From: Thermoplasmata archaeon
GTDB lineage: Archaea > Thermoplasmatota > Thermoplasmata > Methanomassiliicoccales > Methanomethylophilaceae
Direction: 5' to 3'
Length of the DNA stretch: 64,000 nt
NCBI GenBank assembly: GCA_015063125.1
Contig: SUTB01000005.1
Location: forward strand, 1 to 64,000
In this document: positions 1 through 64,000 of the stretch, in pieces
How positions within the stretch are numbered: the first letter of the stretch is position 1
Layout: each line of letters starts with the position of its first letter
The notes under the pieces: generated by a model
Told to the model about the DNA's origin: nothing
Databases searched by the model: none
The model's input: only the letters and a program-made list of their open reading frames with translations
Translations under genes and position numbers: made by a program

Positions 1-148
1 AGAATGAATGTCGCACTTTTTCAGTCCTTGCACTCACCCTCGAAGAGCTTGCCGCTCGTTTTTGTTGCTGGTCATTTCTCTATCTGTAATTTCCTGGATA
101 GCATCTGCTTTATCCGTTCATTCCGTTCTGCATATCAAGGAGGATGTC

Positions 149-445
149 ATGACACTCGTAAACGGAACCGGGGACCGCAAAGAAGCAATGGAGTTCATGG
201 CGAGGGCATACTGCACTCGTAAGCATGGCGCTAGCGGGATGTGCGATCAATGCGCAGCGCTGTTGGATTATGCCTTCGACCGTATCGACTCATGTCCGAA
301 CCACGAAACAGGGGTCAGGTGCAAGGGATGTCCGACCCGCTGTTACAACCGCGATATGGCCGGCATGATGGAGGATCTGCTGGATTCCGAGCTACCCAGA
401 TTGGTCCTGCATCCTATCATGCTCAAGAAATTCTGCAACTGGTGA
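149..445 (+). CDS. YgbA_NO-family (nitrous oxide-stimulated promoter) protein
   Basis: A 98-residue cysteine-rich protein. The start at 149 follows a strong Shine-Dalgarno site (AAGGAGG); a longer reading from position 8 adds 47 residues of low-complexity sequence and is unlikely. The conserved pattern of the YgbA_NO family is visible: an N-terminal ARAYC..KH segment, MCDQC, YAFDRIDSCP, CKGCPTRCY and a C-terminal HPIMLKKF. In enterobacteria ygbA is induced by nitrosative stress and the protein is linked to iron homeostasis; the four CxxC-like cysteine clusters suggest metal binding. No genes of nitric oxide metabolism are seen nearby. The family is mainly bacterial, so lateral acquisition is possible. 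Family assignment is from motif memory and fairly secure; function here is unknown. Confidence 0.75.
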   Translation: MTLVNGTGDRKEAMEFMARAYCTRKHGASGMCDQCAALLDYAFDRIDSCPNHETGVRCKGCPTRCYNRDMAGMMEDLLDSELPRLVLHPIMLKKFCNW

Positions 446-477
446 CAATCCGTCATCGTTTCGGAACGATGTAGGAG

Positions 478-550
478 TGGGCCTACCCGGATTTGAACCG
501 GGGTCAATGGCTCCCAAAGCCACAAGTATACCAAGCTAGCCCATAGGCCC
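478..550 (-). tRNA. tRNA-Pro (anticodon TGG)
   Basis: Read on the minus strand, the acceptor arms GGGCCTA and TAGGCCC pair perfectly, the T arm is CCCGG-TTCAAAT-CCGGG, and the anticodon arm GTGGC-TTTGGGA-GCCAT carries TGG at positions 34-36, which reads Pro CCA. The D stem is weak. The discriminator base is A and no CCA is encoded (the next bases are CTC), so the 3' end must be added by the CCA enzyme encoded about 1.1 kb away. No intron is seen. Confidence 0.93.
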
Positions 551-573
551 ACTGATTCCTCGGATTTATCGAC

Positions 574-591
574 GGTATATAAAACGTTTTG
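574..591 (-). promoter_or_regulatory. tRNA-Pro promoter (BRE/TATA)
   Basis: On the minus strand the sequence reads AAAACGTTTTATATACC, with the TATA core centred about 28 nt before the tRNA 5' end at 550. The same AAACGTT element precedes the TATA boxes of the initiator tRNA-Met and 5S rRNA genes in this window. Confidence 0.7.
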
Positions 592-598
592 ATAGAAT

Positions 599-1591
599 TC
601 ATTCCGTTCTTTTGTACCGTTGTTTGGTGGTGCGTGGACTGTCCGGATACTCCATCTCTATCAGTCCATGTTCCCTTGCTGGTTTGATGTAAGATCTGAG
701 GAAAGATGGGCGTGATTTGTAGGATTGGAGTTCCATGAGCTCTTTGACGCTGTAGTACTTACCAGATTCCATCTTTAGGATGAATTCCGTCAGATGTCTT
801 GGAGGCGCTTCCGTGGCTGTTCTGATCTCGGCCATCGAATCCTCAAGTGCATTCAGTATCATCCTCAGCATGAATTCTATGAATCTGTTGGAATTTCCTG
901 CTGAATTGCAGAAGTTGATCGAATCATAGTATTCCTGCTGGGCCTTCAGGATTCTGTTCTCTATGGGGATCCAATGGAAGATAGCCTTCCATTTCCCGAG
1001 CAGTGCGGTCTGCCAGAGTCTTGCCATCCTCCCGTTGCCGTCGGAGAACGGATGTATGAAGACCATCTCATAATGGAATACGCAAGATGCAATCAGGGGA
1101 TTGACTGTGGATGATGACTCATTCAGCCATGCGAATAGGTTCTCCATATGGGACGGTACGAATTCCGGGGGCGGGCACATGTACACGAGCCTGTCTCCGG
1201 CGAACACTCCCTCCGCACCAGAACGGAACCTCCCAGCTTCTTTCTCCAGATTCCTTACGATTATCCCATGGAGTTTGAGAAAATCATCCATACTGTATGG
1301 GTCGAAATCACCTAGAAGGGAATAGGCCTCGATAGCGTTCTTCACCTCCAATACCTCGTCTTTGGGGCCGATAACCTTGCGACCGTCGATTATATCCTCT
1401 ACTTGGCCGACGGAAAGGGAGTTGGCCTCGATAGCGCACGATGAATGGATGGACCTGATACGATTTTGCTTTCTCAGTTTCGGATGGGGGTCTAGAAGCT
1501 CATAATGCTCTATGCTGTTGACAAGTTCGCCTATGCGGAACACCATGTCCAACATAGTCTGTGAGATCGTGAAAGGAGGAGCTTCAGACAT
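599..1591 (-). CDS. Fic/DOC family protein (probable AMP transferase) with C-terminal winged helix
   Basis: A 330-residue protein with the catalytic Fic motif HPFSDGNGRMAR at residues 180-191. The histidine is the general base, and the glycine/asparagine loop binds the nucleotide phosphates, so it should AMPylate a protein hydroxyl side chain. An inhibitory-helix motif of the (S/T)xxxE(G/N) type is visible near residues 51-57 (SCAIEAN), as in class II Fic proteins, which self-inhibit until released. The C-terminal 60 residues resemble a winged helix. The start was set at the ATG at 1591, inside a run of 11-bp repeats; an in-frame start at 1633 would add 14 residues. The gene sits between tRNA-Pro and a partial copy of that tRNA, suggesting acquisition as an insertion. 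Target unknown. Confidence 0.88.
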   Translation of the reverse strand: MSEAPPFTISQTMLDMVFRIGELVNSIEHYELLDPHPKLRKQNRIRSIHSSCAIEANSLSVGQVEDIIDGRKVIGPKDEVLEVKNAIEAYSLLGDFDPYSMDDFLKLHGIIVRNLEKEAGRFRSGAEGVFAGDRLVYMCPPPEFVPSHMENLFAWLNESSSTVNPLIASCVFHYEMVFIHPFSDGNGRMARLWQTALLGKWKAIFHWIPIENRILKAQQEYYDSINFCNSAGNSNRFIEFMLRMILNALEDSMAEIRTATEAPPRHLTEFILKMESGKYYSVKELMELQSYKSRPSFLRSYIKPAREHGLIEMEYPDSPRTTKQRYKRTE

Positions 1592-1619
1592 ATATCTCAC
1601 ATATATCTTACATATATCT
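1587..1619 (-). repeat. Three tandem 11-bp repeats over the fic start codon
   Basis: Three consecutive copies of NACATATATCT (plus strand) occupy 1587-1597, 1598-1608 and 1609-1619, and a fourth separate copy lies at 1669-1679. On the coding strand each unit is AGATATATGTN and contains an ATG; because the unit is 11 bp the three ATGs lie in three different frames, and only the innermost (1591) is in frame with fic. They could be operator sites or a contingency repeat. Confidence 0.8.
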
Positions 1620-1648
1620 AAAATTATCGTCAATCTGCAACCAAAATG

Positions 1649-1671
1649 ACCAAGCCAGCATATAGGCCCAC
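1649..1671 (-). repeat. Partial copy of tRNA-Pro 5' half (possible attachment-site remnant)
   Basis: These 23 bp match 530-552, the acceptor and D-arm half of tRNA-Pro, at 20 of 23 positions and in the same orientation. The two copies bracket the fic gene and lie 1,119 bp apart. No integrase gene is present between them. Confidence 0.65.
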
Positions 1672-1699
1672 ATATATCTTTGCAAGCCGATGAAAACAG

Positions 1700-3037
1700 T
1701 CAGTTCTCCCACGGATACTTCGGATCGAGGAGCTCCGTTAGCAGACCGGTTTCTATCGATGACATGGTCTGGAAGTGGTCGTAGATGACCTTTGTCGAAG
1801 GATCGACGTTCCTTCCTATTCCGGATACCGCTATCTCCTTCTCCAGGAACTCTGTGGCCTTCCTTATTGGCCTAGGGGCGGTCACATACCAGTGCCCATC
1901 CTTCTCATAGGGTTCTCCGTACGGGTTCCCTTTCCAGAACTCCTTGAAGTCCTCGGAGGCCTTCTTCACCTTCGCCGGCGGGCCGATGTGCTCTAAGGTC
2001 TCCGGCAACAGGTCGGTCTCCAGCTCGAACACCACCGTCATGCGGAGATCATCCAATCTGTGAACCGCATTCATGACGTTGAATCCGAATTCGCCGAACT
2101 TCTTGATCAGGGCGTACTGCGTCCTCCAGAGCTGTGCCTGGAGGTTGTCCTCCACCACATCGGCGGGCCTATCGAACTGAACAGATGCGAGCCTGCTGCC
2201 GTGCTTGGAGCAGATCCATTCCAGCTCTTCGGGGGCCAGAGGCTCTCTCTTATTGGGGAAGAAGAACTTCTCGTCCGGATTTTCCAGGTATGCCTTGGCG
2301 GCGATTACGAATAGGTCGAAGGTGTCCTCGTGAACTGCTGATGCGGCGTTCCTGTTCCTGTCCACGGGATCGTAGACCACCAGTGCGGACTTGAAATGCG
2401 GACCCTCCTTCTCGATGACGATAGTCTCGCCCTTCTTCCATTGGGTGGCGGCTTCCAGTACCTTCCTGAACGAACCGTACTTCACGATGAGGATCTCGCA
2501 CATGTATCCTGAGAATCCCCTGGAGTCCTGCTCGGCCCCGTACGCGCCGATGCCCTTCATGAACTTCTTCAGCAGACGAACCTGATCCCTCTGATAATCG
2601 TCCAGATGGGAGTTGATGTACTCAGTGTGGAACGGGGTGCGGTCGACTGCGGTCTGTATGTGCTCCGTGGAAGCTAGATGGTAGCAGGGCACCATATCAA
2701 CTTCCACGCCCTCGAAGAATCCTGTTGTGTAGGGGTGCTCGGAGTACACCAATTCGCCGTTTATGATGTCCTTCCCGGCTTGGAGGCCGATTTCGGTCAT
2801 CTCCTCGCGGGGCATCTCCGGCGGGAAAAGCATGAAGAGGTCGAAATCCTGGTCCGTGAGGTAGCTTCCCTTGGCATAGGAGCCTGCCAGTCTCACGTCT
2901 ACGTCCAGTCTCTTCTCTCCGAAGTACGTTCTGACTTTATCGAGCAGACGCGAGGCTACACCGTCCAGGAAGTCCATCTCCTTTTGCGAGGGAACGATCT
3001 TCCCCAAAACCGACAGCTCGACTAGTTCCGCGTCCAT
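1700..3037 (-). CDS. cca: CCA-adding enzyme (archaeal class I tRNA nucleotidyltransferase)
   Basis: A 445-residue protein, the usual length for archaeal class I CCA enzymes. The nucleotidyltransferase signature is near the N terminus: GSYAKGSYL at residues 52-60 followed by the metal-binding pair D64 and D66 (DFDLF), with a third candidate carboxylate in VEVDMVPCY about 50 residues later. The rest matches the palm/tail regions of the archaeal enzyme. It builds or repairs the 3' CCA of tRNAs using CTP and ATP; the nearby tRNA-Pro lacks an encoded CCA. It stands alone, with about 100 bp to the upstream ABC permease gene. High confidence. Confidence 0.95.
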   Translation of the reverse strand: MDAELVELSVLGKIVPSQKEMDFLDGVASRLLDKVRTYFGEKRLDVDVRLAGSYAKGSYLTDQDFDLFMLFPPEMPREEMTEIGLQAGKDIINGELVYSEHPYTTGFFEGVEVDMVPCYHLASTEHIQTAVDRTPFHTEYINSHLDDYQRDQVRLLKKFMKGIGAYGAEQDSRGFSGYMCEILIVKYGSFRKVLEAATQWKKGETIVIEKEGPHFKSALVVYDPVDRNRNAASAVHEDTFDLFVIAAKAYLENPDEKFFFPNKREPLAPEELEWICSKHGSRLASVQFDRPADVVEDNLQAQLWRTQYALIKKFGEFGFNVMNAVHRLDDLRMTVVFELETDLLPETLEHIGPPAKVKKASEDFKEFWKGNPYGEPYEKDGHWYVTAPRPIRKATEFLEKEIAVSGIGRNVDPSTKVIYDHFQTMSSIETGLLTELLDPKYPWEN

Positions 3038-3108
3038 ATGGGTCGCCTGATCCGATAGGTATTGATGCTTGATACGTTAAAAATCTACGCTTGGTCGGTT
3101 CCCGAAGG

Positions 3109-3129
3109 AAGGGGTTTGGTAAGGGGTTT
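3109..3129 (-). repeat. G-rich dyad repeat, copy 1
   Basis: A 21-bp element made of two AAGGGGTTT units 12 bp apart (plus strand). It is repeated with one mismatch at 36156-36176. Both copies lie 10-30 bp beyond the stop codon of a minus-strand membrane-protein gene, so on the transcript they would read as pyrimidine-rich 3' trailers. Confidence 0.6.
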
Positions 3130-3138
3130 TCGAAAGGA

Positions 3139-4266
3139 TCAGAATTCCCTTCTGATGAATTTTATCCAGGCTATCAAGTATCCCGCGATTCCCCACACGA
3201 GGAGAACGAGGAACTCCTTCAGGAGGTCCGGCGGGTCCATCGGCTGGAGTGCAGTCATGCTGTTCATCATCTCCAGCACCATGATCATTCCGCTCAGATT
3301 GCCGTCCGCTCCCATTGTCAGGAACATGAACATCTGAAGGATCGAGGCCTGGGTGGACGCATCCTGGATCGCCAGGAAGCTGGGGTTGATATACTGGTGA
3401 TACTCCATGATGGCTGCGGAATCCCCACTTGTCAGTGCAGTCAGGACCGCTTGCTGTGTGGTCTCATCGGCCATGAAGTATTCTGCCGAGAATATGTTCC
3501 CTGACAGCCATGTTATTCCGTTGGTCATTCCATCGTCGGTGAATCCTTTGAGGATGGCAACTGCGCTGTCGACCACGTTGCCGATCTGGTCCAGTGTCTC
3601 GTTGTATCTGTCCACGTACTCGGGGATACAGGTGTAGATGGTCTCTCCGGCTTGGTCGATCATGTACCAACTCTCGCCATCGTTGGCCTCCACCATCGTG
3701 GACACGATGGGGAAGATGACCAGCATCAGCAGGATCGAGATGACGGTACAAACGCTGCTCTTTTTGAGGAAGGCACTGATGACGAACGCGACCCCGGATG
3801 TTGCGAAGGCATACATTACGGCGAAACCGAAGGAAGTCAGGAAGTTCAGGGACATTCCGTCGATCTTGAGGAAACCGACGGTGGCCACCAGGATGTAGTA
3901 GACTAGGATGATCAGAGCTTCGACGATCGTGCAGGCCAGGATCTTTCCGATGAGTATGGATGTGCGCCTGACCGGTCTGGTGAAGAGGATCAGTGCGGTC
4001 CTCTCCTCGAATTCGGACACCAATGCGATGGACGACAGGAGTGCGACTATGAGTACGATGACCATCGGGAAGGTGCTGAGATATGCTTCAGTCAGAGCCC
4101 CTATGCTGTCCAGATTGTCCCAGCTATCCATGACGAACTGCAGTCCGGTGATCAGCAGGAACACCACGAATACGATGACCAAGCTGATCAGGAACTTCCT
4201 TCCGCGGGCGCACTTGATGATCTCGTTCTTCGCGACGACTCCAATCTGAGAAATGTCGTTGGCCAT
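3139..4266 (-). CDS. ABC-2 type transporter, permease subunit
   Basis: A 375-residue membrane protein with about six hydrophobic segments: one near residues 25-45, then a group between about 63 and 190 and a last one near 353-371, separated by a large extracytoplasmic loop of about 150 residues. This is the layout of ABC-2 permeases such as NatB or CcmB-like exporters. A conserved cytoplasmic SEFEERTALILFTRPV segment follows the second helix and is typical of these permeases. It starts one base before the stop of the upstream ATPase gene region (the genes are 1 bp apart), so the two form one exporter. Substrate unknown. Confidence 0.85.
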   Translation of the reverse strand: MANDISQIGVVAKNEIIKCARGRKFLISLVIVFVVFLLITGLQFVMDSWDNLDSIGALTEAYLSTFPMVIVLIVALLSSIALVSEFEERTALILFTRPVRRTSILIGKILACTIVEALIILVYYILVATVGFLKIDGMSLNFLTSFGFAVMYAFATSGVAFVISAFLKKSSVCTVISILLMLVIFPIVSTMVEANDGESWYMIDQAGETIYTCIPEYVDRYNETLDQIGNVVDSAVAILKGFTDDGMTNGITWLSGNIFSAEYFMADETTQQAVLTALTSGDSAAIMEYHQYINPSFLAIQDASTQASILQMFMFLTMGADGNLSGMIMVLEMMNSMTALQPMDPPDLLKEFLVLLVWGIAGYLIAWIKFIRREF

Positions 4267-4267
4267 T

Positions 4268-5206
4268 TTACCTCGACTCCTTGATGAGGTCCAGATAGGT
4301 CTCCTCCAGCGCGTTCTCCTCGGTCAGTCCGTACACGTTCAGGTTCATCTCGCTGAGGTCCTTGTACAACCTGGATCTGAGCGACACTTCGGAACCGATG
4401 TTTATCATTATGTCGTTGCCCAGACGCTCCGCGGATATGACGTAGTCCAGCGAATCGATCTGTGCGATGTCCTCGTCAGAAGGTATGCCGTCGATCCTCG
4501 CTATGAGGCTCCTGGTCCCGCCGTTGGACTCGAATGCCGATATATCATCGTCCCTCAGCAGCGTGCCGTGGTTGATGAAAGCGATCCTGTCGCAGAGGTC
4601 CTGGACCTCCGGCAGTATGTGCGAGCTCATGACGATGGTCAGGTCCTTGGATTCGTTCCTGAGGTTCTTCAGGACCTCCCTGATCTCCGCCATTCCCCTG
4701 GGATCGAGTCCGGATGTGGGCTCGTCCAGGATGATTATCCTTGGATCGTTCAGCAGGGCCTGGCCCAGGGCGATCCTCTGCCTCATTCCCTTTGAGAATG
4801 TTCCGAGCCTCTTGTCCTGCCAGTCTGTCATCTTCACTTTCTCCAGGATCTCCTGCGTCTCTGCTGCGATCTGCTCCCTCCTCATCCCGATGAGCTCCCC
4901 CACGTACCTGAAGGTCTCCCTCGGTGTGAGGTAAGGGTAGAACTCAGGTGTCTCAATGACCGTACCCACGTCCGTCAGTGCCCCTTTGGGGTTCTTCGTG
5001 ACATCGATACCGTTGAGATAGGCCTCCCCGGATGTGGCGTTGATGAGATGGGTGAGGATCTTCAGCGTGGTGCTCTTACCTGCGCCGTTCGGCCCCAGGA
5101 GCCCGGTGAAGCTGTTCTTCTTGATCGTGAGGTTCAGGTCGTTCACGGCGGTGAACTTGCCGTACTCCTTCCTGAGGTCCACGATCTCTATGGGGTTCTC
5201 TCTCAT
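4268..5206 (-). CDS. ABC-2 type transporter, ATP-binding subunit
   Basis: A 312-residue ATPase. Walker A GPNGAGKST is at residues 38-46, the ABC signature is FSKGMRQRIALGQ, and Walker B is RIIILDEPTSGLD, followed by the H-loop HILPE. About 90 further residues at the C terminus are typical of CcmA/NatA-type exporter ATPases. The start at 5206 (MRENPIEIV) was chosen because the fold begins there; the open frame extends 28 residues further upstream without any recognisable domain. It powers the permease encoded immediately downstream, at the cytoplasmic face of the membrane. Confidence 0.92.
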   Translation of the reverse strand: MRENPIEIVDLRKEYGKFTAVNDLNLTIKKNSFTGLLGPNGAGKSTTLKILTHLINATSGEAYLNGIDVTKNPKGALTDVGTVIETPEFYPYLTPRETFRYVGELIGMRREQIAAETQEILEKVKMTDWQDKRLGTFSKGMRQRIALGQALLNDPRIIILDEPTSGLDPRGMAEIREVLKNLRNESKDLTIVMSSHILPEVQDLCDRIAFINHGTLLRDDDISAFESNGGTRSLIARIDGIPSDEDIAQIDSLDYVISAERLGNDIMINIGSEVSLRSRLYKDLSEMNLNVYGLTEENALEETYLDLIKESR

Positions 5207-5325
5207 GTCAATCACTCTCAAATGGTAGTAGCACAGCCGCTCTGTTATTAAAAATTGGTTAGAAAAGCACCGTGAAAAACGTCTTTTCATTGCGACTATC
5301 TGCCCTCCAAAACGCCTGTGCTCAG

Positions 5326-5338
5326 ATACTTTATTATG
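5326..5338 (+). promoter_or_regulatory. TATA box for gap-pgk
   Basis: ACTTTATTATG lies about 38-40 nt upstream of the gap start codon at 5371, in a position to give a short leader of roughly 10-15 nt. Confidence 0.55.
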
Positions 5339-5370
5339 GGCTAGGGCGATGCCCCGAACAGGTTATTATC

Positions 5371-6387
5371 ATGGCGAAGATCAGGGTCGGAGTCAACGGA
5401 TACGGTACCATCGGAAAGAGGGTGGCATCGGCAGTCGCATTGCAGGACGATATGGAATTGGTCGGTGTCACTAAGACACGTCCTTCCTTCGAGGCCAAGG
5501 CGGCCGTAGAGAAGGGATTCAACCTCTACGTTCCTGCTGACAGCGTGCAGGCGTTCAAGGATGCCGGCATCAAGGTCAAGGGAACTATCGATGATATGCT
5601 CAAGAGCGTCGACATCGTCGTGGACTGCACTCCCGGTAACGTCGGAGAGGAGTACAAGGCCAAGTATCAGGCCGCAGGCGTCAAGGCCATCTTCCAGGGT
5701 GGAGAGGACCACGCCCTCACAGGACTGTCCTTCAACTCGACCGCCAACTACTCCGAGTCATGGGGAGCCCAGCTGTCCCGTGTCGTATCGTGCAACACAA
5801 CCGGTCTCCTGAGGACCCTGAATCCGCTCGACAAGAAGCTCAAGATCAAGAACGCGTTCGTCACCATCGTCAGGCGTGCCGCCGATCCCGGCGACTCCAA
5901 GACCGGACCGGTCAACGCGCTGGAGCCTTCTGTCAAGCTCCCGACCCACCACGGACCCGATGTGCAGAGCATCATGCCCTGGCTGAACATCAACACAATG
6001 GCTGTCAAGGCATCCACGACCCTGATGCATATACAGACCGTCGTAGTCCAGCTCGAGCAGGAGACCACCACCGAGAACGTCCTGGAGATCTTCAGGAGTG
6101 CACCCCGTGTTAGGCTGGTCAAGAGCAAGGACGGAATCAAATCCACAGCGAACGTCATGGAACTGGCCAGGGAGCTCGGCCGCGACAGGTCCGACATGTA
6201 CGAGATCGTCGTTTGGGAGGACGGAGTTAAGGTAGTCGGCAACACACTGTACTACTATCAGGCCGTCCACCAGGAGTCCGATGTGATCCCGGAGAATATA
6301 GACTGCATCAGGTCCATGTGCAAGCTCGAGCAGGACGGAGCCGCATCCCAGGCCAAGACGAACAAGTCCATGGGAATCCCTCAGTGA
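5371..6387 (+). CDS. gap: Glyceraldehyde-3-phosphate dehydrogenase, archaeal type II
   Basis: A 338-residue enzyme, the usual size for archaeal phosphorylating GAPDH. The N-terminal Rossmann motif VGVNGYGTIGKR (residues 6-17) binds NAD(P), and the catalytic cysteine is C141 in the family motif SCNTTGL. It interconverts glyceraldehyde 3-phosphate and 1,3-bisphosphoglycerate; in a methanogen the main flow is gluconeogenic. The start at 5371 is set by the Rossmann strand; upstream in-frame sequence is not conserved. pgk follows 10 bp downstream with its own ribosome-binding site, so the two consecutive enzymes are co-transcribed. Confidence 0.96.
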   Translation: MAKIRVGVNGYGTIGKRVASAVALQDDMELVGVTKTRPSFEAKAAVEKGFNLYVPADSVQAFKDAGIKVKGTIDDMLKSVDIVVDCTPGNVGEEYKAKYQAAGVKAIFQGGEDHALTGLSFNSTANYSESWGAQLSRVVSCNTTGLLRTLNPLDKKLKIKNAFVTIVRRAADPGDSKTGPVNALEPSVKLPTHHGPDVQSIMPWLNINTMAVKASTTLMHIQTVVVQLEQETTTENVLEIFRSAPRVRLVKSKDGIKSTANVMELARELGRDRSDMYEIVVWEDGVKVVGNTLYYYQAVHQESDVIPENIDCIRSMCKLEQDGAASQAKTNKSMGIPQ

Positions 6388-6397
6388 AGGTCTGAAG

Positions 6398-7645
6398 ATG
6401 CAGAAGGACTTCAACACCCTCGAGGACTTCAACTACAGGGACAAGACGGTCCTCCTCAGGGTGGACATCAACTGTCCCCTCGACAAGCAGTCGCTCCAGA
6501 TAGTCAACGATTCAAGGATAAGGAGGGTAGTCCCCACCATCAGGGAGCTGATGGGAAAGAAGGCCAAGCTGGTCATCCTGGCGCATCAGAGCAGGAAGGA
6601 CAAGTGGGACTTCATCAACCTGGAGCAGCATGCAGAGCATCTCGCAAAGCACCTCAACGCTCCCGTCCAGTACGTCGACGATGTCCTGGGGGACAAGGCG
6701 ATGGAGGCCATCAAGAACCTCAAGCCCGGACAGGCGCTGCTCCTCGGGAACGTCAGGGCCATCGACAGCGAGACCGCCAAAGGCGATATGATGGCGCATT
6801 CCGAGGGAGAGATAGTCCAGAAGCTCGCCCCAGTTATCGATTACTACGTCTGCGACGCTTTCGGGGCATCCCACAGGTCGCAGTGCTCACTGGTCGGATT
6901 CTCCGCCAAGGTGCCCTCTGCATCCGGAAGGCTCATGGCCAAGGAGATGTCCGCCCTGAAGGCCATCTTCGAGAACCCCCGCAGGCCTTCCGTGTTCATA
7001 CTGGGAGGGGCAAAGTTCGGTGATGTCTCGATCATGATCGACCGCGTCCTGGGCAACAACACAGCCGACACCGTCATCCTCACAGGACTGGCAGGCAACG
7101 CTTTCCTGCTGGCCAGGGGAATCGACATCGGAGAGGCCAGCTCGCAGATCCTGTCTGAGGAGCTCACGGAGGAGAACCTCCAGGCAGCAAAGGATGTCAT
7201 GTTCAAGTACGGACAGAGGATCCTGCTCCCCGTCGATGTGGCGGTGGAGAGGGACGGCAAGCGCGTCTCCGTCAACATCGGAGACCTGCCCACAAAGGAG
7301 CCCGCATTGGATATCGGAGACGCATCCGCTGAGAAGTTCGCAAAGGTCATCCAGTCATCCAGGACCAGCTTCATGTCCGGTCCTGCAGGGATGATAGAGA
7401 AGCCCGATTTCGCCATAGGCACCAGGGTCCTCATGACCGCTATGGTCGACAGCGGAGGTCAGTCAGTGATTGGCGGAGGACACACCGGCGGAGCCGCTGA
7501 GAAGTTCGATCTCGCGGACAGGTTCTCCTACGTCAGCACCGGAGGCGGAGCGCTGGAGACCTTCCTTCTGGGAGAGCCGCTGCCAGTCATCGAGGCGCTG
7601 AAGTACTCCAAGAACAAGTTCGGTGCCGAAGCCCAAAAGCTTTAA
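6398..7645 (+). CDS. pgk: Phosphoglycerate kinase
   Basis: A 415-residue kinase. The N-domain signature LLRVDINCPLD, the substrate-binding region around SRIRRVVPTIREL, the domain-hinge LGGAKFGDVS and the C-terminal nucleotide loop GGGHTGGA followed by STGGGALETFL are all present. It transfers phosphate between 1,3-bisphosphoglycerate and ADP, or the reverse in gluconeogenesis. It lies 10 bp behind gap. Its last codons overlap the promoter of the next gene (see 7634-7646). Confidence 0.96.
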   Translation: MQKDFNTLEDFNYRDKTVLLRVDINCPLDKQSLQIVNDSRIRRVVPTIRELMGKKAKLVILAHQSRKDKWDFINLEQHAEHLAKHLNAPVQYVDDVLGDKAMEAIKNLKPGQALLLGNVRAIDSETAKGDMMAHSEGEIVQKLAPVIDYYVCDAFGASHRSQCSLVGFSAKVPSASGRLMAKEMSALKAIFENPRRPSVFILGGAKFGDVSIMIDRVLGNNTADTVILTGLAGNAFLLARGIDIGEASSQILSEELTEENLQAAKDVMFKYGQRILLPVDVAVERDGKRVSVNIGDLPTKEPALDIGDASAEKFAKVIQSSRTSFMSGPAGMIEKPDFAIGTRVLMTAMVDSGGQSVIGGGHTGGAAEKFDLADRFSYVSTGGGALETFLLGEPLPVIEALKYSKNKFGAEAQKL

Positions 7646-7646
7646 G
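7634..7646 (+). promoter_or_regulatory. TATA promoter inside the end of pgk
   Basis: AAAAGCTTTAAG sits about 27 nt before the ATG at 7671, so the downstream membrane-protein gene probably has its own near-leaderless transcript. Confidence 0.55.
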
Positions 7647-7670
7647 TGTAGAACTAAGGATGCGGTTGCG

Positions 7671-8048
7671 ATGGCTAAAAAGAAGAGGCGCATATTGGAA
7701 GAACCCGAGGAAGAGTACGAGTTCACGCCGACCGAGTTCAACGAGAGGGAGTTCATCCTCAAAGAGATCTACATCTCCAAGATATTCGCTGTCTCCATGG
7801 TTCTCGCAGTAGTCATCGGAATCATCGATGCGATCCTCATCAAGACCTGGCCGATGGAGAGCGGAGGATACTATCTCATGTCCATCCCCGCGACGATCCT
7901 GGCCTTCTTCGGAATCTTCTTGACCAAGAAGATCTCGTCGGTCCTCGGACTCCACCCGGAGCTCATAGAGGTCAAGTCGCTGGCGGGAACGTACCTCATG
8001 TACCTCGCCATGGCTCTTGGTATCTGCATCGTCGGAGTCCAGTTCTGA
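7671..8048 (+). CDS. Small membrane protein of unknown function
   Basis: A 125-residue protein that I do not recognise. The first 40 residues are charged (a KKKRR start followed by many Glu), then come three hydrophobic segments at roughly residues 42-62, 68-86 and 103-122, suggesting three membrane helices with a cytoplasmic N terminus. The start at 7671 is favoured by a TATA box about 27 nt upstream; an in-frame ATG at 7623 would lie within pgk. It converges with rdgB. Confidence 0.75.
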   Translation: MAKKKRRILEEPEEEYEFTPTEFNEREFILKEIYISKIFAVSMVLAVVIGIIDAILIKTWPMESGGYYLMSIPATILAFFGIFLTKKISSVLGLHPELIEVKSLAGTYLMYLAMALGICIVGVQF

Positions 8049-8076
8049 GACTCCGTTGATCAAACGATTTCAAAAA

Positions 8077-8622
8077 TCATTTCTTTAATTCTTCTATCAG
8101 AAGCTTGACTGCATTGCCACGGTGAGACATGGTGTTCTTCTCGTCGATTGGTATCTCCGAGAACGTGAGCTTTCCGTCAGGGGAGAATATGGGGTCGAAT
8201 CCGAAACCCCCGTCGCCCTGCTCCGACTGGGTGATGACTCCGCGGCACTTGCCTATGACGATGATGCGCCTTCCGTCGATGTCGCATCCGATGCAGCACC
8301 TGAACTCTGCGCCGCGGTCCTCGACACCTTCCATGAGCTTCAGTATCCCTTTGTTGCCGATGGTCTTCTGGGCGTAGGCCGACCACACGCCGGGGAATCC
8401 TTTCAACGCATCCACGAACAATCCAGAATCATCGATGATGAAGTTCCTGACGCCTTGACGGATGATCTCATCCATCCCTTTGTTGACGACCTCCTCCAGA
8501 TCGCTTGTCTGGACCTCGTCGTAGGGCAGTCTGTAGTGCTCCATCTCGATCCCCAGGGAATCGAACGCTTTCTGGTATTCGGCAACCTTTCCGGGATTCG
8601 ACGTGATGACTTTGAGCTTCAT
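8077..8622 (-). CDS. rdgB: XTP/dITP diphosphatase (RdgB/HAM1 family)
   Basis: A 181-residue house-cleaning pyrophosphatase that hydrolyses dITP and XTP to the monophosphates, keeping deaminated purines out of nucleic acids. The family motifs are visible: TSNPGKV.E at the N terminus, DDSGLFVDAL, FGFDPIF and the C-terminal SHRG(N)A. The start at 8622 (MKLKVITSN) matches the family N terminus and forms an ATGA overlap of 4 bp with the bud32 stop codon, so the two genes are translationally coupled. Pairing of rdgB with the KEOPS kinase is common in archaea. Confidence 0.94.
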   Translation of the reverse strand: MKLKVITSNPGKVAEYQKAFDSLGIEMEHYRLPYDEVQTSDLEEVVNKGMDEIIRQGVRNFIIDDSGLFVDALKGFPGVWSAYAQKTIGNKGILKLMEGVEDRGAEFRCCIGCDIDGRRIIVIGKCRGVITQSEQGDGGFGFDPIFSPDGKLTFSEIPIDEKNTMSHRGNAVKLLIEELKK

Positions 8623-9269
8623 GTGTACCTGCCCCTGTTCTTGATGTCGGTGAGCTTCCTCTTCACAGCCTTGGGATCGGAGATGTTGGAGTAGTATGTG
8701 TCCATGAGCTTTTCGAAGGATGATTCCAGGCCCACATGGGCTGAGCTGAAGGCCCTTTCCAGCAACCTGAGGTCCACTCCGATGTCCTCGAGCTCCGCGT
8801 TGGCGCAGCCCATGGAGAAATCGATCAGGCATACCTCTCCGTTCTCTAGGATCATGTTGGATGTGGTGAGGTCACCGTGGCAGATCTTCGCAGAATGTAT
8901 CTTGGCCACAGCCAGCCCTATCTTCTCGCAGATCTCGTCCGCCTTGTCAGGGTTGGAATCCAGGAAATCCTTCACCGATTCACCCTCGATGAACTCCATG
9001 GTCAGTTCGGCCTTGGAGAGGTCGATGTCGTAGATGCAAGGCGTTCTGACTCCAGCTTCCCTCGCGTCGCGCATGATCCTTGCCTCGTTGCGGGTCCTGG
9101 AGTTGCGGATGCTGGAATCGATCTCCGGGAGCCTGTAGGATTTCTCCGGCCTCGTCTTTATCAAAGCCTTCCTTCCCAGGAACTCACCCATCGAAATTGT
9201 GGCCTCTGCACCTTGGATCATGCTGTTTTTGACCATTTCATCACAAGTCTTAATTTTATGGAGTCCCAT
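8619..9269 (-). CDS. bud32: KEOPS complex kinase/ATPase Bud32
   Basis: A 216-residue minimal protein kinase of the piD261/Bud32 family. It has the GAEA motif near the N terminus, the catalytic loop HGDLTTSNM and the metal-binding LIDFSMG (DFG equivalent). Bud32 acts in the KEOPS complex that makes threonylcarbamoyladenosine (t6A37) on tRNAs. In many archaea it is fused behind Kae1; here it is free-standing and kae1 is not in the window. The start is uncertain: ATGs at 9269, 9236 and 9221 are all possible, and the last gives the shortest form starting just before GAEA. It is divergent from the AIM24-family gene. Confidence 0.92.
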   Translation of the reverse strand: MGLHKIKTCDEMVKNSMIQGAEATISMGEFLGRKALIKTRPEKSYRLPEIDSSIRNSRTRNEARIMRDAREAGVRTPCIYDIDLSKAELTMEFIEGESVKDFLDSNPDKADEICEKIGLAVAKIHSAKICHGDLTTSNMILENGEVCLIDFSMGCANAELEDIGVDLRLLERAFSSAHVGLESSFEKLMDTYYSNISDPKAVKRKLTDIKNRGRYT

Positions 9270-9287
9270 TCCGTTTCGGGGATATAA

Positions 9288-9965
9288 ATGAAATACACAA
9301 TCACAGGAGACAACCTCCAGTTCGTGAATGTAGAACTCAATCCCGGAGAGGAGCTGAGTTCCGTAGCCGGAGCAATGGCCTACATGACAGGCAACATGAG
9401 GATGGAGGCCGTCATGGAAGGAGGTCTGTTCTCCGGTATCAAGCGCTCGCTCGCGGGATCGTCACTGTTCCTAGTTAAGTACAGGCCCGAGAACGGAACC
9501 GGAGTCGTCGGACTCGGCGGACAGGTTCCCGGAAAGATCCTGGACGTGGACGTCGGCAAGGGAGCATGGATCGTCCAGAAGACTGGATACCTGGGATCCC
9601 AGCCCACGGTCAAACTGGACATGGCTTTCCAGAAGAAGATTGGATCGATATTCTTCGGAGGAGAGGGACTGATCCTCCAGAAACTCTCTGGATCCGGAAT
9701 GGCATTCATCGGTGCATGCGGTGACCTGAACGTCGTCGAGCTGAAGCCCGGCGAGCAGTACAAGGTATCCACATCGAACGCAGTGGCATGGGAGGATACC
9801 GTACAGTATGATATCTCTGCAGCAGGAGGAATCAAGACATCTCTGTTCGGAGGAGAGGGACTGTTCGTCACCACCCTCACCGGACCCGGAAAGATCGTCA
9901 TCCAGTCGATGACCCTCGGAGATCTCGCTAACGCACTGATCCCTTACTTGCCCAACAACAGCTGA
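9288..9965 (+). CDS. AIM24/TIGR00266 family protein
   Basis: A 225-residue beta-rich protein with the repeated glycine-containing pattern of the AIM24 family (for example LNPGEELSSVAGAMAYM and ELKPGEQYKVSTSNAVAWE), which recurs as internal beta-sheet repeats forming a TNF-like double barrel. In mitochondria the homologue affects inner-membrane architecture; prokaryotic functions are unknown. No signal peptide or membrane helix is seen. The ATG at 9288 lies about 30 nt after a TTAATTTTATG box, so the transcript is probably near-leaderless. It is followed by a co-directional small membrane protein with a clear ribosome-binding site. Confidence 0.88.
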   Translation: MKYTITGDNLQFVNVELNPGEELSSVAGAMAYMTGNMRMEAVMEGGLFSGIKRSLAGSSLFLVKYRPENGTGVVGLGGQVPGKILDVDVGKGAWIVQKTGYLGSQPTVKLDMAFQKKIGSIFFGGEGLILQKLSGSGMAFIGACGDLNVVELKPGEQYKVSTSNAVAWEDTVQYDISAAGGIKTSLFGGEGLFVTTLTGPGKIVIQSMTLGDLANALIPYLPNNS

Positions 9966-9975
9966 GGTGATTGAA

Positions 9976-10299
9976 ATGGCAGACAATGAAGTTCGCAACA
10001 TGAAGAAGACAGGCACCGGAAAGTCCGCAATCGGACTCGTCCTCGTCGGTATCGGAATCGTAGCGCTTATCGGACTGATCATATGGTTCCTCACGGTCCC
10101 TGGAGTCCTGGAGTCGCTCCTTTTCATCGCACTCGCGATCGTGGTGATCGTGGCGATCATCGCCGGTATCATCTGCATCATCGCACTCCCGATGTACGCC
10201 TACAAGGGCGAGCAGTACCAGGAAGGCGTTGAGTATAGTCTCAGCGATGTCAAGCCCGTCAAGGAATCCTCTTCCGAGGACAACGACGACGACGAGTGA
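9976..10299 (+). CDS. Small two-helix membrane protein of unknown function
   Basis: A 107-residue protein that I do not recognise. Two long hydrophobic segments occupy about residues 19-42 and 49-75; the C terminus is acidic (ending DNDDDE). The start at 9976 is set by GAGGTGAT 5 nt upstream, overlapping the AIM24 stop region, so it is cotranslated with that gene. The pairing suggests a membrane role for the AIM24 protein. Confidence 0.8.
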   Translation: MADNEVRNMKKTGTGKSAIGLVLVGIGIVALIGLIIWFLTVPGVLESLLFIALAIVVIVAIIAGIICIIALPMYAYKGEQYQEGVEYSLSDVKPVKESSSEDNDDDE

Positions 10300-10315
10300 G
10301 CCTTCACAGAAAACA

Positions 10316-10337
10316 GGGGGCTAGTCCCCCTTCTTCC
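10316..10337 (+). terminator. Hairpin terminator after the AIM24 unit
   Basis: GGGGG-CTAGT-CCCCC followed by the pyrimidine tract TTCTTCCTTC lies 17 bp after the stop codon at 10299. Confidence 0.65.
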
Positions 10338-10386
10338 TTCATTCCATTTTTATCGTTCCTATGCGTTCATCAATTGCTGAAAGGTG

Positions 10387-11256
10387 ATGGATTTGGCAGG
10401 TACTGCGATATTCTGTCCGGCATGCGGTGCACCCGCGCAGATCCCGTTTGGTAAGGCCTCCTGCATCTGCGAGTACTGCGGAAGCATGGTCCAGAGGAAC
10501 ATGACCGAGGCGGAAGCGGCGCACATCGTGAAGAACAAGGAAGCCGTCGACGACATCAAAGCAGCCATCCACAGCATCGCCAACAGGGATTACAAGTCGG
10601 CCCTCAAATACGCTGATAAGGCGGTGGAGATCACCTACGAAGATCCCGGACCGTACTTCGTCAGATACCTCGCTTGTCTGGACCTCGATTACAAGAAGGC
10701 CAAATCATCATTGAACATGGCCAGATCCATGTCCTCATCGAAGGATTCTGTTCTATCGGATTCCGAGTACGACGAGGCCAAGATGGCGTTCGCGCAATCC
10801 TATCTGTCTGCAAAGGGCGACGATATCAAACGCATGTTCCTCTCGATGAGGTCCGTAGGGCCGAAGGAGCTCGAGAACGTCAGGAACTATGAGCGCATCA
10901 GGAAGGTGGAGGATTTCTTCGCTGACAGCGATCTGAAGGACACTTTCATCGAGGCCATCAACTCCCAGATGGATGAATGCAAGAAGAGAAGCAGATTCTC
11001 CATGGAGACCACACAGTCCAACTGGGATGCGCTGCAGCAGTTCCGCAAGGAATGCTTCTACATCACAGCAGCGACGATGATACTGGACAAGTCATCGGCA
11101 CCACTCATGGCGACTGCATTAAAGGGATACAGCGATGCGCTCAGCCTCAAATGGGAGGCAGCCTTCAAGCACGGTGTCTCCGGGAGCAAGGATCGGCTGA
11201 AAGCCATGCGTGCCGAGTCCGACTCCATTCTGGCCTGGGCCAAATCGATCAGATGA
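10387..11256 (+). CDS. Zinc-ribbon protein with helical (TPR-like) body
   Basis: A protein of about 290 residues. The N terminus holds a zinc ribbon, FCPACG then CEYCGS 19 residues later. The remainder is helical, with segments such as IANRDYKSALKYADKAVEI that read like tetratricopeptide repeats. A similar zinc-ribbon/TPR arrangement is seen in proteins encoded beside SPFH-domain genes in other prokaryotes. The start is ambiguous: AAGGTG directly abuts the ATG at 10387, whereas a TTG at 10393 has normal spacing. No close functional assignment can be made. Confidence 0.8.
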   Translation: MDLAGTAIFCPACGAPAQIPFGKASCICEYCGSMVQRNMTEAEAAHIVKNKEAVDDIKAAIHSIANRDYKSALKYADKAVEITYEDPGPYFVRYLACLDLDYKKAKSSLNMARSMSSSKDSVLSDSEYDEAKMAFAQSYLSAKGDDIKRMFLSMRSVGPKELENVRNYERIRKVEDFFADSDLKDTFIEAINSQMDECKKRSRFSMETTQSNWDALQQFRKECFYITAATMILDKSSAPLMATALKGYSDALSLKWEAAFKHGVSGSKDRLKAMRAESDSILAWAKSIR

Positions 11257-11294
11257 GAAGGATGCGGCCGGGCGGACCCGACCGTTGAAATGTT

Positions 11295-11654
11295 TTATGC
11301 GTTCCTCTTCCTGAATAGGGAATACACGACGTACAGGATTATCACGACGAGCGCGAATACTATCGGGATGATGATGCTGTCCGCGTACTGGTAGACCACT
11401 ATGGCCCCTCCGGCAGCGACCATCAGGAACCCGAACAGCGCAGCGGCGCCGGATTCGTTGGTCCCCCATCTGTCGTCCTGTGTGCTCCTGAAAAAGGAGC
11501 TGAGGAGCTCATAGACTCCCACCACGAGGAGGAACAGTCCGATCGCCGGGAGCCAGTTGGACGTGTAATAATAGTAGACCAGAGAAACGATCGCTCCCAA
11601 CAGGATCGCTATGATCGTCATCTTTCCGAAGCTCTTCTGTGTTTCCTCAGCCAT
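11295..11654 (-). CDS. Small membrane protein of unknown function
   Basis: A 119-residue protein with four predicted membrane segments (about residues 13-30, 35-54, 69-88 and 92-111) and a short Lys/Arg-rich C terminus (FRKRNA). It lies 10 bp downstream of the SPFH/zinc-ribbon gene and is probably translated from the same transcript, making it a candidate membrane anchor or partner. Confidence 0.75.
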   Translation of the reverse strand: MAEETQKSFGKMTIIAILLGAIVSLVYYYYTSNWLPAIGLFLLVVGVYELLSSFFRSTQDDRWGTNESGAAALFGFLMVAAGGAIVVYQYADSIIIPIVFALVVIILYVVYSLFRKRNA

Positions 11655-11663
11655 GCCACCGCC

Positions 11664-12989
11664 TCACTGAACGATGTCCTCATCCCCGAACGGGTCCCCG
11701 CACTCCGGGCAGAACTTCGGGGGCTTGGTCGGGTCCTTGGGTTCCCATCCGCATTTGTCGCAGCGGTACTGGCGAGCTCCAGACGGTTTCTTGGCTCCGC
11801 ATTCCTGGCAGAACTTGCCGCGGTTCACGGTTTTGCAGGCGGGGCACTCCCAGCCGTCCTCGGGCTTCTTCTTCCCGCACTCCGGGCAGAACTTGCCTTT
11901 GGCCATAGCGCCGCATGTGCACTGCCATCCCGGAGCTCCGTCCGAGGCGGCCTTTGCAGGCTGCTGCTGTTTCTGCTGGTTCGCCATATCGTAGTAGTTC
12001 TGGGCGTTCATGTTTCCGCCGCCCATCTGACCTACCATTCCGAATCCCATGAGTCCAGTCATCGCTCCGGCCTCGTTGGAGGCAGCCGATTTCAGAGCGG
12101 ATGCCTGAGCCTCCACAAGGGTGGCTCCGGCCATCGAGGGGTCGCGCAGCATCGCAGCCTTCTGGGCGTTCTTGATGAGCTCTGCATCCTCCGGCGGCAG
12201 CGATACCGATCCGAGGGCGACGCTCACGACCTCCAGTCCGCGCAGCTGCGACCACTTCTTGGACAGGGCGTCGTTCATGGCCTCCTGTAGCTCCTCGGTG
12301 TGGTTCATGACCTCGTTGGGGCGCAGTCCCATTCCGGACAGCTTCCCGAATCCGGGCTGAAGCGCGGAGATGAACTCCGTTTTGAGCTGGTCGTCGATCT
12401 CCGACCTGTAGTATGATTCCTGCACGTTACCGCATACGTTCGCGTAGAACAGGATGGGATCCGTGATCTTGTAAGAGAATGTTCCGAAGCAGCGGATCGA
12501 GACATCGATGTCGAGTCCGATGTTCCTGTCCACGACGCGGAACGGTATGGGCGTCGACGTTCCGAACTTATTGTCGATGAGTTCCTTGATGTTGATGTAG
12601 TAGACACGCTGGTCCTTTCCGGTGTCACCGCCGTATCCGACACGCCTTCCGATTGTCTTGAAGGTGTTGACGACACCCGATCCCAATCCTCCGGAGAAGA
12701 TGCTGGGTTCGGTCGATGAGTCGAACGTGTACTGTCCGGGTTCAGCGCTGAGCGCCACGACCTTTCCCTGCTCGACGATTATCATGCACTGTCCGTCCGC
12801 GACCGCGATACCTGAACCGTTGCTGATGATGTTGTCGTTACCTTTGGTGTTGGTCGAACGTGATCCCGTGCGCTTGACACCCTTGACCACTAGGACATCC
12901 TTGGGCATCGACTCGCAATAGAAGAACTCCTTCCACTGGTCAGCCAATGCGCCTCCGGTAGCTCCTGTTATTGCCTTGATTAGTCCCAT
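11664..12989 (-). CDS. SPFH-domain protein with C-terminal zinc ribbons (YdjI-like)
   Basis: A 441-residue protein. Residues about 40-290 form an SPFH/band-7 domain of the type once annotated as 'virion core protein' (B. subtilis YdjI-like). Then comes an Ala/Met/Gly/Gln-rich linker and three to four zinc ribbons with CxxC pairs (for example CTCGAMAKGKFCPECG, CPACKTVNRGKFCQECG, CDKCGWEP...CPECG). The start at 12989 (MGLIKAITG) is preferred over 13007 because a TTAAAT box at about 13014-13019 would place transcription initiation at the ATG. Bacterial relatives occur with zinc-ribbon and membrane-protein genes in phage-shock-like clusters; here pspA is absent. Confidence 0.87.
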   Translation of the reverse strand: MGLIKAITGATGGALADQWKEFFYCESMPKDVLVVKGVKRTGSRSTNTKGNDNIISNGSGIAVADGQCMIIVEQGKVVALSAEPGQYTFDSSTEPSIFSGGLGSGVVNTFKTIGRRVGYGGDTGKDQRVYYINIKELIDNKFGTSTPIPFRVVDRNIGLDIDVSIRCFGTFSYKITDPILFYANVCGNVQESYYRSEIDDQLKTEFISALQPGFGKLSGMGLRPNEVMNHTEELQEAMNDALSKKWSQLRGLEVVSVALGSVSLPPEDAELIKNAQKAAMLRDPSMAGATLVEAQASALKSAASNEAGAMTGLMGFGMVGQMGGGNMNAQNYYDMANQQKQQQPAKAASDGAPGWQCTCGAMAKGKFCPECGKKKPEDGWECPACKTVNRGKFCQECGAKKPSGARQYRCDKCGWEPKDPTKPPKFCPECGDPFGDEDIVQ

Positions 12990-13095
12990 GAAAAAGGGTA
13001 TGCACATACGAGATTTAACCAGTTCCCTGGTAGTTCGCCGCAGCAGAGCGAACCGATGAGAATAGCATTATTACCGCCCCTTACATTACAGGTGC

Positions 13096-13755
13096 GTGGA
13101 TAGGATACCTCTGGGATGCTCCCAGTTCGACCAGCTCTTGGGGGGCGGGATCGAGAAGGGGAGCGTCACGCTGATCTACGGAGAGGCCGGTGCCGGCAAG
13201 ACCAATGTTTGTCTTCAGCTAGCGCGCAATATGGCCATCTCCGGACAGAAGGTGGCCTACATCGATTCCGAAGGCCTCTCATCGGACCGTCTGGGCCAGG
13301 TCTTCCTGGGGCAGGAGGAATCCATCAAGAATCTGCTCATCTTCGAGGTCCACAGCTTCACCGAGCAGTCCGACCGCATAGACAAGATCGAGAAGCTGGC
13401 GGCCACGGGGACGATATCCTTGGTGATCATAGATTCCCTCACGATGTTCTACCGTCTCAATTATGAGGACGCCTATGTGAGGAACGATTTCATCAGGCAG
13501 ACCGAGGTGCTGCTGAACATGGCCCGCCAGTACAACATAGCGGTCATGCTGACGTCGCAGGTGTACTCGAACATCACCAATGGCGGAGTGGAGTTCCTCG
13601 GAGGGCATGCTCTGCATCACAACGCGAAGACCATCATCCGTCTCGACAAGAGGACGGAGGGCAGACGCGCTGCTGTGATAATCAAGCACAGGAGCCTTCC
13701 AGAGGGAAGGGCGGCGATGTACCGCATCACCGAGAACGGAATCTCGGATATCTGA
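13096..13755 (+). CDS. radB: DNA repair and recombination protein RadB
   Basis: A 219-residue RecA-superfamily paralogue limited to euryarchaea. Walker A is GEAGAGKT at residues 29-36 and Walker B is LVIIDSLT. It lacks the N-terminal helix-hairpin-helix domain of RadA, as expected for RadB. RadB assists RadA-mediated strand exchange. The start codon is GTG at 13096, preceded by CAGGTGC. It ends 1 bp before the stop codon of the convergent idsA gene. Confidence 0.95.
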   Translation: MDRIPLGCSQFDQLLGGGIEKGSVTLIYGEAGAGKTNVCLQLARNMAISGQKVAYIDSEGLSSDRLGQVFLGQEESIKNLLIFEVHSFTEQSDRIDKIEKLAATGTISLVIIDSLTMFYRLNYEDAYVRNDFIRQTEVLLNMARQYNIAVMLTSQVYSNITNGGVEFLGGHALHHNAKTIIRLDKRTEGRRAAVIIKHRSLPEGRAAMYRITENGISDI

Positions 13756-13756
13756 T

Positions 13757-14743
13757 TCAGACGTCCCTGTCTATGGCGTATCTCGCAAGGGAGATCATGA
13801 ACTCCTTATCCTCGCTCTCCGGCAGGAACTGGATCTTGGCGATGGCGTTCTCCACCTTCTTCTTCGCGAGGTCGAGGTTGTACTGGATCGCTCCGCAGTC
13901 CTCCATGATCTGCTTGGCACGGGCGCACTGCTCGTCGGTGGCGTCCATGTTCCCCAGGATCGACTTGAACTCATCGAGGATCTTCTGGTCCTTCAGGACG
14001 GAGATCGTGTGGGTGACCATGCAGGTGCACTTGCCCTTGCGGATGTCGTTTCCGACTGACTTCCCGGTCTTGGAGGAATCTCCCGCGATGCCGAGGTAAT
14101 CGTCGAACATCTGAAATCCCAATCCGAGGTCCAAGGCGTACTCGTTGATCGCTTTGACCTCCTCGGGTTTCGCTCCGCCGATGATGGCTCCTCCGGCAGC
14201 CGCTGCCGCGAAGAGGACGCTGGTCTTCAGCTTGATGGTCTCGAGATAGACTTCCTCGGAGACGATCTGTCCCTCGTTGTTGATGTCCATCTGCTGACCG
14301 CGTGCGAGGTCCCAAACCGCTTTTGCGACGTATCTCAGGACATCCCTCATCTCCTCTGCGGGAACATCCAGATCGGCGATGATCTGGTAAGCCTTGGCGA
14401 AGAGTGCATCTCCAGCGAGGACCGCGGTGGGCATGCCGTATCCGATGTGGACCGTGGTCATTCCCCTGCGCTTCTCGTCGCCGTCCATGAGGTCGTCGTG
14501 TATGAGCGTGAAGTTATGTATGTACTCGATGGCGACTGCGAGGGGGACGGCCTTCGAGGCGTCCCCTCCCACTGCCCTGCAGCATGCGACGGCCATAGCC
14601 GGGCGCATCCTCTTGCCTCCGGCGAAGGGATACTGCTTAGATGCATCCATCAGCACCTTGGGCTCCTCGTCTCCGATGTAGCTCTTTATCGGTCCGTCCA
14701 GTTCGGCGGACATCTTCTTCAGGTATTCCTTGGCGTCAATCAT
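13757..14743 (-). CDS. idsA: Short-chain polyprenyl diphosphate synthase (GGPP/FPP synthase)
   Basis: A 328-residue trans-prenyltransferase. The first aspartate-rich motif DDLMD is at residues 83-87, the second is DDYLGIAGD, and the GGKRMRP motif that binds diphosphate is present at about 42-48. It condenses isopentenyl diphosphate with allylic primers to give the C15/C20 chains of archaeal lipids. The start at 14743 is chosen because its ATG overlaps the fni stop codon (ATGA); the next in-frame ATG upstream (14758) lies inside fni. Last gene of ipk-fni-idsA. Confidence 0.94.
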   Translation of the reverse strand: MIDAKEYLKKMSAELDGPIKSYIGDEEPKVLMDASKQYPFAGGKRMRPAMAVACCRAVGGDASKAVPLAVAIEYIHNFTLIHDDLMDGDEKRRGMTTVHIGYGMPTAVLAGDALFAKAYQIIADLDVPAEEMRDVLRYVAKAVWDLARGQQMDINNEGQIVSEEVYLETIKLKTSVLFAAAAAGGAIIGGAKPEEVKAINEYALDLGLGFQMFDDYLGIAGDSSKTGKSVGNDIRKGKCTCMVTHTISVLKDQKILDEFKSILGNMDATDEQCARAKQIMEDCGAIQYNLDLAKKKVENAIAKIQFLPESEDKEFMISLARYAIDRDV

Positions 14744-15792
14744 ATCTGATCCATCCATTCTTTGGTCTCGCCAAGCACGACGTACCTGGCCTTCGAAAGC
14801 TGTTTGAGGTTCTTGGAACCGGTGAGCAGCATGGCTGCCTTCAGTTCCTGGATTATGATGTTGAGCTTCTCCTTGACCGCATCAGCGGATTCGGAGGCCT
14901 CTTTGAGGATTATGTTCGCGACTCCGGCAGCGTCTGCTCCCATGGCGATAGATGATGCTACATGGATTCCGTCCAGGACCCCTCCGGAGGAGATCAGCTG
15001 CATGCCGCATCCTGCGCATTGGGAGAGCGAGACCGGGGACGGTATGCCCCAATCGAAGAATGTGTCGCCGAGGCTCGTCCTGACGGGGTCCTCGGTCTCC
15101 AGCGCACGGTAGAATTCCACTGCTGAGAAGCTGGTGCCTCCCATTCCGGAGATGTCCAGTCCCTGCACTCCGATCCCTTTGAGCCTGTCAGCGACGGACT
15201 TGGAGATCCCTGCACCGGTCTCCTTGACCATGACCGGACCCTTCCTGGCGAGGTTGCGTATGGATTCGTAGCATCCGTCGAAGTTCGTGTCGCCCTCGGG
15301 CTGAACGATCTCCTGGAGGGGGTTGAGATGCACGGCTAGGATGTCTGCGTCGATGAGCTCTATCGCGCTCTCGATCATATCGTCGGTGTACTTCGCACCC
15401 TTCTCCTGGTCTATGAGCTGGACGGCACCGATGTTCCCTATCATGAGGGGCACATCGTAGTCCTTGACGACGGAGTAGCTGCTGGGTGCAGAACCCATGA
15501 CTCCAGCGCGCTCGCTTCCCACACCCATACCGATCCCCAGCTCGGCGCAGGCCTCTGCGATGTTCTTGTTGATCTTCTTCGCTCCGGTGAAACCGCCGGT
15601 TATCGCGGTGACGATCAGCGGCGCCTCTAGCTTCTTGCCGAACAGCGTGCATGACGTATCCACGTCTGATGCGTTGATCTCCGGCAGCGCGTTGTGGATG
15701 AGCCTGATGTCATCCCAGTAGCAGTAGCCGGGTGCGACGCGTTCGTTCATGCATATCCTGATGTGATCCGCTTTCCTGTCCTTGATTGTCAT
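14740..15792 (-). CDS. fni: Isopentenyl-diphosphate delta-isomerase, type 2 (FMN-dependent)
   Basis: A 350-residue TIM-barrel flavoprotein. The N-terminal RKADHI motif, the PLIVTAITGG strand, the MVKETGAGIS segment and the phosphate-binding GGVLDG and MGADAAG region match type 2 isomerases. It interconverts IPP and DMAPP, needing FMN and reduced cofactor. The start at 15792 (MTIKDRKADHI) matches the family N terminus and lies 4 bp after ipk. Its product feeds the prenyltransferase encoded next. Confidence 0.95.
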   Translation of the reverse strand: MTIKDRKADHIRICMNERVAPGYCYWDDIRLIHNALPEINASDVDTSCTLFGKKLEAPLIVTAITGGFTGAKKINKNIAEACAELGIGMGVGSERAGVMGSAPSSYSVVKDYDVPLMIGNIGAVQLIDQEKGAKYTDDMIESAIELIDADILAVHLNPLQEIVQPEGDTNFDGCYESIRNLARKGPVMVKETGAGISKSVADRLKGIGVQGLDISGMGGTSFSAVEFYRALETEDPVRTSLGDTFFDWGIPSPVSLSQCAGCGMQLISSGGVLDGIHVASSIAMGADAAGVANIILKEASESADAVKEKLNIIIQELKAAMLLTGSKNLKQLSKARYVVLGETKEWMDQI

Positions 15793-15796
15793 GATA

Positions 15797-16567
15797 TCAC
15801 GGCCTAACCTTGGTGCAGGGGACTTCCTCCCCCTTGAGCAGCGCCTCGAGCCTGCCGGGCACCGTACCGTTGACGAGGATGCACTCTCCGTCATCCCCGC
15901 ACATTCTGATCATCTCTTCCACTTTGCCCTTGATGCCGCCAGTGACGTCCGCCACGGACAGCTCCGAGTCCAACTTATCGAGCATGCTGCTGTCGGCATA
16001 CTCTATCAGCTTGGCGTTCTGATCCTTCTTCGGATCCGCTGTGTAGAGGCCGTCGACATCCGATACGAAGACTATCTTCGACGGCTTGAAGATGTCCGCT
16101 ATTACCTCCATGGCCTGGTCCCCGGAACAGATGGCGAAACCGTAGGACCGGTCAGCCACGACGTCTCCAAACAGGACAGGCATGATGCCTATGTGGGCCA
16201 GTGCCTTTAATGCCTCGGGCTCGTTGACGATGAGCCTTCCCTTGTCCATGACGAAGCAGGATCCCGGAGGGACCGAGACCGCAGGAAGACCGACCTTTAT
16301 GAGCTCTTGTGTCACCATGGCGCTCAGATCCCTGACGTCGTGCTGGACCTGCGCAACGGCAGGGATCTGTCCGAAGTCCTTCAGTCCGTACTGAAGGGAG
16401 TACTTCTTGGCGATCATGTGGCCGAATGAACCGGCCCCGTGGACGATCATCACACCTACGCCAGCCGAAGCGATCTCCTTGCAAAGCCTAGCAGTCTGCT
16501 CCTGTTTGAAGGATCTGTACTGGGCCTTGTCGGTGATGACGCTTCCGCCGAGCTTGATAAGTATCAT
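15797..16567 (-). CDS. ipk: Isopentenyl phosphate kinase
   Basis: A 256-residue amino-acid-kinase-fold enzyme. The N-terminal ILIKLGGSVIT, the HGAGSFGH motif carrying the catalytic/substrate-binding histidine, and FVSDVDGLYT are diagnostic. It phosphorylates isopentenyl phosphate to IPP, the last step of the archaeal alternative mevalonate route. The start at 16567 is clear from the KLGGS strand. A TATA box (CTTATTATAAAG, about 16588-16600) lies roughly 26 nt upstream, so the ipk-fni-idsA transcript is probably leaderless. Confidence 0.95.
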   Translation of the reverse strand: MILIKLGGSVITDKAQYRSFKQEQTARLCKEIASAGVGVMIVHGAGSFGHMIAKKYSLQYGLKDFGQIPAVAQVQHDVRDLSAMVTQELIKVGLPAVSVPPGSCFVMDKGRLIVNEPEALKALAHIGIMPVLFGDVVADRSYGFAICSGDQAMEVIADIFKPSKIVFVSDVDGLYTADPKKDQNAKLIEYADSSMLDKLDSELSVADVTGGIKGKVEEMIRMCGDDGECILVNGTVPGRLEALLKGEEVPCTKVRP

Positions 16568-16587
16568 TGCTCGTGGATTGGTCTTCT

Positions 16588-16600
16588 TTATAATAAGATA
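16588..16600 (-). promoter_or_regulatory. TATA promoter of ipk-fni-idsA
   Basis: On the minus strand CTTATTATAAAG is centred about 27 nt before the ipk ATG. Confidence 0.6.
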
Positions 16601-16661
16601 GGCGGTCGCTATTGTCGAAAAGTTATAGAGACTCACGTCCACCAGATAAGAGAAGAGAAGT

Positions 16662-16785
16662 GGTTGACAGCGTGCCTGAGTTCCCGTACGCTTGCGCAAT
16701 ACAGTACAGACAGGTACGCGGGAGGGCTTTACTGCCGGGTTCGGAATGGGACCGGGTGTGACTCCTCCGCTATGGCCGTCATACC
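16662..16785 (-). rRNA. rrf: 5S ribosomal RNA
   Basis: The minus strand carries the universal 5S core CCATTCCGAACCCGG and the loop/helix arrangement of archaeal 5S. Terminal helix I forms between the 5' GGT(A)TGACGGC and the 3' GCTGTCAACC, which fixes the ends. Length about 124 nt. The gene stands alone, with no 16S or 23S in the window, as in Thermoplasmata where rRNA genes are scattered. A TATA box at 16807-16818 is spaced to start transcription at the 5' end. Confidence 0.93.
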
Positions 16786-16805
16786 AATACAGGGGATAGG
16801 GGAGG

Positions 16806-16821
16806 AGTATATAACGTTTGC
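16806..16821 (-). promoter_or_regulatory. 5S rRNA promoter
   Basis: Minus-strand CAAACGTTATATACTCC; the TATA core is centred about 26 nt before the 5S 5' end. It shares the AAACGTT upstream element with both tRNA promoters in this window. Confidence 0.7.
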
Positions 16822-16921
16822 TGGGCACCGATTGACGGGGTAAGGCCCCCGTGCGTAGGAGGACGCCCGGGTGCCTTATTTCGGGAGCCGTACCAATAGG
16901 CAAGCAATACGGGTCCCGAAC
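16822..16921 (-). ncRNA. Candidate structured small RNA upstream of 5S
   Basis: About 100 nt with dense complementarity and no coding frame. An 11-bp hairpin with one G/G mismatch pairs 16881-16892 with 16908-16919. A three-way junction follows: the closing stem 16824-16829/16870-16875 encloses hairpins 16835-16840/16847-16852 and 16853-16856/16863-16866. On the minus strand the last loop reads CCTCCT, which is complementary to Shine-Dalgarno sites. A TAAATAG box at 16943-16949 would start transcription near 16920. Strand and even expression are inferred; no known RNA family is recognised. Confidence 0.4.
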
Positions 16922-17035
16922 GATTCTGTCATATCATATTACTATTTAGCAGGGGTAGGAAAAGAAGTCCACAATAATGAACATCTGGATGGAGTTACCT
17001 TGACACAAAATTGTCGAGTTGGAGGGATTTAGAGG

Positions 17036-17066
17036 GGTTGCTCCCCCCAAGGAGGATGAGGGGAGC
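17036..17066 (-). terminator. Hairpin terminator after mtaB
   Basis: GCTCCCC (17040-17046) and GGGGAGC (17060-17066) form a 7-bp hairpin about 20 nt beyond the mtaB stop codon. The trailing sequence is C-rich, not T-rich, so it may be a processing or stability hairpin. Confidence 0.5.
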
Positions 17067-17087
17067 TGTTGGGGTTTATAGGTGATC

Positions 17088-18488
17088 TCAGAGACCGTAG
17101 TTCTTGAGGTTGTAGTTGGGGACGATCTCCTTGTACTCCTTGTGGGCCCACTCGGTGAACTTGTCAGTGTCATCGGGAAGGGCGGTGAGCTTCTTGTGGA
17201 TATCCTGGAGTGTCTCCAACTGCTTGACGGTGAGGCCAAGCTCCTTGGATTCGTATCCCTTGAGCAGTATCTCGGCAGCCTTGATTCCGGCTGCCCTGGA
17301 CCTGAGGTAGAGGTCGTTTCCGTTCTCGGCGATGACCTTTCCGATCTCCCAGGCGTGGTCGTATGCGAGGATGTATGCCTCGGGTCCTCTGTACCTGTCT
17401 GCGTACATGTACAGGTCCCTGAGGGTCTTCTCCTGCTTGAGCTGGATGGCGGTGTTCATCAGGGCCGCCTCGTATCCGATGGATCCGAACCAGCACTGGA
17501 CGGAGGTTCCTCCGAACTCGGGGTGGTACTCGACGGACTCGTTGGACCAAAGGTCGCAGCACTGTGCGATGAGATTACCCTGCAGATCGCAGTGTGCGCA
17601 CTGGCAGTTCTTTCCCTCCTGGGTGGTGGGCTTTCCTGCGATGGCCTTGACGATAGGGCCTTCGTAACCGCAGTCCTTGTCGGGTCCGAGCGCTCCGCAC
17701 TCCCAGGCGCAAAGGGTCCTGGCTGCGGAGATGGCACGGGTGACGGCGGAGAAGGTCCTCTGGACATCCTGGTCCATCATTCCTCCGGCCATGAACATGG
17801 AAACGTTCGCTCCGGAACAGTTGGTGTCTCCACCAGGTGTGCAGTGGTTCCTCTTTGCGATGTCGACCATCTGCTCCCAGGTCCAGGTCATGTCGATGGA
17901 TCCGAGGTATCCGACACCGTATAGGAAAGCGACGATGTCTCCGTTGGTGACGGCGTAGTCTGCGAACTCCTTTCCTCCGACTGACTCGACGGACAGGTTG
18001 TCGGCTCCGTTCTCGCATGCGATGTCGCAGCACTCGAAGAACTTCTCGGGGTATGCGTGGACGGTGTCCATCCCGGGCCTGAGTCCGTGGTCGGCCTCAC
18101 GCTGATCGGGGATGGTCTGTCTCGTACCGCAGTTGAGTCCGTACTCCTCATGGTATTTCTCGCACATCTCCTCCTGGCCCGCGACGACGGGTGCGGAGAG
18201 CTTGGCCTGGTTCATCTGGGAGACCCACTCGGTCTCCAGCTGGACGTTGGGGAATCCGACGGTGACAGCCCTGTCGAGGATGTCCTTTGTGATGTAATCT
18301 ACATACTCCTTCCTGAGCTTCTCGGGGTCCTTCTCGGTTCCGGGCCTGGGGGCGTAGTTGATCTCAGGGACGACGTATCCTGCGCCGAGCTTCAGACCGA
18401 ATCCGTAGGATACGGGGTGCTTAGAGTGCCCCATTACCATGTCGTCTGCGCTCTCGTATGCCATACTCGTGTATCTTGTTACTGCCAT
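17088..18488 (-). CDS. mtaB: Methanol:corrinoid methyltransferase MtaB
   Basis: A 466-residue cytoplasmic zinc enzyme that cleaves the C-O bond of methanol and transfers the methyl group to the cobalt of MtaC, the first step of methanol-dependent methanogenesis. Length and sequence match MtaB throughout, including SVESVGGKE, GGDTNCSGANVSMFMAGG and the Cys-rich CAHCDLQGNL region that supplies zinc ligands. The start at 18488 follows AGGAGGT located in the last codons of mtaC, so the two are translationally coupled. No in-frame TAG is needed, as expected for the non-pyrrolysine methanol system. mtaA is not in the window. Confidence 0.96.
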   Translation of the reverse strand: MAVTRYTSMAYESADDMVMGHSKHPVSYGFGLKLGAGYVVPEINYAPRPGTEKDPEKLRKEYVDYITKDILDRAVTVGFPNVQLETEWVSQMNQAKLSAPVVAGQEEMCEKYHEEYGLNCGTRQTIPDQREADHGLRPGMDTVHAYPEKFFECCDIACENGADNLSVESVGGKEFADYAVTNGDIVAFLYGVGYLGSIDMTWTWEQMVDIAKRNHCTPGGDTNCSGANVSMFMAGGMMDQDVQRTFSAVTRAISAARTLCAWECGALGPDKDCGYEGPIVKAIAGKPTTQEGKNCQCAHCDLQGNLIAQCCDLWSNESVEYHPEFGGTSVQCWFGSIGYEAALMNTAIQLKQEKTLRDLYMYADRYRGPEAYILAYDHAWEIGKVIAENGNDLYLRSRAAGIKAAEILLKGYESKELGLTVKQLETLQDIHKKLTALPDDTDKFTEWAHKEYKEIVPNYNLKNYGL

Positions 18489-18489
18489 C

Positions 18490-19272
18490 TCACTGACCTC
18501 CTACAATGCCGTCCCACTCTTCTCTGATCTGCTTCCATGTGTATCCCTGTCTGATCTTCTCCGCGATGATGGGCGTCTGGGGCGCCTTCTCCGAGTAGAT
18601 ACCGAGATCGTAGGAGTTGGCGTACTCCCTGTTGACCGCTCCGCCGCATCCCATCAGGGGGATGTTGATTCCCTTGTCCTGGAGCATCTTAGCTTCAGTG
18701 GGGAATGCGGACATGGTTGTGGTCATGAGGGCGGTTCCGCTGGCGAACAGGGGCTTGACCTCTTCGACCTTAGCGATGAAGTCCACGATAGGTACGTCAC
18801 GTCCCATGTCGACGACATCGTATCCTGAGGACCTAACCATAACTGCTGCAATGTTCTTTCCGATGTCATGGGGGTCTCCCTCGGCAGCGTGCATGACGAC
18901 GGTTCCCTTGGACTCGCGTCCTCCGGGGACCTGCTTCTCTGCGATCGCGATTCCGATCTCCATGGTCTTTGCGGCCATCATGATCTCGGGCAGGAAGTAC
19001 ACGTGCTCTGCGTACAGCTTTGCTACACACTCCATTCCTGCTACCAATCCATTATTGATGATATCAAGGGGATCCCTTGTTTTGAGGGCCTCCATGACGG
19101 TAGGTCCGACTGTCTTGAACTGCATGTGCAGAACCTGCTCTGCTACCTTTCTGAATACTTCGTCGGTAGGCAGCATCTTCTCTGCCATCTCCTCGGGCGT
19201 CAACGTCACCTGCATATCGATGTCGTAGCGCTTGAGGACTTTTGTGAAATCTGCTCCTTCTTTGCTTAGCAC
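18490..19272 (-). CDS. mtaC: Methanol corrinoid protein MtaC
   Basis: A 260-residue corrinoid carrier. The N-terminal helical cap (about residues 25-115) is followed by a B12-binding Rossmann domain with the cobalt-ligand histidine H135 in GDPHDIGKN; the usual Val before His is Pro here. The SAFPTEAKML and GCGGAVN segments complete the B12 site. It accepts methyl from MtaB and passes it to MtaA. The start is GTG at 19272, preceded by AAAGGTGG; the ATG two bases earlier would hit a stop at once. A TTATAAAC box at about 19311-19320 gives a leader of about 20 nt. Confidence 0.95.
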   Translation of the reverse strand: MLSKEGADFTKVLKRYDIDMQVTLTPEEMAEKMLPTDEVFRKVAEQVLHMQFKTVGPTVMEALKTRDPLDIINNGLVAGMECVAKLYAEHVYFLPEIMMAAKTMEIGIAIAEKQVPGGRESKGTVVMHAAEGDPHDIGKNIAAVMVRSSGYDVVDMGRDVPIVDFIAKVEEVKPLFASGTALMTTTMSAFPTEAKMLQDKGINIPLMGCGGAVNREYANSYDLGIYSEKAPQTPIIAEKIRQGYTWKQIREEWDGIVGGQ

Positions 19273-19540
19273 ATTACCACCTTTTGATGTTGGATGGATG
19301 TTACGAGTGGAATGTTTATAACCCGTCTCAAAATCGAAATGACCATTTTAAATTATAACATTTATAAAACTTTGTTTAAAAATTCATGGATGAATGATAT
19401 ATCCATATATCGTTTAAGTTTGTAATCAATAATTATACTGGATTGTATAGTAATTGGGTTTTATTGGATGAATTAGGTGTGTTGATATCATATGTATAAT
19501 CGAAAAATTATATGTATAATTACAATATTATACAAAATGA
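19273..19540. promoter_or_regulatory. AT-rich divergent intergenic region, mtaC / transposase-like gene
   Basis: 268 bp with far lower GC than the flanks. It contains the mtaC TATA box on the minus strand (about 19311-19320), many A/T tracts, and two direct copies of ATATGTATAAT (19490-19500 and 19510-19520), 20 bp apart, just before the plus-strand gene. The second copy is spaced like a TATA box for the ATG at 19541. The paired repeats two helical turns apart would suit a regulator of the divergent promoters. Confidence 0.55.
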
Positions 19541-21055
19541 ATGTCATCGATTGTCTATCTGAGAAATCGGAAGTCCAATACTATTTATGCTTATCTGAAC
19601 GAATCCGTTTGGGATCCAGATAAGAAGAAGTGCGTCAACAAGCGCAAATGCATAGGACACGTGGATCCGGGGACCGGCGAGATTGTCCCGAACAGGGCCA
19701 GCAAGACAAGAGATTATCCCACAGTCCGTTCCGTTTTTGTCAGCAAGATGTTCGACAAGGTGGCCAAGGACATGCTGCTCTCCGAGACCCTGGCGTTATC
19801 GTTCCCGGATGATTGGAAGAAGATAATGACCGTAGCGTACTATCTCGCATCCACCGGAGGGGAGCTGCAGTTTTGCAAGCAGTGGAGCGAGAACAACAGG
19901 GCACCCTACAACTCCATCATGACTGAGCATGTCATGAACGAGCTGCTGTCCAACATCACCTCCAACGGCATCTCCCTATTCTTCACGCTATGGAAGCTAC
20001 GTGTGCAGCCCGACGAGACATACGAGAGCTCCATCAGCTTCAGCGACTCGGAGAACGATATGAGTGAGTATTCGAAGAGGTACAATATCGATTTCAACAT
20101 CAACAGCAACAGGACGAAGATGGACATCTTCTTCAGCACCAAGAACAACATACCGTTGTGCTATCAGCTGTCCAATATGGCCACTGGCCACAAGATCGGC
20201 GATTACGATGTATACAGGGAGAGCTTCAGCAGGCTGTCGTCATTCATGGACGAGGAGAACGGGGATCCGCTCGACCCTTCACTGGTGGCTTACGCAGGCA
20301 GCAACCTCATCGTCCGTACCCGTCCCGACAACGAGTTCGTCTCCGGGATGATCGAGAAGGCCGAACCGTCGATGACCAATCCGGAGAACTACAGGATACT
20401 GTTTGGAACCCCACTGTTCATAGAAACGTACATGCACCATGTGAATGGGAGAAAGCTCTACATCCACATCTTCTTCGATCCGAACAAGGCCGTCCAGGAT
20501 CTGTCCACATTCATCTCCATCATCAATTTGTGCAAGTACGAGTTGGAGACCAACCGTCCCGTCGAGGGTCATCAGGAGCTGTACGACAAGTACCTGATAG
20601 TCACGGAGGACGAGAGAGGGAGGCAGGTGGTCTCTCATAACAGCGAGGCCATCCTCCACCACAACCAGTACCTAGGTTACTCGACGATCATCTCCAACTT
20701 CACCCGCAACCCGTCGACGGCGCTGATACCGTTTCTCCAGAACAAGACGATCACGGGAATGTTCGAGAACATGAAGAACGAGTACGACAGTACGACATTC
20801 AACCTCTTCACCGAATCCAACTACCTGAGCAGGATATTCATCCAGTTCCTGGCGCTGATCCTGAGGATGCAGGTCGAGAACATCATGATATCCAAGAAGC
20901 TGAACAAGACCCTGACCTACAAGCAGCTGATTGCCGAGCTGTCATCCATCAGGACGATAAACGTGCCGGGCACGAAGAAACCCATGCAGACGATGCTGAG
21001 CGACACTCACATACGCATTCTGGATGCGTTCGAGCTGGACTACGATATGGAATGA
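19541..21055 (+). CDS. Transposase-derived protein (IS1634/IS4-like), probably catalytically inactive
   Basis: A 504-residue intact frame. The first 55 residues (VYLRNRKSNTIYAYLNESVWD, then KRKCIGHVDPGTGEIV) and the last 120 (FIQFLALILRMQ, LTYKQLIAELSSIR, LSDTHIRILDAF) match long IS1634-type transposases. In that family the three DDE residues lie in DITS-, V(M)DxGFYS- and VEKGFDDMKN-like motifs; the matching places here read SISFSD, no DxGFYS at all, and ITGMFENMKN, so all three seem lost. There is no room for a right-hand terminal inverted repeat, since hypC ends at the next base. It is divergent from mtaCB. Possibly a domesticated DNA-binding protein. The alignment is from memory. Confidence 0.75.
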   Translation: MSSIVYLRNRKSNTIYAYLNESVWDPDKKKCVNKRKCIGHVDPGTGEIVPNRASKTRDYPTVRSVFVSKMFDKVAKDMLLSETLALSFPDDWKKIMTVAYYLASTGGELQFCKQWSENNRAPYNSIMTEHVMNELLSNITSNGISLFFTLWKLRVQPDETYESSISFSDSENDMSEYSKRYNIDFNINSNRTKMDIFFSTKNNIPLCYQLSNMATGHKIGDYDVYRESFSRLSSFMDEENGDPLDPSLVAYAGSNLIVRTRPDNEFVSGMIEKAEPSMTNPENYRILFGTPLFIETYMHHVNGRKLYIHIFFDPNKAVQDLSTFISIINLCKYELETNRPVEGHQELYDKYLIVTEDERGRQVVSHNSEAILHHNQYLGYSTIISNFTRNPSTALIPFLQNKTITGMFENMKNEYDSTTFNLFTESNYLSRIFIQFLALILRMQVENIMISKKLNKTLTYKQLIAELSSIRTINVPGTKKPMQTMLSDTHIRILDAFELDYDME

Positions 21056-21286
21056 TCAGCAATACGTGGTCTTATCGCTGTCGAGGACCTCGTTCCAGAG
21101 CCTGATGGTCTCCTGGGCATCCTCCTCGTCCATGATCTGGATGGCAAAACCTGCATGGATAACCGCCCACATGCCGACCTCCGCCTCGACCATTGCGACG
21201 TTGGCCTTCCTGGTCACTCCGCCGAAGTCCACATCGGCCATCTCTCCATCGATCTTTACGATCTTCCCGGGTATAGCTAGGCACAT
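21056..21286 (-). CDS. hypC: Hydrogenase maturation chaperone HypC
   Basis: A 76-residue HypC/HupF protein. The diagnostic N terminus MCLAIPGKIV, with the essential C2, is present, followed by the DFGGVTRKANVAMVE and GMWAVIHAGFAI segments. It carries the Fe(CN)2CO group with HypD and hands it to the large subunit of [NiFe] hydrogenases, which hydrogen-dependent methylotrophic methanogens need. It lies 4 bp after the nac gene and probably shares its transcript. Other hyp genes are not in the window. Confidence 0.95.
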   Translation of the reverse strand: MCLAIPGKIVKIDGEMADVDFGGVTRKANVAMVEAEVGMWAVIHAGFAIQIMDEEDAQETIRLWNEVLDSDKTTYC

Positions 21287-21290
21287 GGTA

Positions 21291-21662
21291 TCACTCCGTC
21301 ATGATCTTGAGGATGGCCTCTGCGGGCTGGCCGTCCGTCGCTGTAAGCGCGGCGATGGCCTTCTCCCTGTCGCATCCGGTCTGACTCATGACCAGGTCGA
21401 CATCGGATGCTGCGAACGTCACCTCGGGCTCTGAGGATCCCTCATCGGAGCCACCCAGCGGCCTGACGGTCTCGGGACCGCTGACCTGATAGCTCTTCTG
21501 TCCGCCCATCTCGACGCAGATGACGTCGGCACCCTTGAGCACGATCTCGTTCGTCCTGGTCCTTATGATGACCTCGGTGACGTCCTCGAGACTGTTCTGC
21601 TTGATGCCCATCTGTTTCATCGCCTTCTGCATCTGGCGAGGGTTCATTCTCATTCCGCCCAT
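21291..21662 (-). CDS. nac: Nascent polypeptide-associated complex protein (archaeal NAC)
   Basis: A 123-residue protein with a Met/Arg/Gln-rich N terminus (RMNPRQMQKAMKQMGI), a NAC beta-barrel (about residues 20-65) and a C-terminal UBA domain (VDLVMSQTGCDREKAIAALTA). The homodimer binds ribosomes and nascent chains. A TTTTTAAATAAACG box about 26 nt upstream of the ATG indicates a leaderless or very short leader transcript. hypC follows. Confidence 0.95.
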   Translation of the reverse strand: MGGMRMNPRQMQKAMKQMGIKQNSLEDVTEVIIRTRTNEIVLKGADVICVEMGGQKSYQVSGPETVRPLGGSDEGSSEPEVTFAASDVDLVMSQTGCDREKAIAALTATDGQPAEAILKIMTE

Positions 21663-21700
21663 GGTATCCTCATCCTATGACGTTTATTTAAAAAGTATTT

Positions 21701-22879
21701 TCAAAGGCTTTCCTTGACTGCGGCCATCAAGGCTGTCAGGACCTCGTCAGCTTTCTCCACGTCGGGGACTCCTCCCTGTGCGAATTCAGGCTTCCCTCCG
21801 CCGCGTCCTCCGAACCTTCCCAGGACGTCTGAGATGACGGCCTTGCAATCTACCTTCGGGTTTCCGGATGCGAGCATGACCGACAGTGTCTCCGACACGG
21901 ATACGAATGCTCCGATACCGCCTTTGGATCTGATCGATTCCATGGTGTCGTTCATGACATTCCTGTCCGCTCCAGGAAGGATGGCCGAGTACAGAGCTGT
22001 GCCGTTGACGTCCTCCGGCGAGAGATGCGACACCATCCTCTTGGTAGCATCCCTCAGGAGCCTGTTCTTGATCTCCAGCTCCTGCTTCATGTTGGATACG
22101 GCCTTTGCCGCATCCTCGTTCTTGCAGCCTATGACATCGATGACCTCCAACGCTACGTTGGACAGTGCAACTGCAGATTGCTTGGCGGCCTCTCCGACCT
22201 TGAAGTGGATCTCGTATCCTTCCTTTCCGGCCTTTACCTTGCGGTCGACGACCAGCATCTCCAGTTCGGATGTCTCCAGGACGTGCACCCCGCTGCATGC
22301 GGAATAGTCGATATCGCCTATGGCGACGACGGTGATCTCCTCATCCTCTCCAATCCTGTCCAGCTTGATCCTGACCTTCTCCAGTTCCGGATCGTCCCTG
22401 TCCATGATGCTGTGGGTGATGGAATGGTTGTCCCTGATGGCCTGGTTGGCGAAATCCTCGGCCTTCCTGATCTGCTCCCAGGTCAGGTCCCTGTCCACGA
22501 TGACGTACTTGGTCTCAGGCGAGATGAAGATCTTCACGATGCTGAGCTCCTCGCACTGCCTCTTCAGTGAACCGAAGAGCAGATGCTCCCCTGTGTGGCC
22601 CTGCATGAGGTCGTAGCGTCTGTCCCAGTCCACCTGGCACCAGACGGTGTCGCCGACGTGGAGATCGTTCCCTGGGCACTTGTGGACGATGTCATTGTCC
22701 TTGTTGTAGGAGACTTCGGTGACCTTGCAGTTGGCGATGCTGCCGGTATCGCAGACCTGGCCGCCCCCGCCGGGGTAGAATGCTGTGCAGTCGAGGATAA
22801 CATCGTCCCCATCCACAGCGGCAACATGTGCCTCGAAGTCGAAAATGTACCCATCATGCCTGAAGATCTCGTCGGTCAT
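21701..22879 (-). CDS. alaX: Alanyl-tRNA editing protein AlaX-L type
   Basis: A 392-residue free-standing editing protein that removes mischarged Ser or Gly from tRNA-Ala. It combines the AlaRS-like second additional domain, with zinc ligands H95 and H99 (HTGEH) and C195 and H199 (CSGVH), with a C-terminal DHHA1/C-Ala-like domain ending FGGRGGGKPEFAQGG. The size and DHHA1 part indicate the long (AlaX-L) class. Its promoter (TTTTATTAG, about 22907-22914) overlaps nothing else. A degraded copy of its 5' end lies 0.6 kb upstream at 23463-23525. Confidence 0.92.
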   Translation of the reverse strand: MTDEIFRHDGYIFDFEAHVAAVDGDDVILDCTAFYPGGGGQVCDTGSIANCKVTEVSYNKDNDIVHKCPGNDLHVGDTVWCQVDWDRRYDLMQGHTGEHLLFGSLKRQCEELSIVKIFISPETKYVIVDRDLTWEQIRKAEDFANQAIRDNHSITHSIMDRDDPELEKVRIKLDRIGEDEEITVVAIGDIDYSACSGVHVLETSELEMLVVDRKVKAGKEGYEIHFKVGEAAKQSAVALSNVALEVIDVIGCKNEDAAKAVSNMKQELEIKNRLLRDATKRMVSHLSPEDVNGTALYSAILPGADRNVMNDTMESIRSKGGIGAFVSVSETLSVMLASGNPKVDCKAVISDVLGRFGGRGGGKPEFAQGGVPDVEKADEVLTALMAAVKESL

Positions 22880-22975
22880 CGTATCGGATTTCGCGGATGC
22901 GGTCGGTTCTAATAAAACAGATGGTCATCCGACTATAGGTCTGTAACTAACGTGAGATAATCAAGAATGACAGGT

Positions 22976-22988
22976 AGATTCTATAACC
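22976..22988 (+). promoter_or_regulatory. TATA promoter for the zinc-ribbon membrane protein
   Basis: GATTCTATAACC lies about 27 nt before the ATG at 23010, again predicting a leaderless transcript. Confidence 0.5.
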
Positions 22989-23009
22989 ACGCATTGCATT
23001 CGTGCCTTT

Positions 23010-23399
23010 ATGATCTGCCCAAACTGTGGAAGACAAATGAGTGATGGAGAATTATTCTGCACTGGGTGTGGGATGAGGTTGAACAACGCACCAGGCTATG
23101 GGGCAGCCCCCATATATTCAGCACCTCCAGTATATGATGCACAGAATCAGCAAAACGATCCTGATAGGCCTGTCAATCCATCCAAGGCAGTCCCGTTGAT
23201 ATTGGGATTTTTCCTTGGTCTTTTTGGAGTATTATTGGCAGTGCTCACGTACAACGGGAACTATGGGAAGTACACCCGTAATCCAACGGTGAACGCATTG
23301 TTATGGAGTATAATCGGAACATTGATCCAGATACCTATAATTGCCGCGTTATACTACCTGGTAATAATGCCCATGATTTCCAGTTTGTTCGGTATGTGA
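23010..23399 (+). CDS. Zinc-ribbon membrane protein
   Basis: A 129-residue protein with an N-terminal zinc ribbon (CPNCGRQMSDGELFCTGCG), a Pro/Tyr/Ala-rich linker of about 30 residues, and two membrane segments at roughly residues 58-77 and 95-120. The same layout (zinc ribbon, low-complexity linker, C-terminal membrane helices) is seen in the larger protein at 36186-37070. No enzymatic motif is present; function unknown. Codon use and AT content differ somewhat from neighbouring genes. Confidence 0.78.
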   Translation: MICPNCGRQMSDGELFCTGCGMRLNNAPGYGAAPIYSAPPVYDAQNQQNDPDRPVNPSKAVPLILGFFLGLFGVLLAVLTYNGNYGKYTRNPTVNALLWSIIGTLIQIPIIAALYYLVIMPMISSLFGM

Positions 23400-23446
23400 A
23401 ATCACTGAATAAATCGACGGCTCTGCCGTCTTCTTCCCACACATGG

Positions 23447-23525
23447 CTGTGGATGGAGACACCATCCACAGCGGCCATATGTGTTTCTAAGTCGAATGTA
23501 CCCGTCATGCCTGAAGATCTCGTTG
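23447..23525 (-). pseudogene. alaX 5'-end fragment with fold-back repeat
   Basis: Positions 23463-23525 repeat the first about 20 codons of alaX (22810-22874) with roughly six mismatches and a 2-nt deletion that shifts the frame. Directly beside it, CTGTGGATGG (23447-23456) and CCATCCACAG (23462-23471) form a perfect 10-bp inverted repeat, of which the second arm is alaX-derived. The rest of the gene is missing. The hairpin could also terminate the upstream gene. Confidence 0.65.
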
Positions 23526-23649
23526 CTACCGCATCTGTCCTTGCGATATAGAATCGGAAAATGAGGGTGTGACATGATAGTTTACAGCGACTTTTTGTGA
23601 ATTCTCAAGGATAGCATTATATCCTCATATGAAATCGATACAATGTTCC

Positions 23650-23930
23650 TGAAGGATTTAGGCCCCTGAAGGGGCCTTGGTTCTCAAAGGAACCATCTTA
23701 GCAATTCGGACATTGTCCGGATTGCCGAGAGGACGAGGGAAACGAATTCGAACTTAGTTCCCCTGTCCTCTTCCTTTGCAGGTATTTAATTACCTCCTAA
23801 GGATTAGGTACGGGCAAACAGTCCGGTCGCGATAGGAAGTCCTTCGCGACGGACTTCCTTCCCCGCCCATTAGGATACTGGGGTTTCCAAGATTTAATGA
23901 CCATAAGGGCTTTCTACGGTCTATAGATTG
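23650..23930 (-). ncRNA. Candidate structured RNA, family unknown
   Basis: About 280 bp without a credible coding frame but full of hairpins: 23661-23666/23671-23676, 23679-23683/23690-23694, 23701-23711/23715-23725 and a long arm 23728-23741/23758-23771. Near the other end, 23820-23832 pairs with 23844-23855 (12 bp), while 23834-23842 can instead pair with 23851-23859 (9 bp); the two are mutually exclusive. A TTTAAATAA box at 23943-23952 points toward it on the minus strand, and the GC hairpin at 23661-23676 would end it. aspS has its own TATA further on. No match to RNase P, SRP or known riboswitches was recognised. Confidence 0.45.
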
Positions 23931-24008
23931 CGACCCCCTGGCCGTTATTTAAACGAAGGATCTATCGGCAAATCCGCGATCGTTTCGTGCAATACTCGCT
24001 TCCAATCC

Positions 24009-24030
24009 CCTTTTATAATACTTTATTAGT
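24009..24030 (+). promoter_or_regulatory. aspS promoter region
   Basis: Two TATA-like boxes, TTTTATAATAC and CTTTATTAG, lie 28-47 nt before the aspS ATG. The second is at the normal distance for a near-leaderless transcript. Confidence 0.5.
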
Positions 24031-24056
24031 AGCGTGCGATAGTTAGAGGCGCTCTC

Positions 24057-25877
24057 ATGAGAAGAACGAACACCTGTGGTGAGCTTAGGGTTTCCGACAT
24101 CGGAAAGAAGGTTTGCCTGCAGGGATGGGTCAGGTTCTCCAGGGACCACGGCGGGGTGCAGTTTATCGACCTTGCCGACAGGTACGGGATAACCCAGGTC
24201 GTCTTCGACCCTCAGGACCTTCCCGCCGGCACGGATGCAAAGAAGATCGCGGATGTGATGAATACCTTCACCCGCGAATGCGTCATTTCCATCGACGGTA
24301 CCGTAAGGAATAGGGTCGAGGGGACCGAGGATGCCAGGAATCCCACCGGACAGATCGAGGTGCTCATCACCGGAGCGGAGCTCCTGAACACTTGCGCCAT
24401 ACCCCCGTTCGAGATCGGGGACCAGAAGGAAGGGGTCCTTCCCAACGAGGACACCAGGCTCAAGTACAGGTACCTGGACCTCAGGAGGACCGAGATGATT
24501 CAGTCCATGGTCTTCAGATCCAAGCTGGTCCATCTTGCCAGGCAGTATCTGGAGCAGAACGGTTTCCTTGAGATCGAGACCCCCATCCTGGGAAGGTCCA
24601 CGCCCGAGGGAGCTAGGGACTACATCGTGCCCTCGAGGGTGCACCCCGGAACGTTCTACGCGCTCCCCCAGTCGCCACAGCAGTTCAAGCAGATGCTGAT
24701 GGTCGCCTCTATGGACCGTTACTATCAGGTTGCCAGATGCTTCCGTGACGAGGATTCAAGGAAGGACCGTCAGCCTGAGTTCACGCAGCTGGACCTCGAG
24801 ATGTCCTTCGTGGACATGAAGGACATCCAGGACATGATGGAGGGCCTGATGGCCTACATCTGGAAAGGCCTGTACGACGAGGAGCTCAAGACGCCCTTCC
24901 CCCACATCGGATACAGGGACGCCATGGAGAGGTTCGGATCCGACAAGCCCGATATGAGGTACGGGCTGGAGTTCGTCAAGCTCACGGAGGTCGTGAAGGA
25001 CGCTCCGTACAAGATCTTCCAGAACATTCTGGCCAACGGCGGAATCGTCGCAGGAATCAATCTCAAGGCCGATATCGCCGGCGACAAGGTCGGAAGGAAC
25101 GATGTCGACCGTTACATCGCATACGCGAAGAAGGTCGGACTTGGAGGACTCACATGGATGAGGTGCGTCAACGGGCAGCTGGAATCCAACATCGTTAAGT
25201 ACTTCACGCCGGAGATCTTGGAGAACATCAAGAAGACCATGGGCGCCGAGGAGGGCGACCTGATATTCATCATCGCAGGACCCTGGAAGGCCACCTACGA
25301 GAGCGGAGGATTCCTCAGGAAGAAGATCGCTGAGGATCTCGGACTCGTTCCGGACAATGTATTCCAGTTCTTCTGGATGGACGACTGTCCCATGTTCGAG
25401 ATCGATCCCGTATCCGGGAAGTACGACGCGTTCCACCACCCGTTCGTGCTGCCGACCAACGACCTCAACGACGAGTATGTCGGAGGAGCATGCTTCGACC
25501 TCTGCCTGAACGGCAACGAGCTCGGATCCGGTTCGCTCCGTATCCACAACGCCGAGAAGCAGATCGAGGTCTTCCACAAGCTCGGTCTGGATGACGAGAG
25601 GATCGAGAGGAACTTCGGATACTTCGTGGAGATGCTCAGCTACGGTGCGCCGCCCCACGGAGGAATCGCCATCGGTATCGACAGGATATGCGCCATCCTG
25701 CTCAACAAGGACTCAATCAGGGACGTCATCGCCTTCCCCAAGAACAAGAGGGCAGTATCCCTCCTGGACGGTTCCCCGTCCAAGGTGGACGATGACAAGC
25801 TGGAGGAGCTCCAGATCATCTCCCTCGCAGGAGAGGACCTCGACCTTTCGGAGTACGAGGACCTCCCCGAGGAGTGA
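24057..25877 (+). CDS. aspS: Aspartyl-tRNA synthetase, bacterial type, probably non-discriminating
   Basis: A 606-residue class II synthetase with the bacterial layout: N-terminal OB-fold anticodon domain, catalytic core with motif 2 (FRDEDSRKDRQPEFTQLD), an inserted GAD domain of about 130 residues, and motif 3 (GIAIGIDRI). Archaea usually have a short form of about 430-440 residues without GAD, so this one is probably of bacterial origin. The anticodon domain carries H31 (RDHGG) and Gly in the VEGT loop, the states linked to non-discriminating AspRS in Pseudomonas; it would then charge both tRNA-Asp and tRNA-Asn, feeding GatCAB encoded 4-8 kb downstream. Enzyme identity is firm; specificity is inferred. 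Confidence 0.95.
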   Translation: MRRTNTCGELRVSDIGKKVCLQGWVRFSRDHGGVQFIDLADRYGITQVVFDPQDLPAGTDAKKIADVMNTFTRECVISIDGTVRNRVEGTEDARNPTGQIEVLITGAELLNTCAIPPFEIGDQKEGVLPNEDTRLKYRYLDLRRTEMIQSMVFRSKLVHLARQYLEQNGFLEIETPILGRSTPEGARDYIVPSRVHPGTFYALPQSPQQFKQMLMVASMDRYYQVARCFRDEDSRKDRQPEFTQLDLEMSFVDMKDIQDMMEGLMAYIWKGLYDEELKTPFPHIGYRDAMERFGSDKPDMRYGLEFVKLTEVVKDAPYKIFQNILANGGIVAGINLKADIAGDKVGRNDVDRYIAYAKKVGLGGLTWMRCVNGQLESNIVKYFTPEILENIKKTMGAEEGDLIFIIAGPWKATYESGGFLRKKIAEDLGLVPDNVFQFFWMDDCPMFEIDPVSGKYDAFHHPFVLPTNDLNDEYVGGACFDLCLNGNELGSGSLRIHNAEKQIEVFHKLGLDDERIERNFGYFVEMLSYGAPPHGGIAIGIDRICAILLNKDSIRDVIAFPKNKRAVSLLDGSPSKVDDDKLEELQIISLAGEDLDLSEYEDLPEE

Positions 25878-25886
25878 AAACATTTC

Positions 25887-25908
25887 AGGGGCTCAGGCCC
25901 CTCTCTCT
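25887..25908. terminator. Bidirectional hairpin between aspS and the BASS transporter
   Basis: AGGGGC-TCAG-GCCCCT followed by CTCTCTACTTTCTTC lies just past the aspS stop and spans the stop codon of the convergent gene. Confidence 0.55.
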
Positions 25909-26840
25909 ACTTTCTTCAACCTGTATCCTGCGGTAACCGATAGGATCGGAAGTTCTATCAGCGGTGCGATCACCAGCACCAACAGCAGCAATGTAGCATC
26001 AGGGAAAGCCGCCACTGCAATCGCGAGGGACAGTGGGGAGTTCCTTGCCATGCTGGTGAACACAAGGGAAGTGGTGTCCGCCGTGTTGAACCTCTGCAAT
26101 CTGGATACGAATGTCGCTACGACGTAGTTCACGGCGAAGAACACCAGCAGCGGGACTATGAGCGCTATGAACAGCTCAAGATGGCCCATCAGCTCAGCGC
26201 TCTCGGATGCGAACATGGCCGCGATGGCCAAGCACAGGAAGAACAGCTGAAGGTTGTCTCCGTTTTCGCTAATGCTAGAACCAAGATCGGCGACCTTTTG
26301 GACCTTCGCCCCCACTATTTTCAAGACGATGGCAGCGGTCAGAGGGATCACCAATACCACGATCATGCTCCATAGAAGACCGGGTATGTCCATGTCCACC
26401 TGTGTGTTGAAGAATATGAGCAGGTACACCGGCATCAGGACGATCTGCAGGATCAGGTTCAGAGGCAGAAGGGAGCTGCTCAGGGGAACGTTTCCTTTGG
26501 CCATAGCGGTGAAAACCAGATACCAATCCGTGCAGGGTGTGACAAGGAGCATCACCAGTCCGATCCTGACATCGATCTCGACGAACATCAGCCCCAGCAT
26601 CAAAGAGAATATCGGTGTCCAGACGAAATTGATAGACAGTGAGGTTAGTGTGAAGCGTCTGTTCGAGAAGGATTTGCCGATCTCCCGTATGCTGACGCAC
26701 ATGAACACGAAGAACAGCATCACCATGAGGAACGGCTCTATGAGCAGAGATGCTCCGGAACAATCGACCAGCATCCCAGCCGTCAGGCCAACGATCGCCG
26801 CGGACAACATGATCAGCGGATGAAGGAACGCACTGTTCAT
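25893..26840 (-). CDS. BASS/ACR3-superfamily secondary transporter (possible arsenite efflux)
   Basis: A membrane protein of about 315 residues with nine to ten hydrophobic segments. The signature TPCTDWYLVFTAMAKGN and the later SMARNSPLSLAIA segment with a following cation-site-like helix match the bile acid:sodium symporter/ACR3 superfamily; the PCT motif is shared with ACR3 arsenite carriers, whose cysteine lies at this position. Arsenic transport is plausible but no ArsR or ArsC is adjacent. Start taken at ATG 26840; a TTG 39 bases upstream is unlikely. Confidence 0.78.
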   Translation of the reverse strand: MNSAFLHPLIMLSAAIVGLTAGMLVDCSGASLLIEPFLMVMLFFVFMCVSIREIGKSFSNRRFTLTSLSINFVWTPIFSLMLGLMFVEIDVRIGLVMLLVTPCTDWYLVFTAMAKGNVPLSSSLLPLNLILQIVLMPVYLLIFFNTQVDMDIPGLLWSMIVVLVIPLTAAIVLKIVGAKVQKVADLGSSISENGDNLQLFFLCLAIAAMFASESAELMGHLELFIALIVPLLVFFAVNYVVATFVSRLQRFNTADTTSLVFTSMARNSPLSLAIAVAAFPDATLLLLVLVIAPLIELPILSVTAGYRLKKVERGA

Positions 26841-26909
26841 GTGAACCAATCGTTTAGCTAGTAGAAAAGAAGTGAGCAACTATTATGTCCAATAAAGCGA
26901 TTCTAACTC

Positions 26910-27311
26910 ATGGAAAACAAAAGCATCTTGACGTTGATTGCGGTCGTCGTCATAATAGAAGTCATCCTCGCCGGTGCGGTAATCTACATTCTGTCGGATC
27001 ACGGTCAGACCGAATACACATTGTATATCGGCCTCAACGATTCGGTGACAGGCGAGGACTACAATCCGGTGGAGGCGGCCGAATGGGTGGACGAAATCGT
27101 CCTGAAGTACACGGGCGGCCTCACCCGCTACAATGCGGATGGAGCATACACCTATGACGACGGAAACATCGCCCACGAGCAGAGCCTGGTCTACTACCTG
27201 ACCGATGTTTCCTACGAGGATGTCCACAAGATCTGCGACGAGGTGAAGGAACTGTTGAATCAGAGCAGCATCCTGATATCCATCGGCAAACAGAAATCAG
27301 AATTCTATTGA
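26910..27311 (+). CDS. Membrane-anchored DUF3574-like protein
   Basis: A 133-residue protein with one N-terminal hydrophobic helix (residues 6-28) acting as signal anchor, then a small alpha/beta domain. The YTLYIGLND start, the two-helix region, GGLTRYNADGAYTYDDGNIAHEQSLVYYL and the helical end resemble DUF3574. It would face outside the cell. Function unknown. A TATTATG box lies about 28 nt upstream of the ATG, divergent from the BASS transporter. Confidence 0.7.
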   Translation: MENKSILTLIAVVVIIEVILAGAVIYILSDHGQTEYTLYIGLNDSVTGEDYNPVEAAEWVDEIVLKYTGGLTRYNADGAYTYDDGNIAHEQSLVYYLTDVSYEDVHKICDEVKELLNQSSILISIGKQKSEFY

Positions 27312-27319
27312 AAACGATG

Positions 27320-27346
27320 GGACGGGCCTCTCGGCCCGTCCATTTT
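27320..27346. terminator. Bidirectional hairpin terminator
   Basis: GGACGGGCC-TCTC-GGCCCGTCC (27320-27341), a perfect 9-bp stem followed by ATTTT, lies between two convergent genes. Confidence 0.75.
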
Positions 27347-27352
27347 CAGTGT

Positions 27353-27865
27353 TTACAGGAAGGTGACGGTCTCTTCCAGTGGTTTCCTGGATGCGTGCAT
27401 CGGTCCAGGCTTGCAATCGTCTGCAGGGTATCCGAGGGGCAGGAGGTTATAGACTGTTTCGTCCTCGGGGAGGTTGAACACCTCTTTCACCTTCTGGGGG
27501 TCGAACCAGCCGACCCAGCATGTTCCCAGACCGAGAGCATGCGCCTGGAGCATCATCTCGTCGGTAACGATGGCGGCATCGGTCTCTCCACGATTCAGTT
27601 TGGAGAAGTGACTAATCCACTCGAGGTCCTTCTTCATTGCGATTATCAAAACAATGGGCGCATCGAAATGCATGCACCATTCCTTATCGAACTTCTTCCT
27701 CTGCTCGGGGGACCTGACCACATAGATGTGTTGCCCCTGCATGTTCTTGGCGGTGGGAGCTAGCCTTCCAGCCTCCAGAATCTTGTTCAGAACAGCGTCC
27801 TCCACGGGCTTGTCGCTGTACTTCCTGACCGAGTATCTTGAGTTGATCACGTCTTCGAATTGCAT
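27353..27865 (-). CDS. Nitroreductase family protein
   Basis: A 170-residue FMN-dependent NAD(P)H oxidoreductase fold. The N-terminal RYSVRKYSDKPV motif that binds FMN phosphate, LAPTAKNMQ, and the C-terminal GLGTCWVGWFD followed by LPLGYPAD are typical. It is a small member of the family, probably a homodimer. Substrate cannot be told. It is an isolated gene between convergent and co-directional neighbours. Confidence 0.9.
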   Translation of the reverse strand: MQFEDVINSRYSVRKYSDKPVEDAVLNKILEAGRLAPTAKNMQGQHIYVVRSPEQRKKFDKEWCMHFDAPIVLIIAMKKDLEWISHFSKLNRGETDAAIVTDEMMLQAHALGLGTCWVGWFDPQKVKEVFNLPEDETVYNLLPLGYPADDCKPGPMHASRKPLEETVTFL

Positions 27866-27927
27866 GAAGAACCATGGGCATCTTTAGATAAAGAATATCT
27901 AGCCGAAAGATCACAATCAAAGGCAGT

Positions 27928-28592
27928 TTAATCCAGATGCGCCTTTTCAAATTGAGATGCCCATTGTTCCATGTATTCTTCTTTGATCTTTATCATCTCA
28001 TTTCTGATCGGTACGTCGATTTCTTCGGATAGTCTGATCACAGTTTCTGTTGTGTACGTAACCCATGGTGATACGTAGGCCCTATACTGAGATCTTATCT
28101 CGTTCAGAACAGTGGTCCAGTCAAAATCATGAGAGAAAATCAGTCTGAGACAATCTTCATAATCGTTGGTTCTTTCAGTTACGGATTTGAAAACAAAAAT
28201 ATCCTCTGAACTGCATGTAAATAGACGGGTTTTATCATATGCTATTCTTAATGTAGAGCGATCTGCCATGCCATCTGAAAGCCCGAGCATTCCGCAGACT
28301 CTCGACTCGAAGATATCAATCCGATAATCATCCAAAGAAAGCATGTCTGAAATGTTAGTTCTCTCCATTCCTGGGGTTGGCCTTATGGATTCAAATCCCA
28401 TGTTCTTAAGATCTGAAATCAGAGCATCATAGGATTCTTTGGAACGCACTACAAAATCGACATCTTTGGTCTTTTTCTTTACTTGTTATAAAGCATAGCG
28501 CCACCGCCGATCAGGTATATGTCCACAGGGCGATCTATAAACGAATCTATGTCTCTGATGAGTTTTTCGATCTGTGAGGTGTTCTCGATCAT
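27928..28592 (-). pseudogene. Nucleotidyltransferase (DUF6036/AbiEii-like), frameshifted
   Basis: From the ATG at 28592 the frame reads MIENTSQIEKLIRDIDSF then DIYLIGGGAMLYNK and stops. In another frame, beginning just downstream, KKKTKDVDFVVRSKES continues for 180 residues to the end. Together they make one nucleotidyltransferase with the GG...DVD signature (GGGAM and the catalytic DVD). The break lies in the A-rich stretch 28470-28490 and needs a one-base loss or two-base gain. The downstream part could start at a GTG (28449) but would lack the active site. The intact ATG overlaps the stop of the upstream wHTH gene, the arrangement of toxin-antitoxin pairs. Sequencing error or programmed frameshift is not excluded. 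Confidence 0.7.
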
Positions 28593-29449
28593 CCTTCCAC
28601 CGTCCACAGTCTGTCGTTCAGATCTTGGAGAGACGGCCATCTCTCTATACGCTCACCTGACAATATGCGGTTGTGGATGTCGACAAACTCCTTTGGAGGG
28701 TTAAGCTTATCTTCGTTTTTCATGTAGAAGAGTTCAGCGGCCATGCGAAGTCTTGTGCTATCTTCATGCTCCGCTATTTTCAATGCATCGTTGAATATCT
28801 CCTCTAGAGAAAGTTCACCATATTCTGTCGTACAATAAACGTCATCGAATACCCAACCCGTCAATCCATATTTTTCCAAAGCTGTGAAGCCTGTGACATT
28901 GTCTGTCGTTTTTTCTTTAGTGGAGTAGATGATGGCATCGTTTTTCCTGAAGAGAAGAAGGGAGTTATCCGGAAGTTTGGCGTCATTGACCTCCAGATGG
29001 TCAATCAAGCTTTCTAGGAATTTTCTGATTTGAGGATACCTGTTATCATTCAGGCTGTAGTATCCGTTGATATTTCTAACGATACCTCCGTTGGTATGAA
29101 TGTTCAGAATCTTATGTATGTGCGACTCAGAGATCCCCGTCTCCTTGGAGATGGTGCCGAGGTCTTTGGCCGTCATGATACACTTAAGGACATCCAATCT
29201 GCTGTCACTGAAGAATCTCGATACTTCAGGTCCGTTGCTCATGATATAGAATAAGCGTTTGGCGAAGGCACAGTTGCTTATTGCTAGTGGTTTTTCTTTT
29301 TTCAGAACATCTTTGGATTTCAGATTCCTAACTATTCTGTATGTTTCTGGATTCGATATGTTCATCGCTTCGGCTAACGAACCGACATCTGTGCATCCTC
29401 TCGACAGATAATAGAGTGATTCCAACTCCCTTTGACTGAACATCGCCAC
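28589..29449 (-). CDS. Double winged-helix protein, putative antitoxin/regulator
   Basis: A 286-residue protein with an N-terminal winged helix (residues about 1-55) and a second one (about 88-135, LGTISKETGISESHIHKILNI), then an alpha/beta region of about 150 residues. It is followed with ATGA overlap by a nucleotidyltransferase gene, the layout of AbiE-type (type IV) toxin-antitoxin pairs in which the wHTH antitoxin also represses the operon. The two genes and their surroundings (27.9-29.6 kb) are clearly more AT-rich than the rest, suggesting transfer. Confidence 0.75.
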   Translation of the reverse strand: MAMFSQRELESLYYLSRGCTDVGSLAEAMNISNPETYRIVRNLKSKDVLKKEKPLAISNCAFAKRLFYIMSNGPEVSRFFSDSRLDVLKCIMTAKDLGTISKETGISESHIHKILNIHTNGGIVRNINGYYSLNDNRYPQIRKFLESLIDHLEVNDAKLPDNSLLLFRKNDAIIYSTKEKTTDNVTGFTALEKYGLTGWVFDDVYCTTEYGELSLEEIFNDALKIAEHEDSTRLRMAAELFYMKNEDKLNPPKEFVDIHNRILSGERIERWPSLQDLNDRLWTVEG

Positions 29450-29529
29450 ACCTATTATTATCTACTCTATTAAAGTATTTAATAATAATTTTGGGAATTT
29501 TTATTGAATAATAATTAAATAAATCAAAT

Positions 29530-29571
29530 AAAGAAAAAATAAGGAAAAGTGATGGGGCAAGAACCTGCCCC
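29530..29571 (-). terminator. Intrinsic-style terminator after gatB
   Basis: Minus-strand hairpin GGGGCA (29566-29571 side) with TGCCCC (29554-29559 side), 6-nt loop, followed by T-rich sequence complementary to the A tracts at 29521-29548. It lies about 40 nt after the gatB stop. Confidence 0.65.
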
Positions 29572-29612
29572 ATGATTTGCTTTATTTTTAGGATTAATTC
29601 TGTGGCAGACGC

Positions 29613-30953
29613 TCATATCCTGGATTCAATCAGCTTCTTGGCTGCTTCCACCACTTCTGCCGAGGAGTACTTGCCCCCGGTCTGCCTCATGACATATCCG
29701 ATTACCTGATTGGCTGCCTTGTCGTTCTTCTGGTAGTCGGCGACGATCTTCGGGTTCTCATCGAGGAAGCCGTTGATCAGTGTCTCCAATCCTGCGGACT
29801 CCTCCTGTGCGGCGGCCGCATCCTGGCCGGTCATGAACGATTTGATCTCGATGGCGCATTGGGTGTCGGTGATCTTTCCGTCTGCGAAGTCCTTGATGAA
29901 TCCCTTCAATTTCGACAGGTCGTTTACACCGCGGTCCTCCATGGCCCTCCAGTTGGCGCTGATCGGACCTCCGACCCACTTGATGGCATCGGCGGTCCCG
30001 AACTCCTTCGCGACATCCTCGAAGAGGATGGCAAGGTCCACAGAGGTGTTCACAAGCTGCTTGGCCATCTTCGGGTCCAGGCTGTACTGCGAGGTCATCC
30101 TCAGGATCATGTTCTGGGGGCTCTCGGCGATCCTTATGGAATCGGCCAGCTCCTTGATGTGATAGATTCCGAGATCGGGTTCATCGATGTAACCGTACTG
30201 GTCCTCGAACTCCTTCACCCTCATGCTGACGGTGACGTCCCTCTCGGGGTCGTATCTCCTGGTCTCCCTGACGATCTTCTTCTTGGCCTTGATCATGGCG
30301 ATCTGCCTGACCATCTCCGAATGCAGTGCCTTCTCGGCGTTCTTCAGACCGCTGACGTTCTTGATCTCGACCCTCTCGGTCCCGACGGAGATGTTGCAGT
30401 CGCACTTGACCTCCCATTCCAGGTCGTCGGGGATGTCTAGTAGGTGTCTGATGTCCCCGATCATCTGTGTGAGGAACTGCCTGGCCTCCGCAGGAGTAGC
30501 GATGTCCGGCTCGGTCACGATCTCTGCCAGAGGGATACCGGACCTGTTGTAATCCACGAGCGACGTGAGGTCCGCGGTCCTCTTGGTCTTTCCGGGGTCC
30601 TCCTCGATGTGTATCCTGGTGATCCTGATGGGCTTCTTGCCGTCCAGGTAGTAGACTCCCCTCTCTCCGATCGGGTTGTCGTACTGCGTGATCTGGACGC
30701 TCTTCGACATGTCCGGGTAGAAGTAGGTCTTCCTTGCGAACCATGTGGTGTCGTTGACCTCGCAGTTGAGCATCTTAGCGATCATTATCCCGTAGACCAG
30801 AACCTGCTTGTTCAGGACGGGCCTGGATCCCGGCATGCCCAGGCATGTGGGGCACACATGGGTGTTGGGGAACTCGCACTCTTCCGTGGGGCAGGAGCAG
30901 AACATCTTGGATTTGGTGGGAAGCTGCACATGGCATTCCAATCCGATCTTCAT
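29613..30953 (-). CDS. gatB: Asp/Glu-tRNA amidotransferase subunit B
   Basis: A 446-residue protein, slightly short for GatB. The N-terminal GLECHVQLPTKSKMFCSC, the zinc-site cysteines (FCSCP and VCPTCLGMPGSRP), the kinase-like core (YFYPDMSKSVQITQYD, IHIEEDPGK, DYNRSGIPLAEIVTEPD) and the C-terminal YqeY-like tail are present. GatB activates the tRNA-bound Asp or Glu with ATP. It starts with an ATGA overlap on gatA and is the last gene of gatCAB. In archaea GatCAB usually makes Asn-tRNA, with GatDE doing Gln-tRNA. Confidence 0.96.
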   Translation of the reverse strand: MKIGLECHVQLPTKSKMFCSCPTEECEFPNTHVCPTCLGMPGSRPVLNKQVLVYGIMIAKMLNCEVNDTTWFARKTYFYPDMSKSVQITQYDNPIGERGVYYLDGKKPIRITRIHIEEDPGKTKRTADLTSLVDYNRSGIPLAEIVTEPDIATPAEARQFLTQMIGDIRHLLDIPDDLEWEVKCDCNISVGTERVEIKNVSGLKNAEKALHSEMVRQIAMIKAKKKIVRETRRYDPERDVTVSMRVKEFEDQYGYIDEPDLGIYHIKELADSIRIAESPQNMILRMTSQYSLDPKMAKQLVNTSVDLAILFEDVAKEFGTADAIKWVGGPISANWRAMEDRGVNDLSKLKGFIKDFADGKITDTQCAIEIKSFMTGQDAAAAQEESAGLETLINGFLDENPKIVADYQKNDKAANQVIGYVMRQTGGKYSSAEVVEAAKKLIESRI

Positions 30954-32278
30954 ATCGACACCTCCGGTCTCTTGAGATCGAACTGCTTCTCCCAGTCCTC
31001 CGCAACGGAGAACAGGACCTTCTCGTTCCAGTGGTCCGCTACGAACTGCATTCCGACCGGCATTCCCTCGGAGTCGTATCCGCAGGGGACAGACAGGTGG
31101 GGCGTTCCTGCGATGTTGGCGGGGACCGTGAGGTAATCCGCCTTGTATGAATCGAGAGCTGACATCTTAGAGATGTCATCGAATTTGGGTGCTGTGAAGG
31201 GCATGGTGGGTGCGAGCACAGCGTCGTGGTCTGCCAGGACCTTCTTGTAATCGTTGATGACGACCTGCCTGACCTCTCTGGCCTTGGCGTAGTGCCTTCC
31301 TCCGAATCCTGCCATGCGGGCGTAGGTCCCCAGGAGGATCCTCCTCTTGGCTTCGTCACCGAAGTACTTCGTACGCACTTCCGTGAAGAAATCGTCGAAC
31401 TTCTGGGTGCGGTCGCCGTCCTGGTGGCCGTACCTCATACCGACATATCTGGCAAGGTTGGTGGAAGCCTCTGATGTTGCCAGAACATAATAGGCGGGCA
31501 TGGCAAACCTCAACGAAGGCATGTCGACGTACTCTACATCGACTCCCATTCCTTTCAGCTGCTCCACGGCGTTGTTGAAAGCAGCCTCCACTTCCTTGGA
31601 AAGTCCTTCGATGCCCTCCTTGGGGATCGCCACGGACCTCATCTTCGTGTAGGATTTGTCGAAATCAGGCTGGACCATAGATGTGGGGTCCCTGTCGTCC
31701 TTTCCGGCGATGAGCTCCATGTACTTCTTCAGGTCCGTCGCCTTCTGCGACAGAACGCCGATCTTGTCAAGGGAGTTACCGTAGTCGATGAGACCGTACC
31801 TGGACACGCGTCCGTATGTGGGTGCGATCCCGTACACGCCGCAGAAGGATGCGGGACAGCAGATGGAACCTCCGGTGGAGACTCCCAGTGAGATGTGGTC
31901 CTCGATGACCGAAGCGGCGCAGGCGGATCCTCCTGAGGAGCCTCCGCATGCCCTGTCAAGGGCGTAGGGGTTCCTGGGGATCTCGAATCCCGAGTTGGTG
32001 GAGAAGGTTCCGAAACCGAACTCGTCCATGTTGGTCTTCCCGACTAGCTTGCCTCCGGCATCCCTGAGCTTCGATATGGATGTGGCATCGAACACGGGAT
32101 GGTAGCCCTCCAGGATCCTCGATCCTGCACAGGTCTCCATGTCCTTGGATGTGAGGTTGTCCTTCGCTGAGAACAGGAACTTGGCATCGCCTGCGGACGT
32201 ATCGTCCGTCATCGCATGGAACATGCGGTACTTCTCGTTGACCGCCTTCAGTTTGGACATCACGTCATCCATGCTCAT
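30950..32278 (-). CDS. gatA: Asp/Glu-tRNA amidotransferase subunit A
   Basis: A 442-residue amidase-signature enzyme that releases ammonia from glutamine or asparagine for the GatB site. The Ser-cisSer-Lys triad is visible: K39 (SAKDN), a serine in GGSSGGSA at 112-119 (S114) and the nucleophile S138 in STGGSI. Both ends overlap neighbours by ATGA (gatC upstream, gatB downstream), giving strict translational coupling of the three subunits. Confidence 0.96.
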   Translation of the reverse strand: MSMDDVMSKLKAVNEKYRMFHAMTDDTSAGDAKFLFSAKDNLTSKDMETCAGSRILEGYHPVFDATSISKLRDAGGKLVGKTNMDEFGFGTFSTNSGFEIPRNPYALDRACGGSSGGSACAASVIEDHISLGVSTGGSICCPASFCGVYGIAPTYGRVSRYGLIDYGNSLDKIGVLSQKATDLKKYMELIAGKDDRDPTSMVQPDFDKSYTKMRSVAIPKEGIEGLSKEVEAAFNNAVEQLKGMGVDVEYVDMPSLRFAMPAYYVLATSEASTNLARYVGMRYGHQDGDRTQKFDDFFTEVRTKYFGDEAKRRILLGTYARMAGFGGRHYAKAREVRQVVINDYKKVLADHDAVLAPTMPFTAPKFDDISKMSALDSYKADYLTVPANIAGTPHLSVPCGYDSEGMPVGMQFVADHWNEKVLFSVAEDWEKQFDLKRPEVSI

Positions 32279-32547
32279 GACAGCCTGGGCCCCCTTACGT
32301 ACCTGTCGTATGTGTCCATGCCCCTGAGCAGCTCATCGGCGTCGAACTCCTCTTTGGGAACGTCCTCCCTGATGATGTCAGCGACCATGATGGGATTGAC
32401 ACCGCGCTCGTTGCACTCTGGTGCCTCGTTGAGCAGCTCGAAGTAGCCGAGGATATCCCCCAGCTCCTTGCAGTATCTCTCCGCTTCCTCGTCGGTGAGG
32501 GCTATGTGGGCGAACTTCGCCACGTCTCTAACGGTCTTCACATCCAT
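32275..32547 (-). CDS. gatC: Asp/Glu-tRNA amidotransferase subunit C
   Basis: A 90-residue protein with the GatC pattern: an N-terminal helix VRDVAKFAHIALTDEEAERY, a middle FELLNEAPEC segment and the C-terminal REDVPKE..DADELL. It wraps around GatA and stabilises the GatA-GatB interface. First gene of gatCAB; the ATGA overlap with gatA fixes its end. Confidence 0.93.
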   Translation of the reverse strand: MDVKTVRDVAKFAHIALTDEEAERYCKELGDILGYFELLNEAPECNERGVNPIMVADIIREDVPKEEFDADELLRGMDTYDRYVRGPRLS

Positions 32548-32591
32548 TACTAGACCTTCGGCGGGCTATCGGGATGATTTTATAATAATTA

Positions 32592-33131
32592 TTAGGCGGA
32601 GTTGTGGACGAAGATGAATCCGTACAGGATCATCCTGCCGTTCTGGAAAGAGTACGGGATGTCCAAGCCTGCGAAGTATTTCTTGAGATCGATCCCTAGG
32701 GTGGACACTGACGAGATCATCATGTCCGGGAACCTGCACGGTTCGGGATAAGCGCACTCCCCGCAGTAGTCGCAGGGGCCGTCCATGAAACCATCGCACT
32801 CGATGCCGTTGTCCCTGAGCTCCAGGACCATCATCCTAAGGGTGCGGTGAACGTCGTCGGATATGGATTTCATCAGCTCCGTGTCGTTGAAGTCGGCCTC
32901 GAACTCGCGGTAGGCCAGTATGACGTAGTCGATGCCCTTGTAGTATTCGGCGACATCCCTCTTCGCTCCGGGGTTGCACCCCCAGTTGGTGTCGTATGTG
33001 CCGCACTTGTTCTCCTTGCAACGGCTGAACGCCAGCTGATAGCTGTCCTCGTTGTACTCTGGTACCGGCGCCTTTCTGATGGTGAAGCTATCGAAGTCCT
33101 TCATGGATGCGACGGATTCCCATGTCTCCAT
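32592..33131 (-). CDS. DUF2284 cysteine-rich, predicted metal-binding protein
   Basis: A 179-residue protein. Cysteine motifs typical of DUF2284 are CKENKCGTYDTNWGC in the first half and CDYCGECAYPEPCRFP in the second, which suggest an iron-sulfur or zinc site; the family is frequent in anaerobes and biochemically uncharacterised. The start at 33131 (METWESV) is favoured over 33182 because a TTTAAA box at about 33154-33159 would start transcription at this ATG. Divergent from the DUF4143 ATPase. Confidence 0.85.
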   Translation of the reverse strand: METWESVASMKDFDSFTIRKAPVPEYNEDSYQLAFSRCKENKCGTYDTNWGCNPGAKRDVAEYYKGIDYVILAYREFEADFNDTELMKSISDDVHRTLRMMVLELRDNGIECDGFMDGPCDYCGECAYPEPCRFPDMMISSVSTLGIDLKKYFAGLDIPYSFQNGRMILYGFIFVHNSA

Positions 33132-33180
33132 GAGGTTCGCATGGGATTGGAGGTTTAAATGTATGGGAGAGGGCAATTTC

Positions 33181-33217
33181 ATGAAATCGTCGGTGTAAGA
33201 CCGATGAAATCGTCGGT
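33181..33217. repeat. Paired direct repeats upstream of DUF4143 ATPase
   Basis: ATGAAATCGTCGGT occurs at 33181-33194 and again at 33204-33217, 23 bp apart, between divergent genes. The second copy abuts the TATA box (AATATATGC, 33220-33228) of the plus-strand gene. Each copy is part of a partial dyad (CCGATGAAATCGTCGG). Likely operator sites. Confidence 0.6.
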
Positions 33218-33250
33218 ATGAATATATGCTGGCCTATCTTATGAGATATT

Positions 33251-34534
33251 ATGACAATGACTCCCGATGGATACAGGAAGCGTCTGGTGGAATCCGAGAT
33301 AGATGTCTCACTGAAAGCTGCGGGAGCTGTTAGTATAGAAGGTCCGAAGGCTTGCGGAAAGACTTGGTGTGCGAGGACAAGGGCCAACAGTGAATTCTCG
33401 TTGGTAGATCCTGCGGACACTTTCATGAATCTCCGTTTAGCCACCGACGATCCCGCTATCGCTCTGGAAGGAGAGTACCCTCGCTTGATAGATGAGTGGC
33501 AGGACGTCCCCAAGATATGGGATGCCGTCAGATACACTGTGGACAAGGACGGAGGAAAGGGGAAATTCATCCTCTGCGGCTCATCAAGCATGGACAGATC
33601 GTCGATGAGTCATTCAGGTGCTGCCAGGATAATAGACGTGAGGATGCGCACAATGTCGCTGTTCGAATCCGGCGATTCCACCGGGAAGGTGTCTTTGAAA
33701 GGACTCTTCGACGGTGATTTCAGGACCGTAAGGGGAACATCACCGGGAACTGAAGGCATCGCATGGCTGATAACGCGCGGAGGGTGGCCCGGTCTTTTAG
33801 GCAGCGACGAAGAATCAGTATCCGTAGTTCTCAAGGATTATCTGGAGAAGCTGTGCGAGGAGGACATCCAGAAGATAGACGGCAGGAAGAGGAACGTATT
33901 GAACCTGAAGCGTCTGATCAGATCCTTGTCCAGGAATGAGACGACCTTGGCCCCGATGACCAAGCTGGCGTCGGATATCATGCAGTTCGAGAACGAGAGG
34001 GTCGACGAGGAGACGGTCAAAGACTACCTGGATGCGTTCGACAAGTTGCACGTAATTGAGGATCAACCCGCATATTCACCCAATTACAGATCGCCAGTCA
34101 GGGTCGGAAAGAACCCGAAGAGACATCTAACAGATCCTTCTCTGGCTGTGGCCGCGTTGGGGCTGAACAGAAGGACTCTGATGAGGGACCGTAATTACAT
34201 GGGATTCCTTTTCGAGGCCCTGTGCGAGAGGGACCTGGCCATCTATGCGAAGACGTTCGGCGGGGAGCTGTACCACTACCGCGACCACAGCGGAAGGGAG
34301 ATCGATGCGGTCGTGGAACTGAAGAACGAGGGCTGGGGAGCGTTCGAGATAAAGCTGGGGCAATCATCGGTGGACGATGCGGCAGAGAACCTCAAGAAGA
34401 TCCGCGATTTCATGCACAGGGACGAGGATGCCGTCGAACCCAGATTCCTATGTGTCATAATAGGGGAGAGCGGTTCTGCGTACCGCAGGGAGGATGGGGT
34501 GTACGTGGTCCCGATCACCGCTTTGGGCCCGTAA
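33251..34534 (+). CDS. AAA_14/DUF4143 ATPase
   Basis: A 427-residue protein with an N-terminal P-loop (GPKACGKT, residues 31-38), a Walker-B-like LIDEWQD, an arginine-finger region, a winged-helix-like middle and a C-terminal DUF4143 domain with a PD-(D/E)XK-like nuclease remnant (REIDAVVELKNEGWGAFEIKLG). Such ATPases are abundant in gut archaea and bacteria; their role is unknown, though links to toxin-antitoxin or mobile loci have been proposed. The ATG at 33251 lies about 25 nt from a TATA box. A second, distantly related ATPase is at 61464. Confidence 0.88.
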   Translation: MTMTPDGYRKRLVESEIDVSLKAAGAVSIEGPKACGKTWCARTRANSEFSLVDPADTFMNLRLATDDPAIALEGEYPRLIDEWQDVPKIWDAVRYTVDKDGGKGKFILCGSSSMDRSSMSHSGAARIIDVRMRTMSLFESGDSTGKVSLKGLFDGDFRTVRGTSPGTEGIAWLITRGGWPGLLGSDEESVSVVLKDYLEKLCEEDIQKIDGRKRNVLNLKRLIRSLSRNETTLAPMTKLASDIMQFENERVDEETVKDYLDAFDKLHVIEDQPAYSPNYRSPVRVGKNPKRHLTDPSLAVAALGLNRRTLMRDRNYMGFLFEALCERDLAIYAKTFGGELYHYRDHSGREIDAVVELKNEGWGAFEIKLGQSSVDDAAENLKKIRDFMHRDEDAVEPRFLCVIIGESGSAYRREDGVYVVPITALGP

Positions 34535-34575
34535 TCCCCGAAAGACCTTTATTATGCGGAATGATAGAACAGGCC

Positions 34576-35088
34576 ATGGCAACTGCAACACCCGAGAAAC
34601 AACTCGCCGCAGGAATGAAGGCGATGGAAGAAGGCGACTTCAAGAAGGCTTACTCATCCTTCAAGAAGCTCGTTGTCGAGTTCCCCGATAACGCTGAGTG
34701 CTGGTTCTACAAGGCCGAGTGCGGGAACTACGCTTCGGGAATGTTCGGAGCCAAGGCGGATATCGAGGAGATCAAGGAGGCCTACAAGAAGGCCATCGAA
34801 CTGGATCCTGAGCGTGCCGACTACCTTCAGGCATTCGGACTGTTCTGCATATCGATCCAGAAGTACGATGAGGCCGAGGAGGCATACCGCGCAGCTGCGG
34901 AAGTCGACGAATCATTGACATCTTCGCTGTACTCCGAGTTTGCCATCGAGTACTACAATAACGTCATGGCGCAGTACGCGGAGATCATGGAGGACCCCAA
35001 GGCCCGCGCACCCTATGCGAAGAAGGCTCTCCAGTACATGCTTCTGGCCCTCGACATCGATGCTGAGGAAGCCAAGTCGCTTCTTTGA
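34576..35088 (+). CDS. TPR-repeat protein
   Basis: A 170-residue helical protein with about three tetratricopeptide repeats (for example EEGDFKKAYSSFKKLVVEFPDNAECWFYKAE split over residues 20-50, and IQKYDEAEEAYRAAAEVDE). It probably acts as a protein-interaction scaffold; partners unknown. The CTTTATTATG box at 34545-34554 is about 26 nt before the ATG at 34576, favouring this start over the ATG at 34561. Confidence 0.82.
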   Translation: MATATPEKQLAAGMKAMEEGDFKKAYSSFKKLVVEFPDNAECWFYKAECGNYASGMFGAKADIEEIKEAYKKAIELDPERADYLQAFGLFCISIQKYDEAEEAYRAAAEVDESLTSSLYSEFAIEYYNNVMAQYAEIMEDPKARAPYAKKALQYMLLALDIDAEEAKSLL

Positions 35089-35109
35089 AAACTTCAGGAT
35101 AATCTCCTT

Positions 35110-35127
35110 CCGCCCCTTGCGGGGCGG
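35110..35127. terminator. Bidirectional hairpin terminator
   Basis: CCGCCCC-TTGC-GGGGCGG, a perfect 7-bp stem, lies between the convergent TPR and ohrR genes. Confidence 0.65.
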
Positions 35128-35143
35128 CAGGATAATTCGTTTC

Positions 35144-35584
35144 TCATTCTTTGCTCAGAAGTCCTAGGACCTCGTAGAGCAGATCGTACAGCTGTTTGCC
35201 CTTCTCAGGGGGCAGCTGTATGCAGGATGCCATCGCCCCGGGCACCTTGAGGGCCTTTTCCCGGAGATCCATGCCCTCATCGGTCAGGGAGATGATGACG
35301 GAGCGCTCATCCTCCTTCGAGCGCCCCCTCTTCACGTATCCCTTGGACTCCAGGTTCTTAAGCAGCGGCGTGAGCGTGCCTGAATCCAGGAACAGCCTTC
35401 CTCCAAGGTCGTTCACAGTGGAGTCCCCATGCTCCCACAGCACCATCATCGTGATGTACTGCGTGTAGGTGAGGTCCAGCTCGTCCAGCAGCGGGCGGTA
35501 CCTCTTGACGATCTCTTTCGAGCATGCGTACAGGGGGAAGCAGACCTGGTTCTCCAGCTTCAGGCAGTCGTAGTTCTCCCCCAT
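35144..35584 (-). CDS. ohrR: OhrR-type MarR-family organic peroxide sensor/repressor
   Basis: A 146-residue MarR protein very close in pattern to Bacillus OhrR: LKLENQVCFPLYA with the peroxide-sensing cysteine at C15, LDLTYTQYITMMVLWEH, the recognition helix LFLDSGTLTPLLKNLE and the wing KEDERSV. Oxidation of C15 by organic hydroperoxides releases it from DNA. A second cysteine at C121 could form the disulfide of 2-Cys OhrR proteins. It lies 6 bp behind the peroxidase gene, and a Bacillus-like OhrR operator overlaps their promoter (36088-36117). Confidence 0.93.
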   Translation of the reverse strand: MGENYDCLKLENQVCFPLYACSKEIVKRYRPLLDELDLTYTQYITMMVLWEHGDSTVNDLGGRLFLDSGTLTPLLKNLESKGYVKRGRSKEDERSVIISLTDEGMDLREKALKVPGAMASCIQLPPEKGKQLYDLLYEVLGLLSKE

Positions 35585-35590
35585 ATGAAC

Positions 35591-36067
35591 TCACAGCAGC
35601 TTCTTGATGTCGCCCTCGATCTTCTCGGGCTTGTCGGTGGGCGCATAGCGGTCGACGACGTTGCCCTCACGGTCCACCAGGAACTTGGTGAAGTTCCATT
35701 TGATCTTGCTTCCCATGATTCCTCCTTTCTTCTGGGATTTCAAGTAGGTGTAGAGGGGCGCCTCGTTGTCTCCGTTGACCTCGATCTTGGAGAACTGCCT
35801 GAAGGTGGTGTTGTACTTCATCTGGCAGAACTCTACGATCTCCTCATCGGATCCCGGGGCCTGGTTTCCGAACTGGTTGCACGGGAAGTCCAGGATCTCG
35901 AAGCCGTCCTTCTGGTAGGTGTCGTACAGCTTCTGCAGTCCCTCGTACTGAGGGGTGAAGCCGCAGCCAGTGGCGGTGTTGACGATCAGCAGTACCTTAC
36001 CCTTGTACTCAGAGAGGCTTACCTCCTCTCCCTTAGCGTCCTTCATCGTGTAATCATAGATTCCCAT
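35591..36067 (-). CDS. Glutathione-peroxidase-family thiol peroxidase
   Basis: A 158-residue Cys-type GPx. The peroxidatic cysteine is C35 in NTATGCGFTPQY, and the catalytic Gln and Trp/Asn are in FPCNQFGNQ and KWNFTKFLVDREG. A cysteine in EIVEFCQM is at the position of the resolving cysteine of thioredoxin-dependent GPx enzymes, so thioredoxin is the likely reductant since methanogens lack glutathione. It removes organic hydroperoxides. Preceded by AGGTGA and by the OhrR operator/promoter. The family is bacterial; the gpx-ohrR pair was probably acquired as a unit. Confidence 0.92.
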   Translation of the reverse strand: MGIYDYTMKDAKGEEVSLSEYKGKVLLIVNTATGCGFTPQYEGLQKLYDTYQKDGFEILDFPCNQFGNQAPGSDEEIVEFCQMKYNTTFRQFSKIEVNGDNEAPLYTYLKSQKKGGIMGSKIKWNFTKFLVDREGNVVDRYAPTDKPEKIEGDIKKLL

Positions 36068-36087
36068 GTTTGTTCACCTGTATTGTT

Positions 36088-36117
36088 TACAATTAAATTG
36101 TATACAATCTAATTATA
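36088..36117 (-). promoter_or_regulatory. OhrR operator overlapping the gpx-ohrR promoter
   Basis: TACAATTAAATTGTA (36088-36102) is a perfect dyad around a central A, followed directly by a degenerate second copy TACAATCTAATTATA (36103-36117). This tandem dyad is almost the same as the Bacillus ohrA operator. On the minus strand the second dyad overlaps the archaeal TATA box (TTTATAATTAG), so repressor binding would block TBP/TFB. Confidence 0.75.
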
Positions 36118-36155
36118 AAAAAGTAACCCTAGGAATGGGAGATGAATGGAGAAGT

Positions 36156-36176
36156 AAGGGGTTTGGAAAGGGGTTT
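36156..36176 (-). repeat. G-rich dyad repeat, copy 2
   Basis: Second copy of the 21-bp element at 3109-3129 (one mismatch), placed 10 bp after the stop codon of the zinc-ribbon membrane protein. Confidence 0.6.
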
Positions 36177-36185
36177 GTTGGATAC

Positions 36186-37070
36186 TCAGTACTGATACTG
36201 CTGGTATTGCTGCTGATACTGGTCCTGGGGCATCTTGATTCCGATCCAGGTCCAGAGGCTGCACTCGAACATTGTGACGTTGCGGACGTTGGACCTCACG
36301 TACCTGGTCATGAGCAGCGAGCTGACGAGTCCGAGGACCATGATCACGACGCCCATCAGGATGAAGAGGATGAGGGTCGTGTCCGTGACGGCGAAGCCGG
36401 TGTTGGTGAAGATCAGTGTGATCGTTCCAATCACGCAGACACCTGCCACGATGTTGAACAGCGGTACGAGGAGGCTCAGGATTCCGATCACGATGGTCAT
36501 GATGCAGAAGATGAGCACATAGAGTCCGTCCTCTCCGAGTCCGATGCCGATGAGCGAGTCGTTCTCGGTGACGGGTATGATCGTAAGCGTGAGGATGGTC
36601 ATCACCAGAGTGACGATCGAAAGGATGATCGCGATCCAGCGGAATGAGATCTGGTTGTTGGGGGCTCCGTAAAGGTAGAACGGAGGCTCCCTCTGTCTCT
36701 GACCGGGATATTGCTGCGGGGGGTACTGGGGATATCCCTGGTAGCCCTGGGGCGGGTACTGCTGTTGCTGCTGTCCCGGGTAAACCGCAGGCGGGTACTG
36801 CTGATAGCCCTGCTGAGGGGGGTACTGCTGTTGGGGCATGTACTGCTGCTGGTAGGGCTGCTGTTGCTGATAGTTCTGTTGAGGGGGCTGAGGCGGAACG
36901 TAGTAGTTAGCGTTCGGGTCATAAGGACGTATGCGTTCAATCTCAGTGTCCATCGTGGGGATATATCCCATGTTAGACTGCTGAGGCTGAAGAGGCAGCT
37001 CAGCTCCGCAGTTGAAGCAGAAGCGATTTCCCTCTGGGTTATCGGATCCGCAATTTCCGCAGTAAGTCAT
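36186..37070 (-). CDS. Zinc-ribbon, Gln/Pro/Tyr-rich membrane protein
   Basis: A 294-residue protein: an N-terminal zinc ribbon (CGNCGSDNPEGNRFCFNCG), a low-complexity region of about 100 residues made of Gln, Pro, Tyr and Gly (repeated PPQ, QQYP and GYQ units), then four membrane helices between about residues 143 and 262, and a Gln/Tyr-rich tail. The linker looks intrinsically disordered and may cluster the protein. No enzymatic motif. It has the same architecture as the small protein at 23010. Confidence 0.78.
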   Translation of the reverse strand: MTYCGNCGSDNPEGNRFCFNCGAELPLQPQQSNMGYIPTMDTEIERIRPYDPNANYYVPPQPPQQNYQQQQPYQQQYMPQQQYPPQQGYQQYPPAVYPGQQQQQYPPQGYQGYPQYPPQQYPGQRQREPPFYLYGAPNNQISFRWIAIILSIVTLVMTILTLTIIPVTENDSLIGIGLGEDGLYVLIFCIMTIVIGILSLLVPLFNIVAGVCVIGTITLIFTNTGFAVTDTTLILFILMGVVIMVLGLVSSLLMTRYVRSNVRNVTMFECSLWTWIGIKMPQDQYQQQYQQYQY

Positions 37071-37148
37071 AATATCCTCAGTCGCGCATTAATTAAAAAA
37101 TATAAAACGGTGTTGCCAGAACGCATCGCTGAATTGTGGAGAATAAGA

Positions 37149-37226
37149 TGGTAGCGAGGAGTCGATTTGAACGACCGATCTCCGGGTTATGAGCCCGACG
37201 GGATATCCTGGCTACCCCACCTCGCT
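37149..37226 (-). tRNA. Initiator tRNA-Met (anticodon CAT), CCA encoded
   Basis: On the minus strand: acceptor AGCGAGG pairs with CCTCGCT, anticodon arm CGGG-CTCATAA-CCCG, T loop TTCAAAT. The three G-C pairs at the base of the anticodon stem and the A1-U72 pair are initiator hallmarks. The mature tRNA is 37152-37226 and the following CCA is encoded (37149-37151). Confidence 0.94.
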
Positions 37227-37244
37227 ATGTTGAAGGCTAAGAGG

Positions 37245-37262
37245 GGATATTATAAAACGTTT
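37245..37262 (-). promoter_or_regulatory. Initiator tRNA-Met promoter
   Basis: Minus-strand CTAAACGTTTTATAATATCC, with the TATA core about 27 nt before the tRNA 5' end; it shares AAACGTTTTATA with the tRNA-Pro promoter. Confidence 0.7.
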
Positions 37263-37270
37263 AGGGTGTC

Positions 37271-37603
37271 TCAGAAGAACTTCTTCAGGAACATCAGGTC
37301 GTCCAGTTTTCCTTTGATCTGGACCTTCTTCAGGACGAACGCCCTCATGGGCCTGAGGGTTCCGTCGATGAGCGCCGACAGGTTCTCCGGAGTGGTGGTG
37401 AGTGTGACGTCGGCCTCCTGGAGCATGACGGGGACGAAGTCGTAGATCTGGGCGTTCTTCAGCTTCATGGAGTATGCCTCTGTGCCCAGGTCGATGTTGA
37501 ACGTCTTCACGAGGGGCTCGATCTCCTTCCTCACGTTGGGGTCCTTCTCCATCTTTCTGTGGAACTTGTCGATCAGTTCCTGAATCTTCGGTTGCATCGT
37601 CAT
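37271..37603 (-). CDS. SCP2 sterol-carrier-like domain protein
   Basis: A 110-residue single-domain protein. The C-terminal half (DVTLTTTPENLSALIDG followed by RAFVLKKVQIKGKLDDLM) is the conserved SCP2 lipid-binding pattern. Archaeal SCP2 proteins are presumed to bind hydrophobic ligands such as isoprenoids, but none is proved. It lies 4 bp behind rnhB and is probably cotranscribed with it. Confidence 0.83.
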   Translation of the reverse strand: MTMQPKIQELIDKFHRKMEKDPNVRKEIEPLVKTFNIDLGTEAYSMKLKNAQIYDFVPVMLQEADVTLTTTPENLSALIDGTLRPMRAFVLKKVQIKGKLDDLMFLKKFF

Positions 37604-37607
37604 CTTC

Positions 37608-38252
37608 TCACCAGTCGTCCAATCTTGTCATCTTCTTCTGGGATAGCATCTCTCTGACCGGCTCCCAGGACGTCCTCACATGCGGAGGGGCCTTGCCGTT
37701 GGCTTGGATCCAGTCGCGGATGAAGTCCATGGTGTAGTGGTCGCTCGGATATCCGCTTCCCACGTTTACTCCGAACTCATCCTGTATCTCCTGCATCATC
37801 CTGTCCCTCGTTACCTTGGCCACTATGGATGCTGCAGATACAATAGGGTAGGTGTCATCGGCTTTATGCTTTGCGATAATCCTTACGTCCTCTCCGACTT
37901 TCGTCGAAAGCCTGTTGGTGAAGGATTCCTCATTTATGTCCGGGCAGTCGGCGTAGATCACCTCGGTCTCCCATTTGGTGCATCCTTCGGCGAACATGTT
38001 CAGCTCGATCTCGTTGAGGGAAATCGTCTTCCTCTGCTCGTCGATGCCTTCGGCGGACAGTATCACGGTGCACCAGTGGGGGACAGCTTCTACGATCTGG
38101 TCGTACATCCTCTCCCTGGCCTTCGGCGTGAGCTTCTTGGAGTCCTTCACGCCTATCTCCTTGAGGAAGCCGTCGGATTCGGCGTAAACCACACCGACGA
38201 CCAACGGACCCATCGCAGGCCCCCTTCCCGCCTCGTCGACACCGCAGAACAT
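37608..38252 (-). CDS. rnhB: Ribonuclease HII
   Basis: A 214-residue enzyme removing ribonucleotides and RNA primers from RNA-DNA hybrids. The catalytic set is visible: D6 and E7 in DEAGRGP, an aspartate in IYADCPD and another in VGSGYPSD; KDSKKLTPKARE and AASIVAKVTRDR are family motifs. Start MFCGVDEAG as usual. Divergent from mptA. Confidence 0.95.
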   Translation of the reverse strand: MFCGVDEAGRGPAMGPLVVGVVYAESDGFLKEIGVKDSKKLTPKARERMYDQIVEAVPHWCTVILSAEGIDEQRKTISLNEIELNMFAEGCTKWETEVIYADCPDINEESFTNRLSTKVGEDVRIIAKHKADDTYPIVSAASIVAKVTRDRMMQEIQDEFGVNVGSGYPSDHYTMDFIRDWIQANGKAPPHVRTSWEPVREMLSQKKMTRLDDW

Positions 38253-38316
38253 GCTTCTACCAAAGCAGTAGTAAGCCTACATAATCTTAAGTAGTTGCCT
38301 CCGTTGGTCTTTATCA

Positions 38317-39201
38317 ATGACGCTCAAGTGTGACCTCCAATATGGCAAAGGCGATGCCGAGTACAAGCTCACCCGCGTAGGTGTGAAGGGAGTACGCAAA
38401 CCCATCCTCGTCCAGAGGGACGGCATCAATGGCACGCTCAACAACATCCTGAACTGCAGCATCGACATCTTCGTCGACCTGCCCGGGAACCAGAAGGGAT
38501 CCCACATGTCCAGGAACGTGGAGGTCCTCAACGAGATCGTGGACGCTTCCATAGCGAACCCTATCACCGCGATCGAGGATGTCGCTGCGGACATCTGTAG
38601 GAAGCTCATGGTCCACCACGAGTACGCCCAGGAGGGAGAGGTCAGCATAGAGGCGGAGTACTTCCGTGCGAGCAAGACGCCCCTGGGGAAGAACACATTC
38701 GAGTCGTACACCCTTCTCGCAGGAGGGCACATCGAGCGCGACGGGGAGCTGACCAAGATGGTCGGCGTCACCGTGACCGGTATGACCGCATGTCCCTGCG
38801 GACAGCAGACGGTCACCGAGATGCTGGAGATCGAGAGCGAGCACCCTGTCATGACTCACAACCAGAGGAACGTCTGCACGCTGATGGTCTACATGCCGGA
38901 GAACGTCTCGGTCGAGGCCAACGAGCTCATCGACATCGTTGAAGCCTCATTCTCATCGCCCACGTACGAGCTCCTCAAGAGGCCGGACGAGGGACAGGTC
39001 ATCATCAACGCCCACAGGAACACCAAGTTCGTGGAGGACGTAGTAAGGGCCGTCCTGGACAACTTCGTGAAGAGGTACACCGATCTCCCCGACGAGGTGT
39101 TCATCGACGTCATCAGCGATTCCGAGGAATCCATCCACAAGCATGACGCATACGCCGAGAGGGAGGCCACCCTCGGAGAGCTCAGGCAAGAGAATCGGTG
39201 A
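38317..39201 (+). CDS. mptA: GTP cyclohydrolase MptA (type IB)
   Basis: A 294-residue FolE2/MptA-type enzyme. It converts GTP to 7,8-dihydro-D-neopterin 2',3'-cyclic phosphate, the first step to tetrahydromethanopterin, the C1 carrier of methanogens; the same fold activity feeds queuosine/archaeosine precursors. Key features: KGSHMSRN, LMVHHEYA, the metal-ligand cysteine in TACPCGQQ and the MTHNQRN motif. A TATA-like CTTAAG lies about 30 nt upstream. A PAS protein follows 4 bp later. Confidence 0.93.
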   Translation: MTLKCDLQYGKGDAEYKLTRVGVKGVRKPILVQRDGINGTLNNILNCSIDIFVDLPGNQKGSHMSRNVEVLNEIVDASIANPITAIEDVAADICRKLMVHHEYAQEGEVSIEAEYFRASKTPLGKNTFESYTLLAGGHIERDGELTKMVGVTVTGMTACPCGQQTVTEMLEIESEHPVMTHNQRNVCTLMVYMPENVSVEANELIDIVEASFSSPTYELLKRPDEGQVIINAHRNTKFVEDVVRAVLDNFVKRYTDLPDEVFIDVISDSEESIHKHDAYAEREATLGELRQENR

Positions 39202-39205
39202 TCCG

Positions 39206-39583
39206 ATGGATCTCTCCCCGCTTTTCAAGAGCGTAATCGATCAGGACAGGGCGCCTGTCGTGATCTGCGATACGAATCATATCGTCGTCTACATGAACCC
39301 TGCCGCTGTGGAGCATTATTACAAGCACGGCGGTTCTGCCATCATCGGCATCCACATCTTCGACTGCCACAGCCCCAAGTCCGGACAGATCATCCGCGAC
39401 GTCGTGGACTGGTTCGCCAAGGACAAGGACAACAACATCGTCCACACGTTCTACAACGAGGAGCAGAACAAGGACGTCTACATGGTCGCGCTGCGCGACG
39501 ACGATGGCGAGCTGATCGGCTACTACGAGAAGCACGAATATCGCGACAGGGACGACAGCCCCTTCTATGCGTTCAAGAATTGA
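39206..39583 (+). CDS. Single PAS-domain protein
   Basis: A 125-residue protein consisting of one PAS fold: VVICDTNHIVVYMNPAAVEHY, IIGIHIFDCH, and the final YMVALRDDDGELIGYYEKHEY. PAS domains bind small ligands or cofactors and signal through partners; none is fused here. It starts at 39206 behind GGTGATCCG and is coupled to mptA. Confidence 0.85.
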   Translation: MDLSPLFKSVIDQDRAPVVICDTNHIVVYMNPAAVEHYYKHGGSAIIGIHIFDCHSPKSGQIIRDVVDWFAKDKDNNIVHTFYNEEQNKDVYMVALRDDDGELIGYYEKHEYRDRDDSPFYAFKN

Positions 39584-39617
39584 TCAATAAATAATCATAA
39601 TTGGGGAGGTGGCAGGA

Positions 39618-40388
39618 TCACTCCTGCTCCTCCTCATATTTCTCAAGTTTTACATCCATGACGGAGATGTCCGAGACATAGACGTCCTCGGGACACTCAA
39701 GGTCATCCAGGCATCCTACCCAGTAGACCACGAGTCCGGGTCCGAAGAGCTTGGTGTAGGGAATCAGCTGCTTCCTGGAGTTGTACTTGAACTCGGTGTT
39801 GTCCCCGAACGAGGCCTTGCTCTCAACCCAGCAGATCTTGTGGCCGTTGTAGACCATCGGATGGTCCAGTAGGCAGTCGGGGGTCTTTGTGAACTCCGTG
39901 TCGCGGAGGTCGTTCTCCGTCCTGTAGGTGATGCCCTGGCTGTCCAGCCACTGGTGGGTGAGGTCCTCTCCCCAGATACCTCTCTCCCTCTGCCTGTCGT
40001 TGGCGTCGGGGGAGTAGACGATATCGTTCTCTATGGCCTCGCGGATCTCGTCCGCGACCTCCGGGCTCTCGAGGGAGTCCGGGTCGTTGATGGATGCCCA
40101 GAAGTCCTTCTTCGATGTTCCGTCCTCCAAGAAGATGAACATCGCGGTGAGGATCGGCGGGAACTTGTACTTGTCCGAGAGCTCCATGATCGTCTTGCCC
40201 TTGCGCCACTCCTTGAGCATGCGCGGGGCGTTCTGCTTGACGATGTAGAACCTCTTCTTCACATCCCTGCTGGTCTTCTGGGTGTACAGCGTGTCCAGGA
40301 GCCTGTCGTCGTAGCGTCCCCTATGGGAATCTAAGTCGGCAGGTTTCCTCAGACTGTTGTACAGTTCCTTGTACTCTGCATAGTCCAC
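39618..40388 (-). CDS. TPD-motif nuclease-like protein (CDIN1/C15orf41 homologue)
   Basis: A 256-residue protein. The N-terminal 90 residues are helical with an HTH-like segment (MELSDKYKFPPILTAMFIF). The C-terminal domain carries the TPD motif at residues 169-171 (TKTPDCLL), E141, and E189-S190-K191 (WVESKASFG), together a PD-(D/E)XK nuclease signature. Human CDIN1, mutated in congenital dyserythropoietic anaemia I, is the eukaryotic relative; archaeal versions are uncharacterised and resemble Holliday-junction resolvases. Located 4 bp downstream of an FAD oxidoreductase gene. Confidence 0.85.
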   Translation of the reverse strand: MDYAEYKELYNSLRKPADLDSHRGRYDDRLLDTLYTQKTSRDVKKRFYIVKQNAPRMLKEWRKGKTIMELSDKYKFPPILTAMFIFLEDGTSKKDFWASINDPDSLESPEVADEIREAIENDIVYSPDANDRQRERGIWGEDLTHQWLDSQGITYRTENDLRDTEFTKTPDCLLDHPMVYNGHKICWVESKASFGDNTEFKYNSRKQLIPYTKLFGPGLVVYWVGCLDDLECPEDVYVSDISVMDVKLEKYEEEQE

Positions 40389-40392
40389 GGTA

Positions 40393-41745
40393 TCACTGGT
40401 TGAGGTTTCTGGCGAGGTCCTCTACGGCCGTGATGACCACATCCTTGACCATGGAAGTCGGGGGGCAGTAGGCGTTCTCCGAACGTACGAGGAAGTCCTC
40501 CGCCGTCATGCCGTTGATCACTGCGGATGTCAGCCAATCGATGCGTCCGGTTGCCTCTTCTCCTGCGATGATCTGTGCTCCGATGATCCTGTGCGATGTC
40601 CTGTCGGCGAGGACCTTCACGATGAGCTCCTTGCCTCCGGGGTAGTACCTTGCGCGGGTGAGTCCCTGTGCCTTGCCTTCGACGACGTCGACGCCGTACC
40701 ATGATGCGAGTCCCTGGGAGAGTCCGGTTCCAGCGATCTGCTTGTCGCCGATGAAGCTCACCCACGGGCTTGCCACGGGTCCGAAGAGCTTCTTCTCTGG
40801 GGATACAGCATTGTTACCGGCGACCGATCCCTGCTTGACTGCTGTGGAACCGAGCTGACTCATGGTCGCTCCGTTCATGATAGCCGATTCGCACTGGACG
40901 AGGTCCCCTGCGACGTAGATGTCGGGGACCAGCCTGCCCTTCCTGTAGGGCTGGAGCGTCGGTGCGACGATCAGCGCGTTGAGCTGACCGATGTCGAATC
41001 CCAACGCCTTGGGGATGTCGAGGTTGGCGCGGACTCCCGTTGCGAAGATCATGACATCGCAGGGGTACTCCTTCCCATCTGCCGTGACGGACTCGACCTT
41101 GTCGGTTCCCTTCACGGACTGGATAGGTGCCTTCATTACGAACTTGATTCCCATGCCCTCCAGGTGCTTCTGGATGTTGTCGGCCATGTCCTTGTCCGCG
41201 ATACGGGGGATGACCTGATTCATCATCTCGATGACGGTCACGTCTTTTCCCATGTTCTTGAACGATACCGCGAGCTCCAGTCCGATGACACCGGCTCCTC
41301 CGATGACGATGTTCTTTGCCGTCTTGAGAGCTTCCTGGATGTCCTTTCCGTCCCTGATGGTCCTCACTATGAAGACGTTCTTCAGGGATGTGCCCTCGAT
41401 CGGGGGAACGAAAACCTTTCCTCCGGTCGCGATCACAAGTGAGTCGTATGCGTATGCTTTTCCGCCGGCTGTGACGGTCTTGGCAGCATCATCCACGGAC
41501 TCGACTGTCGTCTTGGTGTACACCTTTATCCCGCGCTCCTTCTCGTAGAAGTCGGGTGTGTGCATGACGATGTCGGTCCATTTGCTCTTCCCCTCGATAC
41601 CCCACGGGATAGCGCAAGGAGAATAGGCGATGTCCTCGTCCTCCGTGAAGACGGTGACCTCGCATCCAGGGTCTTTGGCCCTGGCGGTGGAGGCGGCAGT
41701 CATTCCAGCCGCTCCTGAACCGATTACGATTACTTTCTTAGCCAT
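40393..41745 (-). CDS. FAD-dependent pyridine nucleotide-disulfide oxidoreductase (CoA-disulfide reductase/NADH oxidase type)
   Basis: A 450-residue flavoenzyme with an N-terminal FAD loop (VIGSGAAG, residues 8-15), a redox cysteine C44 in YSPCAIPW, an NAD(P)H loop (IGGAGVIGLE), the second FAD motif (IYVAGDLVQ) and a C-terminal dimerisation domain. A single active cysteine places it with CoA-disulfide reductases, NADH oxidases and peroxidases rather than with CXXXXC reductases. It probably acts in thiol or oxygen defence. Its substrate cannot be assigned. Confidence 0.9.
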   Translation of the reverse strand: MAKKVIVIGSGAAGMTAASTARAKDPGCEVTVFTEDEDIAYSPCAIPWGIEGKSKWTDIVMHTPDFYEKERGIKVYTKTTVESVDDAAKTVTAGGKAYAYDSLVIATGGKVFVPPIEGTSLKNVFIVRTIRDGKDIQEALKTAKNIVIGGAGVIGLELAVSFKNMGKDVTVIEMMNQVIPRIADKDMADNIQKHLEGMGIKFVMKAPIQSVKGTDKVESVTADGKEYPCDVMIFATGVRANLDIPKALGFDIGQLNALIVAPTLQPYRKGRLVPDIYVAGDLVQCESAIMNGATMSQLGSTAVKQGSVAGNNAVSPEKKLFGPVASPWVSFIGDKQIAGTGLSQGLASWYGVDVVEGKAQGLTRARYYPGGKELIVKVLADRTSHRIIGAQIIAGEEATGRIDWLTSAVINGMTAEDFLVRSENAYCPPTSMVKDVVITAVEDLARNLNQ

Positions 41746-41894
41746 AAGGCTCCTCCGTTCCGAATAAGAGATTCTATTAATAAGGAATGGTAAGGAAGAG
41801 GGTCAAGGGAAAGCTCGCGAGATCAGGATCGGGATGTGTTTTCCGCTACCAATCATTAAATCCGCCCCTTGATATACTGAAATCAGGCGTCCAG

Positions 41895-42887
41895 ATGAAA
41901 GACAAGAGATCCCCGTCGGAACCAGAGGCCCTCTGGAAAGAGGACGACATGGTCGACGGACAGAAGGTCAAGGCGATGGTCATGATCATGCGCACCAACG
42001 GCTGCTGCTGGGTTAAGCACGGCGGCTGCACCATGTGCGGATACAAGGAGGCCTCGCTGATGAACGTCACACCGGAGGATCTCCTGAAGCAGCTGGACCA
42101 GGCATTGTCAAGGTACAAGGACGAGCCTTTCGTCAAGATGTACACTTCCGGAAGCTTCCTCGACGACAACGAGATCCCCCCTGAGGTCAGGGAGAGGATA
42201 TTCGATGCGTTCAAGGGATGCAAGAGGCTCCTCTTCGAGAGCCGTCCCGAGTTCATCACCGAGGATGTGGTCAAGAAACTCCCGAAGAACGTAACCGTCG
42301 CATTGGGATTGGAGAGCTCTGACCCTAAGGTGCTAGAGGTTTCCGTTCACAAGGGATTCACCCCCGAGGACATCAAGAGGGCAGGCGAACTGCTCAAGGC
42401 GAACGGCCTCGGTGTGAGGACCTACCTTCTCCTGAAGCCCCCGTTCATGACGGAGCAGATGGCCATAGAGGATGCGGTGAGGTCCGCAAGGTTCGCGGAT
42501 CCATTCTCCGATGAGATATCGATCAACCCCCTCAACGTGCAGAGGGCCACCTATGTGGAGCGTCTCTGGAAGAGGGGAGAGTTCAGGTCACCGTGGATCT
42601 GGTCGCTCATCGAGGTGTTCAAGGAACTGTCCGGTACCGTCAACGCGCGCATCATGTCCTCTCCGTCGGGCGGAGGGGCGATGAGGGGCGTGCACAACTG
42701 CGGAGAGTGCGACATGAAGGCGCTCGAGGCCATTGAGAAATTCAGTTACTCGCAGGACGTCAAGGACCTTGACGTCACCTGCAAATGCATCCCCAAGTGG
42801 GAGGCCTACAAGAGGTCCGAGACGATCCTCGGATCCCCTGCCGATCTCGACAGGGACTTTGAAAACGAGTTAGTTTTGAGGATGTGA
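41895..42887 (+). CDS. Archaeosine biosynthesis radical SAM protein RaSEA
   Basis: A 330-residue radical SAM enzyme with the RaSEA/COG1244 pattern: cysteines at 37/38, 45 and 48 in NGCCWVKHGGCTMCGY, MYTSGSFLD, FESRPEFI, ALGLESSD and a C-terminal CGECD and CKCIPKWE. With ArcS it converts preQ0-lysine on tRNA G15 to archaeosine. The start at 41895 was chosen on family length; a CATTAAATC box lies 35 nt upstream. A DUF5611 gene follows 4 bp later. Confidence 0.9.
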   Translation: MKDKRSPSEPEALWKEDDMVDGQKVKAMVMIMRTNGCCWVKHGGCTMCGYKEASLMNVTPEDLLKQLDQALSRYKDEPFVKMYTSGSFLDDNEIPPEVRERIFDAFKGCKRLLFESRPEFITEDVVKKLPKNVTVALGLESSDPKVLEVSVHKGFTPEDIKRAGELLKANGLGVRTYLLLKPPFMTEQMAIEDAVRSARFADPFSDEISINPLNVQRATYVERLWKRGEFRSPWIWSLIEVFKELSGTVNARIMSSPSGGGAMRGVHNCGECDMKALEAIEKFSYSQDVKDLDVTCKCIPKWEAYKRSETILGSPADLDRDFENELVLRM

Positions 42888-42891
42888 ATCG

Positions 42892-43221
42892 ATGGATTAC
42901 GATATCAAAAAGGGATGGTTCAAGAATATCGAAGGGGATGCACTGGCACAGTTGATGGAACAGGTGTTCGGCAACGTGAAGAAGGACGGCGACAAGTACG
43001 TCTCGTCCTATGGTGTAATGGAGTCCATCGTGGTCACCGTCATCAACAAGGACAAGATGGACATCACCGTCACGAACGTCGCAGATGCGAAGGGTCGCTC
43101 CGACGATGAGATCATGGACAGCAAGAGGAAGCTCAACATCTTCGCGGAGAAGGCGACGGGCTTCGATGCTAAGGCCCGCATGAAGAGGGCTCAGAAGAAG
43201 GCGAAGGAAGGCACTCTCTGA
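42892..43221 (+). CDS. DUF5611 archaeal protein
   Basis: A 109-residue protein restricted to archaea. The pattern YDIKKGWFKNIEGDALAQLM, a YGVMESIVV strand and the basic C-terminal RKLNIFAEKATGFDAKARMKRA match DUF5611. Function unknown. It is coupled to the RaSEA gene, suggesting a possible link to tRNA modification. Confidence 0.8.
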   Translation: MDYDIKKGWFKNIEGDALAQLMEQVFGNVKKDGDKYVSSYGVMESIVVTVINKDKMDITVTNVADAKGRSDDEIMDSKRKLNIFAEKATGFDAKARMKRAQKKAKEGTL

Positions 43222-43240
43222 TCCCAAACCTATTTTTCCA

Positions 43241-43272
43241 CGCTCCCGCTTCTATAATAATAAGAACGCGGG
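43241..43272 (+). terminator. Inverted repeat between DUF5611 and the ribosomal operon
   Basis: CTCCCGC and GCGGGAG flank an 18-nt A/T-rich spacer, about 20 nt after the DUF5611 stop and just before the TATA box of the ribosomal operon. Either a terminator or a regulatory dyad. Confidence 0.45.
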
Positions 43273-43277
43273 AGTAA

Positions 43278-43290
43278 CTTTATATATAAC
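43278..43290 (+). promoter_or_regulatory. Ribosomal operon promoter
   Basis: CTTTATATATAAC, a strong TATA box, predicts transcription start near 43310 and a 5' leader of about 170 nt before the L3 ATG. Confidence 0.7.
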
Positions 43291-43309
43291 TCCTCTATAC
43301 CAACTTTTG

Positions 43310-43482
43310 GATTGGACATAATAGTGTCCGACCAGACGCACCGGGCAATGCGGTTGCAACCCACGTCTGCTTCACACGCTACGGCTTTTGGAAGCGAATA
43401 TGGCGTCACGGTCGGAACATTAAGACGTTCGTCTGATAAAGCGCGAGGTTAGCGAAGAGACCCTCGCAGGTATGTGTAAAAT
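43310..43482 (+). promoter_or_regulatory. Structured leader of the ribosomal-protein operon
   Basis: The 173-nt leader folds into a three-way junction: P1 pairs 43325-43333 with 43410-43419 (9 bp, one bulge), P2 pairs AGACG (43334-43338) with CGTCT (43364-43368), and P3 pairs ACGC (43376-43379) with GCGT (43403-43406). A small hairpin AGACG-TT-CGTCT (43423-43434) and a second, GCGAGG/CCTCGC (43443-43448/43462-43467), follow; the last ends 15 nt before the start codon. It contains no credible peptide. Such a leader suits feedback control by a ribosomal protein, but no known family is recognised. Confidence 0.55.
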
Positions 43483-44481
43483 ATGCCACAAAGAAGACGT
43501 CCACAGAAAGGATCTAGGGCATTCGGCCCTAGGAAGAGAGCTCAGTCTCAGACACCGAGGCTCGACTCTTGGCCAGAGGTCAGCGGAGCCCCTAAAATCC
43601 AGGGTTTTGCAGGCTACAAGGCGGGAATGACACACGCTTTCATCGTTGACAAGCGTGCAAAGAGCACCACCTCCGGAATGGAGCTCCAGGTGCCCGTGAC
43701 CGTCGTCGAGGTTCCCCCGATGAAGATCGCGGCAGTCAGATTCTACGAGAGCAGCATCGTCGGACTGAAGACAGCAGGAGAGGTCTGGGCAAAGGACCTC
43801 GACCCGCTCCTCGACAGGCGCCTCAACGTTCCCAAGAACCACGAGGAAGCGACATTCGCAAGGTATGACGGCCTGGACATCGAAGATGTCCGCGTACTGG
43901 CCTACACCCAGCCCAAAGTCGTTTCCGGTGTACCCAAGAAGGTACCCGACCTCATGGAGCTCAGGATCGGAGGCGGAACAATCGATGAGAGGGTTGCATA
44001 CGCAAAGCAGATACTCGGTACCGAGGTTGGCTTTACCGACTTCTCCCCCGAGGGATCACTGGTCGATGTCATCGCAGTGACCAAGGGAAAGGGATTCCAG
44101 GGAGTCACCAAGAGGTGGGGAGTCAAGCTCCTGTCACACAGGAACAGCAAGCACCGCCGCGGAATCGGTAACCTTGGACCCAAAAGACCCGGATACGTCA
44201 GGTCGACTGTACCTGGATCCGGACAGATGGGATACCACCAGAGGACCGAGTTCAACAAGAAAGTCGTCAAGGTTGGAGCCGACGGAACTGAGGTAACCCC
44301 TAAGGGAGGATTCCTCAACTACGGAGAGGTCAGGAACACCTACGTCCTCATCCACGGATCCGTCCCCGGACCCACCAAGAGGCTCATCAGATTCAGAGAT
44401 GCGACCAGGATGCCCAAGAAGGCAGACACCGAGGCGGTCGACGTCACTTACGTCTCCGTCGAATCAAAGCAGGGGGCATGA
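43483..44481 (+). CDS. rpl3: Ribosomal protein uL3
   Basis: A 332-residue large-subunit protein, first gene of the S10-spc-like operon. The long archaeal N-terminal tail (RRRPQKGSRAFGPRKRAQ), VTKGKGFQGVTKRW, the conserved internal loop reaching the peptidyl-transferase centre (HRNSKHRRGIGNLGPKRPG) and GQMGYHQRTEFNKKV are all present. The ATG at 43483 follows a structured leader. Confidence 0.97.
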   Translation: MPQRRRPQKGSRAFGPRKRAQSQTPRLDSWPEVSGAPKIQGFAGYKAGMTHAFIVDKRAKSTTSGMELQVPVTVVEVPPMKIAAVRFYESSIVGLKTAGEVWAKDLDPLLDRRLNVPKNHEEATFARYDGLDIEDVRVLAYTQPKVVSGVPKKVPDLMELRIGGGTIDERVAYAKQILGTEVGFTDFSPEGSLVDVIAVTKGKGFQGVTKRWGVKLLSHRNSKHRRGIGNLGPKRPGYVRSTVPGSGQMGYHQRTEFNKKVVKVGADGTEVTPKGGFLNYGEVRNTYVLIHGSVPGPTKRLIRFRDATRMPKKADTEAVDVTYVSVESKQGA

Positions 44482-44485
44482 GTAA

Positions 44486-45265
44486 ATGGCAGCAACCACA
44501 AATGTTTATGGATTGAACGGTGCGGTCGAGGGATCCGTCAAGATCCCCGAGGCATTCGAGACCCCCTACAGGCCCGACATCATCAAGAAGGCGGTCCTCG
44601 CAGCTGCAGCCAACGGCAGGCAGCCCTACGGACCCGCACCCAGGTCGGGAATGAGGCACGCGGTCAGCTTCCGCGGAAAGGGTACCGGATCCGCACGTAA
44701 CCAGAGGATCCACGGACTCGGAAAGGCCGGAGAGTCACCCAACAACGTCTCGGGAAGGAGGGCACACCCGCCAGTACCTGAGAGGATCTGGGCACAGAAG
44801 GTCAACAAGAAAGAGGCAAAGATAGCACGCGCTTCCGCACTGGCAGCAACAGGCTGTGCGGACTGTGTCAAGGCACGCGGTCACCAGTTCGATGACAACG
44901 TCTCCTTCCCCATCGTCGTCGACGACAAGTTCAACGAGATGAAGGAGACCTCAGCAGTCATCGAGCTCTTCGAGAAGATCGGAATCGGCTACGACCTTGA
45001 CCGTGCAAAAGAGGGACGCAAGATCCGTGCAGGAAGGGGAACAATGAGGAACAGAAAGTACCGCACCCCCGTTTCCGTGCTCATCGTCGTCGCAGATGAC
45101 GAGAGGAACGCACCCATCTTCAAGAGCGCAGCGAACATCCCCGGAGTGACCATTGAGGAAGTCAAGACACTCAGCACGAGCATCCTCGCACCCGGTGGAG
45201 ACGCAGGAAGGCTCACTGTCTACACCAAGGCAGCCATCGAAGCTATCGGAGGTTGGACACAATGA
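44486..45265 (+). CDS. rpl4: Ribosomal protein uL4
   Basis: A 259-residue protein, archaeal/eukaryotic length. The internal loop that lines the exit tunnel (MRHAVSFRGKGTGSARNQRI and GRRAHPPVPE) is clear. In bacteria L4 represses the S10 operon; whether it does so here through the structured leader is open. Overlaps the next gene by ATGA. Confidence 0.97.
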   Translation: MAATTNVYGLNGAVEGSVKIPEAFETPYRPDIIKKAVLAAAANGRQPYGPAPRSGMRHAVSFRGKGTGSARNQRIHGLGKAGESPNNVSGRRAHPPVPERIWAQKVNKKEAKIARASALAATGCADCVKARGHQFDDNVSFPIVVDDKFNEMKETSAVIELFEKIGIGYDLDRAKEGRKIRAGRGTMRNRKYRTPVSVLIVVADDERNAPIFKSAANIPGVTIEEVKTLSTSILAPGGDAGRLTVYTKAAIEAIGGWTQ

Positions 45266-45543
45266 AGCAGAGTGATGTTCTCATCAGGCCGTTCGTGACT
45301 GAGAAGTCGACGAACCACATGACCGGAACCCCCACACAGGACTTCAAGGACGGAAACAAGCTCGAGTTCATCGTCAACAGGCACGCTGACAAAGAGATGA
45401 TCAAGACCGTCTTCGAAGAGCGTTTCGAGGTCAAAGTAGAGAAAGTCTGGACAAGAATCCAGAAGGACGGAAAGCACGCCATCATCAAACTGGCAGACGG
45501 ATACTCTGCAGAGGATGTTGGTATGAGAGTCGGAGTCTTCTGA
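45262..45543 (+). CDS. rpl23: Ribosomal protein uL23
   Basis: A 93-residue protein (MKQSDVLIRPFVTEKST, FEVKVEKVWTR). It sits at the tunnel exit and docks SRP and NAC. The start at 45262 is set by the ATGA overlap with the uL4 stop codon. Confidence 0.95.
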   Translation: MKQSDVLIRPFVTEKSTNHMTGTPTQDFKDGNKLEFIVNRHADKEMIKTVFEERFEVKVEKVWTRIQKDGKHAIIKLADGYSAEDVGMRVGVF

Positions 45544-45554
45544 GGTGAGTGATT

Positions 45555-46250
45555 ATGGGAAAAAGATTGATACCAATGAGAAGGGGTCGCGGAACCTCTT
45601 TGTACCGCTCGCCCAGCCACAGGCACGTCGATGATGTCAGGCTCCCCGCGTTCAACGAGGGCAAGGCAGTCATCAAGGACCTGATTCAGGCGCCCGGAAG
45701 GACATGCCCTCTCGCAGTCCTTGACATCGATGGAAAGACGGACTACCAGCTGGCAGTCGAGGGAACCAAGGTCGGACAGACCATCATGATTGGCGGAACC
45801 CAGGTCGCAGCAGGAAACATCCTGATGCTCGCCAACATCCCCGAGGGAACCCTCGTGCACAACGTCGAGGCAAGGCCCGGCGACGGCGGAAAGTTCGTGA
45901 AGACCGCAGGATCCTCCGGAACAGTCGTTTCCAGGGGAGACAAGGTCAACGTCCTGATGCCCTCAGGAGCCATCAAAGAGTTCAGCCCCAACTGCCGCGC
46001 CGCAATCGGTGTCGTAGCTGGAGGCGGAAGGGGAGACAAGCCCCTCGCGAAAGCAGGTAAGAACGTTCTGACACTCAGGTCCAGGTCCAAGGCACCCTTC
46101 AAGACGAAGGGAGTCGCAATGAACCCTGTCGACCACCCCCACGGAGGAGGTAGCCACGCCCACGTCGGAGGACCCAACTGTCAGAAGAGAACAGCATCGC
46201 CTGGTCAGAAGGTAGGATTCCTGCCTCCTAAGAAGAAAGTAAGGAAGTGA
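45555..46250 (+). CDS. rpl2: Ribosomal protein uL2
   Basis: A 231-residue protein with the GKRLIPMRRGRGT start, the RBD region and the conserved MNPVDHPHGGGSHAHVGG loop that contacts the peptidyl-transferase centre. GAGGTG lies 8 nt before the ATG at 45555, which fixes the start. Confidence 0.97.
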   Translation: MGKRLIPMRRGRGTSLYRSPSHRHVDDVRLPAFNEGKAVIKDLIQAPGRTCPLAVLDIDGKTDYQLAVEGTKVGQTIMIGGTQVAAGNILMLANIPEGTLVHNVEARPGDGGKFVKTAGSSGTVVSRGDKVNVLMPSGAIKEFSPNCRAAIGVVAGGGRGDKPLAKAGKNVLTLRSRSKAPFKTKGVAMNPVDHPHGGGSHAHVGGPNCQKRTASPGQKVGFLPPKKKVRK

Positions 46251-46255
46251 TTGCA

Positions 46256-46717
46256 ATGGCAAAGAAGATTATTGCAGGATCGGCAAAAGCCTCGAGGAGG
46301 AAGTCCAGGAAGAAGGCGTCGGCAATCCAGGCACGCAGGAAGAAGGAGTTCCTGTACCGCGGATTCACGATGGAAGAGCTTCTGGCCATGCCTTTCGAAG
46401 AGGTCCTCGGACTCATGCCCTCACGCTCAAGGAGGACATACCTCCGCGGTCTGAACTACGAGCAGCAGCTCCTGTTCGACAAGCTGAAGGACGCAACAGA
46501 GCCCGTCAGGACACACCGCAGGGACTTGCCTATCATCCCCCAGTTCGTGGGAAAGACCGTCAGCGTATACAACGGTCAGAATTTCAAAGACGTAGAGATC
46601 AAGCCTGAGATGATCGGCTGCTTCATCGGAGAGTTCGTCCAGACAAGGAAGCCTCCAGTGCACTCCGGACCCGGAGTCGGTGCGACCAGATCATCTAAGT
46701 TCATGCCGTTGAAGTGA
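46256..46717 (+). CDS. rps19: Ribosomal protein uS19
   Basis: A 153-residue archaeal-length S19. It has a Lys/Arg-rich N terminus (ASRRKSRKKASAIQARRKKE) and the core ending in VQTRKPPVHSGPGVGATRSS; it binds 16S rRNA in the small-subunit head with S13. Start at 46256 (MAKKII) with TGATTGCA upstream. Confidence 0.95.
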   Translation: MAKKIIAGSAKASRRKSRKKASAIQARRKKEFLYRGFTMEELLAMPFEEVLGLMPSRSRRTYLRGLNYEQQLLFDKLKDATEPVRTHRRDLPIIPQFVGKTVSVYNGQNFKDVEIKPEMIGCFIGEFVQTRKPPVHSGPGVGATRSSKFMPLK

Positions 46718-46727
46718 GGTGTCAGAT

Positions 46728-47180
46728 ATGGTTAATTCAGGTTATACTGCAGTAGCTGACCCCGACACAACCGCAAAGGCGCTCGGAAGGGAGATGCCCG
46801 TCTCCCCCAAGTTCGCCCGCGAGGTCGCAGGCATGGTCCGCGGAATGAAGCTCGAGACAGCCCAGAGGGCTCTCGAGGAAGTGATCGAGAAGAAGAGGCC
46901 CGTTCCCCTTAAGAGATACAACAAGAGAGTATCTCACAAGGCGGGAGTCGGACCCGGAAGATACCCCGTCAAGGCGGCCAAGGCCATCCTCAGCGTCATC
47001 GACAGCGCAGCTGCGAACGCAGAGTTCAAGGGTCTGGACACATCCAACCTGGCCATCGCGACCATCTCTGTTTCCAGAGGACAGGTCATCCCCGGACACA
47101 TGCCCAGGGCACACGGACGTGCGACGGAGTGGAACCAGGACACGATCAACGTAGAAGTCATCCTCCAGGAGGTTGAGTGA
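46728..47180 (+). CDS. rpl22: Ribosomal protein uL22
   Basis: A 150-residue protein. The ARAHGRATEW-like tip (MPRAHGRATEWNQD) belongs to the beta-hairpin that lines the exit tunnel. The start at 46728 is preferred over a GTG at 46719 because GAGGTG then has normal spacing. Confidence 0.95.
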   Translation: MVNSGYTAVADPDTTAKALGREMPVSPKFAREVAGMVRGMKLETAQRALEEVIEKKRPVPLKRYNKRVSHKAGVGPGRYPVKAAKAILSVIDSAAANAEFKGLDTSNLAIATISVSRGQVIPGHMPRAHGRATEWNQDTINVEVILQEVE

Positions 47181-47181
47181 A

Positions 47182-47874
47182 ATGGCAGCAGAGAGAAAGA
47201 TCGTTGCCGAGCACGTCCGCAGGGTTCTCCTCAAGGAGTACCTCATGAAGGAGGTAAGCCGTGCGGGATTCGGAGGACTCGACGTCCAGAGGACACCCAT
47301 GGGAACCCGTGTCATCCTCACGACCGAGAGGCCCGGGCTCGTCATCGGAAGGCGCGGTCAGACAATCAAGAATCTGACCCAGGTAATTGAGGAGCAGTTC
47401 GGATTCGACAACCCCCAGATCGAGGTCCAGGAAGTCCAGAACGCTAGCCTCAACGCACAGATCATGGCCGAGAAGCTTGCCTTCTCCCTCGAGAGGGGAT
47501 GGCACTTCCGCAGAGCAGGACACTCCACGGTCCGCAGGATCATGGATTCCGGAGCTCGCGGATGCTACATCATCGTGGCAGGAAAGCTCTCCGGTCAGAG
47601 GCACAGAACCGAGAAGTTCAAAGAGGGTAACATCAAATTCTGTGGAGAGACGAAGGCCCAGTTCATCGAGCATGGATATGCGGTCGCTAAGCTCAAGATG
47701 GGAGTTATCGGAGTTACCGTCGAGATCATGGTCAAGGACGCAAAGATGCCCGCGGACATCACAGTCTTGAACAAGACTGAGGCCGCAGCAGTGCTCCCTG
47801 ACCTCTTCAACGCACCCGCACCTGTCGAGGCACCCGCCGAGGCAGAGGCACCCGTAGCAGAGGAGGTCGAGTGA
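47182..47874 (+). CDS. rps3: Ribosomal protein uS3
   Basis: A 230-residue small-subunit protein with an N-terminal KH domain (RPGLVIGRRGQTIKNLT), the conserved middle HFRRAGHSTVRRIMDSG and an Ala/Pro/Glu-rich C-terminal tail. It forms part of the mRNA entry channel and helicase site. Confidence 0.96.
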   Translation: MAAERKIVAEHVRRVLLKEYLMKEVSRAGFGGLDVQRTPMGTRVILTTERPGLVIGRRGQTIKNLTQVIEEQFGFDNPQIEVQEVQNASLNAQIMAEKLAFSLERGWHFRRAGHSTVRRIMDSGARGCYIIVAGKLSGQRHRTEKFKEGNIKFCGETKAQFIEHGYAVAKLKMGVIGVTVEIMVKDAKMPADITVLNKTEAAAVLPDLFNAPAPVEAPAEAEAPVAEEVE

Positions 47875-47876
47875 CC

Positions 47877-48080
47877 ATGTCCGGACTCAAAACAGCAGAC
47901 ATCAGGAACATGTCCGTCGAGGAGCGCAACCAGAAACTGAAAGAGCTCCGCGACGAGCTGATGCACGAGAGGGGAGTCTCCGCCATGGGCGGTGCCCCCT
48001 CGAGCCCCGGAGCCATCAAGGCTCTCAGGCTCAACATCGCACGCATCCTGACCGTCCAGAAGGAGGAGGAAAAAATCTGA
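47877..48080 (+). CDS. rpl29: Ribosomal protein uL29
   Basis: A 67-residue two-helix protein (DIRNMSVEERNQKLKELRDE ... IKALRLNIARILTV). It lies next to uL23 at the tunnel exit. The ATG at 47877 is just after the uS3 stop; its own TGA overlaps the SUI1 ATG. Confidence 0.93.
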   Translation: MSGLKTADIRNMSVEERNQKLKELRDELMHERGVSAMGGAPSSPGAIKALRLNIARILTVQKEEEKI

Positions 48081-48379
48081 TGGCTGAGATTTGCCCAGTA
48101 TGTGGATTGCCTAAGGAACTCTGCATGTGCGAGGAGATCGCACGCGAGCAGCAGACCGTAAGGATCTCAGTCGACAGCCGCAGGTACGGAAAGATGGTCA
48201 CTGTCATCGACGGAATCGATGAGAATGACATCGACATCGGAGACCTGGCGAAACAGCTGAAGAACAAATGCGCCGCCGGCGGAACATACAAGGACGGACG
48301 CATCGAACTCCAGGGAGACCACAAGAAGAAAGTGAAGCTCGTCCTGGAGGACATGGGATTCCGCACAGAGGTAAGATGA
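48080..48379 (+). CDS. Translation initiation factor aIF1 (SUI1)
   Basis: A 99-residue SUI1 protein with an N-terminal cysteine motif (C5, C8, C15, C17) before the core ending KKKVKLVLEDMGF. aIF1 binds the small-subunit P site and enforces start-codon fidelity. Placed between uL29 and Rnp1, as in many archaea; starts within the uL29 stop codon and overlaps Rnp1 by ATGA. Confidence 0.94.
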   Translation: MAEICPVCGLPKELCMCEEIAREQQTVRISVDSRRYGKMVTVIDGIDENDIDIGDLAKQLKNKCAAGGTYKDGRIELQGDHKKKVKLVLEDMGFRTEVR

Positions 48380-48630
48380 AAGATAATCTCTTCATGAGAA
48401 CTGAGCTCATTGGATTGGACGTGGAAGTGCTGTCTTCACCATACTCGGGAATATCCGGTAAGGTGGTTGACGAGACGAAGAACACGTTTACCATCGATTC
48501 GGCCGGAACTGAGAGAATGGTACCCAAGTCAGGCAATGAGTTCAGGTTCACATATGAAGGCAGAACAATCGACATCATCGGATCAAAGATAGTTTACCGA
48601 CCAGAGGACAGAATCAAGAAGGTTAGGTGA
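48376..48630 (+). CDS. rnp1: Ribonuclease P protein component 1 (Rpp29/Pop4)
   Basis: An 84-residue Sm-like barrel protein (ELIGLDVEVLSSPYSG, GKVVDETKNTFTI). It binds the specificity region of RNase P RNA, with Rpp21, for tRNA 5' maturation. Its position between SUI1 and uS17 is the standard archaeal one. The RNase P RNA itself was not found in the window. Confidence 0.93.
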   Translation: MKDNLFMRTELIGLDVEVLSSPYSGISGKVVDETKNTFTIDSAGTERMVPKSGNEFRFTYEGRTIDIIGSKIVYRPEDRIKKVR

Positions 48631-48636
48631 ATAAAA

Positions 48637-48969
48637 ATGACAGCAAAAATCAAGGACATCGGAATCGACGTCGTCCCTCCAACTTCGGAGTGCAATGACC
48701 CCAACTGCCCCTTCCACGGGACACTGGGAGTCCGCGGACAGACGATCGACGGAGTAGTTGCCACGGTCAGGATGAACAAGACCGTCGTGGTAGAGCGCAA
48801 CTACCTCAGGTACATGCACAAATACGAGAGGTACGAGAAGAAATCGAGCAGGTACGTCGCACACGCGGCACCCTGCCTCGGTCTCAAGGTCGGAGACAGG
48901 GTCACAATTGCCGAGTGCAGGCCCCTGTCCAAGACAGTAACTTTCGCAGTCATCGAGAAGAAGGAGTGA
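48637..48969 (+). CDS. rps17: Ribosomal protein uS17
   Basis: A 110-residue OB-fold protein of archaeal length. TVRMNKTVVVERNYLRYMHKY-like strands (starting at about residue 47) and the KVGDRVTIAECRPLSKT segment are diagnostic; it binds helix 11 of 16S rRNA. Confidence 0.96.
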   Translation: MTAKIKDIGIDVVPPTSECNDPNCPFHGTLGVRGQTIDGVVATVRMNKTVVVERNYLRYMHKYERYEKKSSRYVAHAAPCLGLKVGDRVTIAECRPLSKTVTFAVIEKKE

Positions 48970-48974
48970 TCTAA

Positions 48975-49373
48975 ATGAAGGGAATTGCCGGAAATCAGAC
49001 AAGGGGACTTCAGAACGGATCCCAGCTCGATGTCATCGACAACACAGGCGCCAAAGTGATCGAGATCATCACGGTCCCCGGTTACCACGGCACAGCAAGA
49101 AGGGTCCCCTCCGCAGGAGTCGGAGACCTCGTAATCGCATCGGTCAAGAAGGGAACGCCCGCAATGAGGAGACAGATCGTATTCGCGGTCATCGTCCGCC
49201 AGAGGCGCCCCATGAGGAGACCCGATGGAACCATGGTCTTCTTCGAGGACAACGCAGCGGTCATCACCACTGAGACCGGAGAAGTCAAGGGAACAGACAT
49301 CAAAGGCCCCGTAGCCAGGGAAGCCGCCGAGAGGTGGCCCCGCGTATCCGCTACCGCCAGCACGATCATCTGA
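48975..49373 (+). CDS. rpl14: Ribosomal protein uL14
   Basis: A 132-residue protein (GSQLDVIDNTGAKVIEII, RRVPSAGVGDLVIASVKKG, FEDNAAVI). It forms inter-subunit bridges and the aIF6 docking surface. Preceded by GTGATCTAA and in line with uS17. Confidence 0.96.
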   Translation: MKGIAGNQTRGLQNGSQLDVIDNTGAKVIEIITVPGYHGTARRVPSAGVGDLVIASVKKGTPAMRRQIVFAVIVRQRRPMRRPDGTMVFFEDNAAVITTETGEVKGTDIKGPVAREAAERWPRVSATASTII

Positions 49374-49383
49374 GGTGTGAAGC

Positions 49384-49755
49384 ATGGTTAGCAGCAAAGC
49401 AAGGGTACAGAGGAAGGCACAGGCCAACGCAACCGCGCACGTGAAGAGGAAGATGCTCTCCGCGCACCTCAGCGACGAGCTCCGTGAGAAGTACGGAAAG
49501 CGCGCCGCAAGGGTCTGCAAGGGAGACACCGTCATCGTCGTCCGCGGAAACGAAGACATCAGGAACATCGAGGGCAAGGTCATCAACGTCTACACCAAGA
49601 CAGGCCGCGTCGCCATTGAGGGAATCACCATCAAGCAGGCGGACGGAACCGAGGCCGAGCGCCCCATCCACGCATCCAACCTGGTCATCACCAAGCTGAA
49701 CACAGAGGATGCCTGGAGGATGGATTCACTGTCGAAGAAGGAGGCTAAAGAATGA
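49384..49755 (+). CDS. rpl24: Ribosomal protein uL24
   Basis: A 123-residue KOW-domain protein: the basic N terminus (SSKARVQRKAQANATAHVK), then the KOW motif KGDTVIVVRGNEDIRNIEGK. An assembly-initiating protein of the large subunit. GAGGTG upstream; ATGA overlap with S4e. Confidence 0.95.
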   Translation: MVSSKARVQRKAQANATAHVKRKMLSAHLSDELREKYGKRAARVCKGDTVIVVRGNEDIRNIEGKVINVYTKTGRVAIEGITIKQADGTEAERPIHASNLVITKLNTEDAWRMDSLSKKEAKE

Positions 49756-50459
49756 GCGACCACATGAAAAGATTGGCAGCGCCCAGGTCATGGCCCCTGA
49801 AGAGGAAGGTCAACGTCTTCATCGCGAAGCAGACCGCCGGAGCACACCCCATCGAGGACTCCATGGCAGCCGTGACCGTTCTCAGGGACATGATCGAAGC
49901 ATGTGACACCGCCAGGGAAGCTAAGAAGATCATCGGGAACCGCGAGCTGTTCGTGAACGGCAGGGCCGTCAAGGACCCCAAGGCACCGGTAGGATTCATG
50001 GATGCGATCAGCATCCCCAAGATGGATCTCTACTACCGCATGCTGATCACGGACAAGGGAAAGCTCACCCTCGTGCCCATCTCCAAGGATGAGGCAGCAT
50101 GGGGACTCTACAGGATCCAGGACAAGACACTCGTCAAGGGTGGCAAGTTCCAGCTCAACCTCAGCGGAGGAAAGAACATCCTGTTGGACAAGAACGAGTA
50201 CAAGTGCGGCGACAGCCTGAAGGTCCAGTACGACGGACAGAAGATCCTGGAGTGCTTCCCCTTCGCAGCCGGCAACACCGTCCTGATCAAGGAGGGAGCC
50301 CAGTCCGGTAAGGTCAAGACCCTGAAAGAGGTCCAGATCATACGCGGATCCGCACCCAACGTCGTTGTCTTCTCCGACGATACACAGACCATCGTGGACA
50401 ACTGCTTCGTAATCGGAGCGGACAAGCCCGCGATCACAATGCCGGAGGCATCCGAATGA
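49752..50459 (+). CDS. rps4e: Ribosomal protein eS4
   Basis: A 235-residue protein specific to archaea and eukaryotes. It opens with HMKRLAAPRSWPLKRK, then an S4-like RNA-binding domain (EAKKIIGNRELFVNGR) and a C-terminal KOW-like part (AGNTVLIKEGAQSGKVKTLKE). Its presence between uL24 and uL5 is diagnostic of the archaeal spc operon. Confidence 0.96.
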   Translation: MSDHMKRLAAPRSWPLKRKVNVFIAKQTAGAHPIEDSMAAVTVLRDMIEACDTAREAKKIIGNRELFVNGRAVKDPKAPVGFMDAISIPKMDLYYRMLITDKGKLTLVPISKDEAAWGLYRIQDKTLVKGGKFQLNLSGGKNILLDKNEYKCGDSLKVQYDGQKILECFPFAAGNTVLIKEGAQSGKVKTLKEVQIIRGSAPNVVVFSDDTQTIVDNCFVIGADKPAITMPEASE

Positions 50460-50965
50460 GCACAATGAGAGATCTCCACGTGGAGAAGGTCGTCGTGAAC
50501 ATCGGTGTCGGCGAGGCCGGAGAGAGGCTCGCCAAGGCAGAGAAGGTCCTCGAGATGGTAACGAAGCAGAAACCCGTCGAGACACTGTCCAAGACGGTCA
50601 ACAGGGATCTCGGTATCCGTGAGGGAATGCCCCTCGGATGCAAGGTCACCCTCAGGGGAGACTCCGCTGTCGACTTCGTCAAGCAGGCTCTCGCAATCAG
50701 GGAGATGCGCGTGCCCGAGTACTCCTTCGACCAGGAGGGCAACATGTCCTTCGGTATCTCCGACTACACCGACTTCGAGGGTATGAAGTACGACCCCGAG
50801 ATCGGAATCTTCGGAATGGATATCAGCGTCGTTCTCAGGAGGCCCGGAAACAGGATCACACAGAGGGCCCTCCTCAAGAGGAGGATCCCCAAGTCCCACC
50901 GCGTCGGACGCGATGAGGCGATCCAGTACATGAAAGACAACTTCCAGATCGAGGTGGTCCAGTGA
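50456..50965 (+). CDS. rpl5: Ribosomal protein uL5
   Basis: A 169-residue protein ([57 protein letters not shown]). It binds 5S rRNA and tRNA in the central protuberance; the 5S gene itself is isolated at 16.7 kb. ATGA overlap with eS4 and GTGA overlap with uS14. Confidence 0.96.
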
Positions 50966-51123
50966 AAGTGAACACACAGAAACCCAAGAAACAGTTCGGA
51001 AGATCCATTGGATGCACCCGCTGCGGACGCCGCAGAGGAATCATCAGGAGATACGGAATGCATCTGTGCCGCCAGTGCTTCAGGGACATGGCCCCAGAGC
51101 TCGGTTTCAAGAAGTATTCGTGA
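50962..51123 (+). CDS. rps14: Ribosomal protein uS14 (zinc-binding)
   Basis: A 53-residue protein, too short for many gene callers. It has the four zinc ligands C18, C21, C36 and C39 ([10 protein letters not shown] and [11 protein letters not shown]) and the basic N terminus. The GTG start at 50962 overlaps the uL5 stop codon (GTGA) behind GAGGTG; a second in-frame GTG at 50968 is also possible. Its place between uL5 and uS8 is universal. Confidence 0.95.
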
Positions 51124-51133
51124 GGTGTCATAA

Positions 51134-51523
51134 ATGCAGAGCGATCCACTTAACGACGCAATGTGCGTCATAAAGAACGCATCCGTAAACGGAAAGGCGG
51201 AGTGTACAATCGAGCCCTCGTCAAAGCTCATCGGCCGCGTGCTGAAGGTTATGCAGGACTACGGTTACATCAGCCAGTTCGAGTACGTCGAGGATGGAAA
51301 GGCAGGCAAATTCCACGTCATGCTCGAAGGAGCGATCAACGACTGTGGTGTAATCAAACCCAGGTACTCCGTCAAGGTCACCGAGGTCGAGAAGGTCGAG
51401 GCAAGGTTCTTGCCCGCCCAGGACTTCGGACTCCTGATCATGACGACCACCGCCGGTGTGATCACCCAGGAGCGCGCCAAAGAGCTCGGAATCGGCGGAA
51501 AACTGTTAGCCTATGTGTACTGA
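51134..51523 (+). CDS. rps8: Ribosomal protein uS8
   Basis: A 129-residue protein (DPLNDAMCVIKNASVNGK, with the C-terminal LIMTTTAGVITQERAKE). It is a primary 16S binder at helix 21 and in bacteria represses the spc operon. GAGGTGTCATAA precedes the ATG. Confidence 0.96.
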   Translation: MQSDPLNDAMCVIKNASVNGKAECTIEPSSKLIGRVLKVMQDYGYISQFEYVEDGKAGKFHVMLEGAINDCGVIKPRYSVKVTEVEKVEARFLPAQDFGLLIMTTTAGVITQERAKELGIGGKLLAYVY

Positions 51524-51532
51524 GGAATAAAG

Positions 51533-52084
51533 ATGACAATTGCAGGGAAAATCGAAAGCACCATCGCTATCCCCGGTGGGGTATCCGTCACATACGACGC
51601 AGGTACCATGAAGGTCAAAGGACCTAAGGGAGAATTAAGCAGAAACTTCGCGTACCCTAACATAACTATTGCCGTCGGAGAGGGAGAAGTCAGCGTCAGC
51701 TGCGAGTACCCCAGAGTTAAGGACAAGGCCATGGTCGGAACCTTCGTCGCCCACATCAACAACATGGTGAAGGGTGTCACAGAGGGATTCAAGTACGACC
51801 TGAAGATCGTGTTCTCACACTTCCCGATGAAAGTTGCTGTTAAAGGCGACCGCGTTGAGATCAACAACTACATGGGAGGACACGCCCCCCGTTACGCCAA
51901 CATCGTAAGGGGATGCACTGTCAAGATCTCAGGTCAGGATGTCACCGTAGAGGGAATCGACATCGAGGCCTGCGGACAGACAGCGGCCAACCTCGAGAAG
52001 GCTACCCAGAGGGGAGGCTTCGATAAGAGGGTCTTCGAGGACGGAATATACATCGTCGGCAAATCGCACAAGGTGAGACAATGA
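51533..52084 (+). CDS. rpl6: Ribosomal protein uL6
   Basis: A 183-residue protein made of two repeated L6 folds (VTYDAGTMKVKGPKGELSR; VRQ end). It lies near the sarcin-ricin loop. ATGA overlap with eL32. Confidence 0.95.
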   Translation: MTIAGKIESTIAIPGGVSVTYDAGTMKVKGPKGELSRNFAYPNITIAVGEGEVSVSCEYPRVKDKAMVGTFVAHINNMVKGVTEGFKYDLKIVFSHFPMKVAVKGDRVEINNYMGGHAPRYANIVRGCTVKISGQDVTVEGIDIEACGQTAANLEKATQRGGFDKRVFEDGIYIVGKSHKVRQ

Positions 52085-52773
52085 CCGTGAAAGATTTCAA
52101 GGACCTTCCCGGAATGAAGGACGACAACATCGAGGAGCTCAAGGCCATCGGCATCAACACCGTCGAGGAGCTCAAGGCCGCGGTCAACGACGACGCAAAG
52201 GCAAAGGAGGTCATCAAGACCCTGTCCGGAGTCGGACCCAAGACAGTCGCCAACTGGAAGGCAGCATTCGAGGGAGAGGCACCCGCAAAGAAGGAGCCCG
52301 CCAAGAAGGAAGCCGTCAAGGGGGAGCCCGTCGAGGCAGTCACAGTCGAGGCCACCGGCGAGTACACAGTGAAGAAGAAGGCGGAGATCGACCCCGAGAC
52401 CGCTGACGCTCTTGCCAAGAGGGCAATCATCTCCGGAAGGAGGCCCGCTTTCAAGAGGCAGGAGTGGTTCAGATACGCCAAGTTCAAGGACTCCACATGG
52501 AGGAAGCCCAAGGGAATCCACTCCAAGATGAAGAGGAGGCTCAAGAGGCGCGGACCCATAGTGGACATCGGTTTCCGCGGACCCGCAGAGGTCAGGGGAC
52601 TCCACCCGTCGGGATTCGAGGAGGTCCTCGTCTACAACGTGGACGGATTGGACAACATCGACCCGAAGAAGCAGGCGGTCCGTATCGGCGGAACCGTCGG
52701 ATCGAAGAAGAGAGCCGCAATCGAGGACAGGGCCGACGAGCTCGGAATCAGGGTCCTCAACAGGATGGTGTGA
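52081..52773 (+). CDS. rpl32e: Ribosomal protein eL32 with N-terminal helix-hairpin-helix extension
   Basis: 230 residues, against about 130 for a minimal L32e. Residues 1-68 hold helix-hairpin-helix motifs (LPGMKDDNIEELKAIGI, LSGVGPKTVANWKAAFEG), 70-100 are an Ala/Lys/Glu linker, and the L32e domain runs from about 110 (AFKRQEWFRYAKF, WRKPKGIHSKMKRR). HhH-extended L32e is known from several euryarchaea; the extension may contact rRNA or DNA. Confidence 0.94.
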   Translation: MTVKDFKDLPGMKDDNIEELKAIGINTVEELKAAVNDDAKAKEVIKTLSGVGPKTVANWKAAFEGEAPAKKEPAKKEAVKGEPVEAVTVEATGEYTVKKKAEIDPETADALAKRAIISGRRPAFKRQEWFRYAKFKDSTWRKPKGIHSKMKRRLKRRGPIVDIGFRGPAEVRGLHPSGFEEVLVYNVDGLDNIDPKKQAVRIGGTVGSKKRAAIEDRADELGIRVLNRMV

Positions 52774-52775
52774 AC

Positions 52776-53234
52776 ATGTCCGATCTGAAGAACCAGAGAA
52801 GAATGGCAGCAGAGATCCTGAAGTGCGGTGAGAACAGAGTCTGGATCAACCCCGAGAAGATGGAGGAGGTCGAGGACTGCATCACACGCGCAGACGTCCG
52901 CACAGCGATCGCATCCGGTCTCATCAAGGCGAAGGCGAAGAACGGAACCTCGAAGGGAAGGATAAGATACGTGCAGGGACAGAAGGCCAGCGGAAAGAGG
53001 AAGGGACCCGGTTCCAGGAAGGGAACGGCGAACGCCCGTGTCCGCGACAAGGAGCGCTGGATGGCCACAATCAGGCCCATCCGTGACGAGCTGAAGACCC
53101 TCAGGGCCGACGGCAAGATCTCACCCTCCGTGTACAGGCTCTACTACAGGAAAGCCAAGGGAGGAATGTTCAAGTCCCGCAGGCACCTTAAGCAGCACAT
53201 GATCGCTGCTGGACACCTCAAGGAGGAGATCTGA
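52776..53234 (+). CDS. rpl19e: Ribosomal protein eL19
   Basis: A 152-residue protein specific to archaea and eukaryotes (LKNQRRMAAEILKCGENRVW, then the basic KASGKRKGPGSRKGTAN stretch and a long C-terminal helix). Its stop codon overlaps the uL18 start (TGATG). Confidence 0.95.
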   Translation: MSDLKNQRRMAAEILKCGENRVWINPEKMEEVEDCITRADVRTAIASGLIKAKAKNGTSKGRIRYVQGQKASGKRKGPGSRKGTANARVRDKERWMATIRPIRDELKTLRADGKISPSVYRLYYRKAKGGMFKSRRHLKQHMIAAGHLKEEI

Positions 53235-53734
53235 TGGCAACAGGACCTAGATACAAAGTCGCATTCCGCAGGAGAAGAGAGCTCCGCACCGACTACTACA
53301 CCCGCAAGAAGCTCCTCACAGCGAGAGAGACCAGGGCCGTAGTAAGGAGGTCAAGCAGGAACATCTCGATCCAGTTCGCGGACTTCACCATGGGTGGCGA
53401 CAACATCATCGCAACGGCCACCACGAAGGACCTGAAGAAGATGGGCTGGGAGTACTCCTGTTCGTCCATCCCCGCAGCGTACCTCGTAGGATACCTTGCA
53501 GGAAAGAGAGCAATGAAAGAAGGCGTCGAGTACGCAGTCCTCGACATCGGAATGCAGCACGTGCAGCACGGCGGAGTCCTCTTCGCAACAGTTGCCGGAA
53601 TGACCGATGCAGGACTCGAGGTGCCCCACAGCGAGGACGTCCTCCCCGATGAGGACAGGCTCAAGGGAAAGCACATCGATGATGCGATCGAGGCCGCAAT
53701 CGACAGCATGAAACAGAAGATGGAGGCTGAGTAA
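53234..53734 (+). CDS. rpl18: Ribosomal protein uL18
   Basis: A 166-residue protein (GPRYKVAFRRRRELRTDYY, ATTKDLKKMGW, LVGYLAGKRAMKEG). It binds 5S rRNA with uL5. Archaeal length, without the eukaryotic C-terminal tail. Confidence 0.95.
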   Translation: MATGPRYKVAFRRRRELRTDYYTRKKLLTARETRAVVRRSSRNISIQFADFTMGGDNIIATATTKDLKKMGWEYSCSSIPAAYLVGYLAGKRAMKEGVEYAVLDIGMQHVQHGGVLFATVAGMTDAGLEVPHSEDVLPDEDRLKGKHIDDAIEAAIDSMKQKMEAE

Positions 53735-53735
53735 A

Positions 53736-54416
53736 ATGACTGACTGGGTTCCTAAGACAAGACTCGGACAGATGGTCCTCAACGGCGAGATTACAACGAT
53801 GAGCGACGCCCTGGCGACCAAACTGCCTCTCCGTGAGCCCGAGATCGTGGACATCCTGCTCCCCGACCTTCAGGACGAGGTCATCGACCTGAACATGGTC
53901 CAGAGGATGACCGACTCCGGAAGGAGGGTCAGGTTCGCAGTTACCTGTATCGTTGGTAACGGCGACGGATTCATCGGCTACGGCAGGGCCAAGGGAAAAG
54001 AGGTCGGACCTTCCATCAAGAAGGCTATCGACAACGCGAAACTGAACATCATCGAGATCAAGAGGGGCTGCGGTTCCTGGCAGTGCGGATGTGGAAACCC
54101 CCACAGTCTGCCCTTCGAGGTACAGGGATCCACCGGATCCGTCACCGTCACCCTCAAGCCCGCACCCCGCGGTGTGTCGCTGGCAGTCGGAGACGTCGCA
54201 AAGAGTCTCCTGACCCTTGCCGGTGTCCACGACGCATGGGGATTCGCAAGGGGCAACACGAAGACCAAGGTCAACTACGCCATGGCAACCTTCGAGGCCC
54301 TGAAGATGACGTCCAGGATGAGGGTCACCGATGACCAGGCCAAGAACCTGAACATCGTATCCGGCCCCACCGGAATCAAGTTCGCAGAGACCGATGTCGA
54401 CGCACAGGAGGAGTGA
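53736..54416 (+). CDS. rps5: Ribosomal protein uS5
   Basis: A 226-residue protein: dsRNA-binding-like first domain (RRVRFAVTCIVGNGDGFIGYG, then KAIDNAKLNIIEI) and an S5 C-terminal domain. It shapes the mRNA entry site and decoding fidelity. Confidence 0.96.
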   Translation: MTDWVPKTRLGQMVLNGEITTMSDALATKLPLREPEIVDILLPDLQDEVIDLNMVQRMTDSGRRVRFAVTCIVGNGDGFIGYGRAKGKEVGPSIKKAIDNAKLNIIEIKRGCGSWQCGCGNPHSLPFEVQGSTGSVTVTLKPAPRGVSLAVGDVAKSLLTLAGVHDAWGFARGNTKTKVNYAMATFEALKMTSRMRVTDDQAKNLNIVSGPTGIKFAETDVDAQEE

Positions 54417-54418
54417 AG

Positions 54419-54883
54419 ATGACATACGTAGTTATCCGTGTCCGCGGTCAGCCCGATGTGAACTACAACATCGAACACACCATGGGACTCCTGGGCCTCA
54501 ACAAGGTCAACAACGCGGCCGTCATCCCCGAGAACCCCTCGACAAAGGGAATGCTGCAGGTAGTCAAGGACTACTGCACATGGGGAGAGATCGACGAGTC
54601 AACACTCGCTTCGCTGATCCGCGAGCGCGGAAAGGTCGTAGGCGACGCACCCATAGACGACGAGTACCTCAAGGCTCACTCCGAGTTCGGTTCCGTCTAT
54701 GAGTTCGCGAAGGCGATTATCGAGAACAACTACAAGATGAGGGATGTCGAGGGCGTCAAGCCCATCTTCCGTCTCCACCCTCCCATCAAGGGATACGAGG
54801 GCAACAAGCGTTCCTTCCAGAACGGCGGAGCCCTTGGATACAGGGGAGCGAAGATCAACGATCTCGTCAACAGGATGATCTGA
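54419..54883 (+). CDS. rpl30: Ribosomal protein uL30
   Basis: A 154-residue protein of the long archaeal/eukaryotic type (TYVVIRVRGQPDVNYNIEHT, with the C-terminal FRLHPPIKGYEGNKRSF). Start at 54419, just after the uS5 stop codon. Confidence 0.95.
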   Translation: MTYVVIRVRGQPDVNYNIEHTMGLLGLNKVNNAAVIPENPSTKGMLQVVKDYCTWGEIDESTLASLIRERGKVVGDAPIDDEYLKAHSEFGSVYEFAKAIIENNYKMRDVEGVKPIFRLHPPIKGYEGNKRSFQNGGALGYRGAKINDLVNRMI

Positions 54884-54893
54884 GGTGTGAAAG

Positions 54894-55316
54894 ATGCCAA
54901 GCAGAACCAAGAAATTCAGAGGATACAGGACCCACGGACGCGGTAAGAAGTCCGGACGTGGAGCAGGTATCATCGGTGGTCACGGTATGGCCGGATACGG
55001 CAAGACCGGAAAGATCGGGATGCTGAAGGAGGACAGGAACTACTTCGGCCGCCACGGCTTCAAGAGACCTCAGTGCACTGTAGAAGCGAACCGCACTATC
55101 AACGTCGGCGAGCTGAACGAGAAGATCGAGACATTCGTGACGATGGGCTTCGCCAAGAAAGAGGGCGATGCCTATCAGCTCGACCTCACAGAGGCCGGCA
55201 TCGACAAGCTCCTGGGCAACGGGAACATCGACATCGCTGTCAACGTGACAGTCGAGTCGGTCTCCGGAAAGGCCCGCGAGAAGATCGAGGCCGCAGGCGG
55301 ATCGATCGCCGAGTGA
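54894..55316 (+). CDS. rpl15: Ribosomal protein uL15
   Basis: A 140-residue protein with the Gly/Arg/Lys-rich N-terminal tail (RTKKFRGYRTHGRGKKSGRG) that threads into the large subunit, then the globular domain. GAGGTGTGAAAG precedes the ATG. Confidence 0.95.
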   Translation: MPSRTKKFRGYRTHGRGKKSGRGAGIIGGHGMAGYGKTGKIGMLKEDRNYFGRHGFKRPQCTVEANRTINVGELNEKIETFVTMGFAKKEGDAYQLDLTEAGIDKLLGNGNIDIAVNVTVESVSGKAREKIEAAGGSIAE

Positions 55317-55338
55317 AGATATCGGGAAGGTAGAAGAG

Positions 55339-56865
55339 ATGGAAGAGACACAGAGTCTGCTCTACAGGATAAAGCCCTTTTCGGACAGGTTGCCCTCCGT
55401 CAAGAGGCCTGAAGGCCACGTGCACTTCAGGACCAAGATGATGTGGGTGATCGTCGTATTGGTGGTCTACTTCGTGATGACGAACGTGTACCTTTACGGT
55501 CTGGACAGGGAGTCCATGCTGGACATGTTCGCACAGTACAGGACTATCATGGCAGGAGCTTCCGGATCGCTACTGCAGCTCGGTATCGGACCGATCGTCA
55601 CTGCATCAATCATAATGCAGTTGTTCGTCGGTGCAAAAATCATCAAACTGGACCTCTCGAAGCGCGAGGACAAGGCCTGCTATCAGTCTGTCCTCAAGCT
55701 GCTGGTCATCGTGATGATCGTCTTCGAGGCCATCCCGCAGGTCGCGGGATACCTCACCCCCTCCAGCGGCCTCACCGCCGCAATCGGAGGAATGGGAGGA
55801 AGGCTCATCCTGGTGCTGCAGCTCTTCGTGGGATCCTACATAATCTTCATGATGGATGAGGTGGTGTCCAAGTGGGGTATCGGAAGCGGTATCTCCCTGT
55901 TCATCGCCGCAGGAGTGGCCCAGCAGCTGTTCACAGGTACGTTCAACTGGGAGATGGTCTCCATGGGATCAACGGATGTCCCCGGAGGAACGATTCCAAG
56001 AGCGATCTACTATGTGTTCACGCTGTCGCCGGCAGAGATGTCCTCGTACGGATACGAGTCCCTGTTCTTGGGAAGCCCCAACCCGGTAATCGCGTTGGTG
56101 GGTACGTTGGTCATCTTCTTCGTGGTGGCATATCTGGAATCGACACGTATCGAGCTGCCTCTCTCCCATGGCAACGCCAGGGGAGCACGCGGCCGTTACC
56201 CGATCAAGCTCCTGTACGCAAGCAACATCCCCGTCATCCTGATGTCCGCACTGCTCGCAATCGTGAGCATGGTCGCACTGCTGCTGTATAGCAACAGCTT
56301 CCTCAGCAGTATCCCGCTGATTGGAGGAAACTCCGCCATAGGATACTTCGAGGAAGGCTCGACAACAGCCGCAGGCGGATTGGCATGGTACCTGTCCGCA
56401 CCGCAAGGACTATCCAGCTGGCTGATGCCCATACTGGACCCCGCCACATACGGCGACGGTCTGCACGGGCCCCTGCAGCACATAGCCCACGTGGCCATCT
56501 ACTTCACAGTGATGGTCATGGGTTCGATCCTGTTCGCAAAGTTCTGGGTGGAGACCACCAACCTCGGTCCCGAGTCGGTCGCCAAGCAGATTCAGAAGAG
56601 CGGTATGCAGATGCCCGGATTCCGTCGCGACCCCCGTGTGCTGAAGCGTGTTCTGGAGAGGTACATCCCCACGATCACGATCATGTCGGGAGCAATCGTC
56701 GGAGCACTTGCGGCATTCGCGGATATGGTCGGAACCACAGGAAACGCCAGTGGAACCGGAGTTCTGCTGACCGTGGGTATCATCATCCACTTCTACGAGG
56801 CCATGGGCCGCGAGCAGATGATGGAGATGAACCCCATGATGAGGGAATTCTTCGGCGGAGAGTGA
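55339..56865 (+). CDS. secY: Protein translocase subunit SecY (Sec61 alpha)
   Basis: A 508-residue ten-helix membrane protein forming the protein-conducting channel. The plug/helix-2 region (GASGSLLQLGIGPIVTASI), the cytoplasmic loop STRIELPLSHGNARGARGRY and the C-terminal GVLLTVGIIIHFYEAM are diagnostic. It is longer than most archaeal SecY because of extended outer loops (around residues 205-235 and 330-375). It follows uL15 as in most prokaryotes. Confidence 0.96.
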   Translation: MEETQSLLYRIKPFSDRLPSVKRPEGHVHFRTKMMWVIVVLVVYFVMTNVYLYGLDRESMLDMFAQYRTIMAGASGSLLQLGIGPIVTASIIMQLFVGAKIIKLDLSKREDKACYQSVLKLLVIVMIVFEAIPQVAGYLTPSSGLTAAIGGMGGRLILVLQLFVGSYIIFMMDEVVSKWGIGSGISLFIAAGVAQQLFTGTFNWEMVSMGSTDVPGGTIPRAIYYVFTLSPAEMSSYGYESLFLGSPNPVIALVGTLVIFFVVAYLESTRIELPLSHGNARGARGRYPIKLLYASNIPVILMSALLAIVSMVALLLYSNSFLSSIPLIGGNSAIGYFEEGSTTAAGGLAWYLSAPQGLSSWLMPILDPATYGDGLHGPLQHIAHVAIYFTVMVMGSILFAKFWVETTNLGPESVAKQIQKSGMQMPGFRRDPRVLKRVLERYIPTITIMSGAIVGALAAFADMVGTTGNASGTGVLLTVGIIIHFYEAMGREQMMEMNPMMREFFGGE

Positions 56866-56869
56866 GCGA

Positions 56870-57610
56870 ATGGCTAACCCAGGCAGTCCAGAGAACATGA
56901 GAGCAATCAACGCAGCAGGCACTCAGTCATCGGGCCCCAACATGACCCGCATGATGATCGCCATGCTCGTGCTCATGGGTGTCTCCATGGTCACCATCCA
57001 GTTCAGGATGCAGATCGGAGCGGCCCTGGATGTCGTGTTCCAATTCGTTGCATTCGACGGGAAATATCCCGTCATCTCCATCATGCTTGTCTGTACCATC
57101 GCCATCCTGATCACAACAACAATCAGGAGTCTGATGCAGGATCCCATGGCCCAGGCCAGGAACCAGCAGATTCAGAGCGAGTTCAACAAGGAATTCCGTC
57201 AGGCGAGGATCGAGAACAACCTCTACAAGATGAAGAAGCTGGAGGCAGAGCAGCCCAGGATGATGGAGGCTTCGATGCAGCAGAGCACGGACATGATGAA
57301 GATCATGCCCATCACGATGCTGATATTCATCCCCATCATCGCTTGGGCATGGTACTTCCTCAGCACAGGAACCATCGACGAGCCTGGAAAGTACTTCCAG
57401 CCATGGAACGAGCCCATCGTGGACCTTCCCTGGTGCGCCGATGTCAATCTCAACGGAGTGCTGTTCCTTTCAATCCCCGTGTGGTTCGTCGTTTACATGA
57501 TGATTTCGATGCCCGTATCGCAGATCGAGAACAGATTGATCAGGCTCTATCTCCTGAAGAAGGAGCTAGCGAGACTCGATTCAGAAGTCAAGAGAGCTGA
57601 GATCGAATGA
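56870..57610 (+). CDS. DUF106 (archaeal Oxa1/EMC3-superfamily membrane insertase-like) protein
   Basis: A 246-residue protein with three membrane helices (about residues 28-46, 60-80, 145-165, and a fourth near 200) and a cytoplasmic coiled segment rich in Met, Gln and Arg between the second and third. This is the archaeal DUF106 layout, related to YidC/Oxa1, EMC3 and GET1, and acts with SecY in membrane-protein insertion. Encoded directly after secY; ATGA overlap with cmk. Confidence 0.9.
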   Translation: MANPGSPENMRAINAAGTQSSGPNMTRMMIAMLVLMGVSMVTIQFRMQIGAALDVVFQFVAFDGKYPVISIMLVCTIAILITTTIRSLMQDPMAQARNQQIQSEFNKEFRQARIENNLYKMKKLEAEQPRMMEASMQQSTDMMKIMPITMLIFIPIIAWAWYFLSTGTIDEPGKYFQPWNEPIVDLPWCADVNLNGVLFLSIPVWFVVYMMISMPVSQIENRLIRLYLLKKELARLDSEVKRAEIE

Positions 57611-58137
57611 GAATAACCATAAGCGGTCCTCCCGGATCCGGGAAGTCGACCGCCTGCAGCAAGCTTTCCGAGAAGCTCGGACTCGAAGCAGTGATCTTCG
57701 GGAAGATCTTCAGGGAGCTTGCTGCAGAAAAAAACCTTACACTGTCCGAGCTCGGCGCCATCGCCGAGAAGGACCCTTCTATCGACAAGATGATCGACTC
57801 CAGGATACTGGACATCGCCAGGGCCAACGAGGACATCATCCTGGAATCCAGGCTTTCAGCCTACATGTGCGCACGCAACGGAATCCCCGCTCTGAAGATC
57901 TATCTGGATGCAAGTCCGGACGTCCGCATGGCCCGCATAGGCCTGCGCGAGGGAGAGACCGAGGAGGAGGCGCGCGCTAAGACCATAGACCGTCAGAGGT
58001 CGGAGGCCAAGAGGTACAAGATGTACTACGACATAGACATCGAGGACCTGAGCGTCTACGACCTGATCGTCAACACGGATGAACTGGATCCCGACCAGGT
58101 GGTCGAGAAGATCCTCGAGGCTGTGAGGTCGAGATGA
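57607..58137 (+). CDS. cmk: Cytidylate kinase (archaeal)
   Basis: A 176-residue kinase with the P-loop GPPGSGKS at residues 7-14, the lid/CMP region RLSAYMCARNG and the KTIDRQRSEAKRYKMYYDID helix typical of archaeal CMP kinases. It phosphorylates CMP and dCMP with ATP. It lies between DUF106 and cbf5 with ATGA overlaps on both sides. Confidence 0.94.
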   Translation: MRITISGPPGSGKSTACSKLSEKLGLEAVIFGKIFRELAAEKNLTLSELGAIAEKDPSIDKMIDSRILDIARANEDIILESRLSAYMCARNGIPALKIYLDASPDVRMARIGLREGETEEEARAKTIDRQRSEAKRYKMYYDIDIEDLSVYDLIVNTDELDPDQVVEKILEAVRSR

Positions 58138-59132
58138 TCGTAAAGGACCCGGACGCCATCCCCGACAAGTGGGGGAAGAGGCCTTCGGAACGTACGGTCG
58201 GAGAGCTGCTGAGAGGCGGCGTTATCATTCTTGACAAGCCCTCTGGCCCCACGTCGCATCAGGCGACGGCATGGGTGAGGGATGCTCTGAAGGTTGACAG
58301 GGTCGGCCACGGAGGGACGCTCGATCCGTACGTGAGCGGGGTGCTCCCGGTGACCCTAGGTAAGGCCACGCGTCTTACCGATATCGTCCTGTCCTCCGAC
58401 AAGGAGTACATCTGCCTGATGAGGCTGCACGGCGACCGTCCGGAGAAAAGGATCAGTGAGGTCTTCGCGGAGTTCGTCGGGAAGATCTACCAGCTGCCGC
58501 CTGTGAGATCATCGATTAAGCGCCAGCTGAGAATCAGGACCATCAAGGAGCTCGAGGTCCTGGACATCAGGGGAAGGGACATCCTCTTCAGGATGGCCTG
58601 CGACGCCGGAACGTATGCAAGAACTCTGTGCGTCGATATCGGGGACGTTCTGGGCTGCGGAGCCAACATGGTGGAGCTCAGGAGGTCCAGGTCGGGCAAG
58701 ATGACCGAGGATCGTGCACACATCCTTCAGGACATCAAGGACGCGTACGTGTTGTGGCAGCAGAACGGCCGCGAGGAATGGCTCAGGAGCATGATACTCC
58801 CGATGGAGGTGCTGGTGGAGCCCCTGCCGAAGATCGTCGTGAAAGCGACGGCCGTCGATGCCGTCTGCCACGGTGCGGACCTGAACATCTCGGGTATACA
58901 CATGCTCGACGAGGACGTCAGGAAGAACGCACTCGTAGCGATGATGACCGCCCGCGGAGAGCTCATCGCCATCGGAAGGATGGCCATGTCTACATCCAAG
59001 ATAATGGCGACGTCACAAGGCAAGGCCGTCGATACCGAGAGAGTCTTCATGGACGAGGGCCATTACCCCCGCATGTGGAAGTACTCCACGGACCTGGAAG
59101 AGCTGAAGGAAGAACCCCATTTCCCCGAATGA
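58134..59132 (+). CDS. cbf5: tRNA/rRNA pseudouridine synthase Cbf5 (dyskerin)
   Basis: A 332-residue TruB-family enzyme with the catalytic aspartate D64 in VGHGGTLDPYVSGVL, the KPSGPTSHQ motif and a C-terminal PUA domain (about residues 250-325). With Nop10, Gar1 and L7Ae it uses H/ACA guide RNAs, and alone it modifies tRNA U55. Last clear member of the ribosomal/secY transcript; no terminator hairpin is evident downstream. Confidence 0.96.
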   Translation: MIVKDPDAIPDKWGKRPSERTVGELLRGGVIILDKPSGPTSHQATAWVRDALKVDRVGHGGTLDPYVSGVLPVTLGKATRLTDIVLSSDKEYICLMRLHGDRPEKRISEVFAEFVGKIYQLPPVRSSIKRQLRIRTIKELEVLDIRGRDILFRMACDAGTYARTLCVDIGDVLGCGANMVELRRSRSGKMTEDRAHILQDIKDAYVLWQQNGREEWLRSMILPMEVLVEPLPKIVVKATAVDAVCHGADLNISGIHMLDEDVRKNALVAMMTARGELIAIGRMAMSTSKIMATSQGKAVDTERVFMDEGHYPRMWKYSTDLEELKEEPHFPE

Positions 59133-59191
59133 ATGTCAGTTTTTGTTTTATTCAGAGGGGGCACACATTTGTTTCAATGATTTTGCCAATC

Positions 59192-59232
59192 GTAAATTTT
59201 ACGTGCATAAAATTTACGGGCATAAAATTTAC
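59192..59232. repeat. Three copies of TAAAATTTAC
   Basis: TAAAATTTAC occurs at 59208-59217 and 59223-59232 (15 bp apart) and inverted as GTAAATTTTA at 59192-59201, all perfect, in the 200-bp gap after cbf5. The arrangement is a palindrome plus a third half site, as in operator clusters, and sits about 100 nt upstream of the next gene. The rest of the gap holds only a CTTTATC box at 59299. Confidence 0.6.
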
Positions 59233-59333
59233 AAGCGGCAAATTATTTGTGCGATGTTGAAACGCATGAACGGGAACATCCCGTCCCGCGACCAACTTCT
59301 TTATCCCACCTAGCCGATTATCGGTCGATCGTC

Positions 59334-59672
59334 ATGTCGCTTTTCGAGAAGAGGATGCAGGTGTACGGACCGGAACAGGTCCAGGTAGGTCAGTTCGACC
59401 CTACCGCCGACGGTTTCTACCGCAACGTGGTGACCATCCCCCTGACGGTCAAACCCAACCATGTGCTGTACGTGAAGGTCACATCGGACAATCCTGTCGA
59501 CGTGGTCGTCGCCAGGGACAACGGCTCTGCCGTTCAGCACAAGGACAGGCAGAAGGATGTCACCATGGGCCCGTATCCGACGGAGAAGGCCAAGAGCATG
59601 GGGATAATAGTCGGAGTGTTCCGCGGCGACATCGCCAACGCGACGATCGAGGCATGGATGGAGAGGAAATGA
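59334..59672 (+). CDS. Conserved protein of unknown function
   Basis: A 112-residue protein without membrane helices or a signal peptide; predicted beta-rich (VTIPLTVKPNHVLYVKVTSDNPVDVVVAR, split by turns). I do not recognise the family. The start at 59334 is chosen from codon pattern and a CTTTATC box about 30 nt upstream. Its stop overlaps the start of a multi-helix membrane protein (ATGA), so the two are coupled and may act together at the membrane. Confidence 0.75.
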   Translation: MSLFEKRMQVYGPEQVQVGQFDPTADGFYRNVVTIPLTVKPNHVLYVKVTSDNPVDVVVARDNGSAVQHKDRQKDVTMGPYPTEKAKSMGIIVGVFRGDIANATIEAWMERK

Positions 59673-60766
59673 GCTCCGAGAAGGTCAAGGGATTCTCGTT
59701 CACTGGCGATTCCAGGAGGATATCGCTCATGAGGCGTTCCGACAGGAACACTCTGGTGCTGTTCATCTTCCTGTTCATAGTCTCTGCTGCCGCGTACATC
59801 TACATGACGTTCATAGAGGGGAGGTACACCGTCTATGCCGGCATGCCCATACTAGCAGTGCCATTCTTCGTGGTGGGCCTGATCTTCTACGTGGTCAACC
59901 GCAGGTATTACGCCGGGCTGTTCATCATCGGGTTATCCGTGATCGCGTTCTTCGTCCTGCCGTACAGCGTCCTGTTCATCCTGTACCTGCTGGTCTGTGC
60001 CGAGGGCGTGGCCACCATGGTGGAGATCATACAGAGGATGATCTTCTACAGGATCATGTCCACTGTGGAGAGGGTCAACATCAAGAAGAAGATGACCTTC
60101 ATGGACAGGGTCGTCGTGTTCTTCTTCAACATCCCCGTCGACCTGGACACCAGGAACCTGCTCATCGACAGGAACGTCTCCAGGAACAAGCTACCCTGGA
60201 AGGACATGGCCTACACGATGATGCTTGCACTCCTGTTCTGCATGTTCATATGGATCTACATGTTCCTGAACCCGTCGTTCTCCCCTGAGACGCACGGTGT
60301 CCCGATATACACGTTCACGATCATACTCTACCTGTCCATGGCCGTGATGCCCTGGACCATCTTCAGCTCGCTGAACGTGAGGATCGGTACCGAGTACAGG
60401 GACTTCAGTCTGTACTCTGGATTCCTTGAGACATTCAAGAGGATGTTCCTGCCGGTGTTCGCTGCGATAATATTCCTGGGGATCGCCCTTACGGCGGATG
60501 CCAACAGCCTGTACTACATCGGCATGTCCCTGCTGATGATCGTGGCGATGATAGTGTTCACTTCCGTGATGTACTACACCAGCAACGAGATGGTGGTGGT
60601 GAACGACATCCTGGACAAATGGGGGGACTTCCAGCCTACCGAGATGTATTCGGGTTATTCCCCCAAAGAGGCGAGGTCGACCCTGGACGATGGGATCCCG
60701 GGAACTCCGAGAAGGGATCCCTCAGAATGCTTCCTGCCGGATCTCAGGGGTCGTAGCCGCCGCTGA
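59669..60766 (+). CDS. Multi-helix membrane protein of unknown function
   Basis: A 365-residue protein with about nine predicted helices in two blocks (residues 30-125 and 175-315) around a basic cytoplasmic loop (NIKKKMTFMDRVVV, then LLIDRNVSRNKLPW). No transporter or enzyme signature is recognised. Its C-terminal 8 codons overlap the 3' end of the convergent gene by 23 bp. Translationally coupled to the preceding 112-residue protein. Confidence 0.75.
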   Translation: MSSEKVKGFSFTGDSRRISLMRRSDRNTLVLFIFLFIVSAAAYIYMTFIEGRYTVYAGMPILAVPFFVVGLIFYVVNRRYYAGLFIIGLSVIAFFVLPYSVLFILYLLVCAEGVATMVEIIQRMIFYRIMSTVERVNIKKKMTFMDRVVVFFFNIPVDLDTRNLLIDRNVSRNKLPWKDMAYTMMLALLFCMFIWIYMFLNPSFSPETHGVPIYTFTIILYLSMAVMPWTIFSSLNVRIGTEYRDFSLYSGFLETFKRMFLPVFAAIIFLGIALTADANSLYYIGMSLLMIVAMIVFTSVMYYTSNEMVVVNDILDKWGDFQPTEMYSGYSPKEARSTLDDGIPGTPRRDPSECFLPDLRGRSRR

Positions 60767-61235
60767 ATTTCGGGTTGAGCTGTCCCGGTGCGTTCAGGGA
60801 GCTTATGATGGGCATGAAGACCTGTCCCGACGACATGCCGGGCGTCTTGTTCAGACCGATGATTTCGGGCTCATGGTAGTTGGTGATGATGACCTGATAC
60901 CTCTGGATGTCGTCCTCGATCTGGACCACGGGGACCTCCAGTGCCTTCAGGGTATCCAGGACGGTGTCAGCCATGGCTTGGATCTCCTCGGGGGTGATCT
61001 CGTCCTTGAGCCTTATGAAGAATGTGTGCTCAAGGCTCTCAGCGTTGAAGATGTACTCGACATCGGAGTCCGTGAGGATCTCCTTGAACCTCTTGCCCTT
61101 GTCGTCCTCCGGCGCCAGTTCGAGCATGCGCTTCTTCCATGTCACCGGTATGTCCAGGTAGATTGCCTCCGTTCCGAGTATCTTCCACATGTTTCGTAGA
61201 ATGGCAAGGGGGTATTTGTAACGTCGGGTGGACAT
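60744..61235 (-). CDS. Conserved protein of unknown function
   Basis: A 163-residue soluble protein that I do not recognise; mixed alpha/beta with a central helical KDEITPEEIQAMADTVLDTL segment. The start at 61235 is suggested by a TTTAAATAC box at about 61261-61268; alternatives are 61250 and 61190. It is convergent with, and overlaps, the preceding membrane-protein gene. Confidence 0.65.
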   Translation of the reverse strand: MSTRRYKYPLAILRNMWKILGTEAIYLDIPVTWKKRMLELAPEDDKGKRFKEILTDSDVEYIFNAESLEHTFFIRLKDEITPEEIQAMADTVLDTLKALEVPVVQIEDDIQRYQVIITNYHEPEIIGLNKTPGMSSGQVFMPIISSLNAPGQLNPKFSGGYDP

Positions 61236-61408
61236 CTTTGGACGTCCCATCTTGAATAGTATTTAAAAGACATGAAATTAATAGACTTAAAATCATGTCA
61301 AATTGTGAAATTAATTACAATTTAATCAATGTTGATTATTTGTCAATCTATCTCAGTAGGTTCGATTTCAGATTCAGGGATTTGCAATTTTTGATAAATT
61401 TGTACGGT

Positions 61409-61454
61409 TATAACAGTACAAATTAAAAAAGAATTTAAATAGTGTACTGTTATA
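61409..61454 (+). promoter_or_regulatory. Inverted-repeat operator flanking the TATA box of the DUF4143 gene
   Basis: TATAACAGTACA (61409-61420) and its exact complement TGTACTGTTATA (61443-61454) bracket a 22-bp A/T-rich spacer that contains the TATA box (ATTTAAATAG, about 61432-61441). The ATG is at 61464. A related half site, ACAGTACA, occurs at 62985-62992 in the promoter of a small winged-helix gene. Confidence 0.65.
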
Positions 61455-61463
61455 TTATACCAT

Positions 61464-62684
61464 ATGGATGAGAAACTCGTACCACGTCCAGTTTACCAGG
61501 AGTTGCTTATGAGGTCGGTATCCACGCCGATGATCAAGGTTCTGGTGGGGATGAGGCGTACGGGCAAGTCCATGCTGATGAAGTTATTCCTTCAGGATCT
61601 GGTATCCTCAGGCATCGCCAGGTCCGCGATCTACTACCGTAAGTTCGACGATGAATTGGAAGAGGAGAGGCCCGATCTGCGTGGATTGATCGATGACGTC
61701 AGATCGAAGATCGATGTTGGCAAGGGGGCCTTTGTCCTTTTGGATGAGATGCAGGATATAGAAGGATGGGAACGGGCTGTGGAATCGTTCTACGAGGCGG
61801 GAGCAGACGTCTATATCACAGGATCCAATGCCACGATGCTATCATCGCAATTGGCCACCGGACTTTCGGGGAGATTCGTGGAGATCAATGTGTATCCTCT
61901 CACATTCAGGGAGTTCGTGGAATTCAGGAAGAACCGGGGTGACACATCCTGTGAAGACGAGCTCCTGAGGAGATTCCAGCAGACGGGTTCTCTTCCGGCG
62001 ATAGCACTGATGGACGAGGATGAGACCGATCTCATAGATATGATGCTCACGGGCATATTCAATACCGTCTTCGTGAAAGATGTGGTCCAGAGGAACGAGA
62101 TCAGGAACAGCGCTAAGATCTACAATCTCAATCGTTTTATGCTGCGCAATATCGGCGACAGGGTATCCGTGAGATCCGCGGCGGGATATCTAACCAGCAC
62201 AGCCACCAAGACAAACCCCGAAACGGTGGATTCATACATATCGATGTTAGAGGCAGCAATGCTCTTCTATCGTGCCAAAAGGATGGATTCCGGAACGAAG
62301 GACTATCTTCGCACCAGCGAGAAATTCTACAGCACCGACATCGGTATCAGGAACGTGCTCGTACCGCCTCATCCTGATGATATAGATGGGATTATGGAGA
62401 ACATAGTGTTCATGGAACTGAAGAAGAGATACGGGACGGTCTGTACATATGATGTGGATGGACGTGAGGTGGACTTTGCCGTATGGGCTCCTAAGCATAA
62501 GGCGTACTACCAGGTCTGTTCCGATATTACATCCATGGATACGCTGAAGAGGGAGCTCGCGCCGCTCAGGTCGATTGACGATAATTATCCGAAATACATC
62601 ATATGCAAGGGTAAAATCCCGTTTGATGATGTGGACGGTATAAGGATAGTGGACTACGATGATTGGGTAAAGGAACCGTATTGA
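61464..62684 (+). CDS. AAA_14/DUF4143 ATPase
   Basis: A 406-residue ATPase with Walker A GMRRTGKS at 29-36, Walker B VLLDEMQDIEGW, sensor ITGSNATMLS, the LSGRFVEINVYPLTFREF segment and a C-terminal nuclease-like DUF4143 domain (FMELKKRYG, GREVDFAVWAPKHKAYYQV). It is a standard member of the family, unlike the more divergent one at 33251. Often found in gut archaea in variable regions; role unknown. The AT-rich upstream 230 bp and its operator suggest a self-contained acquired unit. Confidence 0.93.
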   Translation: MDEKLVPRPVYQELLMRSVSTPMIKVLVGMRRTGKSMLMKLFLQDLVSSGIARSAIYYRKFDDELEEERPDLRGLIDDVRSKIDVGKGAFVLLDEMQDIEGWERAVESFYEAGADVYITGSNATMLSSQLATGLSGRFVEINVYPLTFREFVEFRKNRGDTSCEDELLRRFQQTGSLPAIALMDEDETDLIDMMLTGIFNTVFVKDVVQRNEIRNSAKIYNLNRFMLRNIGDRVSVRSAAGYLTSTATKTNPETVDSYISMLEAAMLFYRAKRMDSGTKDYLRTSEKFYSTDIGIRNVLVPPHPDDIDGIMENIVFMELKKRYGTVCTYDVDGREVDFAVWAPKHKAYYQVCSDITSMDTLKRELAPLRSIDDNYPKYIICKGKIPFDDVDGIRIVDYDDWVKEPY

Positions 62685-62695
62685 CAGGTTTCCCT

Positions 62696-62974
62696 TCAAT
62701 CATCCTGAAGGTTGTTGTACTCAGTACCTATCTCGCTCATCAGCCCGAGGACCTTGTCGCCTTTCTCAGTGAGGGAAATCGTCTTGGTGTTGTGCATGAG
62801 CGGACCCTTCTCCTCCAGCAGATGATGTCCGATGAGCTCGTTCAGTTCGTCTATGACGTTCTGTCCTTTGGTACCTAGATAATCGTAGATATCCGATTTC
62901 TTGCATGGACCCTTGTCATGCACGCAGGTGAGAATCAGATAGGCATACCTATCCAGAGGTAGCGGAACCTCCAT
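62696..62974 (-). CDS. Small winged-helix DNA-binding protein
   Basis: A 92-residue protein: helices LDRYAYLILTCVHD and KKSDIYDYLGTKGQNVIDELNELIG followed by a wing (KGPLMHNTKTISLTEKGDKVL), a MarR/PadR-like winged helix. The start at 62974 is favoured by a TTAAGTATT box at 62996-63004. The ACAGTACA site between box and start matches the operator of the convergent DUF4143 gene, making it a candidate repressor of both. Confidence 0.75.
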   Translation of the reverse strand: MEVPLPLDRYAYLILTCVHDKGPCKKSDIYDYLGTKGQNVIDELNELIGHHLLEEKGPLMHNTKTISLTEKGDKVLGLMSEIGTEYNNLQDD

Positions 62975-63108
62975 AACCAAGAACTGTACTGTCAATACTT
63001 AATCCTAATGTCAGTTTCCATTTTTATTAGAAACTGTAAAATACGATTCAAACACTATTTGGAATCGGAAGGACGGATTTTGTGTTCGGATCCGTCGGGA
63101 GTCTTTCA

Positions 63109-63534
63109 ATGGTTGAGCAAGTAACCAGTTCGATACCTATCGGCAAGAAGATTGACGACAGGGATAACATATGGGCGAATCCGCACACTTACGAAGATCT
63201 CCCGGAGGAGGTCAAGAGGTATCTCGCGGACAGGAGGAGCAGGACTGACGAGAAGACGACCCTGCAGAGGCTGGAGGGCAAGCATATCCTCAGCCTGATC
63301 GTGTATCTCAATTCCATGTCGCCAGTGACTAAAAGCGATATTTACAACGATGTCGCGAGGCACGCAAATATGGTCGCTAAGCTGAAGGCACTGGAGGACA
63401 TGGAACTGATACAGATATATTGCTCTGGAAGGACCAACACCAATATCGTCATCATCACTCAGAAGGGCAGGGAGGTGGCGGAGAGGATCTCTCGCATAGT
63501 GGATATAATCGACGGGAGAGAGGATCTAATCTGA
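63109..63534 (+). CDS. Winged-helix DNA-binding protein
   Basis: A 141-residue protein with a poorly structured N terminus of 45 residues and a C-terminal winged helix (LSLIVYLNSMSPVTKSDIYNDV, NMVAKLKALEDMELIQIY, TNIVIITQKGREVAERI). The KSDIY motif is shared with the small wHTH protein at 62696, so the two are related. The start may be ATG 63109 or GTG 63082. Target unknown. Confidence 0.75.
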   Translation: MVEQVTSSIPIGKKIDDRDNIWANPHTYEDLPEEVKRYLADRRSRTDEKTTLQRLEGKHILSLIVYLNSMSPVTKSDIYNDVARHANMVAKLKALEDMELIQIYCSGRTNTNIVIITQKGREVAERISRIVDIIDGREDLI

Positions 63535-63869
63535 TCTCTTCGGTTCTTTCTCTCCAGTTGCTTGTTCTTTTATTGTTAGTTTTCATCTTTTGCGAAATAT
63601 GAAAGGGTATTCCGTCTCGGGTTATGGTAGTAATTCGAGACCGTTCTAATACCGTATTACGATTGTTATGATTCGACCATGACTTTCGTTCCCGAGGGAG
63701 ATTAGGGGCCTGAGGGAATATGGATGGTCTTGCGGTAAAAGGCCCGCACAGATCCTTGATTAAGGGTAGGGATCAGTGTAGGACTAACCGAGGATTTTCG
63801 ACATCGCCCATCCATCCGGTGGGAACCCGATTCAGTGGCCGAGTAGCCGTTGAAAAGGAGAAATGAACA
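63535..63869 (+). other. Long structured leader region before a secreted-protein gene
   Basis: 335 bp without a convincing gene. A TTCTTTTATTG box at about 63563-63573 may start transcription near 63597, giving a leader of about 270 nt with several possible stems: GTCTCG/CGAGAC near 63617-63643, GGGCCT/AGGCCC (63706-63711/63740-63745) and GATCC/GGATC (63751-63755/63770-63774). A strong AAGGAG lies at 63855-63860. Confidence 0.4.
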
Positions 63870-64000
63870 ATGAATACAAAAGGAACAAAAATCCTGGCGG
63901 TCCTGGCTGTTCTGGCAATGGCATTCGCCGCGTTTGCTGTTATTGCGCCCGCAGAGATAGACGATGCGGCAGATGCAGACATGCCTTTGTCAGGGTATGT
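63870..64000 (+). CDS. Secreted or surface protein, N-terminal fragment (runs off the window)
   Basis: The first 43 residues are visible: MNTKGTKILAVLAVLAMAFA and following, a typical signal peptide (basic n-region, hydrophobic core, AxA-like cleavage region near APAE), then acidic mature sequence (EIDDAADADMP). AAGGAG precedes the start; an ATG 7 nt earlier is in a frame lacking a signal peptide. The mature protein cannot be classified from this fragment. Confidence 0.7.
   Translation, partial: MNTKGTKILAVLAVLAMAFAAFAVIAPAEIDDAADADMPLSGY

Follow-up and report, generated by a model that had tools for sequence, protein, structure and literature searches.

The window analysed here is a stretch of 64,000 nucleotides on contig SUTB01000005.1 of a Thermoplasmata archaeon, with an assembled genome of 1.65 Mb in 8 contigs. 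Along the minus strand, the order of features is mtaC, mtaB, a double hairpin, 5S rRNA, isopentenyl phosphate kinase and type 2 isopentenyl-diphosphate isomerase. The genes mtaC, mtaB and the kinase share one orientation with the 5S rRNA gene, and they would fit a methanogen of the Methanomassiliicoccales. The double hairpin lies downstream of mtaB on the same strand, 168-247 nt after the stop codon. An initial annotation had placed a 100-nt region (16822-16921, hereafter the element) directly upstream of the 5S promoter, and the minus-strand 5S rRNA gene (16783-16662) indeed follows. The features of the locus are as follows.

19272-18490, minus strand: mtaC, corrinoid protein MtaC (best NCBIfam hit, below the curated cut-off)
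Ending at 17088, minus strand: mtaB, methanol--corrinoid methyltransferase MtaB (best NCBIfam hit below the curated cut-off; Pfam MtaB model passed)
17040-17066, minus strand: separate hairpin, 22-48 nt past the mtaB stop codon (inverted repeat scan)
16933-16947, minus strand: weak TATA-like site AAATAGTAATATGAT (matrix score 6.95; highest-scoring on the minus strand upstream of the element)
16880-16920, minus strand: hairpin 1, with 13-nt arms (12/13 paired, one C.C mismatch) and 15 nt between them
16841-16878, minus strand: hairpin 2 of the two-hairpin form, with 16-nt arms, two mismatches and a CCTCCT loop of 6 nt
16857-16862, minus strand: the loop CCTCCT, identical to the anti-Shine-Dalgarno stretch at the 3' end of the genome's 16S rRNA
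16824-16875, minus strand: three-way junction, competing with hairpin 2 for the same bases (minus-strand fold minimum)
16806-16820, minus strand: strong 5S gene promoter CAAACGTTATATACT (matrix score 16.4, itself in the training set)
16662-16783, minus strand: 5S rRNA gene, one of two genome copies (84.9 bits, Rfam model)
16567-15797, minus strand: archaeal isopentenyl phosphate kinase (above the NCBIfam curated cut-off)

The segment 16780-16814 on the promoter side of the 5S gene recurs with 94% identity at the other 5S copy. At gathering scores, Rfam models recover the 5S rRNA and two tRNAs in the whole window and nothing more. The hairpin close to mtaB also has CCTCCT (17055-17050, minus strand) between its arms. 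An IS1634-type transposase gene (19541-21055; E 2e-19, below the curated cut-off) lies beside mtaC.

Two inverted repeats and competing folds

The element consists of two adjacent imperfect palindromes, which are a genuine structure. Scored with +1 per match, -2 per mismatch and a loop of at most 20 nt, both repeats reach 10. Only 6 repeats in the 64-kb window score at least 10, and three first-order Markov shuffles of the window yielded 0, 1 and 1 repeats at that score. The stems had been described as near-perfect, which overstates their pairing: complementarity is 88% in the 16-nt pair and 92% in the 13-nt pair.

The predicted minimum for the minus strand is a hairpin followed by a three-way junction, as originally proposed, with a folding energy of -44.1 kcal/mol for the 100 nt (z -2.54; 2/200 shuffles fold as well). 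The junction is closed by the stem GGCACC/GGTGCC, and its arms are the CCTCCT hairpin (GCGT/ACGC) and an ACGGGG/CCCCGT hairpin. The rival two-hairpin fold, in which hairpin 2 forms as a 14-pair hairpin, reaches -40.3 kcal/mol over the whole 100 nt and is thus 3.8 kcal/mol weaker. For the 3' part alone, the values are -25.5 for the three-way junction and -24.3 for hairpin 2. An equally stable fold is predicted for the plus strand (-45.8 kcal/mol, z -2.86), hence folding gives no strand preference. Windows of 100 nt with energies of -44.1 kcal/mol or better number 42/6390 on the plus and 51/6390 on the minus strand of the window, coding DNA included. In a 464-kb genome sample (the window together with 20 further 20-kb stretches, with genes called by a simple codon-usage caller), 8/2758 overlapping intergenic 100-mers from both strands reach this energy, the element included. 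The fold is therefore unusual for intergenic DNA, though not unique.

A CCTCCT loop, a weak promoter-like site and the 16S rRNA 3' end

In the modelled minus-strand folds, CCTCCT (16862-16857) exactly fills a hairpin loop, in agreement with the initial annotation. Such a loop might belong to a trans-acting minus-strand small RNA, the CCUCCU of which would cover ribosome-binding sites. Archaeal precedents exist. For sRNA154 of Methanosarcina mazei, loop 2 is reported to mask a ribosome-binding site, and the RNA is described as highly conserved in Methanosarcina and experimentally studied (PMC5867862). The likeness consists of a methanogen host, a stable looped structure and one loop reported to carry an anti-ribosome-binding-site sequence. 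This likeness is one of description, and the putative RNA of the element was found in one species only. A second RNA of M. mazei, sRNA162, masks a ribosome-binding site, and its target is reported to act in the methanol/methylamine switch (PMC3510493). It pairs through an unstructured linker rather than a hairpin loop, and the resemblance is again one of description, not sequence.

The stable fold, the exactly filled loop and the 11 nt shared with the 3' end of 16S rRNA all favor such a small RNA, as does an A+T-rich TATA-like site upstream. The site was scored with a 15-nt promoter matrix built from 31 training sequences, namely the upstream regions of 30 tRNA loci (from 43 tRNA matches) and the 5S promoter. 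Its score of 6.95 is reached at 117 window positions (top 0.1%), yet falls below all 31 training promoters, which score from 7.8 to 17.5 (median 12.0) without cross-validation. Intergenic DNA has 4.9 sites with scores this high per kb of strand, a figure that counts true promoters as well. The promoter site begins 36-43 nt ahead of the mature RNA in 28/31 training sequences. Using this tRNA/5S spacing, and assuming that mature ends lie near transcription starts, the predicted start falls within the 5' arm of hairpin 1, at ~16910. The TATA-like box had been called correctly spaced. It is instead weak and would need to lie ~10 nt farther upstream to start an RNA at 16921. An RNA running from 16911 to the 5S border would fold no better than shuffled sequences (z -0.57). 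No terminator is obvious: runs of at least four T are absent between the element and the 5S gene on the minus strand, and likewise downstream of the element on the plus strand up to 17090. In the genome sample, only 25/92 gene 3' regions have T5 within 120 nt.

The scope of an anti-Shine-Dalgarno loop in this genome would be modest, judging by gene starts. AGGAGG stands within 22 nt upstream of the start in 24/440 called genes compared to 23/2100 random 22-mers, an enrichment above chance yet limited. A 10-mer complementary to the loop region is found near the start of 1/440 genes. Combined with the lack of any relative found outside the species, these features make a free anti-Shine-Dalgarno small RNA an unlikely reading, which we rank third. 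If it were a true anti-Shine-Dalgarno RNA, the element would represent an evolutionarily young regulator, specific to this species and placed next to a methanogen's genes for methanol use.

CCTCCT itself is common in the window (76 occurrences versus 51 expected). The 16S rRNA of this genome ends in GGATCACCTCCT, and the identity of the loop with it continues five bases into the 16S trailer. The resulting 11-nt sequence CCTCCTACGCA (16862-16852) has exactly two genomic copies, one in the element and the other at the 3' end of 16S. This could suggest that the element copies or mimics the 3' end of 16S rRNA and serves as a decoy to factors that bind or cut there. A reversed control pattern of CCTCCTACGCA is likewise present twice, though. 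Across 41 genomes, the own one included, CCTCCTACGCA has matches in 26. Of 30 loci read, 16 are 16S ends, one is the element and 13 lie elsewhere (13/29 apart from the element), most of which resemble coding DNA by eye. Furthermore, the local alignment score of 23 between the 16S end and the element is equalled or beaten by 94/18476 windows of 100 nt from the sampled genome. Derivation of the element from the 16S 3' end is thus unsupported by alignment statistics. Given the control pattern, the non-16S loci and these statistics, we treat the 16S likeness as a coincidence until shown otherwise. In a more far-reaching proposal, a species-specific archaeal RNA made next to 5S would copy the last 16S bases and the first trailer bases (CCUCCUACGCA) in its hairpin loop and arm, and would titrate Shine-Dalgarno sequences or act as a decoy in 16S 3'-end maturation. 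We consider this proposal highly improbable, and the decoy for 16S binders or cutters more improbable still. Two loci from two other species of the same genus (L178 in G004 and L179 in G021) have CCTCCTACGCA in hairpin-forming sequence around position 1501; these copies are probably chance occurrences unrelated to the element.

Relatives of the element and of its gene neighborhood

Searches for relatives consistently recovered a single species. Rfam 15 had no match in 16780-17090 up to E 5, which the initial annotation had anticipated. A BLASTN search of 60 genomes with 131 nt around the element gave, outside its own genome, eight matches of 17-34 nt with E of at least 0.0035. Among 102 genomes of the family, only the own genome (G000) and G105 of the same species match in BLAST, the latter with 100% identity over 104 nt. 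Covariance models of both folds, each built from one sequence, retrieved the same two genomes from this set, and the model of the three-way fold recovered only these two from 147 genomes of the order. Strict filtering in these covariance-model runs may have let a very diverged relative escape. The comparison for compensatory changes comprises only these two sequences, which are identical over the element. Among the genomes searched, the double hairpin is restricted to one species, and so is its mtaB-5S arrangement. Exact 20- and 24-mers of the element are absent from GTDB contigs, and an exact 20-mer from viral contigs, collections from which the own or very near records were possibly left out. 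Literature searches on Methanomassiliicoccales and Thermoplasmata RNA and on Methanomethylophilus alvus transcriptomes, as well as on archaeal anti-Shine-Dalgarno small RNAs, M. mazei sRNA and archaeal Term-seq, returned no listed title or abstract opening that deals with the element.

The 5S surroundings were compared across 50 genomes with 5S loci, often without every copy and with ~1 kb on either side. The kinase is encoded downstream of 5S in 29/50 genomes, in 23 of them within 260 nt, the own genome included. An mtaB gene beside 5S is found in the own genome only. The distribution suggests that the 5S-kinase linkage is older than the mtaB-5S arrangement. A comparable inverted repeat stands upstream of 5S in 8/72 regions, the element included; hence, hairpins upstream of 5S are no rule. 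BLAST comparisons of the 5S-upstream stretches of relatives with the element gave no match with E <0.8 outside the own genome. Together with the repeat counts, these comparisons lead us to reject the idea that relatives share a conserved hairpin ahead of their 5S genes. A different species of the genus (G009, locus L058) has a different hairpin with 20-nt arms, 54-116 nt upstream of 5S, which precedes the 5S-kinase unit in the same place as the element. In five genomes (G016, G019, G028, G033 and G043), the 5S matches are short, at 82-88 nt, yet span the whole model; these copies have perhaps internal deletions or lie at assembly edges.

The two strains of the species differ at 108/4451 non-coding and 470/30055 coding aligned positions. 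The element lies within a 180-nt run free of differences. Across the aligned part of the window, this run ranks only fifth in length among non-coding runs of its kind. As four longer runs exist, the run is no proof of constraint, and strain conservation is uninformative as evidence for it.

A hairpin without present function could have arisen as a rearrangement remnant or a mutational product where mtaCB met the 5S unit. The restriction of both the element and the surrounding gene order to one species would fit such an origin, as would the transposase gene at 19541-21055 and the fifth rank of the identical run between strains. Against it, two adjacent repeats scoring 10 are unlikely by chance. 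The element is also single copy (one copy at E <= 0.001, the second match being the 5S promoter), which rules out a repeated mobile palindrome such as REP or MITE. A plasmid or phage origin finds no match in the collections searched. We rank a neutral remnant second, as a tentative explanation that is somewhat more probable than the small RNA.

Intergenic hairpins and a possible role in cis

Strong hairpins are frequent between the genes of this genome. The 464-kb sample contains 52 repeats scoring at least 9 in 74,436 nt of intergenic DNA, compared to 20 in ~390 kb of coding DNA. This corresponds to a ~14-fold higher density between genes, with RNA genes unmasked and genes missed by the caller (e.g., 23010-23399) counted as intergenic. 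Gaps of at least 20 nt between called genes hold 50 repeats, of which 11 are in convergent, 26 in tandem and 13 in divergent gaps (1.5, 0.70 and 0.55 per kb, respectively). Of the 37 convergent and tandem repeats, 23 have a stop codon no more than 100 nt away. Many of the repeats near stop codons are G+C-rich and only 5-30 nt away. Tandem repeat pairs like the element occur three times in the 464 kb, the element included. The element is one of many strong intergenic hairpins in this genome and, as it stands, illustrates that hairpin-rich intergenic DNA can mimic an RNA gene.

The element resembles the 3'-end hairpins of prokaryotic mRNAs as a strong, G+C-rich hairpin following a gene on the same strand. 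It differs in comprising two hairpins and in its position 168-247 nt past the stop, beyond another hairpin and near the next promoter. We suggest a lineage-specific cis-acting hairpin element in the gap between mtaCB and 5S, present in read-through transcripts, as the first-ranked reading, with a probability of roughly 0.45. On the minus strand, which carries all of these genes, the mtaC-mtaB operon precedes the element and the 5S-isopentenyl phosphate kinase unit follows it. If functional, it would act in cis as a folded RNA within mtaCB read-through transcripts. The double hairpin might stabilize or trim the 3' ends of mtaCB transcripts, and it might stop these transcripts from running into 5S.

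The shared orientation of mtaC, mtaB and the kinase with 5S argues for this role in cis, as does the intergenic excess of repeats, which is densest in convergent gaps and concentrated near stop codons. Further points in favor are the frequent place of the kinase downstream of 5S (29/50 genomes) and the presence of mtaB beside 5S in this genome alone. Several features argue against it. A hairpin of mtaB itself is already present at 17040-17066, and the mtaB mRNA could end ahead of the element, at the TTTT of 16963-16960. The distance from the mtaB stop codon lies outside the 100 nt that hold 23/37 of the repeats. Thirteen repeats fall in divergent gaps, where no gene ends, and comparable repeats are rare in 5S-upstream regions (8/72, the element included).

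Another hairpin-rich gap in the window, at 23440-23870, precedes the aspartate--tRNA ligase gene (24057). Below threshold, Rfam models for SAM-III (23633-23701, 22.4 bits versus 45) and snR46 (22.4 bits versus 43) align there. The gap contains hairpins at 23446-23472, 23701-23725, 23728-23771 and 23834-23859, and the plus strand of 23690-23780 folds at -36.5 kcal/mol (z -5.4).
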